Below are positions 1 through 39,157 of a stretch of DNA of 39,157 bases, piece after piece; the stretch's first letter is position 1, and each line of letters starts with the position of its first letter. The DNA is from Deltaproteobacteria bacterium (lineage in GTDB: Bacteria; Desulfobacterota; Desulfobaccia; Desulfobaccales; 0-14-0-80-60-11), in contig JACQYN010000101.1 of assembly GCA_016208235.1 (NCBI GenBank), positions 1 through 39,157 of the forward strand, written 5' to 3'. The notes under the pieces were generated by a model that saw nothing but the letters and a program-made list of their open reading frames with translations, was not told where the DNA came from and ran no database searches. The position numbers and the translations under genes were made by a program.

Positions 1-165
1 AAGTTGCTGGTGATCCTGACCATCCCCCAGGGCCTGCCCCAGGATATGACCGCCAACCTCATGGGGCCTTTGCTCATCAACCTGGCCAACCGCCGGGGCA
101 AACAACTGGTCCTGGAAAGCTCCCCATACTCCCACAAGCACCCGGTTTTGCCGGCTAAAGCTTAA
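1..165 (+). CDS. fliW: Flagellar assembly factor FliW, C-terminal fragment
   Basis: Reading frame 1 is open from the window edge to a TAA stop and encodes 54 residues. The segment reads as the C-terminus of FliW: a hydrophobic strand ending in TIPQG, then DMTANLMGPLLIN, then NRRGKQLVLES and a tail of Tyr, Ser, His and Pro. FliW binds flagellin and antagonises the translational repressor CsrA, so the gene normally sits in a flagellar cluster, which must lie to the left of this window. The start and most of the protein are missing. The stop codon lies inside the first arm of an inverted repeat (163-339). The assignment rests on recognising the conserved C-terminal pattern only. Confidence 0.72.
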   Translation, partial: KLLVILTIPQGLPQDMTANLMGPLLINLANRRGKQLVLESSPYSHKHPVLPAKA

Positions 166-339
166 GACAGTTTTCAGTTTTCGGTTTTCGGTTTTCAGTA
201 AAAAATTTGAGCTGCCTGTAGGTAGTTGACCCTTTCCTCCACAAGCCATTCTCAGCATAAAAAAGCGGGCCCTATGGGCCCGCTCTGTTTTTTCAACCGA
301 AAACTGAAAACTAAAAACTAAAAACTGAAAACTGTCTTA
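163..339. repeat. Inverted repeat of CAGTTTT-type heptads around a terminator
   Basis: A perfect 19-bp inverted repeat (163-181 against 321-339) is built from degenerate 7-bp units of the type CAGTTTT/AAAACTG. Each arm continues with further copies of the unit (166-199 and 297-337). The outermost TAA of each arm is the stop codon of the convergent gene on that side (fliW and the FdhB-like gene). The GC-rich hairpin at 259-293 lies between the arms. Related unit tracts occur near 18199-18234 and 24671-24705. Confidence 0.7.
259..293. terminator. Bidirectional intrinsic terminator between fliW and the FdhB-like gene
   Basis: A perfect GC-rich stem (265-272 pairing with 276-283, loop TAT) is preceded by A259-A264 and followed by a T run at 288-293. 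It can therefore act in both directions between two convergent genes. Confidence 0.85.
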
Positions 340-1146
340 CATGGGCTTGGTTTCCAGGGTGGACTCATCCCCCAGGAACTTCCAGGGAGAAGGGCCGGAC
401 TCCAGGGACCCTATTTCATAGCCGAAGAGGTCCTTGACCAGGTCATTGCCCTTTTTGTAAAGCACCCGCAAGGGGATGTCCGCGGGGCAGTTTTCCTCGC
501 AGAGGCCGCAGTCGATGCAGCGTCCGGCCATGTGGATGGCCCGCACCAACTGAAAGATGGTGTCCGGGGGCACCAAACCGGTGCTCATCAGGTCCGGGTG
601 CTCCAGGGAGCACTCCTTGCAGAAGCACATGGGGCAGACGTCCCGGCAGCCGTAGCATTTGATGCACTTCTGGAAGTAGCCCAGCCACTCCTTAAAGGCC
701 TCTTCCTCGCCCAGGGCGTCTATCCGCGCCACCCGCTTGCTCTTGGCCACGGGCTGGCATTTTTCGCCGGAGTCGATGACCGAGGCCCAGGGCCCGGGGC
801 ATTCGCAATAGTCGGCCTGGTCCTGGGGGCAGGCTACGCCCACCAGCACCACCTTTTCCGGGTCCAATTGGCCCCACTTGTAGAGCTCATTTAAGCCCCG
901 CTCGTCGCAGCCCCGCACCTGGATGGCAAAAATCTCCTCCGGGTAGCGGGAAGCCACCTGCTGCAGCAGCTTGTCCAGAGGGTAGCGGGCGTCGCCGGGG
1001 GCGACAATGGCCTGGTCCACTTCCTCCAGGCGCTCCTTGGTAAAAAAGTGGGGCAAGGGGTGGCTGTCTTTCAGCATATAGCCGACGTATCCCGCGACTT
1101 TGCCTTCTTTCAACAGCTTCCGGACTTTTTCACGCAATTTATTCAT
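337..1146 (-). CDS. FdhB/FrhB-like double [4Fe-4S] electron-transfer protein of the HdrA-MvhD module
   Basis: This is a 269-residue protein with an N-terminal region resembling the beta subunits of F420 hydrogenase/formate dehydrogenase. It has scattered conserved Cys (C80, C106, C114, C116). Two ferredoxin-type motifs follow: C161/C164/C167/C171 and C210/C213/C216/C220. Additional Cys at 174, 176 and 179 directly follow the first motif. It has no signal peptide, so a cytoplasmic location is expected. The gene is the third of the minus-strand set hdrA-mvhD-this gene and ends at the terminator 259-293. By context it probably passes electrons between HdrA/MvhD and a partner oxidoreductase. The family role is known, but the partner is not visible here. 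It could also be described as a generic 4Fe-4S dicluster protein. Confidence 0.7.
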   Translation of the reverse strand: MNKLREKVRKLLKEGKVAGYVGYMLKDSHPLPHFFTKERLEEVDQAIVAPGDARYPLDKLLQQVASRYPEEIFAIQVRGCDERGLNELYKWGQLDPEKVVLVGVACPQDQADYCECPGPWASVIDSGEKCQPVAKSKRVARIDALGEEEAFKEWLGYFQKCIKCYGCRDVCPMCFCKECSLEHPDLMSTGLVPPDTIFQLVRAIHMAGRCIDCGLCEENCPADIPLRVLYKKGNDLVKDLFGYEIGSLESGPSPWKFLGDESTLETKPM

Positions 1147-1170
1147 AGGGAAATGTCCTTAATCTAGTCT

Positions 1171-1230
1171 GTAGGGGCCGAGTCTTTCGTGTCGGCCTAC
1201 GAAAGGGCGCACACACGGGTGCGCCCCTAC
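1171..1230. repeat. GTAGGGGC...GCCCCTAC palindromic repeat
   Basis: A 60-bp imperfect palindrome begins with GTAGGGGC and ends with GCCCCTAC. Similar elements are widespread intergenic repeats in bacteria, and a relative is at 11851-11909. Its right end overlaps the last codons of mvhD, and the CTA at 1227-1229 is the mvhD TAG stop on the minus strand. Confidence 0.7.
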
Positions 1231-1658
1231 GCCGCCCGGGCCGCCAGCTTCAGGCGGGAGGGGCCCAGTTTTATGATCTTTTCGGTGAAATTCCGCACCG
1301 TCTCCGCGAACTTGGGGCCTTCCGCGGCGGAGATCCACTCCAGGTGCAGCCTCCCCGGCTCACAGCCGGTGAACTTCAGGAGGTCCTGGAGGAAGCGCAT
1401 GCGCTTGATGGTCATGAAGTTGCCCCGGAGATAATGGCAGTCGCCGATATGGCAGCCGCCGATGAGCACGCCGTCGGCTCCCTTCTGGAAGGCCCGGAGC
1501 ACGTGATGGGGCGAGACCGTACCGGAGCACATGACCCGGATGACCCGGATATTGGGGGGGTACTGGAGGCGGCTGACGCCCGCCAGGTCGGCCCCGGCGT
1601 AAGTGCACCAGTTACAGAAAAACCCGATGATTTTCGGCTCGAAATTGGTATCGGACAT
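1227..1658 (-). CDS. mvhD: MvhD/FlpD-type [2Fe-2S] electron-transfer subunit
   Basis: This 143-residue protein starts at the ATG at 1658, which is preceded by a purine-rich Shine-Dalgarno (GAGAAGG). A longer in-frame reading to 1748 would begin inside a repeat and is unlikely. The family hallmark Cys residues are present: FFCNWC (C15, C18), C44 in the CSGTVSP segment, and C69 and C74 in GGCHIGDCHY. MvhD carries a [2Fe-2S] cluster and passes electrons from a hydrogenase or dehydrogenase to HdrA. The gene lies 96 bp downstream of hdrA and separately from an HdrB/HdrC pair, neither of which is in the window. The first Cys, which is Sec in some relatives, is Cys here. Confidence 0.88.
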   Translation of the reverse strand: MSDTNFEPKIIGFFCNWCTYAGADLAGVSRLQYPPNIRVIRVMCSGTVSPHHVLRAFQKGADGVLIGGCHIGDCHYLRGNFMTIKRMRFLQDLLKFTGCEPGRLHLEWISAAEGPKFAETVRNFTEKIIKLGPSRLKLAARAA

Positions 1659-1690
1659 ATGGAAACCTTCTCTCTTTAATTTGCTTTTGA

Positions 1691-1751
1691 TCTTTGCGCC
1701 TTTGCGTCTTGGCGTGAGGTTTATCACCACAAGACGCAAAGGTCGCAAAGG
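1691..1751. repeat. TTTGCGTCTT-type inverted repeat between hdrA and mvhD
   Basis: The arms CTTTGCGCCTTTGCGTCTTG and its near reverse complement face each other across a short TGAGGTTTATCACC-like centre. A second copy lies at 23722-23793, after the giant activase gene. The repeat occupies nearly the whole hdrA-mvhD spacer and could form a transcript hairpin between the two cistrons. Confidence 0.75.
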
Positions 1752-1754
1752 TTA

Positions 1755-4700
1755 TCAGCCCGCGGCCTCTTCCATGGCTTCCAGTTCTGCCAGAGCCTCG
1801 TCCACCTGGGTGTAGATCTGCTTGTGGCTGAACCCGAAGAGGGTGATGCACTCCGAAGGACAGTTGGCCGCGCAGGTGCCGCAGCCTTTGCACAGGGCCT
1901 GGTTGACTTCGCAGACGTCTTCCCGCTCCTTGTAGCTGATGGCCCCGAAGGGACAGACCCCCACGCAGGCCTGGCAGCCGGAACACGCCGCGGCGTCGAT
2001 CTGGGCCACCACGCCCCCGGCCCGGATGGCATCCTGGGCCAGGACCACCGAGGCCCGGGCTACCGCGGCCTTGGCCTGGGCGATGGATTCATCCATGGGT
2101 TTGGGGTAGTGGGCCAGACCGGCGACGAAGACGCCGTCGGTGGCGAAGTCCACGGGGCGCAGCTTCATGTGCGCCTCCAGGAAGAAGCCGTCGTTGGTCA
2201 AGGGCACCTTGTACAACTGGGCCAGCTTCTCCTGGTCCTTGACGATGATGGCCGAGGCCAGGGTCAACACTTCCGGGTGCAGGTGTACGAGAATGCCCAG
2301 GATGTGGTCCCGGACCGTCACCGTGAGTTCACCCTTGGCGTTCTGCTCCACCTTCGGCTTATCTTCCAGGTTGTAGCGGATAAAGATGACCCCTTTTTCC
2401 CGGGCTTCCTTGTAGAGATTCTCCCGGAGCCCGTAGGTGCGCAGATCCCGGTAGAGGACGTAAACGTCCATGTCGGGGTTGATCTCTTTGAGCTGGAGAG
2501 CGCTCTCCACGGAGTGGGTACAGCAGACCCGGCTGCAATAGGGGCGCTCAGGCTCCCGGGAGCCCACGCACTGGATGAACGCGGCGCACTTGGCCCCGGT
2601 GATCATGGGGTTCTTTTCCCGTAAGGCCTGATCCATCTCCAGGGAGAGCAAGACCCTCGGGTTATCCTTGTAAAGGTATTCCTTGGGCTTGAAGGAATGG
2701 CCGCCCATGGCGATGATGGTCGTGCCGTGCTCCACCACGGAATCCCGGCCTTGGGTGGTGACGGTGCTCTTGAAGTTGCCCACAAACCCCTCGACGTTGG
2801 TGACCTCCGAGTTGAGGCGCACTTCAATCTGGGGGTGGTTGTTCACCCGTTTAATCAGGTCATCCACATAGGGCTGCACCGCTTCGCCGTTCCAGGTGCT
2901 GTTGAGTTTAAGGGCATGGCCGCCCAGGAAATCCTTCTTTTCCACCAGGTCCACTTTATAGCCCTGGCCGGCCAATCCCATCGCGGCCTCCATGCCGGCC
3001 GCGCCGCCGCCGATGACCAGACCGGCCTTGGTGACGGGCAGGTCGAATTCCTGCAAGGGCGGCTGCAAGGCCGCGGTGGCGACGGCCATGCGGACCTGAT
3101 CTTTGGCCCGCCGGGTGGCCGCCGCCGGCACGTTTGCATGTACCCAGGAGCCCTGGTCCCGGATGTTGGCCATCTGGAAGAGGTACTTATTCAGACCGGC
3201 TTCCTTGATGGTCTCCTGGAAGGTGGGTTCATGGGTGCGGGGAGTGCAGGAAGCCACCACCACCCGGTTTAATTTGTGTTCCCGGATGCGCTCCTTGATG
3301 AGTCCCTGGGTATCCTGGGAACAGGCAAAGAGGCTGTTCTCCACGTGCTCCACGTAAGGCAGCGTCTTGGCGTAATCTCGGACCGCCTCCACGTCCACGA
3401 CGCTGGCGATATTGATGCCGCAGTGGCAGACGAAGACGCCGATGCGGGGAACTTCCTGGGAAACGTCCCGTTCTTCAAATACGGGCTTTTTCTTGGCCAG
3501 GGAAAACCGCGCGGGGCTCAAGAGCTCACTGGACGCCGCGGCCGCGGCCGAAGCCTCCATGACCGACTGGGGGATGTCCTTGGGGCCCTGGAACGCGCCG
3601 CACACGTAGACGCCCGGCCGGCTGGTGGACACGGGCGTGAAGGACGAGGTCTCGGCAAACTTGTTGGCGTTCACCTCCACGCCCAGGGTCTTGGCCAGTT
3701 CCAATACCTGGGGGGACACCTCGAAGCCGTTGGACAGGATCAGCATGTCGAAGATCTCGGTCTTCAAGGTGCCGTCTTCCATCAAATAGCGGATGGCCAC
3801 GTCGTCAGTGCCCGGCACCGGGTCAATGGTGTGGATCCGGGAGCGGATGAAGCGAACGCCGAATTCGTCCCGGGCCCGCCAGTAATACTTCTCGAACTCC
3901 TTGCCGTGGGTGCGGATATCCATGTAAAAGATGGCGGCATCCAGGGGCTCTTTGCTGTGCTCCTTGGCGATGATCGCCTCTTTGATGGCATACATGCAGC
4001 ACACCGCGGAACAATGGCTGTTGTCGCAGTGGTTCAAGTCCCGGGAACCGACGCACTGGAGCCAGGCGATGCGGGTAGGCTCCTTGTGGTCCGAGGGCCT
4101 GACCATATGGCCCGAAAAGGGCCCGGCCGCGGCCAGGATGCGCTCAAACTCCAGGCCGGTGATCACGTTGGGGAAATTGGCGTAATGGTAAGCGCTGTAT
4201 TTGGTGGGGTCATAGGGCCGGAACCCGGCGGCCAGGATGACCGCGCCGACGGCAATGTCCTTGTCCTCGTCCACCTGGGAGAAATCCACCGCGCCGGTGG
4301 GGCAAAACTTTTCACAGGCCTTGCATTTGCCGCCTTTTTTGAAAAAGAGACAGGTCTCTTTATCGATGGCAAACTTGGGGGGGATGGCCTGGGCGTAATC
4401 CAGGTAAACCGCCTTGCGTTTGGCCAGGCCCAGGTTGTATTCATCGGGCACTTTCTTGGGGCACTTCTCCGCGCACAGCCCGCAGGCGATGCACTTGGCC
4501 ATGTCGATATAGCGCGCCCGTTGGCGCACCTTGACCGAGAAATTCCCCGGCTCGCCGCTGATACCGATTACCTGCGCCGGAGCCAGAATCTCAATGTTAA
4601 TGTGCCGGCCGACCTCGACCAGCTTGGGTGAGATAATTCACATGGCGCAGTCATTGGTGGGGAAGGTTTTGTCCAACTGGGACATCACCCCGCCAATGCC

Positions 4701-4832
4701 TGCCTTGGCTTCCACAAGGTGAACGAAATATCCGGCATTGGCCAGATCCAACGCGGCCTGCATCCCGGCGATGCCGCCGCCCACCACCATTACCGCGCCT
4801 ACCGGTGTACTTCCCTGCTTCTGCGGAGTCAT
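1755..4832 (-). CDS. hdrA: HdrA-like flavin/Fe-S electron-bifurcating subunit, selenoprotein (Sec65), duplicated architecture
   Basis: The frame gives 1025 residues if the TGA at 4638-4640 is read as selenocysteine. The chosen start is the ATG at 4832, with AGGTGA five bases upstream; a GTG at 4841 is also in frame. An FAD-binding GGGIAG lies at residues 18-23. Residues 57-65 read FPTNDCAMU, followed by the family segment PKLVEVGRH, so the UGA sits exactly where HdrA has Cys or Sec. Ferredoxin Cys follow at 114/117/120/124 and at 161/170/173/177, then a CVGSRD...CSAVCCM block. After that comes a second HdrA unit: [20 protein letters not shown], a second FAD site near residue 605 and another CVGSRE...YCSRVCC. 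A C-terminal pair of ferredoxin motifs closes the protein. Length is well above the usual ~650 residues because of this duplication. HdrA bifurcates electrons between ferredoxin and a disulfide or other acceptor in the cytoplasm. The substrate-side HdrBC are not adjacent. Confidence 0.9.
4604..4623 (-). promoter_or_regulatory. Candidate bacterial SECIS hairpin for hdrA Sec65
   Basis: On the minus strand, 14 nt after the UGA at 4638-4640, an eight-base-pair stem can form: GCTGGTCG against CGGCCGGC, including two G-U pairs. It closes an AGGT loop. The loop guanines lie about 24-25 nt after the UGA, within the spacing known for SelB-recognised bSECIS elements. The pairing is seen in the sequence; SelB recognition is inferred. 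Confidence 0.68.
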
Positions 4833-4865
4833 AAAGCTCACCTATAATTCTGAGTTTATATACAT

Positions 4866-4894
4866 AATTTATCTAAGAATTGTGATAAATTCAA
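4866..4894 (-). promoter_or_regulatory. Possible sigma70-type promoter of hdrA
   Basis: On the minus strand, TTGAAT (4889-4894) and TAAATT (4866-4871) are separated by 17 bp. They lie about 35 bp upstream of the hdrA start in an AT-rich stretch. Both boxes are imperfect. The same stretch carries an AATTTATC/GATAAATT inverted repeat. Confidence 0.4.
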
Positions 4895-4897
4895 CAA
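4880..4897. promoter_or_regulatory. Rex-like operator overlapping the hdrA -35 region
   Basis: The 18-bp sequence TTGTGATAAATTCAACAA resembles the Rex consensus (TTGTGAA-N4-TTCACAA), with one half-site intact and the other degenerate. Rex senses NADH/NAD+ and represses energy-metabolism operons in sulfate reducers, so control of hdrA would be sensible. The rest of the 4833-5110 spacer shows nothing else recognisable. Confidence 0.35.
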
Positions 4898-5119
4898 ATT
4901 TGCCGTGGCTTCTTCCCTAAGCTTCTTTAGGGATTAAATTAGATTTATAGAACGATGTAGTTTTCCCAGTCAAGAAAAATTCAGGATTTTTTCAGGGATT
5001 AAACGCCCTCTGCGGTGGGAGAGGAACTTGCTCCAAATTTTCGCCAATTCCCGGATTTTCGGGAGGCCGGAATTCTGCCCGTTGCATATGGTTTTTTTCC
5101 AGGTTCCAGATAAATTAAA

Positions 5120-5147
5120 TTGACATTCCCGCTTGTGGGCATATATT
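5120..5147 (+). promoter_or_regulatory. Sigma70-type promoter of the small secreted protein gene
   Basis: A perfect TTGACA (5120-5125) is followed after 16 bp by TATATT (5142-5147), or after 18 bp by TATTAT. It predicts a 5' leader of roughly 90 nt before the gene at 5245. Confidence 0.72.
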
Positions 5148-5244
5148 ATAGCCGTGAAAGGAGTTTAGCGGCTTTTTCTCGTTTACTCCACTGGGGGGGG
5201 AGGAAAGCCGGGTATCAACCTTAGCATAGAGGAGGAAGGAGAGT

Positions 5245-5580
5245 ATGCGTTCAAAAGTGTTGGTAGGGTTGATTGTGGCTTTGGTGGCCGTGGGTTTAGT
5301 CGCGGGCTTCGCCATGGCGCAAGCAAAAGGCGGCGCCAAGTTGCTCTGCGTCTCCAAAAAGGAGCTCAAAGGGGAAGAGACCGTAGCCTCCTGCTTGGCC
5401 AAAGGTGAGCGGTTCGCCATTGTGGATCCCTATGGCATCGTTCGCATTCTGACCCCTGAGGAAATCGAGCTGACCAAGGCCTTCAACCCCAAGGCTTTCG
5501 AGACTCGGGCTTTCGGCATGAAATATCAGAAGTTAGCGCCCCCGCTAGTACCTCTGCCGGTCAGCCCGGAAGTCCAGTAG
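5245..5580 (+). CDS. Small secreted protein of unknown function
   Basis: This 111-residue protein begins after a strong GGAGGAAGGAGAG ribosome-binding site. Residues 1-26 are a classical Sec signal peptide: Arg/Lys N-region, a Val/Leu/Ala core and an AMA cleavage site before Gln. The mature part of about 85 residues has two Cys (in LLCVSKK and ASCLAKG) that could form a disulfide. A segment reading FAIVDPYGIVRILTPEEI and a Pro-rich C-terminus follow. I do not recognise the family. A strong promoter, a very strong RBS and a perfect terminator suggest a highly expressed single-gene unit. Confidence 0.75.
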   Translation: MRSKVLVGLIVALVAVGLVAGFAMAQAKGGAKLLCVSKKELKGEETVASCLAKGERFAIVDPYGIVRILTPEEIELTKAFNPKAFETRAFGMKYQKLAPPLVPLPVSPEVQ

Positions 5581-5639
5581 CCGGTCTTTCCCAGAAGGGG
5601 AACCCCGGGGCAGGGAAACCTGCTTCATCAAGTTAGACG

Positions 5640-5669
5640 AGCCCTCAAAGCTTGCTTTGAGGGCTTTTT
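5640..5669 (+). terminator. Intrinsic terminator after the small secreted protein gene
   Basis: A perfect 11-bp stem (5641-5651 with 5654-5664, TT loop) is followed by five T residues. It lies between the small secreted protein gene and sufC. Confidence 0.85.
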
Positions 5670-5684
5670 ATTCTCAGGAGCTTT

Positions 5685-6410
5685 ATGTTAGAGATAGAAG
5701 ACCTCTGGGTGAGCATTGACGGCAAAGAGGTGCTCAAGGGCATCAATCTGGTCATTCCCCAGGGAGAGACCCACATCCTCTTCGGCAAAAACGGCTCGGG
5801 CAAATCCACCCTGCTCATGGCCATCATGGGATTTTCCCGATATCAGGTGCGCCAGGGGCGCATCCGCTTTCTGGGCCGGGATATCACCCAACTCCCCACC
5901 TTTGAACGGGCCCGCCTGGGTCTGGGACTTTCTTTCCAGCGTCCCCCCACCATCCGGGGGGTCAAGACCGGGGATATTCTGGCGGCCTGCGCCGGGGGCA
6001 AAGTCTCTTACCAGGCCCTGGCCGCGGCCTATGATTTCACCGGCTTTCTGGACCGGGAGGTCAATTACGGCTTCTCCGGCGGGGAGATCAAGCGCTCCGA
6101 ACTCCTGCAACTCCTGGCCCAGGACCCCAAGATGGTGCTCCTGGATGAGCCGGAATCCGGGGTGGACCTGGAGAACCTGCAGGTGGTGGGGGAGATCATC
6201 GGCCGCCTGCTGCAGAAAGACCGGCGGCATCAGCGCCGGGACAAATCCGGGCTGATCATCACCCATACCGGCTTCATCATGGACTACATCAACGCGGACA
6301 CGGGCTATATCCTGCTGAACGGCCGCATCCTCTGCTCCGGCAACCCCCGGGATATTCTTCAGGACATCAAAAAGTTCGGCTACGAGGAGTGCATCAAATG
6401 TCGGAGGTAA
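5685..6410 (+). CDS. sufC: SufC-type Fe-S assembly ATPase
   Basis: This 241-residue ABC ATPase carries Walker A GKNGSGKST (34-42), Q-loop SFQRPP, signature FSGGEIKRSEL (130-140) and Walker B MVLLDEPES (150-158). The FSGGE-x-KR-x-E form of the signature is characteristic of SufC rather than of transport ATPases. SufC drives conformational change of the SufB scaffold during cytoplasmic Fe-S cluster assembly. The ATG at 5685 follows AGGAG at 5676-5680. Its end overlaps sufB by 13 nt, so the two are translationally coupled. No sufS, sufU or sufE is adjacent, which fits the minimal two-component SufCB/SmsCB type known from archaea and anaerobes. Confidence 0.92.
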   Translation: MLEIEDLWVSIDGKEVLKGINLVIPQGETHILFGKNGSGKSTLLMAIMGFSRYQVRQGRIRFLGRDITQLPTFERARLGLGLSFQRPPTIRGVKTGDILAACAGGKVSYQALAAAYDFTGFLDREVNYGFSGGEIKRSELLQLLAQDPKMVLLDEPESGVDLENLQVVGEIIGRLLQKDRRHQRRDKSGLIITHTGFIMDYINADTGYILLNGRILCSGNPRDILQDIKKFGYEECIKCRR

Positions 6411-7609
6411 AAGAGCGGGCGGAAAAGAGTCGGGACAAAAAGGCCGCGTTCGGGACTGACTTGGAACTTACAGACTTCTCCCGCGAGGGGGGAAAGTGGG
6501 AATACGATGCGGATTACGGCCGGTTTGCTCCGGAAGAGCGGCGCCATCTACTCCGGGCCGGCATCGAACTCACCGACGTGGAACACGCGGGCACCTTCCT
6601 CCAGGCCGACACCGCGGTGGTCCACTGCCAGGCCAACCAGCCGGGGGTGGAGGTACTGCCCATCACCGAAGCCCTTAAACGCCACGATTGGGTGGCCGAC
6701 CACCTCTGGCGCTTGGTGGCGGTGGACGCAGACAAATACACCGCCCGGACCGAACTGGAATTGGACAACGGTTATTTCATCCGGGCCCTCCCCGGGGTGC
6801 GGATTGAGCAGCCGGTGGAATCCTGTCTCTACTTGCGCACCGACCGTTTTGCCCAGCACGTCCACAACCTGGTGGTGGTGGAGCCGGGCGCTAAGCTGCA
6901 TATCATCACCGGTTGCACTGCCCATCCCCGGGTGAACTCCGGCCTCCACGTGGGCGTGTCCGAATTCTATGTGCGGGCCGGGGGGCAGCTTACCTTTACC
7001 ATGATCCACAACTGGGCGGAGGACATCCATGTGCGGCCCCGCACCGGGGTAAGAGTGGAAGAGGGGGGGCAGTTCATTTCCAACTACATCCTGCTCCGGC
7101 CCGTGAAAACCGTGCAGATGTACCCCACGGTGACCCTCACGGGACCCGGCGCAGTGGCCAGCCTCAACTCCATCGTCATTGCCCATCCCGGCTCGGAGAT
7201 CGATGTGGGCGGCCGGGTCATCCTCCAGGCCCCCCACACCCGCGCGGAGATCGTCGCCCGCACCATCACCACCGGGGGCGCGTCCATCAGCCGGGGCCAC
7301 CTGGTGGGCCTGGAGCCGGACATCAAGGCCCACCTGGAGTGCCGGGGACTGATCCTGGCCCCCACCGGCCATATCTACGCGGTGCCCGAACTGGAAGGGC
7401 GGGTGGCTGGAGTGGACATGTCCCACGAGGCCGCGGTGGGGCGCATCGCCGCCGAGGAGATTGAATATCTCATGGCCCGGGGCCTGGACGAAGAAGAGGC
7501 GGTGTCCACCATCGTCCGAGGTTTCCTCCGGGTGAAGATCGAGGGCCTGCCCCCGGCCCTGGAGGAAGAAATCGAACAGGCCATCCGGGAGACCGGCAAG
7601 GGTATGTAA
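6398..7609 (+). CDS. sufB: SufB/SufD-family Fe-S cluster scaffold
   Basis: This 403-residue protein starts at the ATG at 6398, inside the end of sufC and eight bases after GAGGAG. A GTG at 6389 is the alternative. The long beta-helix core typical of SufB/D is visible: repeated Gly/Val/Ile strands such as the HNLVVVEPGAKLHIITGC and SNYILLRP segments. The C-terminal helical block has YAVPELEGRVAGVDMSHEAAVG. The conserved scaffold Cys is C315 in HLECRGLIL. At about 400 residues it is shorter than classical SufB (~480-495). With SufC it would form a minimal SufB2C2-like scaffold. The sulfur donor is not encoded nearby. Confidence 0.9.
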   Translation: MSEVKERAEKSRDKKAAFGTDLELTDFSREGGKWEYDADYGRFAPEERRHLLRAGIELTDVEHAGTFLQADTAVVHCQANQPGVEVLPITEALKRHDWVADHLWRLVAVDADKYTARTELELDNGYFIRALPGVRIEQPVESCLYLRTDRFAQHVHNLVVVEPGAKLHIITGCTAHPRVNSGLHVGVSEFYVRAGGQLTFTMIHNWAEDIHVRPRTGVRVEEGGQFISNYILLRPVKTVQMYPTVTLTGPGAVASLNSIVIAHPGSEIDVGGRVILQAPHTRAEIVARTITTGGASISRGHLVGLEPDIKAHLECRGLILAPTGHIYAVPELEGRVAGVDMSHEAAVGRIAAEEIEYLMARGLDEEEAVSTIVRGFLRVKIEGLPPALEEEIEQAIRETGKGM

Positions 7610-7760
7610 GGGAGTAAAATGGGGGGAGGGCCAGGGATATTTTAAAGAAGGTAAAAGGGGAGGAGGGAAAAGGGAAATAGTTTTGGTTACTTAATTTAGC
7701 TCCCCATTTTTATCTTCTCTTTCTTTGCCCCTTTCCCTTTTCCTCTTTTCCCCCAGACTT
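7610..7760. repeat. Purine/pyrimidine-rich inverted repeat after sufB
   Basis: A purine-only stretch (about 7650-7677, with units such as AAAAGGGGAGGAGGG) faces a pyrimidine-only stretch (about 7726-7755, CCCTTTTCCTCTTTTCCCCC). The two can fold into a long imperfect hairpin that may terminate suf transcription. From here to 8027 I see no convincing gene, only weak ORFs on both strands. Confidence 0.5.
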
Positions 7761-8027
7761 TAGGTTTTGTGTCAAAATATCCAACAGCCCTTTTTCGCCC
7801 CGGGCAACAAGGGCGGATCGGGAAGGGCCGCGGCCTTTTCCTGAAACCGGCGCAAGTTCTGGAAAATCCCAGTCATGCGAGACTGCAATTCCCCTTGGGG
7901 GAAGCCTTGGGCCACAAAATATGTCGGCAGCTTCGTCAAAAAACCGTCGCGAATCCTCAATAGCCCCGCGCCCCAGGGCCCAGAGGGAAAAAATGAATCA
8001 TCATGAGATGTGAAACTTCTTCGTCTA

Positions 8028-8163
8028 ATACCAAATTGCTGTCAAAGAAGTAATAATGATCTGTCATTCTGAACGGAGCGAAGCGGAGTGAAGAATCTCG
8101 TATTTTGAGATTCTTCGCTGCGCTCAGAATGACAATGCTACTCTTTTGACCGCAACTTGGTAT
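8028..8163. repeat. Nested palindrome, copy 1 (core 8063-8133)
   Basis: The 71-bp core begins GTCATTCTGAACGGAGCG and ends CGCTCAGAATGAC, forming a long hairpin. It is enclosed by outer 19-bp arms, ATACCAAATTGCTGTCAAA (8028-8046) and its near complement at 8145-8163 (17 of 19 matching). Other copies of the core in this window have different outer arms. Confidence 0.82.
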
Positions 8164-8255
8164 AAAAGGGGAAAAAACCCCGACCAGGCCGGTCAGCACC
8201 GTGGCTGCCGGTCTGGAGAATCCGGGGGATGAGGATAATAGGGGTGTCGTAGCGC

Positions 8256-8666
8256 TCAGCGAGACGCGTCAGCGCCGGTTTCTTTTGCCGGGACCATCAG
8301 GTTATCCCAACCCTGGCGCCGGCTTAGTCCCGAGGAATGAGAGGTAAGAGAAGTCAAGAACCATTGCTGCCGGCCGTCGGGCTGGGTGAGGAGCTGGAAC
8401 CGGGCCGCAAAAATCGTCTGCTTCTGGTGCGCGTCGTTGGGGTTCACCATCGACACATAAGCTACTTGGGTATGCCCGGCGCTATCTCCCGGATTGTGCA
8501 AACCGTAGAATTCCACCACCTTAAAATAGGTGGTGTTCCAACTATCCAGGGTCTGTTGGGCCGCGGCGGCAGTCAACGGGGGAGGCGGAGAGGGAAGGGA
8601 ACAACCCGTCAGCACCACCAGAATCAGCCACAGGACTAATTTAGGGCGCATCCCGGCAGATTTCAT
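8256..8666 (-). CDS. Small lipoprotein of unknown function
   Basis: This 136-residue protein starts at an ATG preceded by AAGGAGTGACAAG. An N-terminal lipoprotein signal ends in VVLTGC (lipobox Cys at residue 22), followed by a Ser/Pro-rich linker. The mature part of about 110 residues has aromatic-rich strands (TTYFKVVEFYGL, TQVAYVSMVNP, FAARFQLLTQPDGRQQWFLTSLTSHSS). I do not recognise the fold. Envelope location follows from the lipobox. It lies downstream of the prohibitin-thioredoxin pair on the same strand and may be co-transcribed with them, 68 bp apart. Confidence 0.75.
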   Translation of the reverse strand: MKSAGMRPKLVLWLILVVLTGCSLPSPPPPLTAAAAQQTLDSWNTTYFKVVEFYGLHNPGDSAGHTQVAYVSMVNPNDAHQKQTIFAARFQLLTQPDGRQQWFLTSLTSHSSGLSRRQGWDNLMVPAKETGADASR

Positions 8667-8734
8667 CTTGTCACTCCTTGTAAAGCGGTCCCCGTCAACC
8701 CGATCCTGCAGGTTGACGGAAAAATTGACGCTGC

Positions 8735-9232
8735 CTATTTCCCGGCCTGGGGCGCCAGCCCGGCCTTTTGCAGCCAGTCCTTGATCATTTTTTGGGCCTC
8801 AGGGCCTTCGGCCACCAACTTTCCCTGGGGGTTGAAGATCATAAAATAGGGAACCGATTTGAGGCGGTACTGCTGGGCCAGTGGTGATCTCCAATCAATG
8901 CCCCGTACCTGGGGACGGTTGATATTCAACTTAACGAACGCCATTTCCGGCATCCGCGCCGCCAGCTTTTCCAGAACCGGAGCCATTTTCACGCAAGGCT
9001 GACAATACGGGCTGTAGAAATCGATGGCGGTGGTGCGGCCTTGGCTCAAAAGGGATTTGAGGTCCAGAGTCTCCCCGCCCCGGCCCGGATTGCCGTTCCG
9101 CACCTTGGGATCGGAAGCCTCGCACCCCCCGGCCAGGATAGTCCAGAGCAAGGCTCCGCCGATTATCCGGACGCACCAACTCCACCTGCGCATAAACTTT
9201 TCATAATCGCCCCTCTTGCTCTTGTCAATCAT
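8735..9232 (-). CDS. Thioredoxin-fold lipoprotein with CxxC
   Basis: The thioredoxin domain has FYSPYCQPC (C77 and C80) followed by KMAPVLEKLA and a cis-Pro segment KSVPYFMIF. The N-terminus carries a hydrophobic segment and a lipobox-like LAGGC (C37), so it is probably an exported, lipid-anchored thiol oxidoreductase. The first ATG (9232) overlaps the stop of the upstream gene in an ATGA, giving coupling. Met14 (9193) would give a more conventional signal peptide and is the alternative start. Substrates are unknown; the gene follows a prohibitin-family gene, so membrane-protein quality control is possible. Confidence 0.85.
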   Translation of the reverse strand: MIDKSKRGDYEKFMRRWSWCVRIIGGALLWTILAGGCEASDPKVRNGNPGRGGETLDLKSLLSQGRTTAIDFYSPYCQPCVKMAPVLEKLAARMPEMAFVKLNINRPQVRGIDWRSPLAQQYRLKSVPYFMIFNPQGKLVAEGPEAQKMIKDWLQKAGLAPQAGK

Positions 9233-10101
9233 TTTTCCGGCTTCCCGGGTCCGGTGTTCAGAATCAGGGGCAGGCCGTCCCGGCCACCCACCACAATGAT
9301 CTTGGTATTGGTGGATTCCGCCAGGACCCGGGTGGCCTCAATTCCTCTCCAACGCAGCAACTGATCCGACAACCCCTGGGAGACTATTTTCTGGAAGTCT
9401 TGGATGCCCTGGGCTTCAATACGCTTGCGCTCCGCTTCTTGCTTTTCCTTCTCCAGCACGAACTGCATGCGTTGGGCGTCCTGATCCGCGGCCAGCTTGG
9501 AGTTGATGGCTTCTACCACGGATTTGGGGAGCTGAATCTGCCGCAGCAGAATCTTCTCGACCATGATGCCCCGCTGGCGCATATCCTCCGCCAGGTCCTC
9601 GGCGATTTCATTGGCGATCAGCTCCCGGCTGGAGGTGTAAAGGTCCTTGGCCTCATGCCGGACCGTCACCCCCCGGATCGCGGCCCGGAATTGGGGCTTT
9701 ACCACCACCTCCTCGTAATTGGAGCCGATCTGGCGATAGATCCGGTCGGCCTGGTCGGCCTGGAGATGATAGAGGCAGGAGACTTCCAGCACCACGTTCA
9801 GGCCCTCCTTGGAGGGGGCTTCCGCGTGTTCAAACACCTCTTTGGTGCGCGCACTCATCAATTCCATGGTTGACATGGGATTCACCAGGTGCACCCCTTC
9901 GGGAATAGTGCCGTGGACTTTGCCGAACAGGACCAGGACCCCCACATGGCCCGCGGGGACCATCCGCACCGCGGACGGGACCAGGAAGACCGCCAGGATC
10001 ACTGCGGCCAGGAGCCAGCGAATGTTGGCCAACTGGGGCACATTTTTCCCCAGGACCACCAGGGCCAAGGCAATAAAAACACCCAAGAGAAACAAGTTCA
10101 T
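9229..10101 (-). CDS. Prohibitin/SPFH (band 7) membrane protein
   Basis: This 290-residue protein has two N-terminal hydrophobic segments (about 2-18 and 30-46), then an SPFH domain beginning VPAGHVGVLVLFGKVHGTIPEGVHLVNP. A charged coiled coil rich in Glu, Lys, Arg and Gln follows (about 225-255: LEKEKQEAERKRIEAQG). It ends in IIVVGGRDGLPLIL. Such proteins form large ring scaffolds at the inner membrane and often regulate proteases such as FtsH; the second part is family knowledge. Its stop overlaps the start of the thioredoxin-like gene. The upstream spacer (10102-10374) holds an AT-rich stretch and a short AAAACGG repeat but no clear promoter. Confidence 0.92.
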   Translation of the reverse strand: MNLFLLGVFIALALVVLGKNVPQLANIRWLLAAVILAVFLVPSAVRMVPAGHVGVLVLFGKVHGTIPEGVHLVNPMSTMELMSARTKEVFEHAEAPSKEGLNVVLEVSCLYHLQADQADRIYRQIGSNYEEVVVKPQFRAAIRGVTVRHEAKDLYTSSRELIANEIAEDLAEDMRQRGIMVEKILLRQIQLPKSVVEAINSKLAADQDAQRMQFVLEKEKQEAERKRIEAQGIQDFQKIVSQGLSDQLLRWRGIEATRVLAESTNTKIIVVGGRDGLPLILNTGPGKPEK

Positions 10102-10374
10102 TAAATTCTCCTAATTCTTCGCCCAGATCAAACTATAAGCAGATACTTTTGTACCGTTTTCTTTCATGTCTTAGTGGACTTGTTGACAATTTTTATTCTC
10201 TTAACAGAAAACGGAAAACGGTTTCATATTCCCGGTGCAATTTTTGCATAATCATATCCCGGATGGATTAAAAAAGGCAATTTTTGCCTGGCGGGCCACC
10301 CCTGCAGGCCGGACATCCCGAACGGCAGGGTAGAGTTCTTTGAGCCACGCCGCAACTGAACGAACCTCATAGAG

Positions 10375-11124
10375 ATGGAAAAAGCTATGGCCTTTCAAAA
10401 GGGATGGCGGCAAAAGGTTTTTTTGGCACTCGGTATTTGGGCGGGAGTCCTGACAGGGGCGGCAGGCTGTTCCTCCATGATCTACGTCCCCGGTTATTCC
10501 GACCCCAAAATTAAAGCCGGGCCTCAGGAAGCTTTTCTCAAAACTGATGATATGAGTTACCGCCGTTCCCGCATCGCCATTCTGCCCTTCCGCGTCCCGG
10601 CCGTAGTGACGGATGTGAGCTATCCCATCACCGAAGTCTTTCACCGCCAGCTTCTGCAAAAAAGGCCTTTTCTGGGCGTGGTCCGGGTCCACGATTATTA
10701 CAACTCCCTGGCCCAGGCCCAAAAAATGGCCAAGGCCCAGGGAGCGGAACTCATGGTGATGGGGGAGGTGCCGTATTTCATCGACAGCGGCACCACGGGA
10801 AGATCCGGGGTGCAGGTGGACTTGCGGGTCGTGGAGGTCAACACTGGCCGCACCGTCTGGTATCTCTCGGATAACATCATGGCCCAGCCCGCGCCCATCG
10901 TCGACCTTTGGGTCACTGAAACCAAGCCTGAGCCCAGCCCCAGCGTTTACTTCCTGGTGGATACACTGGCGGCCCGTATGATTCTGACCCTGCTCAGAGA
11001 CCTGCAGCCGCCGGACGCCCCCCAGGCCACTGCCAAGAACAGCCGTTCTGGCAGTCAGAAAGGATCCCCCTCCGAGATTTGCGCTCCCGGGACGGGAGAT
11101 ATCCCGGAGATTTGCAAGCCTTAG
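10375..11124 (+). CDS. Lipoprotein with CsgG/TolB-N-like domain
   Basis: This 249-residue protein starts at an ATG with only a weak ribosome-binding site; Met5 is an alternative. A hydrophobic signal ends GAAGC, a lipobox. The core (about 65-215) has the order ILPFRVP, a helix with PITEVFHRQLLQKR, AKAQGAELMVMGEVPYF, then VDLRVVEVNTGRTVWYLS. This pattern is common to CsgG, TolB-N and GNA1162-like outer-membrane-associated lipoproteins. The C-terminal ~40 residues are low complexity, rich in Ser, Pro and Gly, with a repeated EIC motif (SEICAPGTGDIPEICKP). Role unknown, probably cell-envelope. Confidence 0.72.
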   Translation: MEKAMAFQKGWRQKVFLALGIWAGVLTGAAGCSSMIYVPGYSDPKIKAGPQEAFLKTDDMSYRRSRIAILPFRVPAVVTDVSYPITEVFHRQLLQKRPFLGVVRVHDYYNSLAQAQKMAKAQGAELMVMGEVPYFIDSGTTGRSGVQVDLRVVEVNTGRTVWYLSDNIMAQPAPIVDLWVTETKPEPSPSVYFLVDTLAARMILTLLRDLQPPDAPQATAKNSRSGSQKGSPSEICAPGTGDIPEICKP

Positions 11125-11154
11125 AGCGGGCTTCCCGCCCCGGTCCCGCAGATA

Positions 11155-11781
11155 TTAACGGGGAGTAAGAAGGCTGCTCCTGGAGCGGCCCACGTTCCGG
11201 AAGACCGCCTGGAAGTCCCGATAAAGTCTCTTATTATCCCGCTGCCGGTGGCATTTCTTCAAATAGACCCGGGGGTCCGGATTCTCGGCCAGGAGATCCA
11301 GCCCGGCCCAGCCTTCCCGCCGCGGATAGGCGTAGTAAGGGTAGGCCTTGGGCACCCCCCGGATGTAGGCCACCTGGGGCACCATCCACTCCAGCCGGGC
11401 CAGATAAAGGCGGTGCATGCCGTCATTGATGACCAGGGCCAGGGTGCCGTCGGCCTCCACGGACTCCTCCACTATGGGCGGATAGAGGGCGTATTCTTCC
11501 TCCGAGCCGTCCTCCCGCCGCACCGTATAGGTGACGTAGCCGTCCAGCTTAAAGAGGTCCACCCCCTGGGCCGCCAGCGACCAGCGAAGTTCCTGGGTTT
11601 TCCGCAACTCCTGCAACCACAGGTAATTCTGGGCCGGATTAAGGCAATCCGTGTGGATCTCTTCCAGCGAGATCAAAGCCTGCTGATAGACGAGAACGTC
11701 GGGCTGCTTGAGGAGGGGGACTTCCTTGAGCTTGGCGATTAATTCCGAAGCGGAATGGCGTTGAAGGGCGATGATGTCCAT
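11155..11781 (-). CDS. Conserved hypothetical protein, possibly ParB/sulfiredoxin-like
   Basis: Taking the ATG at 11781 gives 208 residues; the longer reading uses a TTG at 11793. The middle contains LYPPIVEESVEADGTLALVINDGMHRLYLARLEW. The DGMHRLYLA segment resembles the G-x-HR-x-x-A motif of ParB/Srx-like folds, which also precede it with an acidic strand. A basic C-terminus (KKCHRQRDNKRLYRDF) follows. No domain is certain. The gene is isolated between a plus-strand lipoprotein and a repeat-rich gap. The function cannot be named from sequence. Confidence 0.6.
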   Translation of the reverse strand: MDIIALQRHSASELIAKLKEVPLLKQPDVLVYQQALISLEEIHTDCLNPAQNYLWLQELRKTQELRWSLAAQGVDLFKLDGYVTYTVRREDGSEEEYALYPPIVEESVEADGTLALVINDGMHRLYLARLEWMVPQVAYIRGVPKAYPYYAYPRREGWAGLDLLAENPDPRVYLKKCHRQRDNKRLYRDFQAVFRNVGRSRSSLLTPR

Positions 11782-11850
11782 TTTTCCACACAATCCGTGT
11801 CAAATTTTGCCCGTGATAGTACCAATTCGCCATCAAACGTATATTTTTTC

Positions 11851-11909
11851 GTAGGGGCGAATCTTGTATTCGCCCTAAATTGCTGGGCGAACATAAGGTT
11901 CGCCCCTAT
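11851..11909. repeat. GTAGGGGCGAA palindromic repeat
   Basis: GTAGGGGCGAATCTTGTATT faces GAACATAAGGTTCGCCCCTA, an interrupted palindrome of the same kind as 1171-1230. It sits in the gene-free interval 11782-12392, which also holds the repeat at 12004-12129. Confidence 0.65.
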
Positions 11910-12003
11910 ATTCCAATATCTTGGAGGCGAATCGGTATATGGCGCCTCAATCTTACCATTATTCCGGTGGGGAGGGGAAAAAATGTCAGGGAGGAATAGT
12001 ACA

Positions 12004-12129
12004 AGATATTTGAAAACCTCAATTCCGCACAAATTTATCATTCTGAGTGAAGCGAAGAATCCAGTAATTTCAAGGAATAGACCCTTCGCCTACGGCTAGG
12101 GTGGCACAAAGAACGGTTTTGAAATAGCT
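12004..12129. repeat. Nested palindrome, copy 2 (degenerate, half core)
   Basis: Outer arms AGATATTTGAAAACC (12004-12018) and the complement of AAGCTATTTCAAAACC (12115-12130) enclose only one half of the common core, TCATTCTGAGTGAAGCGAAG at 12038-12057. The outer arms match those of the copy at 13407-13530. The rest of the interval to 12392 shows no gene. Confidence 0.6.
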
Positions 12130-12392
12130 TGTAAGGGTTGGGGGGTTGGGGGTGGGATCAGATGCCGCCACAGGCTGGAAAGCCTGTGGATACCAGCCCC
12201 TGGCCGCCTCCCTGAGAGTCTCGCGGAAAAATTAAGGGGGAGCTCTCTGCCCCCCCTTCTCGCACCGTCCCCCACCAAGCCTTGCCCTTATTCATCGGCC
12301 CACCGAGGGAGGCCAGGGGCCTAGACTATGGCCCCAAATCCTGGGTCCACCCGCCATAGGTGACTGCTGCTTCTTCTTTTCCGGCCTCGAGC

Positions 12393-12605
12393 TTAACAGC
12401 GGCCCCGGAGGAAGCGGGTGGGGGGACCCAACAGGAAAGGTCCAAACCAATCCTCGATGATGAAACCCCGGGAAGGCTCGGAAGCCATGGGCTCCGGCTC
12501 TTCCTCCCCCCCCAAAAGCTGGATGCTGTTGCCGGCCAGCGCGTCCACCGGCAGAGACTCGGGCAGCCAAAAAGCCATGTATTCTTCTTTTCCGATGTAA
12601 GCCAT
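12393..12605 (-). CDS. Possible small acidic hypothetical protein
   Basis: A 70-residue frame starts at an ATG preceded by AGGAAGGG at proper distance. It begins MAYIGKEEYMAFWLPESLP and has an acidic GGEEEPEPM stretch and an aromatic segment (IIEDWFGPFLL). It lies just downstream of the endonuclease III-like gene on the same strand. I recognise no domain. Support is the ribosome-binding site and position only, so it may not be a real gene. Confidence 0.35.
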   Translation of the reverse strand: MAYIGKEEYMAFWLPESLPVDALAGNSIQLLGGEEEPEPMASEPSRGFIIEDWFGPFLLGPPTRFLRGRC

Positions 12606-12660
12606 AATCCCTTCCTGGCCAAACCTATATGCAACATCCGTTCCAGAAAGGGGGGAAATT

Positions 12661-13326
12661 TCACTCTCCGGAAATTCGCCATTCATGCAGGGGGCAAGAC
12701 GGGCACTGGGGCCGGGGGCGGCAGAATTCCTTCCCGAGGCGCACCAACAAGGCATGAAATTCCTGGTACAGGGGCACATCTGCCGGCAGGTTACCCATGA
12801 ACAGCCCCTGCAATTCCTCGTAGGAGCAGGCCTCGGGGGCCAGGTGGTGGCGGCTCAGGACCCGGTAAGTATAAGCGTCCACCACAAAGGTGGGTTTATG
12901 GAGGGCGTAGAGGAGGATGCTGTCCGCGGTTTCCGGGCCTATGCCTTTAACCGTCAACAGCGCAGCCCGCAGCGACCCCAGGTCTTCTTGGGCCATTTCT
13001 CCCAGGGAATCATGGAAGCGGTGGGCAAAAAAGTCCAGGAAGTTTTTAACCCGGCGGGCCTTGATATTAAAATAGCCCGAAGGCTTAAGGCGCCCAGCCA
13101 GCTCCGCGTCGGGCATCTCCCGCAGGGCCCGGGGATCAAGGAGGCCTTCTTCCTTCAGGCCTGCAATCACCTGGGCCACGTTGTTCCAGTTGGTATTCTG
13201 GGTCAGAATCGCCCCTAAAATGACCTCGAAGGGAGTCTCCCCCGGCCACCAGCCCTGGGGCCCGAACGCGTCCCACAACTTTTGATACAGTTCCCTGAGC
13301 AACTCGCCCACCCGGGCCCCGGACAT
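12661..13326 (-). CDS. Endonuclease III-like HhH-GPD DNA glycosylase
   Basis: This 221-residue protein starts at an ATG with GGAGG eight bases upstream. The six-helix segment EVILGAILTQNTNWNNV, the helix-hairpin-helix LLTVKGIGPETADSILLYA (124-142) and the catalytic Asp D150 in FVVDAYTYRV identify the HhH-GPD superfamily. The Lys found in bifunctional Nth (GVGRKTA) is replaced by E132, suggesting a monofunctional glycosylase. At the C-terminus only three clustered Cys are seen (C202, C208, C211) instead of the four that hold the Nth [4Fe-4S] cluster. It would excise damaged bases in the cytoplasm; the substrate is unknown. Confidence 0.86.
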   Translation of the reverse strand: MSGARVGELLRELYQKLWDAFGPQGWWPGETPFEVILGAILTQNTNWNNVAQVIAGLKEEGLLDPRALREMPDAELAGRLKPSGYFNIKARRVKNFLDFFAHRFHDSLGEMAQEDLGSLRAALLTVKGIGPETADSILLYALHKPTFVVDAYTYRVLSRHHLAPEACSYEELQGLFMGNLPADVPLYQEFHALLVRLGKEFCRPRPQCPSCPLHEWRISGE

Positions 13327-13406
13327 ATTGCCTCCGCGATTGAAAAAATGTGGATTGTGGAGGGGTCAATTATTTTTCTCCAGGCTACGCCCCCTAAACC
13401 CTAAAA

Positions 13407-13530
13407 GCCATTTCAAAACCTCTTTTTCTGTCATCCTGAACGCAGTGAATGATCTCAACGCATTGAAAATACGAGATTCTTCGCTTCGCTCAGAATGACA
13501 GTTATGGCGAAATTGAGGTTTTGAAATAGC
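13407..13530. repeat. Nested palindrome, copy 3 (core 13430-13499)
   Basis: Outer arms GCCATTTCAAAACCTC (13407-13422) and GAGGTTTTGAAATAGC (13515-13530) match at 15 of 16 positions. They enclose a core running from GTCATCCTGAACGCAGTG to CGCTTCGCTCAGAATGAC. Confidence 0.8.
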
Positions 13531-13544
13531 TTCTAACCCCTAAT

Positions 13545-13634
13545 CTCCCTGGCCCCTGGTCCCTGGCCCCTGGCCCCTAACCCCTAACCTCTGACCCTGA
13601 CCCTGACCACTGGCCACTGACCACTGACCACTAT
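13545..13634. repeat. Degenerate short direct repeats (CTGGCCC / TGACCAC units)
   Basis: Tandem 6-7 bp units drift from CCCTGG through CCCTAA to TGACCC and TGACCAC. With copy 3 of the nested palindrome this accounts for most of the gap 13327-13703. A weak promoter-like AT-rich stretch follows at about 13655-13680. Confidence 0.6.
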
Positions 13635-13703
13635 CCCTCCGCTAATCACCTATACTTTAACATTTTTTTTGCCCATTTCTTGTGATAGAATGCGCATTAC
13701 CGC

Positions 13704-15695
13704 GTGCGGCTGTCAGCGAAGGCCAACTCCAGCGTCTATCCAAAGAAAGAAATCGTGGGCAAAAAAGTCACCTTTAATCCCTATGGCCTTACCATCGAAG
13801 TGGAGGATGGAGAAAACCTGCTGCGGGCCGCGCTCCAGGCGGGAGTGCACATCAACGCCTCTTGCGGCGGAGAAGGGGTCTGCGGCAAGTGCCGGATCAT
13901 TCTGGAATCCGGAGAGTTGGAGAGCCCTCGGAGCACCCTCCTGAGCGATGAGGAATGGGACCTGGGCTATCGCCAGGCCTGCCAGTCCCGGGTCATCAGC
14001 GATTTGGTGGTCCGTATCCCTCCCGAGTCCCTCCTGGACCGCCGCACCCTGACCCGCCGCCGGGCCGGGGTCGGCCTCCGGCCCAGTCCTATAGACATCG
14101 CCGCCTTGAAGGAGCAGGGCCTCTATAACCCGGCCTTCAAGAAGAGATTTGTCAAATTGTCACCCCCCACCCTGGCGGATAACGCCAATGACCTATCCCG
14201 CCTGGAAGAAGGTCTGGCCCGCCAACATGCCGTGGAAAGCCTCACCCTGGACTTCTTCCTTCTCAGGAAGCTGGCCCGGGTGATGCGGGAGCAAGACTTC
14301 CAGGTCACCGCCACCCTGGATTTCTCCCGGCGCCGCTTCCGTTCCCCTCACCTGATCAACGTGGAACCAGGCGACACCACCCAGCGCCACTATGCCCTGG
14401 CGGTGGACATCGGCACCACCACCGTTTGGGTCCAGCTCCTAGACCTGGCCAAAGGCGAGATCCTGGGCCACGCCGCGGATTACAACGCCCAAATGAGTTA
14501 CGGGGACGACGTCATCACCCGCATCGTCTTCAGCCAGAAAGAGGGGGGCTTACATAAACTGCAAAGGTCCGTGGTGGGCACCATCAACCAGGTCATGCAC
14601 CGGCTGCTGAAACAGCACAAACTGTCGGTGGAGGAAATCTCCCACATGACCGTGGCCGGCAATACCACCATGACCCACCTCTTCTACGGCATCGACCCCA
14701 AATACATCCGCCTGGCGCCTTACACCCCCACCGCGGGCAGCATTCCCCTGCTACGGGCCCGGGATCTGGGCCTGGAGCTGCCGGAGCACGTCTTCGTCTT
14801 CAGCGTCAGCTCCGTCTCCAGTTACGTGGGCGGGGACATTGTCTCCGGGGTCCTGGCCTCCGGGCTCTACAAAGAGCCCAGGCTGACCCTGTTCATCGAC
14901 ATCGGCACCAACGGTGAGATCGTCATCGGCAACCAGCAATGGCTGGCCTGCGCGGCCTGCTCCGCGGGCCCGGCTTTTGAAGGCGGCGGCATCCGCTTCG
15001 GCATGCGGGCCACCCAGGGGGCCATCGAAGAAGTGAGCATCAACCCCGACACCTGCGAGCCCATGATCCTCACCATCGGCATGACCAAACCCAAGGGCAT
15101 CTGCGGCTCCGGGCTGATCAATCTCCTGGCGGTCATGATGGAGGCGGACATCATCCTCCCCAACGGCAAGTTCCGGGATGACCTCATTACCTGCGCGCCC
15201 CGGATCCGGCAGACCGAAAACGGCAATGAATACGTCCTGGTCTATGCGGAGGACACGGAGATCGGCCAGGACATTACCCTGAGCGAAGTGGATATCGACA
15301 ACCTGATGCGGGCCAAGGGCGCGATGTTCGCGGGTTACGTCACCTTGCTGGAAAGCGTGGGCCTGCGTCTCCAGGACCTGGAACAGGTCATCCTGGCGGG
15401 AGCCTTCGGCAATTTCGTAAACATCGACAACGCCATCGCCATCGGCCTGCTCCCGGACCTGCCCCGGGACTGCTACCACTTCGTGGGCAACGCCTCGCTG
15501 CTGGGGGCCACCTTGCTTGCCTTCTCCCGGGAGATGCTCAACGAAGAACGCCGGGTGGCGGAGATGATGACCAACTTCGAACTCTCCGAGACCCCGGGCT
15601 ATATGAACCAATACATCGCCGCCCTCTTTCTGCCCCACACCCAGGCGGAATACTTCCCCTCCATCAGCGAACGCCTCCGGGCCGCGAAGGGGTAA
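13704..15695 (+). CDS. Ferredoxin-ASKHA reductive activator of corrinoid enzymes (RACE/RamA-like)
   Basis: This 663-residue protein has an N-terminal [2Fe-2S] ferredoxin domain with C54, C60, C63 and C93, arranged C-x5-C-x2-C-x29-C. A linker domain precedes an actin-like ASKHA ATPase region: DIGTTTVWVQLLDL, VAGNTTMTHLF, FIDIGTNGEIVIG, ICGSGLINLL and a final GAFGN. RACE proteins reduce inactive Co(II) corrinoid in methyltransferase systems to Co(I) using ATP. That fits a C1- or acetyl-CoA-pathway anaerobe. The start is uncertain: GTG 13704 or GTG 13755, neither with a strong ribosome-binding site. No corrinoid protein or methyltransferase gene is in the window. Confidence 0.88.
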   Translation: MRLSAKANSSVYPKKEIVGKKVTFNPYGLTIEVEDGENLLRAALQAGVHINASCGGEGVCGKCRIILESGELESPRSTLLSDEEWDLGYRQACQSRVISDLVVRIPPESLLDRRTLTRRRAGVGLRPSPIDIAALKEQGLYNPAFKKRFVKLSPPTLADNANDLSRLEEGLARQHAVESLTLDFFLLRKLARVMREQDFQVTATLDFSRRRFRSPHLINVEPGDTTQRHYALAVDIGTTTVWVQLLDLAKGEILGHAADYNAQMSYGDDVITRIVFSQKEGGLHKLQRSVVGTINQVMHRLLKQHKLSVEEISHMTVAGNTTMTHLFYGIDPKYIRLAPYTPTAGSIPLLRARDLGLELPEHVFVFSVSSVSSYVGGDIVSGVLASGLYKEPRLTLFIDIGTNGEIVIGNQQWLACAACSAGPAFEGGGIRFGMRATQGAIEEVSINPDTCEPMILTIGMTKPKGICGSGLINLLAVMMEADIILPNGKFRDDLITCAPRIRQTENGNEYVLVYAEDTEIGQDITLSEVDIDNLMRAKGAMFAGYVTLLESVGLRLQDLEQVILAGAFGNFVNIDNAIAIGLLPDLPRDCYHFVGNASLLGATLLAFSREMLNEERRVAEMMTNFELSETPGYMNQYIAALFLPHTQAEYFPSISERLRAAKG

Positions 15696-15720
15696 GAGTG
15701 GGAGAGTTTGGGGGAGTGTC

Positions 15721-16284
15721 ATGAGCGCCAAAATAATATGGACATTGGGGGCAGCCATCTTGGTGGCTGCCCTTTTTCCTCTTCACAGAGGGTGGAGCGG
15801 GCCACCGGTGCTTTCCAAGGCCTTTTCGTCCGGGCCGGGCCTCCCCGGCATCCAGCCTCTGCCAGAAGTGGAAAGAGAGGTTTGGCGACTCACCAATGAA
15901 ACCCGGCGCCAACACGGCATGCCGCTCCTGACGGCCGACCCGAACCTGACGGACGTGTCCCGGCAACACAGCATGGACATGCTTAGGCGGCGCTTCTTCA
16001 GCCACCATAATGCGGAGGGCCTGTCACCCCTGGATCGTCTGCCTCCGGCCTATGCCTCCCGAATTTCCGGGGCGGGAGAAAACATCTGGACGGGCTCCGG
16101 CTATTCCCCTCCTGACCCCCAGGCCCTGGCCCGGATGATGATGGATGCCTGGATGTCAAGTCCGCGGCACCGCCAAAATATTCTCACCCCCGGCTTTACC
16201 CACCTGGGAGTAGGGGTAGCCGCGTTTGGCCGGGAGGTCCGGGCCACTCAAATCTTCATTGAAATCGGCGCTAAGTCTCATTAA
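15721..16284 (+). CDS. Secreted CAP/SCP-domain protein
   Basis: This 187-residue protein has an N-terminal hydrophobic signal sequence (about residues 5-20). The CAP fold is shown by LTNETRRQHGMPLL, VSRQHSMDMLRRRFFSHHN, GAGENIW and AWMSSPRHRQNIL, the standard order of His, Glu and His residues. Bacterial CAP proteins are extracytoplasmic and mostly of unknown activity. The gene starts 25 bp after the corrinoid activator gene and may be co-transcribed with it, although a functional link is not obvious. Confidence 0.88.
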   Translation: MSAKIIWTLGAAILVAALFPLHRGWSGPPVLSKAFSSGPGLPGIQPLPEVEREVWRLTNETRRQHGMPLLTADPNLTDVSRQHSMDMLRRRFFSHHNAEGLSPLDRLPPAYASRISGAGENIWTGSGYSPPDPQALARMMMDAWMSSPRHRQNILTPGFTHLGVGVAAFGREVRATQIFIEIGAKSH

Positions 16285-16435
16285 GGATAAGTTATTCAAA
16301 TTAAGCCCGCTGATAAAGTGATTTGAGGGGAGAGCCAGGGACTAAGGGCGGGCACCGAGTTCGTCGGCTAGAGCTTCCCAGCGTTACTGATCTGACAATT
16401 TACCAATGCCCCTGGCCTCCTCTACATCCCCCAAC

Positions 16436-17002
16436 CTACCCCAATTTCTTCATCAGCCAGGCCATGTTTTCCGCCAGATTGGAGACGGTCTTCAGGCCTT
16501 CCGCGTCCTGGGCCACGTCGCCCGGTTTCAGGCCGTAAGCAATGGGCCAGTAGGTGGAGCCGGGCACGAACATGCCCATGATGACAAACCAGAATTGGAG
16601 CTGCGAGTAGGTGAAGTTCACCCCCGCGCGCCGGGCCACGACAATGGGAGTGCCCACCTTGCGGTAGAAGGGGTTGTCCCCCATGCGGCCCACGTACCCG
16701 GCCCGGTCCAGAAGGGCCATGAGGTTGGGGGTGGCGGAGCCGAAGTAGACCGGGGAGCCCACGATCAGGCCGTCCGCCTGGCCCATGGCGGTGAAGATGG
16801 GTTGAAAGTCGTCTTCCTGGGCGCAGCGGTTCTTGTCCTTGGCGCATTGCATGCAGGCCCGGCAGGGCAGGATTTGCTTATCGTGCAAAGAAATGTATTC
16901 CGTTTTCATCCCTTGCTGCTCCAGGACCTTGAGGGCCTCGTTAAGCAGGTGGTAGGTGTTCCCCTGGGGGCGGGGCGATCCGGAAATGGCCAGCACTTTC
17001 AA
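16436..17002 (-). CDS. Iron-sulfur flavoprotein (Isf-like, flavodoxin fold)
   Basis: This 188-residue protein starts at a TTG preceded by AAGGAGGAAGAG. The FMN-binding loop SGSPRPQGNTY (7-17) and GSPVYFGSATPN are typical of the NADPH-dependent FMN reductase/flavodoxin fold. A compact Cys motif C-x2-C-x2-C-x5-C (LPCRACMQCAKDKNRC) matches the [4Fe-4S] site of archaeal-type iron-sulfur flavoproteins. These transfer electrons and have been linked to reduction of O2 or H2O2 in anaerobes. The gene is divergent from the TetR regulator at 17340 and could be under its control. Confidence 0.86.
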   Translation of the reverse strand: MKVLAISGSPRPQGNTYHLLNEALKVLEQQGMKTEYISLHDKQILPCRACMQCAKDKNRCAQEDDFQPIFTAMGQADGLIVGSPVYFGSATPNLMALLDRAGYVGRMGDNPFYRKVGTPIVVARRAGVNFTYSQLQFWFVIMGMFVPGSTYWPIAYGLKPGDVAQDAEGLKTVSNLAENMAWLMKKLG

Positions 17003-17043
17003 GGCTCTTCCTCCTTATCTCGGTTATTCGCCTAACCTACCAC

Positions 17044-17248
17044 AAATTTAACCGCCGATGAATGCAGATTGAGACTTCTGCGAAAGTCTTTTAAGCTGTC
17101 ATTCTGAACGGAGCGAAGCGGAGTGAAGAATCTCGTATCTTGAGATTCTTCGGTCGCTCCGCTCCCTCAGAATGACAATTTATGCATTTTCGCAGAGGTC
17201 CTCAGATTATTTATCAGCGTGAATCGGCGGTTATCGGCGGTTAAATTT
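17044..17248. repeat. Triple-nested inverted repeat, copy 4 (core 17098-17176)
   Basis: Three levels are visible. The outermost arms AAATTTAACCGCCGAT (17044-17059) and ATCGGCGGTTAAATTT (17233-17248) are perfect. Inside them GACTTCTGCGAAA (17073-17085) pairs with TTTCGCAGAGGTC (17188-17200) at 12 of 13 positions. Innermost is the common GTCATTCTGAACGG core. The element fills most of the Isf-TetR intergenic region. Confidence 0.85.
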
Positions 17249-17282
17249 AGCCGCGGATGAACGCAGATATGATTGAAAAAAC

Positions 17283-17311
17283 TTGACAGCCTACAATTTA
17301 TCTCTTAATAA
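17283..17311 (+). promoter_or_regulatory. Promoter of the TetR-family gene
   Basis: TTGACA (17283-17288) and TAATAA (17306-17311) are separated by 17 bp. Transcription would start about 20 nt before the ATG at 17340. Confidence 0.68.
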
Positions 17312-17312
17312 A

Positions 17313-17326
17313 TGAGTGAACGCTCA
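17313..17326. promoter_or_regulatory. TetR-family operator TGAGTGAACGCTCA
   Basis: This near-palindrome (TGAGTG-AA-CGCTCA) resembles operators of TetR/AcrR regulators. It lies immediately downstream of the -10 box, over the expected transcription start, which predicts autorepression. Confidence 0.62.
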
Positions 17327-17339
17327 CATTAAGGCATTT

Positions 17340-17918
17340 ATGCGCGACGGCTCCAAGACCAAGGAATTGATTGCCCGCACTGCTCTCCTTCTTTTCGTGG
17401 AGAAGGGCATCACGGAAACCACCATCCGGGACATCGCCGGGGCCGCAGGCATTGCCGAAGGCACCCTCTACCGCCACTATGAGAGCAAGGACCAACTGGC
17501 CTGGGAGCTGTTTTCCACCAATTACCTGGCCTTCGCCCGGGAACTGGACCGGCTCCAGGAAGAATACGACACCCTGAAGGACAAGCTGGCCGCCATGATC
17601 CGGCAGTTCTGCACTTTCTTTGACCGGGACCCGGTGCTGTTCAGCTACCTGCTGCTGGCCCAGCACGCCCAGCTCAAAAAGGTGACCCCGGAGATGCAAA
17701 CCGCGGTGACGGTCCTGCAAAAAGTTATTGCCGGAGGCATGGCCCGCCGGGAAGTGCCGGAGACGGAGGTGGAACTGGCCGCGGCCATGGTCTTGGGGGT
17801 GGTGCTGGAGGTGGCGATCTTCAAGGCCTATAACCGCATCACTCAAGACCTCTCGCAACTGAGCGAGACCTTGTTAGCCGCGTGCTGGCGGGTCTTGACC
17901 GGGGGCGGGACGCCTTGA
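17340..17918 (+). CDS. TetR/AcrR-family transcriptional regulator
   Basis: With the ATG at 17340 (TAAGG upstream) the protein has 192 residues. A GTG at 17316 falls inside the operator and at the predicted transcription start, so it is unlikely. The N-terminal helix-turn-helix is clear: ALLLFVEKGITETTIRDIAGAAGIAEGTLYRHYESKDQL. The rest is the ligand-binding all-alpha domain, which cannot be assigned a ligand. A predicted operator overlaps its own promoter. The divergent neighbour across the repeat is the iron-sulfur flavoprotein gene. Confidence 0.9.
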   Translation: MRDGSKTKELIARTALLLFVEKGITETTIRDIAGAAGIAEGTLYRHYESKDQLAWELFSTNYLAFARELDRLQEEYDTLKDKLAAMIRQFCTFFDRDPVLFSYLLLAQHAQLKKVTPEMQTAVTVLQKVIAGGMARREVPETEVELAAAMVLGVVLEVAIFKAYNRITQDLSQLSETLLAACWRVLTGGGTP

Positions 17919-17971
17919 TTTCTGCACCCTGGTTGACTATATTTTAACTTGAAGGTCCATAGAGAGTGAAC

Positions 17972-18145
17972 ATGAGCCAAGAAGAACTTAAAGCCAAAAT
18001 TCAGGCCGCGGCCCCGGAGGGCAGGATCTCCTGCGCCGCCGCCATGCGCTTGGCCGAGGAACTGGTTATCTCCCGAAAGGATATGGGAAAACTCCTCAAC
18101 GAACTGAAAATAAAGATCAAGCAGTGCCAGCTGGGTTGCTTTTAA
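17972..18145 (+). CDS. 57-residue protein with helix-turn-helix-like core and CQLGCF tail
   Basis: The frame runs from an ATG to TAA. The order is MSQEELKAKIQAAAPEGRISCAAA, then a helix-turn-helix-like MRLAEELVISRKDMGKLLNEL, then a basic strand KIKIKQCQLGCF ending the protein. Three Cys (one in RISCAAA, two in the tail) could bind metal or a cluster. Codon use resembles its neighbours and the gene is followed 93 bp later by a radical SAM gene. I believe similar short proteins with this tail occur in other anaerobes, but cannot confirm. Function unknown; it may be a regulator or partner of the radical SAM protein. Confidence 0.65.
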   Translation: MSQEELKAKIQAAAPEGRISCAAAMRLAEELVISRKDMGKLLNELKIKIKQCQLGCF

Positions 18146-18238
18146 ACCCGAATTTTTTACGGTGCACACGGCGCATCCTGCATTGATTTTTTTCTTTTCA
18201 CTAAAAACTGAAAACCAAAAACTAAAAACTGTACTTAT

Positions 18239-19189
18239 ATGAGTTATTTATTCGGACCGGTTCCCTCCCGGCGCTTGGGACGCTCCCTGGGGGTCGATCT
18301 GATCCCCCGGAAGTCCTGTCCCTATGATTGCCTCTACTGCGAGGTGGGACCCACCACGCACCAAACCCTGGAACGCCGGGAGTATCACACCCAGGCCATT
18401 ATTCAGGAGCTGCAAGATTATCTGCGCGGCCCGGCCGCCGAGCTGGATTTCATCACCCTGGCCGGTTCCGGGGAACCCACCCTCAACCTGGGAATAGGAA
18501 GGATCATCCGGGCCATCAAGGAGATGACCGCCACCCCCGTGGCGGTGCTGACCAGCGGGGCTTTGCTATATCTCCCGGAAGTGCGCCTGGAACTGGCGGC
18601 TGCGGACGTGATTCTGCCTTCCCTGGACTCGGCCATAGAAGAGACCTGGCGGGCCATCAACCGGCCCCTGCCGGAGATGTCCCTGGCGCAGATTATTTCC
18701 GGCCTGGAGGCCCTGCGCCGGGAATATCAGGGCCGCATCTGGCTGGAAATCATGATTCTGAAAGGTTTGAACGACACCGAGGAAGAGCTTGACGCCCTGC
18801 GCCGGGTTATCCAGAAACTGGCCCCGGACAAGGTGCAGCTCAATACCGCGGTGCGCCCGGTGGTGGAAGACGTGGCCCAACCCCTAAGCCTGGAGGAAAT
18901 GCAGGCCATTGCCGTGTTTTTGGGGGAAGGCGCGGAGGTGATCGCCTCTTGTTCCCGAACCGCCAAAGCAGAGGCAGCCGTCAGCGACGCCCGTTTCCTG
19001 GAGATGCTCGCCCGGCGGCCCATGACCGCGCCGGACCTGGCCCAGGTTTTGGGACTGCCTCTGGACCTGGTTCAGCAAAGGCTTAAGCGTCTCTGCGAAT
19101 CCGGCTTGGTTGCCCACAGCCTTTATCAGGACCAAGGGTTTTACCGGAGTCAATTGCATGCATCTGTAGATTCCGTACCACAGATTTAA
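18239..19189 (+). CDS. Radical SAM protein with C-terminal winged-helix-like region
   Basis: This 316-residue protein contains the cluster motif C27-x3-C31-x2-C34 in SCPYDCLYCEVG and the SAM-binding GSGEPTL segment. N-terminal FGPVPSRRLGRSLGVDLIP is diagnostic of a conserved radical SAM group found in many anaerobes. The barrel continues to about residue 240, followed by a small helix-turn-helix-like domain (ARRPMTAPDLAQVLGLPLDLVQQRLKRLCESGLV). The reaction is unknown. The ATG follows an A-rich heptad repeat (18199-18234) with no strong ribosome-binding site. The small CQLGCF gene lies just upstream. Confidence 0.88.
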   Translation: MSYLFGPVPSRRLGRSLGVDLIPRKSCPYDCLYCEVGPTTHQTLERREYHTQAIIQELQDYLRGPAAELDFITLAGSGEPTLNLGIGRIIRAIKEMTATPVAVLTSGALLYLPEVRLELAAADVILPSLDSAIEETWRAINRPLPEMSLAQIISGLEALRREYQGRIWLEIMILKGLNDTEEELDALRRVIQKLAPDKVQLNTAVRPVVEDVAQPLSLEEMQAIAVFLGEGAEVIASCSRTAKAEAAVSDARFLEMLARRPMTAPDLAQVLGLPLDLVQQRLKRLCESGLVAHSLYQDQGFYRSQLHASVDSVPQI

Positions 19190-19203
19190 AACCACTATCT
19201 TAA

Positions 19204-19292
19204 CTCGTTCCCAAGCTGTGCTTGGGAACGCCCTTGCAAGCCAAGCTGAGCTTGGAATCCGTTTTCGTTCTCAAGTGAAACTTGGGAACGAG
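19204..19292. repeat. CTCGTTCCCAAGC-type palindromic repeat
   Basis: Several copies of GTTCCCAAGC/GCTTGGGAAC occur in alternating orientation between CTCGTTCCC and GGGAACGAG. This is a known type of intergenic palindrome in many bacteria. Confidence 0.75.
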
Positions 19293-19330
19293 TAAAGATA
19301 AGTTTTTAGGAAGGCCTTTGGACAGCAGGT

Positions 19331-19421
19331 TTTTAAGTCCCCCTTTTTTAAAGGGGGATTTAGGGGGATTTTAAACAGGTTGCATAAAATCCCCCCTGCC
19401 CCACTTTAGAAAAGGGGGGAA
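19331..19421. repeat. TCCCCCTTTTTTAAAGGGGGATTTAGGGGG-type inverted repeat
   Basis: A stretch built of CCCCCTTTT and AAAAGGGGG blocks faces a second, ATCCCCCC...AAAAGGGGGG block. With the preceding repeat it fills the gap between the radical SAM and activase genes. Confidence 0.7.
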
Positions 19422-19540
19422 ATAACTCCTGCTTTTCGAGCCTTCCACTTTAAATGGAAATCATCCAAATATAAGTCCAAAACTAATGATATAAAACTCT
19501 TTCCTAAGACAAACTGCCCAGCATTCGGGGGATTCGGATT

Positions 19541-22500
19541 ATGCGTGACAGATTCGATGTGGGAATGGATGTGGGTTCGGTGAGTGTCAACCTGGTGGTT
19601 CTCAGCCCCCAGGGAGAGGTTATGCGGGAGGAATACCGCCGCCACCAGGGGGAGCCTTACCGGGTGGCTTTGGAGCTTCTTGAGTCCCTGGAGCCGGAGT
19701 TTCCTAAGGCAAAATGCCGCCTGGCCGCGTTCACCGGGTTAGGGGGGAAGGTCCTGGCGGAGCTTTTGGGGGGTGTATTCGTCAACGAGGTCATCGCCCA
19801 GGCCCGGGGCACGTATCATTTCCACAGGGAAGCCCGCAGCATCATCGACATGGGGGGCGAAGACGCCAAGTTGCTCCTGGTGGTGGACGAAGAGGGGCAC
19901 CAGGTCATCCAGGACTTCGCCATGAACACCATGTGCGCCGCGGGCACCGGGTCGTTTTTGGACCAGCAGGCCCACCGCATGGGCTATACCATTGAGCAGT
20001 TCAGCGAGCTGTCGCTTAAGTCCACCACTCCCCCCCGCGTTGCCGGGCGCTGCAGCGTCTTCGCCAAGACGGACATGATCCACTTGCAGCAGGGCGCCAC
20101 CCCGGACTTCGAAATCATCACCGGCCTCTGCCAGGCCATGGCCCGGAATTTAAAGAGCAATATCGCCAAGGGCAAGACCATCACCCCGCCGGTGGCCTTC
20201 CAGGGGGGCGTGGCTCACAACCTGGGGGTGCGCCAGGCCTTCCGCCAGGTCTTTGACCTGGACGAAACAGGCCTCATCATCCCCCCGCATTTTTGCGCGT
20301 TGGGGGCCATCGGCGCGGTCCTCGCGGGCAGGGAGCAGCTTCCTGCCGAGTTCACCCTGAATCTCCAGCCGTTAAAAGACTACCTGACCAGGGAAGCAGA
20401 GGCCGGCCGTTCCCTGGACCCCCTCAGCCCCCCCGACGAGCTGGGGCCTGATGCCTACGCGGTGGCCCCCCTGCCCCTGATGGGCGCGCAGGTAGAGGCC
20501 TACCTGGGGATCGACGTGGGCTCTATCAGCACCAACGTGGTGGTCATTGACAAAGATATGCGGGTCCTGGCCCGGGAGTATCTCCTTACCGCCGGGCGTC
20601 CCCTGGAGGCCATCACCGAGGGCCTGAAAAGGGCGGGCGGCAAGCTCGCAGGCCGGGTGCAGATCATGGGCGCGGCCACCACCGGCTCGGGCCGCTACCT
20701 CACCGGGGACTTCATCGGCGCGGACGTGGTGAGAAACGAAATCACTGCCCAGGCCACCGCGGCCGCGGCCATCGACCCCACGGTGGACACCATTTTCGAG
20801 ATCGGCGGCCAGGACTCCAAGTTCATCAGCCTGGAGCACGGGGCTATCGTGGACTTCATGATGAACAAGGTCTGCGCCGCGGGCACCGGCTCGTTTTTGG
20901 AAGAACAGGCCGAAAAGTTGGGAATCTCCATCAAGGAGGAGTTCGGGAAACTGGCCCTGGCCAGCAAAAAGCCGGTCTCCCTGGGGGAGCGCTGCACCGT
21001 GTTCATGGAATCCGACCTGGTGCACCACCAGCAGCGGGGCGCTCTCAAGGAAGACCTGATCTCGGGCCTGTCCTACTCCATTGTCCAAAACTACCTGAAC
21101 AAGGTGGTGGAAGACCGGAAGGTGGGGAAGAACGTCTTCTATCAAGGAGCCACCGCGGCCAATAAGGGGATTGTGGCTGCGTTCGAGAAAGTGACAGGCC
21201 AAAAGATCACTGTGCCCCCCCACCACGACGTCACCGGAGCCATTGGCGCGGCGCTCTTAGCCATGCGGGAGCGCACCTGGGAGACCTCCCGGTTCAAGGG
21301 CTTTGACTTGGCTGACCGGGAGTATGCCATCACTTCCTTTGAATGCCAGAGCTGCCCCAACCGTTGTGAGATCCGCCAGGTGCAGATCACCGGGGAAAAG
21401 CCCCTGTTCTACGGCAGCCGCTGTGAAAAATACGAAGTAGGGGCCCAAAAGGCCCAGGTGGACCTCCCCGACCTCGTCAAGGAGAGGGAAGACCTCCTCT
21501 ACGGCCCGGAAGGGCCTAAGCCCGGCAAACGCGGGACCATCGGCATCCCCCGGACCATGTTTTTCCAGGAACTCATGCCCTTTTTCCGGGCCTTTTTTGA
21601 GGCGCTGGGCTTCAGCGTGGTCTATTCCCAGAAGACCAATAAACAGGTGATCCGCCAGGGGGTGGAATGCCTGGCCGCGGAGCCCTGCTACCCGGTGAAG
21701 GTGGCCCACGGCCACATCCTGGACCTGCTCCAGAAAGGCGCGCAGCGCATCTTTCTGCCCAGCATCATCGATATGGCCAATCCCCATCCAGAGATCCGCC
21801 AGGGCGTGGTCTGCCCCATGGCCCAGACCCTGGCCAACGTGGTGCCGGCCACCATCGATTTGGCTAAATATAAAGCCGAACTCCTGAGGCCGGTCCTCTA
21901 CTTCGGCCGGGGCCGCCAGGAGTTGCGCCGGGGCTTAAAAAACCTGGCCCGGCAACTGGGGGTTTCCTCCCTCCGGGTGGAGCGGGCCCTGCGCCGGGCG
22001 GAAGCCGCGCAGCAGGCTTATTACCAGGCTCTGGAGGCCCGGGGCCGGGAGATCATGGAGTCCCTGCCTGAGGATGGCCGCCTTATGGTTCTCATCGGCC
22101 GGCCTTACAACGCCCTGGACCCGGGCATGAACCTCAACCTCCACCGCAAGCTGCGGCATCTGGGGGTCCAGGCCCTGCCCATGGATTTCCTGCCCCTGGA
22201 TAAGGTGGAGGAGCTGGACGAAATCAAACCCATGTACTGGCGCTTCGGCCAGAAGATCCTGGGCGCGGCCCAGCTCATCCGCCGGGACCCCCGCCTTTAC
22301 GGCGTCTATATCACCAATTTCGGCTGCGGCCCGGACTCCTTCATCCAACACTTTTTCAGAGATAAAATGCGGGGGAAACCCTACCTGGAGATCGAAATCG
22401 ACGAGCACTCCTCGGACGTGGGGGCCATCACCCGGCTGGAGGCCTTCCTGGACAGCCTGAGGAACGTCACTCCCCAGCCCCAGCCGGAAAAAATCTCCCC

Positions 22501-23716
22501 CTTCCGCCACCGGGTGGTGGAGACCCAGCGGCGAAAGGTCTTCCTGCCCCACATGACCGACCAGGCCCTGGCCCTGGTGGCCGCGTTCGAGGCCTGCGGC
22601 GGCGAAGCCGAAATGCTGCCGGAATCGGACGAAGATACCCTGGAGCTGGGCCGCCGCCTCACCTCCGGGAAAGAGTGCTATCCTTTGATCCTCACCACCG
22701 GGGATTTGGCCAAACTGGTGCAGCGCCCGGATTTTGATCCGGAGAAGAGCGCATTCTTCATGCCCTCAGGCGACGGGCCCTGCCGCTTCGGCCAGTACCA
22801 CCGCTACCACCGCCTGGTCCTGGATGAGCTGGGGTATCCCCAGGTGCCCGTCTATTCCCCGGATCAGAGCGAGAACATGTACCAGGAGCTGGGCATGGTG
22901 GGGGGCGATTACACCCGCATCGCCTGGCGAGGGGTGGTGGCCATCGATCTTTTGGAGAAAAAGCTCCGGGAGACCCGGCCCTATGAGCGTCACGCCGGGG
23001 ATACGGACGAGGTTTACCAATATTATCTGCGTAAGGTCCATCACACCTTGCGGGACCGGCAGGACTTGCCCACGACCCTCCGGGAAGCCCGGCGGGCCCT
23101 GGATGACGTGGCCCTGAACGGCAGCGGCGACAAGCCCCTGGTGGGCATCATCGGCGAAATTTACACCCGGGCCAACCGCTTCGCCAACGAAAACGCGGTG
23201 CGGGAGATCGAGGCCCTGGGAGGCGAAGTCTGGATGCCCCCCATAGCCGAGTGGCTCCTCTACGTCAATTACACCTCCAAGCGCCGGGCCCGGGTTTACA
23301 AGCGCTACCGCCTGCTGTTGCAGATCCTGCTCAAGGAATACTTCCAGAGCAAAGACGAACATATGCTGGAAGAAATCTTTAAGGGCAGCGTGAGAAACCT
23401 GGCCGAACCCACCATCCCCCAGACCCTGGAACTGGCCCAAGGCTACCTGGACCCCTCTTTTGAAGGGGAGGCCATCTTGAGCATCGGCAAATCCCGGGAC
23501 TTCATCCGCAAGGGCGTCTCCGGGCTGGTGAACATCATGCCCTTCACCTGCATGCCGGGGACCGTGGTCAACTCCCTATTTAGGCGCTTCCAGGAAGAGC
23601 ACGACCACATCCCCTTCCTGAACCTAGCCTACGACGGCCAGGAACAGACCCACACCCGCACCCGCCTGGAGGCCTTCATGTACCAGGTGCGGCAGTTTAA
23701 GGAGCGGCGGAGGTAG
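19541..23716 (+). CDS. Giant acyl-CoA dehydratase activase-type protein (two BadF/BcrD ASKHA domains plus HgdB/DUF2229-like region)
   Basis: This is a 1391-residue protein. Two ASKHA ATPase domains begin DVGMDVGSVSVNLVVL (about residue 5) and YLGIDVGSISTNVVVI (about 320). Each has the CAAGTGSFL motif whose Cys (C132 and C445) ligates the bridging [4Fe-4S] cluster of 2-hydroxyacyl-CoA dehydratase activators, with a second Cys in RCSVF and RCTVF. After about residue 600 come a Cys-rich segment (CQSCPNRCEI), then DUF2229-like and dehydratase-subunit-like domains (GVECLAAEPCYPVKVAHGH, LTSGKECYPLILTTGD). Such fused proteins are known in anaerobes, but their substrate is not. By analogy they push an electron to low potential with ATP. 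It stands alone with no dehydratase subunits next to it. Confidence 0.88.
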   Translation: MRDRFDVGMDVGSVSVNLVVLSPQGEVMREEYRRHQGEPYRVALELLESLEPEFPKAKCRLAAFTGLGGKVLAELLGGVFVNEVIAQARGTYHFHREARSIIDMGGEDAKLLLVVDEEGHQVIQDFAMNTMCAAGTGSFLDQQAHRMGYTIEQFSELSLKSTTPPRVAGRCSVFAKTDMIHLQQGATPDFEIITGLCQAMARNLKSNIAKGKTITPPVAFQGGVAHNLGVRQAFRQVFDLDETGLIIPPHFCALGAIGAVLAGREQLPAEFTLNLQPLKDYLTREAEAGRSLDPLSPPDELGPDAYAVAPLPLMGAQVEAYLGIDVGSISTNVVVIDKDMRVLAREYLLTAGRPLEAITEGLKRAGGKLAGRVQIMGAATTGSGRYLTGDFIGADVVRNEITAQATAAAAIDPTVDTIFEIGGQDSKFISLEHGAIVDFMMNKVCAAGTGSFLEEQAEKLGISIKEEFGKLALASKKPVSLGERCTVFMESDLVHHQQRGALKEDLISGLSYSIVQNYLNKVVEDRKVGKNVFYQGATAANKGIVAAFEKVTGQKITVPPHHDVTGAIGAALLAMRERTWETSRFKGFDLADREYAITSFECQSCPNRCEIRQVQITGEKPLFYGSRCEKYEVGAQKAQVDLPDLVKEREDLLYGPEGPKPGKRGTIGIPRTMFFQELMPFFRAFFEALGFSVVYSQKTNKQVIRQGVECLAAEPCYPVKVAHGHILDLLQKGAQRIFLPSIIDMANPHPEIRQGVVCPMAQTLANVVPATIDLAKYKAELLRPVLYFGRGRQELRRGLKNLARQLGVSSLRVERALRRAEAAQQAYYQALEARGREIMESLPEDGRLMVLIGRPYNALDPGMNLNLHRKLRHLGVQALPMDFLPLDKVEELDEIKPMYWRFGQKILGAAQLIRRDPRLYGVYITNFGCGPDSFIQHFFRDKMRGKPYLEIEIDEHSSDVGAITRLEAFLDSLRNVTPQPQPEKISPFRHRVVETQRRKVFLPHMTDQALALVAAFEACGGEAEMLPESDEDTLELGRRLTSGKECYPLILTTGDLAKLVQRPDFDPEKSAFFMPSGDGPCRFGQYHRYHRLVLDELGYPQVPVYSPDQSENMYQELGMVGGDYTRIAWRGVVAIDLLEKKLRETRPYERHAGDTDEVYQYYLRKVHHTLRDRQDLPTTLREARRALDDVALNGSGDKPLVGIIGEIYTRANRFANENAVREIEALGGEVWMPPIAEWLLYVNYTSKRRARVYKRYRLLLQILLKEYFQSKDEHMLEEIFKGSVRNLAEPTIPQTLELAQGYLDPSFEGEAILSIGKSRDFIRKGVSGLVNIMPFTCMPGTVVNSLFRRFQEEHDHIPFLNLAYDGQEQTHTRTRLEAFMYQVRQFKERRR

Positions 23717-23721
23717 TCCTT

Positions 23722-23793
23722 TCTTTGCGCCTTTGCGTCTTTGCGTGAGAAAGATTTCACGCCAAGGCGCAAAGACGCCAAGCAAAGACGCAA
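23722..23793. repeat. TTTGCGTCTTTGCG-type inverted repeat
   Basis: CTTTGCGCCTTTGCGTCTTT and its complement flank a short centre. It is a second copy of the repeat at 1691-1751 and lies between two convergent genes. Confidence 0.75.
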
Positions 23794-23836
23794 ATAAAAA
23801 TGTAGGGGGCGCACCGCGCACTACTCCCCCCGCGCA

Positions 23837-24616
23837 TTATTCTCCTTTAAAGACCGGCTTCCGCTTTTCCAAAAAAGCCCTTTGACCTTCCAGGTAATCC
23901 TGACTATCATAAACCAGACGGCGCAAGCCCTGGATGCGTTCGAAGGTCTCCGGGCTCAGGGGCAGGGCGTTGCCCAGAATGCGCAGTTGCTCTTTGATGA
24001 CCGAGATGCTGGTGGGGGAATTGGCGGCAATCTGCCCCGCCAACTTTAAAGTGAACGCCTCCAGCTCTTCTGCGGGCACCAGGTGGTTGAGAATGCCCAG
24101 GCTCACGGCCCGCTCTGCGCTTAAGGGCTGGGCGGTGAAGAACATCTCCTTGGCTACTGCCATGCCCAACACGTTCAGGACGTGCAAAATGCCGGAGGGA
24201 TTATAGGGGATGCCGATTTTGGCCGGGGTGATGGCAAAGGTGGTATTAGACGTGCCGATGAGCAGATCGCAGACGAAGGCCAGCTCGCAGGCGCCCCCCC
24301 AAACGCTGCCTTCCATCATGGCGATGACCGGCGCGGGACAACGTTGAATGGCCCGAATGGCCTGCTCCAGGGGGTCGTAATAGGACAGGGGGTCTCTCCC
24401 GGGCTGGGGAAGATCGGTGATGTCAAAGCCCGCGGACCAGACCTTGACCCCGGGCTTGGCCCGGAGAATCAACGCCCGCACACGTTGGTGGATCATCTCA
24501 TTTAAAGCGCGGATGAGCTCATTGATGAGAGCCTTGCCCAGGGCATTGCGCTTCCGGTCATTATTCAGGGTGATAATGCCAATATTGTCTTGTAGCTCCG
24601 TTAAAATGAAGTCCAC
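23837..24616 (-). CDS. scpB: Methylmalonyl-CoA decarboxylase (crotonase family)
   Basis: This 259-residue crotonase-fold protein matches E. coli ScpB along its length as I remember that sequence: RNALGKALINELI, VWSAGFDITDLPQPGRDPLSYYDPL, EGSVWGGACELAF, GIPYNPSGI, GILNHLVPAEELE, and the C-terminal FERIQGLRRLVYDSQDYLEGQRAFLEKRKP. ScpB converts methylmalonyl-CoA to propionyl-CoA. In this kind of organism it could join propionate/succinate metabolism. No mutase or epimerase gene is adjacent. Its start is an ATG at 24616. A generic enoyl-CoA hydratase annotation would be less precise. Confidence 0.88.
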   Translation of the reverse strand: MDFILTELQDNIGIITLNNDRKRNALGKALINELIRALNEMIHQRVRALILRAKPGVKVWSAGFDITDLPQPGRDPLSYYDPLEQAIRAIQRCPAPVIAMMEGSVWGGACELAFVCDLLIGTSNTTFAITPAKIGIPYNPSGILHVLNVLGMAVAKEMFFTAQPLSAERAVSLGILNHLVPAEELEAFTLKLAGQIAANSPTSISVIKEQLRILGNALPLSPETFERIQGLRRLVYDSQDYLEGQRAFLEKRKPVFKGE

Positions 24617-24670
24617 CAGGTCTTCCTCCCTGCGCTCGATTACTGTTGAGGCGGTATTTGGATTATTTAC

Positions 24671-24705
24671 AACAGAAAACCGAAAACTGAAAACTGAAAA
24701 CTGGA
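24671..24705. repeat. AAAACTG-type heptad tract
   Basis: Four to five tandem degenerate units of AAAACTG/AAAACCG precede the ribosome-binding site of the zinc-ribbon membrane protein gene. Same family as 163-339 and 18199-18234. Confidence 0.65.
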
Positions 24706-24720
24706 TTTAAGGAGGCGCTC

Positions 24721-25437
24721 ATGTCTTTTTGTCCCCATTGTGGCGGGATGTTGGAAGAAAGCGCGACAACTTGTCCCAGTTGCGGCGGTGCGTTGCCTGC
24801 AACGGGTCCGGTAATTCCCGGGGCGACGGTGCAGCCCGGTAAATACCTCCGGAACGGCTGGGAATTGTTCAAGCTCTATCCCGGGGGCTTCGTCGCCTTC
24901 GCCCTCCTCTTCTTTATCATCCAGGGAATATTGAGCTATCTCCCCAGGATAGGCGGGTTGATCAGCCTGGCCATCAGCGCTCCCTTGGGCGCGGGCTTTT
25001 ACGTAGTCAGCGCCAGGCTGATGCAGCGCCGGACCCCGGAATTCCAAGACTTCTTTACCGGCTTCCAGTTTCTCCTGCCCCTTTTGCTATTGTCCGTCGT
25101 CAGCGCCGTGCTGATCGTCTTGGGGTTTATTTTGCTTATCCTTCCCGGCATCTTTCTCATGGTCTGCTACCTCTTTTCCTCCATGCTCGTCATTGACCGG
25201 CGCCTGGATTTCTGGCCGGCCATGGAGCTTAGCCGGCGGACAGTGCAGGCCCAATGGTTCGGGTTCTTCGTCTTTTTATTGCTCCTGGTCCTCATCAACC
25301 TGGGGGGGGCGGCACTCCTGGGCATCGGCCTGCTGATCTCTCTACCGGTGAGCGCCTGCGCGGTGGCGGCCGCGTACGCCGAGTTCTTCGGGCTGCGGTC
25401 GGATTATTCCGGGAGTATGCCCCAGCTTAGGACATAA
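24721..25437 (+). CDS. Zinc-ribbon multi-pass membrane protein
   Basis: This 238-residue protein starts at an ATG with TAAGGAGG upstream. A zinc ribbon (C4, C7, C18, C21) at the N-terminus is followed by a segment RNGWELFKLYPGGFVAF. About five hydrophobic helices follow (around 58-72, 84-98, 118-152, 180-200 and 205-225). The arrangement resembles DUF975/glycerophosphodiester-phosphodiesterase membrane-domain proteins. Location is the inner membrane with the ribbon in the cytoplasm. Function unknown. Confidence 0.8.
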   Translation: MSFCPHCGGMLEESATTCPSCGGALPATGPVIPGATVQPGKYLRNGWELFKLYPGGFVAFALLFFIIQGILSYLPRIGGLISLAISAPLGAGFYVVSARLMQRRTPEFQDFFTGFQFLLPLLLLSVVSAVLIVLGFILLILPGIFLMVCYLFSSMLVIDRRLDFWPAMELSRRTVQAQWFGFFVFLLLLVLINLGGAALLGIGLLISLPVSACAVAAAYAEFFGLRSDYSGSMPQLRT

Positions 25438-25493
25438 TTTCATAATGATGACGCGTCTGCCGCCCCCCTCACCCCGGCCCTCTCCCCCGGGGG

Positions 25494-25628
25494 GCATAGG
25501 CGCTAACTTAACCAATATTTGTCATTCTGAACGGAGCGAAGCGGAGTGAAGAATCTCGATTTTCCAACGAAATAGAGATTCTTCGCTGCGCTCAGAATGA
25601 CAAAAAAGCCTTATATTAGCGCTTAAGC
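25494..25628. repeat. Nested palindrome, copy 5 (core 25521-25601)
   Basis: Outer arms GCATAGGCGCTAACTTAA (25494-25511) and TTATATTAGCGCTTAAGC (25611-25628) match at 14 of 18 positions and enclose the GTCATTCTGAACGG core. The same outer arms recur around copy 6 at 35082-35266. Confidence 0.82.
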
Positions 25629-25706
25629 CCCCCAGGGGAGAGAGGGTGTTATTATCGGTTTTCCCTTTTTAAAAGGGAAAATAAAATGGGGACAGACACT
25701 CAATTA

Positions 25707-25740
25707 ACTTTGAACCTGGAACTTTGAACTTTGAACTTTT
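25707..25740. repeat. TTGAACY heptad tract
   Basis: Tandem degenerate units of TTTGAAC run directly into the start region of priA. The same unit recurs at 37349-37378 and 38583-38613, each time just upstream of a gene. Confidence 0.7.
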
Positions 25741-25754
25741 CGGAATCCACAGCC

Positions 25755-27992
25755 GTGAAACCAGGAGAGTCCGAAGACCTCTGGGAAGTGGCGGTGGCCC
25801 TGCCCATCTTTCACACCCTCACTTACCGGTTGCCTGAGACTTTGAAGGATAAGGCCCGGGTGGGTTGCCTGGTGCGGGTTCCGGCCAAAAGGCGGTTGGT
25901 CACCGGCTACTTGTTGGGACCGGCCCGGGAGGTCCCGGACGCGGCCCTTCGCCCCGTCCAGGCAGTGCTGGACCCCCTGCCCCGGTTCGGGCCGGAAATG
26001 GTGCCGCTGTTCCGCTGGCTGGCGGACTATTACCAGTACCCTTTAGGGGAGGCCCTGGACCATTTTATTCCCGGAAGCGCCGCCTCCCCCGGCCCCCGGA
26101 CCGAGTGCTGGGCCGCATGGCAGCCCCAGCCGGAAGGGGCGGAGCCGCCCCACCGCCTGAGCCCCAAGGCCCAAGGCCTCATCTCCCATCTCCAGGAAAA
26201 CGGCCCCGCTCCCCTGAAAAAACTTAACCGTCTTTTTCCGAACTGCTCCCCCATCCTGAAGCGCCTGGCGGGCAGGGGTTTTATTTTCCTGGAAAACCGG
26301 CCCGCCTGGCGGGATCCCCTGGAGGGCCAACCTTTAGCCCCGGAAGAGGCCCCCCTGCAGCTCAGCCCCGACCAAGAGGAAGCCCGGGTCGCGATTGTGG
26401 AAGGCATCCACAGCTGCAAATTTTCCCCTTTCCTGCTGCACGGCGTCACCGCCAGCGGCAAGACCGAGGTCTATCTCAGCGCGGCCCAGGCCACCCTGGA
26501 CCAGGGCCGCCAGGTCCTGGTCCTGCTCCCGGAGATCGCCCTCACCCACCCGGTGGCCCTGGCCTTCCGGCGACGCTTCGGCAGCCGGGTGGCCCTGCTC
26601 CACAGCGGCATATCCCCGGCCTCCCGCCTGGACCAGTGGCGGCGCATCACCCTGGGCCAGGTAGACATCGCGGTGGGGGCCCGCTCCGCGGTCTTTGCGC
26701 CCCTGCCCCGCTTAGGGTTGCTGGTGGTGGACGAAGAACACGACCCCGCGTACAAGCAGGAAGGCGGCCTCCTTTATCAGGCCCGGGACGTGGCCCTTTA
26801 CCGGGGGAAACTGGCGGCCGCGGCCGTGGTCCTGGTCTCCGCCACCCCCGCGGTGACCACCTTTTACCGGGCCCAGGAGGGTAAATACCGCTACCTCAAT
26901 CTCAGCCGCCGGGTCACCCCCCAGGCCCTGCCGGACATTCACCTTATTTCCCTCAAGGAACACCGGTCCGGCCGCGGCCTGCCGGTGATCTCCTCTCCTT
27001 TGGCCGCGGCCCTGGAGCAAACCCTGGCCCGGGGGGAACAAGCGCTGCTTTTCTTAAACCGCCGGGGCTACGCCACCGTGCTCTTTTGCCTTTTTTGCGG
27101 CCAGGTGATCCAGTGCTTTCAATGCAGCGTGGCCTTGACCTATCATCAGGACCGGGACGTGCTCACCTGCCATTACTGCGGCTATGAAGAACCCGTGCCC
27201 ACGCGCTGCCCCCAATGCCAGTCCACTGCCATCAAACGCTACGGCCTGGGCACGGAAAGGGTGGAAGCGGAAATACAAAAGATCTTCCCTCAGGCCCGGG
27301 TGTCCCGCCTGGACCGGGACACCGCGCCCCACAGCGGCCGGGCCCTTAAAGTCCTGGAAGACTTCGCCGCGGGGAAGTTTGAGATCCTGGTGGGCACCCA
27401 GATGATCTCCAAAGGCCACCATTTCCCCGGAGTCACCCTGGTGGGGGTGATCGCCGCGGATCAACATCTGTTCTTTCCCGAATACCACGCGGGGGAGCGC
27501 ACCTTCCAGCTCCTCTCCCAGGTGGCGGGCCGGGCTGGCCGGGGGGAGGCCCCCGGCAAGGTCCTCATCCAGACTTTCCACCCCGACCATTATGTCTTCC
27601 AGGCGGTGCAATCCCAAGATTATCAAGGTTTTGTACTGCAGGAACTCCAGACCCGCCGGGAATCGGGCTACCCCCCCTTCACCCGGCTGGCCCTGGCCCG
27701 CCTCAGCGGCGCCCCCGCGGACGCAGTGGCCCAGGCCGCAGCCCGCCTCACCGCGGCCTTGAAAAAGGCCATCGCCCAGGACCGGAACCTGGCTTCCCTA
27801 ATCCGCATCCTGGGGCCCGCGCCCCCGGGCTTGGCCCGGCTCCAGGGCCGCTTCCGCTGGCAACTGCTTCTTAAAAGCTACGGCCGCCCTCCCCTGCTCC
27901 AGGCCCTGAAACTGCTGCGGCAACTCTGGAGTCCGCCCCCGAGGAGCAAAATTGACCTAACTTTAGATATTGATCCGATGAGCTTATTTTAG
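25755..27992 (+). CDS. priA: Primosomal replication helicase PriA
   Basis: From the GTG at 25755 the protein has 745 residues; a TTG at 25731 inside the heptad repeat is also open. The N-terminal DNA-binding domain begins VAVALPIFHTLTYRLPE. Helicase motifs follow in order: GVTASGKTEVYL (Walker A), LLPEIALT, HSGISPASRLDQW, VVDEEHDPAYKQE (Walker B, DEEH), SATPAVTTFY. A zinc domain inserted between the lobes has pairs of Cys (CLFCGQVIQCFQC, CHYCGYEE, CPQC). The C-terminal lobe has GTQMISKGHHFPGVTLVG and QVAGRAGRG. PriA restarts stalled replication forks. The gene is complete, and no other replication gene is nearby. Confidence 0.95.
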   Translation: MKPGESEDLWEVAVALPIFHTLTYRLPETLKDKARVGCLVRVPAKRRLVTGYLLGPAREVPDAALRPVQAVLDPLPRFGPEMVPLFRWLADYYQYPLGEALDHFIPGSAASPGPRTECWAAWQPQPEGAEPPHRLSPKAQGLISHLQENGPAPLKKLNRLFPNCSPILKRLAGRGFIFLENRPAWRDPLEGQPLAPEEAPLQLSPDQEEARVAIVEGIHSCKFSPFLLHGVTASGKTEVYLSAAQATLDQGRQVLVLLPEIALTHPVALAFRRRFGSRVALLHSGISPASRLDQWRRITLGQVDIAVGARSAVFAPLPRLGLLVVDEEHDPAYKQEGGLLYQARDVALYRGKLAAAAVVLVSATPAVTTFYRAQEGKYRYLNLSRRVTPQALPDIHLISLKEHRSGRGLPVISSPLAAALEQTLARGEQALLFLNRRGYATVLFCLFCGQVIQCFQCSVALTYHQDRDVLTCHYCGYEEPVPTRCPQCQSTAIKRYGLGTERVEAEIQKIFPQARVSRLDRDTAPHSGRALKVLEDFAAGKFEILVGTQMISKGHHFPGVTLVGVIAADQHLFFPEYHAGERTFQLLSQVAGRAGRGEAPGKVLIQTFHPDHYVFQAVQSQDYQGFVLQELQTRRESGYPPFTRLALARLSGAPADAVAQAAARLTAALKKAIAQDRNLASLIRILGPAPPGLARLQGRFRWQLLLKSYGRPPLLQALKLLRQLWSPPPRSKIDLTLDIDPMSLF

Positions 27993-28014
27993 GAATTTGT
28001 GGAGGATGGGAGAA

Positions 28015-28078
28015 GACAGTAATCAGTAATCAGTAGCCAGAAAAAGCACTGATCACTGATCACTTACTACCGGTCACT
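28015..28078. repeat. ATCAGTA/ATCACTG direct repeat tract
   Basis: Tandem units AGTAATC, then ACTGATC, form a short tract with partial dyad symmetry between the convergent priA and HisI-like genes. Confidence 0.6.
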
Positions 28079-28085
28079 CCTCTCC

Positions 28086-28499
28086 CTAGTGGGAAAATGC
28101 AAACTCCGGATATACCTCTTCCGGATCGAAGACCCGGGGATCGGCGGTCTCCCAGCCGTCGGCGTTAAGGCGGCGGAAGAAACAGGATTGGTACCCCCTT
28201 TCGCAGGCCCCGCCCCAGGGTGTTACCCGGAGCAGCAGTTGGTCGCCCGTGCAGTTCAAGCGGATTTCCAGCACTTCCTGGGAATGGCCGGAGCTTTCTC
28301 CTTTCTGAACCACCTTGCGCTTTCGGGGGTGGTAGTAATGGACGAGGCCGGTGGCGGCAATGCGGCCCAAAGCCTCCTGGTTCAGGGTGATCAGCATCAG
28401 CACGGCTCCGGAGGACGCGTCCTGAATGACTGCCGGGATCAATCCCTCCGGCGGCAGAGGCAGCCATTCCGGGAGATTGGCCCATTTGGTCGTCAACAT
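28086..28499 (-). CDS. HisI-like protein (divergent phosphoribosyl-AMP cyclohydrolase homolog)
   Basis: This 137-residue protein starts at an ATG with AGGGGGA upstream. The HisI fold is visible in IQDASSGAVLML, GLVHYY, KGESSGHSQEVLEI, GGACERGYQSCFF. The zinc Cys C83, C99 and C106 are kept. The Mg-binding Asp-x-Asp-x-Asp of HisI is reduced to N82-x-T84-x-D86, the SRS/LW substrate segment is replaced by HPRKRKVV, and the CHxG His is E100. No other his genes are near. It may therefore have a changed activity, or be a degraded copy. A plain hisI label would overstate the case. Confidence 0.72.
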   Translation of the reverse strand: MLTTKWANLPEWLPLPPEGLIPAVIQDASSGAVLMLITLNQEALGRIAATGLVHYYHPRKRKVVQKGESSGHSQEVLEIRLNCTGDQLLLRVTPWGGACERGYQSCFFRRLNADGWETADPRVFDPEEVYPEFAFSH

Positions 28500-28635
28500 T
28501 TTTCCCCCTATAAGTAATGCTCCTGATTTTCTTAACTCGGCCCCGGTGCGACTGTCTATTTTCTATCATGGCGGCAAGGTTTGTCCAGCGCTCCCCCTTA
28601 TTTTTCATTTCCAGGCGGCACATCCAGAAAAATCC

Positions 28636-28665
28636 TTGACATCAGGAAATTAGGAATGGTATTTA
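28636..28665 (+). promoter_or_regulatory. Possible promoter of the 140-residue hypothetical gene
   Basis: A perfect TTGACA (28636-28641) and TATTTA (28660-28665) are separated by 18 bp, about 70 bp before the start codon. Confidence 0.5.
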
Positions 28666-28732
28666 GGGGAGAAAAAAACGTGAAAGAGTGCACAAGTTAA
28701 CTTAATCTGCCTGAACAGGGAGGAGGCAAAAG

Positions 28733-29155
28733 ATGGCGCGGCTTAACTACGTAGAATTCTATTACAGCACCAAACACAAACCTGACGACAAATATAAATG
28801 CGACAACGCCAACGTCCTGAATCTTTTGAAGAGCTTGGAGGCCAAGGGCGTAGAAACCGCGGCCATTGACATGGGGGATATAGCTGATCCCTTCCGTCAG
28901 TACCATAAAGCCTCCAGCGGGCCTGCCTCGGAATATCGGCCCATCTTCGGCGAGGTCCGGGGATCTGACTATAAAGAATACTTCGGCAAGACCATTCCCG
29001 CCCTTTGCTGCTATGCGAAAAAAGGAGACCGGGCGCCTCTGGAGGTCTTCCCCCGCAGTGACAAGAAGTTGGGGCGAGTTTATCTCATCGAGGAGTGGCT
29101 GGAAAACTACATCGGCGAGTTGGAAGGCCGGGCCGAGTCCGAAGAAGCCCGTTAA
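28733..29155 (+). CDS. Hypothetical cytoplasmic protein
   Basis: This 140-residue protein starts at an ATG preceded by GGGAGGAGG. It has no signal peptide or membrane segment. It begins with an aromatic strand (LNYVEFYYSTKH), then a basic and acidic helix with NVLNLLKSLEAKGVETAAIDMGDIADPFRQYHKA. A GKTIPALCCYAKKGDRAPLEVFPR segment has adjacent Cys, and the C-terminus is acidic. The strand-helix-strand start (a polypeptide that reads YVEFYYS...LEAKGVETAAIDM) suggests a thioredoxin-like or Rossmann-like alpha/beta fold, but no family is recognised. Promoter, strong ribosome-binding site and terminator define a single-gene unit. Confidence 0.78.
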   Translation: MARLNYVEFYYSTKHKPDDKYKCDNANVLNLLKSLEAKGVETAAIDMGDIADPFRQYHKASSGPASEYRPIFGEVRGSDYKEYFGKTIPALCCYAKKGDRAPLEVFPRSDKKLGRVYLIEEWLENYIGELEGRAESEEAR

Positions 29156-29166
29156 AGTTATTTCCT

Positions 29167-29199
29167 AAGGCCCCACCTGCCGGGTGGGGCCTTATTTTT
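29167..29199 (+). terminator. Intrinsic terminator after the 140-residue gene
   Basis: A perfect 11-bp stem (29167-29177 with 29183-29193, loop TGCCG) is followed by ATTTTT. Confidence 0.88.
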
Positions 29200-29215
29200 G
29201 CCCTGCCTTAGAACC

Positions 29216-30355
29216 GTGGCTGCAATTTGCTGTCTCAGTTGCCACCGGCGCGTTCTGCAGCCCAGCCCCTACTGCTCCCTTTGCGGCCAGCGGCTTTTGC
29301 CCAACTTTGCCGCCGAAAGCCTGCATATTCACAACTATATTGGGACTTCCCGTTTCTCGGTCCTGGGACCGAAAGTGGTGCAGGATCTGGAGACCGGCCT
29401 TTTCTGGCAACGCGGCGGGGCCCCTAAACCCCTCAGCCATTGGGAAGCCCCCGCATATATTGAGGAGCTGAACCGTGGGGCCTGGGAGAGCCGCCGGGAT
29501 TGGCGCCTCCCTACTCTGCCGGAATTGGCGAGTCTCTTCAGCCGGGAAAAGAACGCCCAGGGGCTTTATATCGATCCTGCCTTTGACAGCCGCCTCCCCT
29601 TTTGCTGGAGCGCCACGGCCAGCCTGGCCGGGGGTGCTTATGGAATGCTGTTTTACCCCGGCTCCATCCAGGCCCAGAGCCGGGATATGCGCGCCTTCGT
29701 CCGGGCCGTGGCCGGTGAGAGCCGGGGGCTGCCTGATTTTCAGCCCTCCCCGGAGCTGTTGGCCCGGGGCCGGAGTCTTCTTCAGCGCCACGGCGACCGG
29801 CGGGTGCCCAAGCGCTCTGAGGTGGAGGGCTTTCTCCGGGATGGCGGGTTTTTCTCGGAGGTGATGCTGGCGGACAGCCTCCAGCTCTACTTTCTGCCCA
29901 CCGAGGAGTTTCTCCTGGCCTTGATCAGACTCTTCCGCCATTTGGGAGTAACCCGGGTGGTGGAGGTGGGGGCCGGCGAGGGATTTGTGGCCGCGGCCCT
30001 GGCGGCACGGGGCTTTCCGGTGGTGGCCACCGATCTGGAGGCCATGCCGGGAGCGCCTTACGGGGTGCCCGTGCATCGGGCCAGCCACCTGGAGGCGGTG
30101 GCCGCTTTCCGACCGGAACTGGTCTTCTGGTGCTGGCCGCCGTTAGGTTCCCGGGCCCCCCAGGAACTTCTCCTGGCTCCCGGCTTAAAGTACTATCTGG
30201 ACGTGGGGGACGGCGGCTTTGCCACCGGCGCCCCCGGGCTGGTGCCCCAATTCCGGGGCCGCTACCTGCCCACCCTGTCCCGGCTGGGTTATACCCGGCT
30301 GGACGCGGGCCCCTTCCGCCATAATCGGTGTTTTTTGTTCCGGAAAGTATTTTGA
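29216..30355 (+). CDS. Zinc ribbon - Lcl (DUF1566)-like - SAM methyltransferase-like fusion
   Basis: The best start is the GTG at 29216, because a TTG at 29198 lies in the terminator of the previous gene. Either start lacks a clear ribosome-binding site. From GTG the protein has 379 residues. A zinc ribbon (C6/C9 and C20/C23) is followed at about 45-165 by an Lcl/DUF1566 domain: VQDLETGLFWQRGG, DWRLPTLPELASLF, FCWSATA. At about 250-379 a methyltransferase-like Rossmann domain has motif I VVEVGAGEGFVAAALAARG, then VVATDLE. The combination is unusual, since DUF1566 is generally a surface or secreted domain while the others are cytoplasmic. No signal peptide is present. Role unknown. Confidence 0.72.
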   Translation: MAAICCLSCHRRVLQPSPYCSLCGQRLLPNFAAESLHIHNYIGTSRFSVLGPKVVQDLETGLFWQRGGAPKPLSHWEAPAYIEELNRGAWESRRDWRLPTLPELASLFSREKNAQGLYIDPAFDSRLPFCWSATASLAGGAYGMLFYPGSIQAQSRDMRAFVRAVAGESRGLPDFQPSPELLARGRSLLQRHGDRRVPKRSEVEGFLRDGGFFSEVMLADSLQLYFLPTEEFLLALIRLFRHLGVTRVVEVGAGEGFVAAALAARGFPVVATDLEAMPGAPYGVPVHRASHLEAVAAFRPELVFWCWPPLGSRAPQELLLAPGLKYYLDVGDGGFATGAPGLVPQFRGRYLPTLSRLGYTRLDAGPFRHNRCFLFRKVF

Positions 30356-30390
30356 GGGAGGGGGCCAGGGGCCACAGCCCCCTCCCTCAA
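30352..30390. terminator. GC-rich hairpin between two convergent genes
   Basis: A perfect 14-bp stem (TTGAGGGAGGGGGC with GCCCCCTCCCTCAA) begins inside the stop codon region of the fusion gene. It lacks a T run, so it may be a symmetrical terminator or a repeat hairpin. Confidence 0.55.
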
Positions 30391-30508
30391 ACTCCCTCCC
30401 CCAACCCCATAAGGGTATTAATTCTTTCTGTATGCGGGTTAAGGAGGAGTAGGGGATGAGCAGGCGAGGGCCCCTACTCTACATTCCCGTTCCTCTCTCC
30501 GCCCTTCC

Positions 30509-31036
30509 CTATAACTCTTTCAATGTGGCCTCATAGGCCGCGAACGCGGCCTTGCCGAAGAGTACAAAGCGCACCCGTTCGATCTCCGGGTGTGCCGCCA
30601 GGTATTCCTTTACAGTCTTCAGGGCGATCCTGGCTGCATCCGCCAGGGGATAGCCGTAGGCGCCGGTGGAGATGGAGGGGAAGGCCACGGTTTTAATCCC
30701 CTTGGCGGAGGCCAGCTTCAGGCTCTCCCGGTAGCAGGAGGCCAGCAGCTCCGGCTCCCGGTGGTGCCCGTCCCGGTAAATGGGGCCCACGGTATGAATC
30801 ACGTACCGGGCCTGAAGATTGCCCCCGGTGGTGATACGGGCTTCACCCGTGGGGCACCCGCCGAGCTGGCGGCACTCCTCCAGGATCTTCGGTCCCCCGG
30901 CCCGGTGGATGGCGCCGTCCACCCCGCCTCCGCCCAGAAGGGAACTGTTGGCGGCATTGACGATAGCTTCCGTGTCCTGCCGGGTGATGTCCCCTTCCAC
31001 CAATTCCAGCGCCGACCGCCCCACCTGGATTTCCAC
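30509..31036 (-). CDS. Macro-domain protein (YmdB-like O-acetyl-ADP-ribose deacetylase)
   Basis: This 175-residue single macro domain starts at a GTG preceded by GGAGG. Its diagnostic segments are VEGDITRQDTEAIVNAANSS, LLGGGGVDGAIHRAGG (ADP-ribose-binding loop with the conserved Gly run and Asp), YVIHTVGPIY and PSISTGAYGYPL. It would bind ADP-ribose derivatives in the cytoplasm and hydrolyse O-acetyl-ADP-ribose or mono-ADP-ribosyl marks. The length is normal for stand-alone bacterial macro proteins. It lies 151 bp downstream of the UxxC selenoprotein gene on the same strand. Confidence 0.93.
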   Translation of the reverse strand: MEIQVGRSALELVEGDITRQDTEAIVNAANSSLLGGGGVDGAIHRAGGPKILEECRQLGGCPTGEARITTGGNLQARYVIHTVGPIYRDGHHREPELLASCYRESLKLASAKGIKTVAFPSISTGAYGYPLADAARIALKTVKEYLAAHPEIERVRFVLFGKAAFAAYEATLKEL

Positions 31037-31083
31037 GCCTTGACCTCCGTAGGTTTCTTGAGGGGAAGGCCAGTAGGTTAAGC

Positions 31084-31160
31084 GGCAGCTATCAGCCTAA
31101 GGATGCTACCATGACCTTGGATTTCTAAAAGCTGAAGGCTAAAAGCTGATAGCTGGCTGC
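31084..31160. repeat. AGCTGATAGCTG-type repeat with dyad symmetry
   Basis: GGCAGCTATCAGCCT near the left faces AAAGCTGATAGCTGGC near the right, with an AAGCTGAAGGCT unit between. It occupies the gap between the macro and selenoprotein genes. Confidence 0.6.
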
Positions 31161-31187
31161 TAAATGGCCCCCTTTTCCCCCATCATA

Positions 31188-31766
31188 TCACAGAGTGATC
31201 TGGAGGTAGGGTTCCGCGCGCCTGAACCACTCGCTGTCGGGATACTTGGCCTTTAATTCATCATATGCCATTCTCAAGGGCTTGGGATCGTGGTCCATCT
31301 TGTACTTGGCCACCCCCAGGAAAAAAATGGCCTCCGCCGCGGCCCGGGGATGAGGGCACCGGGTCATCATTTCTTCCAGCATGGCCCGGGCCTCGGCATA
31401 CTGTTCGGTATCCAGGGCCCAGCGGGCCTTACCCACCATGAACAGGGGCATGAACTCCTCGGGGGGGACGTACCCCACAATCCTATAATGCTCCTTGCCG
31501 TCGGCATCCAGCACCAGGATGGTGGGAGTCCAGGACACCCCATATTTTTCCATCAGGGCTTTGTTGGAAACCTCCACCTGGACCGGGATGAAGTTCAAGT
31601 CGATGAAACTGCCCATGCCTTCCGCAGAGTACGTAACCGTACCCATTTTCTGGCAGCCCAGTCATTGGGGGTTGAAGAAATCCAGGAGGATGGGCTTGTT
31701 GGTTTTTCTGGCGGTTTCCTGGGCTAAAGCCAGATCGCTTCCCCAGCAAACTTTCAACTTAGCCAT
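31188..31766 (-). CDS. Thioredoxin-fold selenoprotein (UxxC, Sec35) with C-terminal TPR-like region
   Basis: From the ATG at 31766 (GAAGGAGTC upstream) the frame runs 34 codons to a TGA at 31662-31664 and continues in frame to 31188, giving 192 residues with Sec35. Residues before and after the TGA read PILLDFFNPQ-U-LGCQKMG, the position and surroundings of a thioredoxin CxxC active site (here U35-L-G-C38). A cis-Pro segment follows (VSWTPTILVLDADG). The last ~75 residues (ARWALDTEQYAEARAMLEEM...) resemble tetratricopeptide helices. It has no signal peptide, so a cytoplasmic thiol/selenol oxidoreductase is likely. Reading the TGA as a stop would cut the active site in two and leave two useless fragments. 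Confidence 0.86.
31627..31644 (-). promoter_or_regulatory. Candidate bacterial SECIS hairpin for Sec35
   Basis: On the minus strand, 17 nt after the UGA, GGGTAC pairs with GTACTC (six pairs, one G-U) around a GGTTAC loop. The loop guanines are about 24-25 nt after the UGA, matching the hdrA candidate. The stem is shorter than that of hdrA, so it is somewhat less certain. Confidence 0.58.
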
Positions 31767-31995
31767 GGGTTGACTCCTTCCTTAACTTGTTAAATAGGCG
31801 ATCGCTCGGTTTGCCTTTAAGCTAATCATCAGCCCCGGGAAAGCAAGACCATCGCCGAAATGGTCATCTCTGGCCCCTTTCCCCCCGGGAATCAATTTTT
31901 TGACCGCGCTTTATCAATAATTTAGTGCGGCCACAGATTGCTTGCCCCGGAAGCGGTGATTATTTTATAAGCAAAAAAGAAAGGGGGGCGGCCTC

Positions 31996-32862
31996 ATGGC
32001 GGGAAAATGCCTGGTAGAGAAAATGGAAGGTCGTGATCTCGATTCTTATGACCTGATTACCGTCCTCGGGCTCTTGAAAGAACATGATTGGAAGGAGATC
32101 TGTCGGCGTTACGCTCCGGACGGCCATGGCCCTGGAAAGATCAACCTGATGCTCAGCACGGACAGCTACTACGTGGAAATGACGCTGGAAACCCTGACTT
32201 CCCTGGCCCTTTCTTCCAAATACCAGGCCAGCCCCAACCTGATGCAGGCCCTGATCCGCCGCTTGCTTTGCGGCCATCGTCACAATCTGATTCTGGAAAA
32301 ATTGCGGACCTACGGGGTGCCCATCGATGACCCGAATCAGTTGAACCTCTCCTGTTCCGTGGGCACCATGGGGGTGGACCTGGTGGTCAACCGGCCCCCC
32401 AATGTCCCGGAGTACCGTTTCCGCAAGTTCGGCACCACCCGGGTGGAGCAGGAGGAGCAGCGCCCCCTGGACCATTACGACGCGGTCTCAATCCTCTATC
32501 TGGCCCAACAGAACCAGACAGAGCGCATCTTAAACCGTTATGTGCCCCAGGAACTTCTCAATGAGGGCAGGGAAGGGGAAAAGGTGGTGCGGTTCTCCAG
32601 CCCGGCCGGAGATTACCAGGTGGACTTTTTCTTCCAGAAGATCCATAACGACGTGCCCCGGGGGGTCCCGGAGCGGGGGAACGTCTCCTCCGCCACCATG
32701 CATCAGGTGTTGCGTCGCGTCTTTGCCGGCCACGCCCCGGAACTGGCCGCCCGGGAACTGACGGATAAGGGTATCTTGATCACCCCGGAGGAAGTGAGCC
32801 GGGAGTTCAGCCTGGCTAGGATCCTAAACGACAATTACATCGAGATGGGTTTCAAGAGGTAA
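31996..32862 (+). CDS. Hypothetical protein with an internal tandem duplication
   Basis: This 288-residue protein starts at an ATG with AAGGGGGG upstream. Two halves are related. Near residue 15, LDSYDLITVLGLL, then ICRRYAP, SYYVEMTLE, LMQALIRRLLCGH and LRTYGVPI. Near residue 157, LDHYDAVSILYLA, then ILNRYVP, DYQVDFFFQ, TMHQVLRRVFAGH and LTDKGILI. The order and spacing agree between the two, so a ~130-residue unit was duplicated and diverged. No signal peptide or membrane segment is seen. No known family is recognised. Confidence 0.78.
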   Translation: MAGKCLVEKMEGRDLDSYDLITVLGLLKEHDWKEICRRYAPDGHGPGKINLMLSTDSYYVEMTLETLTSLALSSKYQASPNLMQALIRRLLCGHRHNLILEKLRTYGVPIDDPNQLNLSCSVGTMGVDLVVNRPPNVPEYRFRKFGTTRVEQEEQRPLDHYDAVSILYLAQQNQTERILNRYVPQELLNEGREGEKVVRFSSPAGDYQVDFFFQKIHNDVPRGVPERGNVSSATMHQVLRRVFAGHAPELAARELTDKGILITPEEVSREFSLARILNDNYIEMGFKR

Positions 32863-33024
32863 GGGGGAAATTGAGAAGAGAAGATAACCGGGGCTAGGGC
32901 CGAGGGAGCAATGCTACCCTGCCTTCCCCTCAAACTCCCCTTCACCCCCTATGGGGCTGTGAAAGGCAAGACCGTTGGCCCCGACTTCCCTGGTCCTAAA
33001 AAAATAATAAGGGATTGGGGGAGG

Positions 33025-33080
33025 GGTTTTGGGGGAGGGGGTAAGGGCCCACGGCCCTTAGCCCCCTCCCCCAAAAACCT
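33025..33080. terminator. Long near-perfect hairpin between two convergent genes
   Basis: A roughly 24-bp stem made of GGTTTTGGGGGAGGGGG, then TAAGGGCC, faces its complement with one bulged base around a CAC loop. It lies between the duplicated-domain gene and the universal stress protein gene. The flanking T/A run suits bidirectional termination. Confidence 0.7.
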
Positions 33081-33081
33081 A

Positions 33082-33561
33082 TTACACAATCGTCACCGCG
33101 CAGCCCCGGGCGTTTTGCACCACCTTAGTGGTCACGCTCCCCAGGAGCAGGGCCTTGGCCTTGCCCAGGCCCCGGCGGCCCATGACGACCGTGGAGCAGC
33201 CCGCGCTCACGGCTTCGTTGATAATATCTTCGGCCACGTCATAGTATTTGGGTTTGAATTTGCCGGCCACCGCCGCGGCGGGGATGCCCGCGGCCGCCAG
33301 GCTCTCTTTGGCCTTGGCCAGCAAACCCTGCCAGTTCTTTTCCTGGTCCGCCTGCCATTGAGCTATCAGCCGTTGCCGGGCCTCCCGCTCTTTATCCTCC
33401 AAGATATGGCCGTCATCCCAAAAAGCCGGGGGCAGGCCGGTAAGGATATGCATCAGAGTGACTTCCACCCCGGGGGTCTGTCCAAAGGTCCGGGCCACAT
33501 ATTCCACCGCGCGCCAGGCCCCTTCGGAAGCGTCCAGGGCCACCAGAATCTTGTGGGCCAT
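33082..33561 (-). CDS. Universal stress protein (UspA family)
   Basis: With the ATG at 33561 (AAAGGAGAGAG upstream) the protein has 159 residues; the longer frame start at 33600 is less likely. It begins HKILVALDASEGAWRAVEY and ends with the ATP-binding signature GRRGLGKAKALLLGSVTTKVVQ, matching the G-x2-G-x9-G(S/T) pattern of ATP-binding Usp proteins. The central region has a long charged helix. Role: cytoplasmic stress or energy-related protein; no specific target can be given. It ends at the hairpin 33025-33080. Confidence 0.92.
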   Translation of the reverse strand: MAHKILVALDASEGAWRAVEYVARTFGQTPGVEVTLMHILTGLPPAFWDDGHILEDKEREARQRLIAQWQADQEKNWQGLLAKAKESLAAAGIPAAAVAGKFKPKYYDVAEDIINEAVSAGCSTVVMGRRGLGKAKALLLGSVTTKVVQNARGCAVTIV

Positions 33562-33773
33562 GCTCTCTCCTTTCCCTGAGATTAATCTCAAAATAATCAC
33601 CGCGTCCCGTGGATGTCAACCGGGGCCGGCCCCAGATCGCCAAAAGTGACTGCAAACACCATTGAAAAGCTGGAAATTCCCCATTAAACCCTAGTAAAAT
33701 TCTAGGGAAGAAGAATTTTTGCCCCCTCCGGCGGTTGCAAAATCCCGGCAGATACCTATATTTTAATACTGTA

Positions 33774-34181
33774 ATGTCTCCAAAGGATCAGGTAAAAATC
33801 ATTCTGGCGGACGACCACGCCATGGTGCGGCGGGGGATCAAAAAAATCCTCCAGGAAAAGCCGGAATTAATAGTCACCGATGAAGCCAGCGACGGCCAGG
33901 AATTGCTGGAGAAGCTGGAAACCGTCACTCCCGACTTAGTCATCGTGGACATCTCCATGCCCCGGATGGGGGGCATGGAAGCCGCGGCGCAGATCAAGCG
34001 CCTCCATCCGGGAGTGAAGATTTTGATCCTGACCATGCACCGGGATAAGGAATTCCTGGAAAAAGCCATGGAAATCGGGGTTGACGGCTATATTCTCAAA
34101 GAGAAGATGGATGTCGATCTCCATAGGGCCATGGAGTATATTTTCGCAGGAAAGACCTATACCTCCCCCCTGCTTCGCTAA
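33774..34181 (+). CDS. Stand-alone response-regulator receiver domain (NarL-like, no output domain)
   Basis: Starting at the ATG at 33774 gives 135 residues; a TTG at 33735 would add 13. Receiver residues are present: the acidic pair in LADDHAMVRRG, phospho-accepting D59 in VIVDISMPRMGG, the Thr in LILTMHRD, and a Lys in ILKEKMDVD. The DDHAMVRRGI and LKEK style is that of NarL/FixJ regulators, but the protein ends after the receiver without a helix-turn-helix domain. It may work as a CheY-like or anti-sigma-adaptor-like switch. No histidine kinase is in the window. There is no clear ribosome-binding site, so the message may be leaderless. Confidence 0.85.
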   Translation: MSPKDQVKIILADDHAMVRRGIKKILQEKPELIVTDEASDGQELLEKLETVTPDLVIVDISMPRMGGMEAAAQIKRLHPGVKILILTMHRDKEFLEKAMEIGVDGYILKEKMDVDLHRAMEYIFAGKTYTSPLLR

Positions 34182-34331
34182 GACCTCATTATCTCTGCAA
34201 AAGATCATCTGAAGAAAGGAACCGCGGACCCCTGGCCCATGTTCCGTGCTAAATATGCCGCTTGGGAAGGTGTGAGGAGAGGCAGGATTCTTAGGGCCCC
34301 GCCCCCTCCCCTTTTCCCTCTTTTTAGGCCC

Positions 34332-34937
34332 TCAGTCCGCCAGATCCCTGCCCTTCGAATGCCGACGCTCCCAATCCCCCACCCGGGCTCGCAGCTCCGG
34401 CGTATAGGCATCCGGCAGGGAATCGACTTTTAACACAAAAATTTTATTCTGCAGCGCTTCGCTGTCGGGCCGGAGGAAGTAAGATTTCCCCGCCTCCAGG
34501 GTCAAATTTATCATTTCCTTCTTACTTTCGTGTCCCCAGGGGCCGAACAGATCCAGTCTGAGGCGCGCCTGGCGGGATCCCGGCCGCACCTCACAGGCAT
34601 AAGTAGGGGTGGTATCCATGCACAAACCCTGGTAAACCGGTTTGCCGTCAAATCCATCAATGGACAGGCGGTAAGCGTCGGCCTCATAGGCCGGCTTTTC
34701 CTCCGCCCATGGACATCCGGCGTCAAGACTACTGAGGCGACCGGCCATCACTGCCCTGGCTAAATTGGGGTCAGTGATCAATAAGGTCATGTTGGCGGGC
34801 GCTTGCCTTTTTTCGGGCGCGTCCCGGTAAAGATAAAGCCTCTTGGTGCATAAGTTCGTGCAGCCCAGCAACCATTGGCCGACCAAGACGGCTACCAGGA
34901 GCAGCAAGGCCCGGTTGGTTCTCGCGTATCTAAGCAT
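34332..34937 (-). CDS. Lipoprotein of unknown function
   Basis: This 201-residue protein starts at an ATG with AGGAGACAGGGAAG upstream. A signal sequence (LLLLVAVLVGQWLLGC) ends in a lipobox with C26. The mature part has several Cys and a middle region rich in strands (DAYRLSIDGFDGKPVYQGLCMDTTP, ACEVRPGSRQARLRLDLFGPWG, NLTLEAGKSYFLRP). The final stretch is charged. The fold suggests a beta-sandwich of the carboxypeptidase-regulatory or DUF2846-like type, but no family is certain. Envelope location is likely. Confidence 0.72.
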   Translation of the reverse strand: MLRYARTNRALLLLVAVLVGQWLLGCTNLCTKRLYLYRDAPEKRQAPANMTLLITDPNLARAVMAGRLSSLDAGCPWAEEKPAYEADAYRLSIDGFDGKPVYQGLCMDTTPTYACEVRPGSRQARLRLDLFGPWGHESKKEMINLTLEAGKSYFLRPDSEALQNKIFVLKVDSLPDAYTPELRARVGDWERRHSKGRDLAD

Positions 34938-35081
34938 CTTCCCTGTCTCCTTTCCCCCGTTATCGGGGGAACTATTCTCAGAATGGCCTCGAATAATAGC
35001 AAGATTTTCCCGGAATCACAAATTGAGTCTTCAAAAAACCAGCTTGAAGGCAGGGGCCAAGGGCAGGGGGGCCCCTCCCCC

Positions 35082-35266
35082 CATAGGCGCTAACTTGATG
35101 GGTTTTTATTCAGTTTTATTGAATAATGGTTTTTTTGTCATTCTGAACGGAGCGAAGCGGAGTGAAGAATCTCGTATTTGCCTGACAAATTAGAGATTCT
35201 TCGCTCCGCTCAGAATGACAAGCACTACCACAATTTATTCGATTTAACCTTAAGTTAGCGCTTATG
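35082..35266. repeat. Nested palindrome, copy 6 (core 35137-35219)
   Basis: Outer arms CATAGGCGCTAACTT (35082-35096) and AAGTTAGCGCTTATG (35252-35266) match at 14 of 15 positions. They enclose the GTCATTCTGAACGG core. The outer arms are those of copy 5 at 25494-25628. The rest of the 34938-35370 gap is AT- and C-rich without a gene. Confidence 0.83.
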
Positions 35267-35370
35267 CCCCTCCCCCCTCCCTCCCTTGTTGTGCCAACCC
35301 CTCTCCCCCCACAAAACCCCTTGCAATCCCAGGCGGTTGCCCATAGAATTTTTCCGTGAGGTAGCTCCCC

Positions 35371-36335
35371 ATGTGGCGAAAAGAGGACTTCCTGGATACC
35401 CTGGCCGAAGCCGGGCAATTGGAGAGGTTGCTGACCTGCATCGAGTTCTCCAAAGCCCTGATAAGCGCCTATGATATGGAGACCTTGCTCACCGCGGTCC
35501 TGGAACGCATCAAGGCCTTGATCCCCGCCGACAACTGGTCCCTGCTCCTGGTGGACCGCCAGACCCAGGACCTCCACTTCGCGGTGGTGGTGGGGGTGAA
35601 CCCGGAACACCTGAAGGGCATCCGCCTGAAAATCGGGGAAGGCATCGCCGGCGCCGTGGCCCAAAGCGGCAAGCCCGTCTTCATTCCGGACGTGAACCAG
35701 GATCCCCGCTTCTCCGCCCGGGCCGACTCCGCCACCGGCTTTGACACCCGTTCCATCATTGCCTTCCCGCTCCTGGTGCGGGGGGAGGTCATCGGCGTCT
35801 TTGAAGTGGTCAACGTGGAGGATGAGAAATTCTTCCGGGAAACCTACCTGCCTCTCCTCACCATCCTGGCGGATTATGTGGGCATTGCCGTGGATAACGT
35901 AATAAAGAGTTCTTCTCAGTGGTCTTCCTGGACCTTGACGATTTCAAGCACGTGGTGGATACCCACGGCCACCTCCTGGGCTCCCAGATTTTGGGGGAGG
36001 TGGCCCGGGCGATCCATTCCGTGCTGCGGCCGGATGACAGCCTCGTGCGCTACGGCGGCGATGAGTTCATCATTCTCCTGCCCCAGACCTCCCAGGAAGA
36101 GGCCCTGGCGTTGGTGCGCCGCCTGCGCCGGACCATCAACAGCACCTTTTTTTTGCAAAAAGAAGGTATCAATCTCCGCCTCACCGCCAGTTACGGCATC
36201 GCCACCCTGCCCCAGGACGCCCAGGACCGGGAGACTCTGCTCCGGATCGCCGACCGGGCCATGTTTCGCAGCAAGGGCCGGGGCAAGGACGGCATCATGG
36301 TCGGCCGGGACCTGACCCCCGCGCCGGTGGATTAA
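35371..36335 (+). pseudogene. GAF-GGDEF diguanylate cyclase with an internal deletion and frame change
   Basis: The first frame (ATG 35371, GAGGTAG upstream) encodes a GAF domain to about residue 176, ending LADYVGIAVDN. The second frame (from about 35898) then resumes as NKEFFSVVFLDLDDFK, THGHLLGSQIL, the I-site RPDD, YGGDEF and YGIATLPQDAQDRETLL, ending at 36335. The normal GGDEF start, including the DDLTGLYN segment, about 40-45 residues, is absent and the frames differ at 35896-35910. Taken as written the protein would end in a nonsense tail at 36315 without a cyclase. The active site itself is intact. Either a real lesion or an assembly error; the same happens in the next gene. Confidence 0.75.
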
Positions 36336-36344
36336 CAGATCGCC

Positions 36345-37240
36345 ATGGCTGTCAATCTTCTGGACCTGGCCCGGGAAGTCCTGACCATCGAAACCGAGGG
36401 GATCGCCGCCCTGATCCCCACATCGTCGGCCGCAAGCTGGTGGCCACCTTCAACTCCACCGGCACCCCGGCCCTCTTCCTCCACCCGGTGGAGGCCATGC
36501 ACGGCGATCTGGGCATGGTCTCCAAGGAAGACGTAGTCCTGGCGCTGTCCAACAGCGGCGAAACCAAGGAACTGACCATCCTTCTGCCCAGCCTGGAGCG
36601 CCTGGGAACGCCGGTGATCGCCTTCACCGGCCGGTCCGCCTCCACCCTGGCCCGGCACAGCCGGGTGGTCATCGACACCGGTGTGCCCCGGGAGGCCTGC
36701 CCCTTGGGGCTGGCCCCCACGGCCAGCACCACCGCCATGCTGGCCATGGGCGACGCCCTGGCCGTGGTCCTCCTCACCAAGCGGGGCTTTAAGGCCAGCG
36801 ATTTTCGCCGTTTCCATCCCGGGGGCTCCCTGGGTGAGCGCCTCACCCTGGCCATTTCCGAGGTGATGTTGAGCGGCGACCAGATTCCCTGCACCCTCAT
36901 CAACCAGACCCTGGAAGAGGCCGTCCGGGAAATAGACGCCAAAAAGCTGGGGGCCACCCTGGTGGTGGATCGCCGCCGCGCCTTGAAGGGCATCATCACC
37001 GACGGGGACTTAAGAAGGGCCTTGAAGAAATGGGGGAATATCCAGGATAAAAAGGCCAAGGATTTGATGACCCCCAAGCCCCGGAGCATCGGCCCGGGGT
37101 CTCTCGCCTCCCAGGCCCTGGAACTCATGGAGCATAAGGCCATCACCGTGCTCCCCGTGGTGAATGAAACCAACATCGTCCTGGGCATCGTCCACCTCCA
37201 CGACCTCCTGGGACGGGGGGAGTTTAAATTTACAGTTTAA
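36345..37240 (+). pseudogene. kdsD: Arabinose-5-phosphate isomerase (SIS plus two CBS) with an internal deletion and frame change
   Basis: From the ATG at 36345 the frame begins NLLDLAREVLTIETEGIAALIP, the normal KdsD start. At 36417-36421 it jumps: the correct continuation IVGRKLVATFNSTGTPALFLHPVEAMHGDLG is in the next frame. About 30 residues, including the GMGKSG loop of the SIS active site, are missing. Everything after that is intact: SNSGETKE, ACPLGLAPTASTT, HPGGSLGERL, then a CBS pair (GIITDGDLRRAL ... VLPVVNETNIVLGIVHLHDLL). KdsD makes arabinose 5-phosphate for KDO/lipopolysaccharide synthesis. As written it cannot be functional. Its upstream neighbour shows the same kind of lesion. 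Confidence 0.78.
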
Positions 37241-37348
37241 AGTGAGTTCAAAGTTAAGGTTAAGTCTTCGAGGGAACTTTTCGGGCTTAACGGAGGAAAC
37301 CAAAGGCCATTAATGATTTTTCCGGGAAGTTTGGGGCGTTATTTCTTT

Positions 37349-37378
37349 TTGAACCTTGAACCTTGAACCTTGAACTTT
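37349..37378. repeat. TTGAACC heptad tract
   Basis: Four tandem units of TTGAACC/TTGAACT precede the DapA-like gene. Same family as 25707-25740 and 38583-38613. Confidence 0.72.
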
Positions 37379-37394
37379 TGAAGGCAAACAAATA

Positions 37395-38354
37395 ATGACC
37401 ACCCCGCCCCGTTCCTCGACCCCACCCGCCGGTCTCATCATCGACCTGGTCACCCCTCTGACCGGGGCCGGGACCCTGGATGGGCCCCGGTTGGACCGGT
37501 TGGTACAACGGGTGCTCCCCTGGGCGGACGGCTTGCTGGCCGGGAGCCCCCTGGCCGGGGAGGCCCTGGACCTACCAATTTCCACCCGCCGGGAGTTGTT
37601 CGCCCAACTGCTGGCCGCGGTGGGCGGCCAAGTCCCCCTCTTTTTCGGGATCACCGGAGACACTCCGGAGGAAACCCGGAACCTGGCCGCCTGGGCCTCA
37701 GAAGAAGCCCGGCGCCAAAGGTACGGCGGACCCCTTTTCCTGGCGGATCTTCCCCTGTGGTACCACAGCAACCGGGGCCTGCCCCGGCATTGTCAGTCCC
37801 TGCTGGCAGAAATGGAGATGCCCCTCATCCTCCTCAACCTGCCCCGGGTGGTGCGCCGCCGGGGGGTGATGTTCAAGCACCTGAATATCCGCACCCAGGT
37901 CTTCAAGAAATTGGCGGCCCTGCCGGGTGTCCTTGGCCTCATCTACCAAGGGGAGATGCGCCGCTTCCTCCACTACCACCACGCGGCCGGGGCCCGTCCG
38001 GGGTTTGCCTTCTACGAAACCGATGAGGTACGGTTTCTGACCCGCCCCGGCGCCTGGGGGGTGGTTTCCGGGGGAGCCCAACTCCTGCCCGGGGCCTGGC
38101 AGCGGGTAACCCGGGCCTGCCTGCATCCCGAAGACACCGCCGATGATCCGGCCCGGCGCTATGGGCTCTGGGACCTGGGTAACCGCCTGCAGCAGGTCTG
38201 CCGTCTCTCCCAAGAGGGTTCCGCAATCCTCTGGAAAAAGGTCCTGGCCGCCCAAGGCGTGATCTCCTCCCCAAGGACCGCGGCCGGCGCTCCCCCAGGA
38301 ACCCCGGACGCGGCAGAAAAAATATTGGAACTATTGGCCGGATTTGCCGATTAG
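37395..38354 (+). CDS. DapA-family aldolase-like protein lacking catalytic residues
   Basis: This 319-residue protein starts at an ATG with GAAGG upstream. The DapA/NAL TIM-barrel pattern is visible: IIDLVTPLT near the N-terminus, GLLAGSPLAGEALDLPISTRRELF in place of the usual GTTGE segment, ITGDTPEETRNLA, MPLILLNLP, FKHLNIRTQVFKKLAALPGVLGLIYQGE. In working enzymes the strand after NIRT..LA..PG carries the Schiff-base Lys (GIKDSS); here it is GLIYQGE. The YNxP Tyr is replaced by LLNLP. So it is probably not an aldolase of the normal kind. It follows the damaged kdsD, but a functional link is not demonstrated. Confidence 0.75.
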   Translation: MTTPPRSSTPPAGLIIDLVTPLTGAGTLDGPRLDRLVQRVLPWADGLLAGSPLAGEALDLPISTRRELFAQLLAAVGGQVPLFFGITGDTPEETRNLAAWASEEARRQRYGGPLFLADLPLWYHSNRGLPRHCQSLLAEMEMPLILLNLPRVVRRRGVMFKHLNIRTQVFKKLAALPGVLGLIYQGEMRRFLHYHHAAGARPGFAFYETDEVRFLTRPGAWGVVSGGAQLLPGAWQRVTRACLHPEDTADDPARRYGLWDLGNRLQQVCRLSQEGSAILWKKVLAAQGVISSPRTAAGAPPGTPDAAEKILELLAGFAD

Positions 38355-38582
38355 TCTCTAGGCAGAACGCATTTTGAGGAAGGGGGCCCAACCCCTGAAT
38401 TTTAGGGGTTAAGGGGCTAGGGTTAGGGATCCGTCGATTTCATCTAGTTCCACTGCCCTCTTACTCCCAACTCCCTGATGCGGGTTGGAGGGAAGGGGTA
38501 GGAGAAATCCATTCTTCAGAACAGTTATTCATGGGCGTTGGCCCACCCGTAAATTATGAAAAGTTCTTGGGACTCGCAGTCT

Positions 38583-38613
38583 TAACTTTGAACTTTGAAC
38601 CTTGAACTTTGAA
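38583..38613. repeat. TTTGAAC heptad tract
   Basis: Tandem units TTTGAAC and TTGAACC lie just upstream of the TPR lipoprotein gene. Confidence 0.72.
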
Positions 38614-38636
38614 CTATTCTAAGCAGCGGAGGCTGT

Positions 38637-39086
38637 ATGTACAAATTTATCCTGGGATTCGTGGTGCTGGTGGTTTTGACTTCCTGCGGCGGTAGTGGCG
38701 AAACCGCGGAAAAGTACATGCAGGCCGGGTTTATCTACTTCCAGAAACAGGAATACGACCAGGCCATCGCCAGTTTCCAGAAGGCCGTGGAGCTGGAGCC
38801 CAAGGCGGCCGCGGGCCACAACATGCTGGGCATGGCCTATCGCTTCAAAGCCACCCAACTGGGGATTCCCGAGCTCCGGGCCAAGGAGATCGCCGCGTTT
38901 CAAAAAGCCCTGGAGGCCGACCCTAAATATTGGGTGGCCATGATCAACCTGGGGGTTACTTATTTTGGCCAGGGGGAAAAGGCCAAGGCCGCGCCCCTGC
39001 TTAAAAAAGCCGTTGCCCTTAATCCCCAGCATCCGGAAAAGGACCAGCTCGAGAAGATGATCGCCGAAGGTGAGGCCAAACCTTGA
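38637..39086 (+). CDS. TPR-repeat lipoprotein
   Basis: This 149-residue protein starts at an ATG with GCGGAGG upstream. The signal ends VVLTSC, a lipobox (C17). At least three tetratricopeptide helices follow: AGFIYFQKQEYDQAIASFQKAVELEPKAAAG, then a spaced unit ending AAFQKALEADPKYWVAM, then LGVTYFGQGEKAKAAPLLKKAVALNP. It would act as an envelope scaffold. The TTG of the next gene overlaps its stop (TTGA). Confidence 0.85.
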   Translation: MYKFILGFVVLVVLTSCGGSGETAEKYMQAGFIYFQKQEYDQAIASFQKAVELEPKAAAGHNMLGMAYRFKATQLGIPELRAKEIAAFQKALEADPKYWVAMINLGVTYFGQGEKAKAAPLLKKAVALNPQHPEKDQLEKMIAEGEAKP

Positions 39087-39157
39087 AGAGGAAGGGGTGG
39101 CTGGCCGGGTTGGGGCTGACCCTGCTCGTCAGCCTGGCTGCGGCTCCGCCCCCCCAG
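39083..39157 (+). CDS. Start of an exported protein, cut by the window edge
   Basis: A TTG that overlaps the TGA of the TPR gene (TTGA) opens a frame of 25 residues to the edge: MKRKGWLAGLGLTLLVSLAAAP, a typical Sec signal peptide, and then Pro-rich. The overlap implies coupling with the TPR lipoprotein. Nothing is known of the mature part. Confidence 0.6.
   Translation, partial: MKRKGWLAGLGLTLLVSLAAAPPPQ

Follow-up and report, generated by a model that had tools for sequence, protein, structure and literature searches.

The window (the whole stretch of DNA analysed, 39,157 nt) comes from an uncultured anaerobic bacterium and carries, on its minus strand, a gene whose reading frame is crossed by a UGA at codon 35 (Table 1). 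As judged from the comparisons described below, this gene almost certainly encodes a genuine selenoprotein. Codon 35 occupies the exact place of the first catalytic Cys in thioredoxins, and the ribosome-binding site ahead of the initiating ATG has counterparts of the AGGA/GGAG type ahead of nearly all homologs. Reading of the minus-strand frame confirmed what had been described in an earlier note on this DNA, namely, a UGA inside a thioredoxin motif and a frame of 192 codons open on both sides of it and provided with a ribosome-binding site; the coordinates given there are correct and the strand is minus. No model in NCBIfam 20 covers the protein, and standard annotation therefore probably splits the gene at the UGA.

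Table 1. Features of the selenoprotein locus and of the window (first eight rows), and regions of three Geobacteraceae genomes that hold the gene together with selA (genome:contig, last three rows).
Feature	Position	Strand	Remarks
Selenoprotein gene	31188..31766	-	192 aa; ATG start; frame 31766-31191; stop TGA 31190-31188
Ribosome-binding site AAGGAG	31774..31779	-	7 nt upstream of the ATG
UGA codon 35 (Sec), position 1 of U-x-x-C	31662..31664	-	Context FFNPQ-U-LGC
Cys38, resolving Cys of UxxC	31653..31655	-	Invariant in 25-row alignment
bSECIS-type hairpin	31627..31644	-	18-35 nt past the UGA; stem 31644-31638 / 31633-31627, 7 bp; loop GUUA
Thioredoxin domain	31434..31733	-	About residues 12-111; Thioredoxin_2 E 3e-15, AlphaFold2 model and invariant columns
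C-terminal helical tail	31197..31463	-	Residues 102-190; two TPR-type helix hairpins and cap
Macro-domain protein	30509..31036	-	Macro E 2e-49; next gene downstream, same strand
Selenoprotein gene-selA region	G304:C1 534431-540896
Selenoprotein gene-selA region	G438:C11 772705-779070
Selenoprotein gene-selA region	G434:C1 3435705-3440979

A rival reading of the locus is that the UGA is an ordinary stop, terminating a 34-aa peptide, and that a second initiation, at the ATG at 31646, yields a 152-aa protein devoid of the catalytic residue. Such an ORF does exist; it is the only one that the standard ORF list shows for this gene and the one that a standard gene caller would predict. The homologs, however, argue against this. 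A single in-frame stop, always TGA, was found in 29 of 30 homologs (99 relatives searched). When the search was extended to 395 genomes of the phylum, matches were obtained at 91 places in 84 genomes: counted by row, 80 of the 91 contain exactly one in-frame TGA and 11 contain no stop, and in none has the UGA been exchanged for UAA or UAG. All 77 distinct Sec forms that were read through have the UGA in the identical column and a Cys three residues later. Genome G462, which is fragmentary, has a homolog with two TGA codons that is apparently frameshifted.

A check of the homologs for CxxC at the same place showed that, in those homologs that lack Sec, the replacement is mostly Cys, giving CIGC or CVGC; most non-Sec homologs thus have Cys in the very column where the ordinary-stop reading places a terminator. 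In a 25-row alignment column 35 has U throughout except for a C in the row of the non-Sec homolog, and the invariant positions (D29, U/C35, G37, C38 and W79-T80-P81) are, by their sequence, the catalytic set of a thioredoxin. Within the genus, dN ranges from 0 to 0.04 upstream of the UGA and from 0.05 to 0.08 downstream, with dS between 0.35 and 1.6. Purifying selection acts on both sides of the UGA, including the 34 upstream codons, and the ribosome-binding site lies ahead of the upstream ATG. The gene thus shows the conserved in-frame UGA, with Cys in homologs, by which bacterial selenoproteins are recognised. The earlier note had named homologs ending before the UGA, or having an unrelated residue at position 35 and no following Cys, as evidence against Sec; the homologs in fact continue past the UGA and retain that Cys, and the claim stands.

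A hairpin (GGGUACG-GUUA-CGUACUC) follows the UGA after a 17-nt spacer. In published rules, a bSECIS has a loop of 3-9 nt with a G in its first two positions, an upper stem of 4-16 bp, a UGA-to-loop distance of 16-37 nt and an energy of at most -7.5 kcal/mol (PMC13188914). The present hairpin conforms to all four, its 4-nt loop beginning with G and lying 24 nt from the UGA, on a 7-bp stem with an energy of -9.8 kcal/mol; the structure that the earlier note had described downstream of the UGA is real. Across 28 sequences, 96.4% of the cells are paired, three pairs show compensatory change, and the covariation score was reached by none of 500 shuffles. Typically, a change from Gly GGU to Asp GAU is accompanied by a change from Tyr UAC to UAU. 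Unusual stability of the hairpin goes with the presence of Sec, with a median z of -2.5 in the Sec forms (n = 77) versus -0.8 in the Cys forms (n = 14), although the corresponding p value (Mann-Whitney, 3e-6) is only indicative because the sequences share kinship. The covariation of this element is a further point against the UGA being an ordinary stop. Rfam gave no match anywhere in the window, so the hairpin has no curated family.

The baseline for z was synonymous recoding of the same peptides. Forms without a stop from family f58 (see below) were left out of both the SECIS and the tree tests. The tree comprised 77 Sec and 14 Cys forms; it had no outgroup and many of its branches are weak.

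The genome from which the window comes carries genes for the decoding of Sec. It contains selA (606 bits), a tRNA-Sec with UCA anticodon (78 bits) and the C-terminal 507 aa of selB, the gene being cut by the contig end. The Sec-decoding organism postulated in the earlier note is supported by these genes, which agree with the hairpin, the covariation and the structure. With these genes as a further argument, we consider it very improbable that the UGA is read as an ordinary stop. Its reassignment to Trp or another amino acid by a change of genetic code has a negligible probability: any code in which UGA is sense would leave the frame open, but this same gene, like many of its homologs, terminates at TGA; tRNA-Sec (UCA) and selA are there, the residue aligns with a catalytic Cys, and many families of the phylum retain the UGA at this single position.

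A second Sec gene in the window, likewise announced in the earlier note, was also seen: hdrA (about 4832-1755, minus strand, with an upstream ATG at about 4832) has an in-frame UGA in CAMU at 4640-4638. HdrA with UGA is a known type of selenoprotein. In three Geobacteraceae genomes the selenoprotein gene studied here lies some 3-5 kb from selA, on the same strand and in no apparent operon (Table 1).

In a survey of 40 chosen genomes, selA was found in 16 of 16 genomes with a Sec form, and also in all five in which the selenoprotein gene was not found. The four genomes without selA (G218, G300, G305 and G390) all have non-Sec forms. One genus includes both states, G305 having CVGC and no selA, and G376 having TGA and selA; the pair represents a natural Sec-to-Cys replacement. 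Many genomes with the Cys form retain selA, for example, in genus g256 of the Geobacteraceae, and loss of Sec in this family therefore needs no loss of the machinery.

On the tree, the label changes between Sec and Cys three times, in genus g256 (CIGC), in G042 (CVGC) and in G305 (CVGC); G042 sits on a long branch and its placement is unsure. Since Sec surrounds the changed lineages, Sec to Cys is the simplest direction. Across the phylum the family mostly has Sec; a few members have changed to Cys or lost the motif, and these changes look like losses. About one in five of the phylum's sampled genomes has a member of the family, mostly in Sec-containing form. Family f48 was recognised as Geobacteraceae with a PpcA cytochrome query; the selenoprotein profile matches 41 of its 48 genomes, two of these matches being weak and partial. 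In a divergent clade, family f58 (L146, L157, L160-L166), the site reads CGGC, CxGS or has no Cys, and the tail is kept. Catalysis may be dispensable in these proteins, which suggests that the tail or the fold has a role without it.

The product would be a thioredoxin-type domain followed by a helical tail, the first helix of which overlaps the end of the domain. Residues 4-105 find their best profile and fold matches (PDB) in DsbD-gamma and thioredoxins. As in a thioredoxin, the first active-site helix begins with the UxxC motif, Asp29 occupies the position of the buried thioredoxin Asp26, and WTP (79-81) forms the cis-Pro loop; Asp29 and WTP are invariant in the 25-row alignment. The AlphaFold2 model has a mean pLDDT of 96.5, and the tail helices (102-119, 123-136, 140-158, 162-174 and 179-189) are modelled at high pLDDT. 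The tail profile matches the TPR domain of CpoB (E 4.7e-9 over 110-182) as well as BamD, and TPR_6 was detected in 17 of 25 family members. These data uphold the TPR-like nature that the earlier note had assigned to the tail. Its further remark that such a region is not a common partner for thioredoxin selenoproteins holds in comparison with other selenoproteins of this kind; it does not hold within the family itself, of which the conserved two-TPR tail is a standard part. Neither the 192-aa sequence nor the model gives any sign of a signal peptide or a membrane segment, and the protein is therefore likely to be cytosolic. In these respects it departs from DsbD, a membrane electron transporter with a periplasmic gamma domain: the 192-aa protein shares the gamma-type fold but has neither an evident signal peptide nor a membrane domain, and it has Sec in place of the first Cys, and a TPR tail.

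A predicted selenoprotein termed "thiol:disulfide interchange protein", which reviews list, has PF13098 and UxxC (WP_011366075.1; PMC1794560, PMC13188914). The 2006 survey (Zhang and Gladyshev 2006) counted three Sec sequences, from Syntrophus aciditrophicus, Geobacter metallireducens and G. uraniireducens, and a single change from Cys to Sec. PF13098 and UxxC are both found in the protein studied here, and Sec forms occur in other Thermodesulfobacteriota besides Geobacter. Among the genomes analysed, G463 is presumably Geobacter uraniireducens (G443 being presumably Citrifermentans bemidjiense), and its Sec form belongs to the present family. We file the gene in the 2006 family because no other PF13098 match in G463 has an in-frame TGA, and because the other Sec thioredoxins read in the Geobacteraceae are TrxC-like. 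On the grounds of domain, motif, distribution and the presumed identity of G463, membership is very probable. There are differences as well. The two reviews that list the predicted family are silent on TPR, whereas here a two-TPR tail is present; and in place of the single Cys-to-Sec event of the 2006 survey, Sec prevails and the changes look like losses. New are the tail of TPR hairpins, the broad distribution and the predominance of Sec. Our literature search found no bench study of the family predicted in 2006 and no paper tying such a selenoprotein to TPR; the gene adds a well supported member, with a fixed two-TPR tail, to an apparently unstudied selenoprotein family.

Further Sec PF13098-like proteins of the Geobacteraceae (G438, G089 and G434) were read as TrxC-like and set aside. 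Sec TrxC-like thioredoxins of that family (L139-L142) have a Cys-rich N-terminus and the motif WAxWUPHC; they belong to the same phylum and have Sec at the same active-site position, but they represent another subfamily, with N-terminal Cys motifs and no TPR tail. The NCBIfam models for TsoB, the VPGUxxT thioredoxin-like protein and the Trx7/PDZ selenoproteins show weak similarity in the thioredoxin domain, all scores being far under the cut-offs (best 45.6 bits vs 805). A search of plasmids returned only distant thioredoxin matches.

Taken as a whole, the locus is quite probably best explained by a Sec-decoded cytosolic disulfide reductase that combines thioredoxin and TPR parts and is a probable member of the 2006 family. 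On the comparative data, the ribosome would decode the UGA as Sec with the help of the downstream hairpin, SelB and tRNA-Sec, yielding a cytosolic 192-aa protein made of a DsbD-gamma/thioredoxin-type domain and two TPR hairpins. Sec35 would most likely attack the disulfide of a client or another oxidised thiol, Cys38 would resolve the mixed selenenylsulfide, and Asp29 may assist proton transfer. The tail would dock the client or a partner protein. Function as a cytosolic disulfide reductase with partners docked by the tail is what the invariant catalytic residues and the fold suggest.

How the tail is used can be envisaged in two ways. The protein could resemble the chaperedoxin CnoX/YbbN, its tail binding unfolded clients and its Sec-thioredoxin domain keeping their Cys residues reduced. 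The order of domains is the same (thioredoxin, then TPR), the structural matches include E. coli YbbN and its counterpart in Salmonella, and Caulobacter CnoX combines holdase and reductase activities (PMC6282202). The tail, however, is much shorter, with two TPR hairpins in 90 residues as opposed to about 170 residues past the thioredoxin domain in YbbN structures of 280 residues; the thioredoxin domain is of another subfamily and has Sec; whole-chain superposition on YbbN is poor (TMt 0.30, rmsd 11.7); and by sequence the protein matches DsbD-gamma and CpoB best, rather than YbbN. We thus consider a chaperedoxin-like role unlikely. Less probable still, and by a wide measure, is that we are dealing with a widespread chaperedoxin-like Sec protein of anaerobes, distinct from the 2006 family, in which Sec is ancestral and thioredoxin domain and tail together bind and reduce clients.

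Alternatively, the protein could be the dedicated reductase of one enzyme or of a peroxide or sulfur substrate, the tail serving as a specific dock without any chaperone role. The catalytic set is complete, Sec in proteins of the thioredoxin fold usually increases the reaction rate, and TPR tails of small size are commonly specific for one partner. We give this possibility slightly less than an even chance. It is weakened by the gene neighbourhood, where no operon and no linked partner gene is conserved phylum-wide. The macro-domain gene adjoins the selenoprotein gene in four loci, all in the bacterium's own family, and what we take by eye from the sequence to be a cardiolipin-synthase-like neighbour appears in Geobacteraceae loci only.

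Two genes at 28733-29155 and 31996-32862 (+), for which no Pfam match was obtained, also flank the selenoprotein gene in its close relatives, where they are conserved. A short inverted repeat (cagctatcagcct ... aggctaaaagctgatagctg) at 31080-31175, between the selenoprotein and macro-domain genes, may be a dispersed repeat or a terminator.
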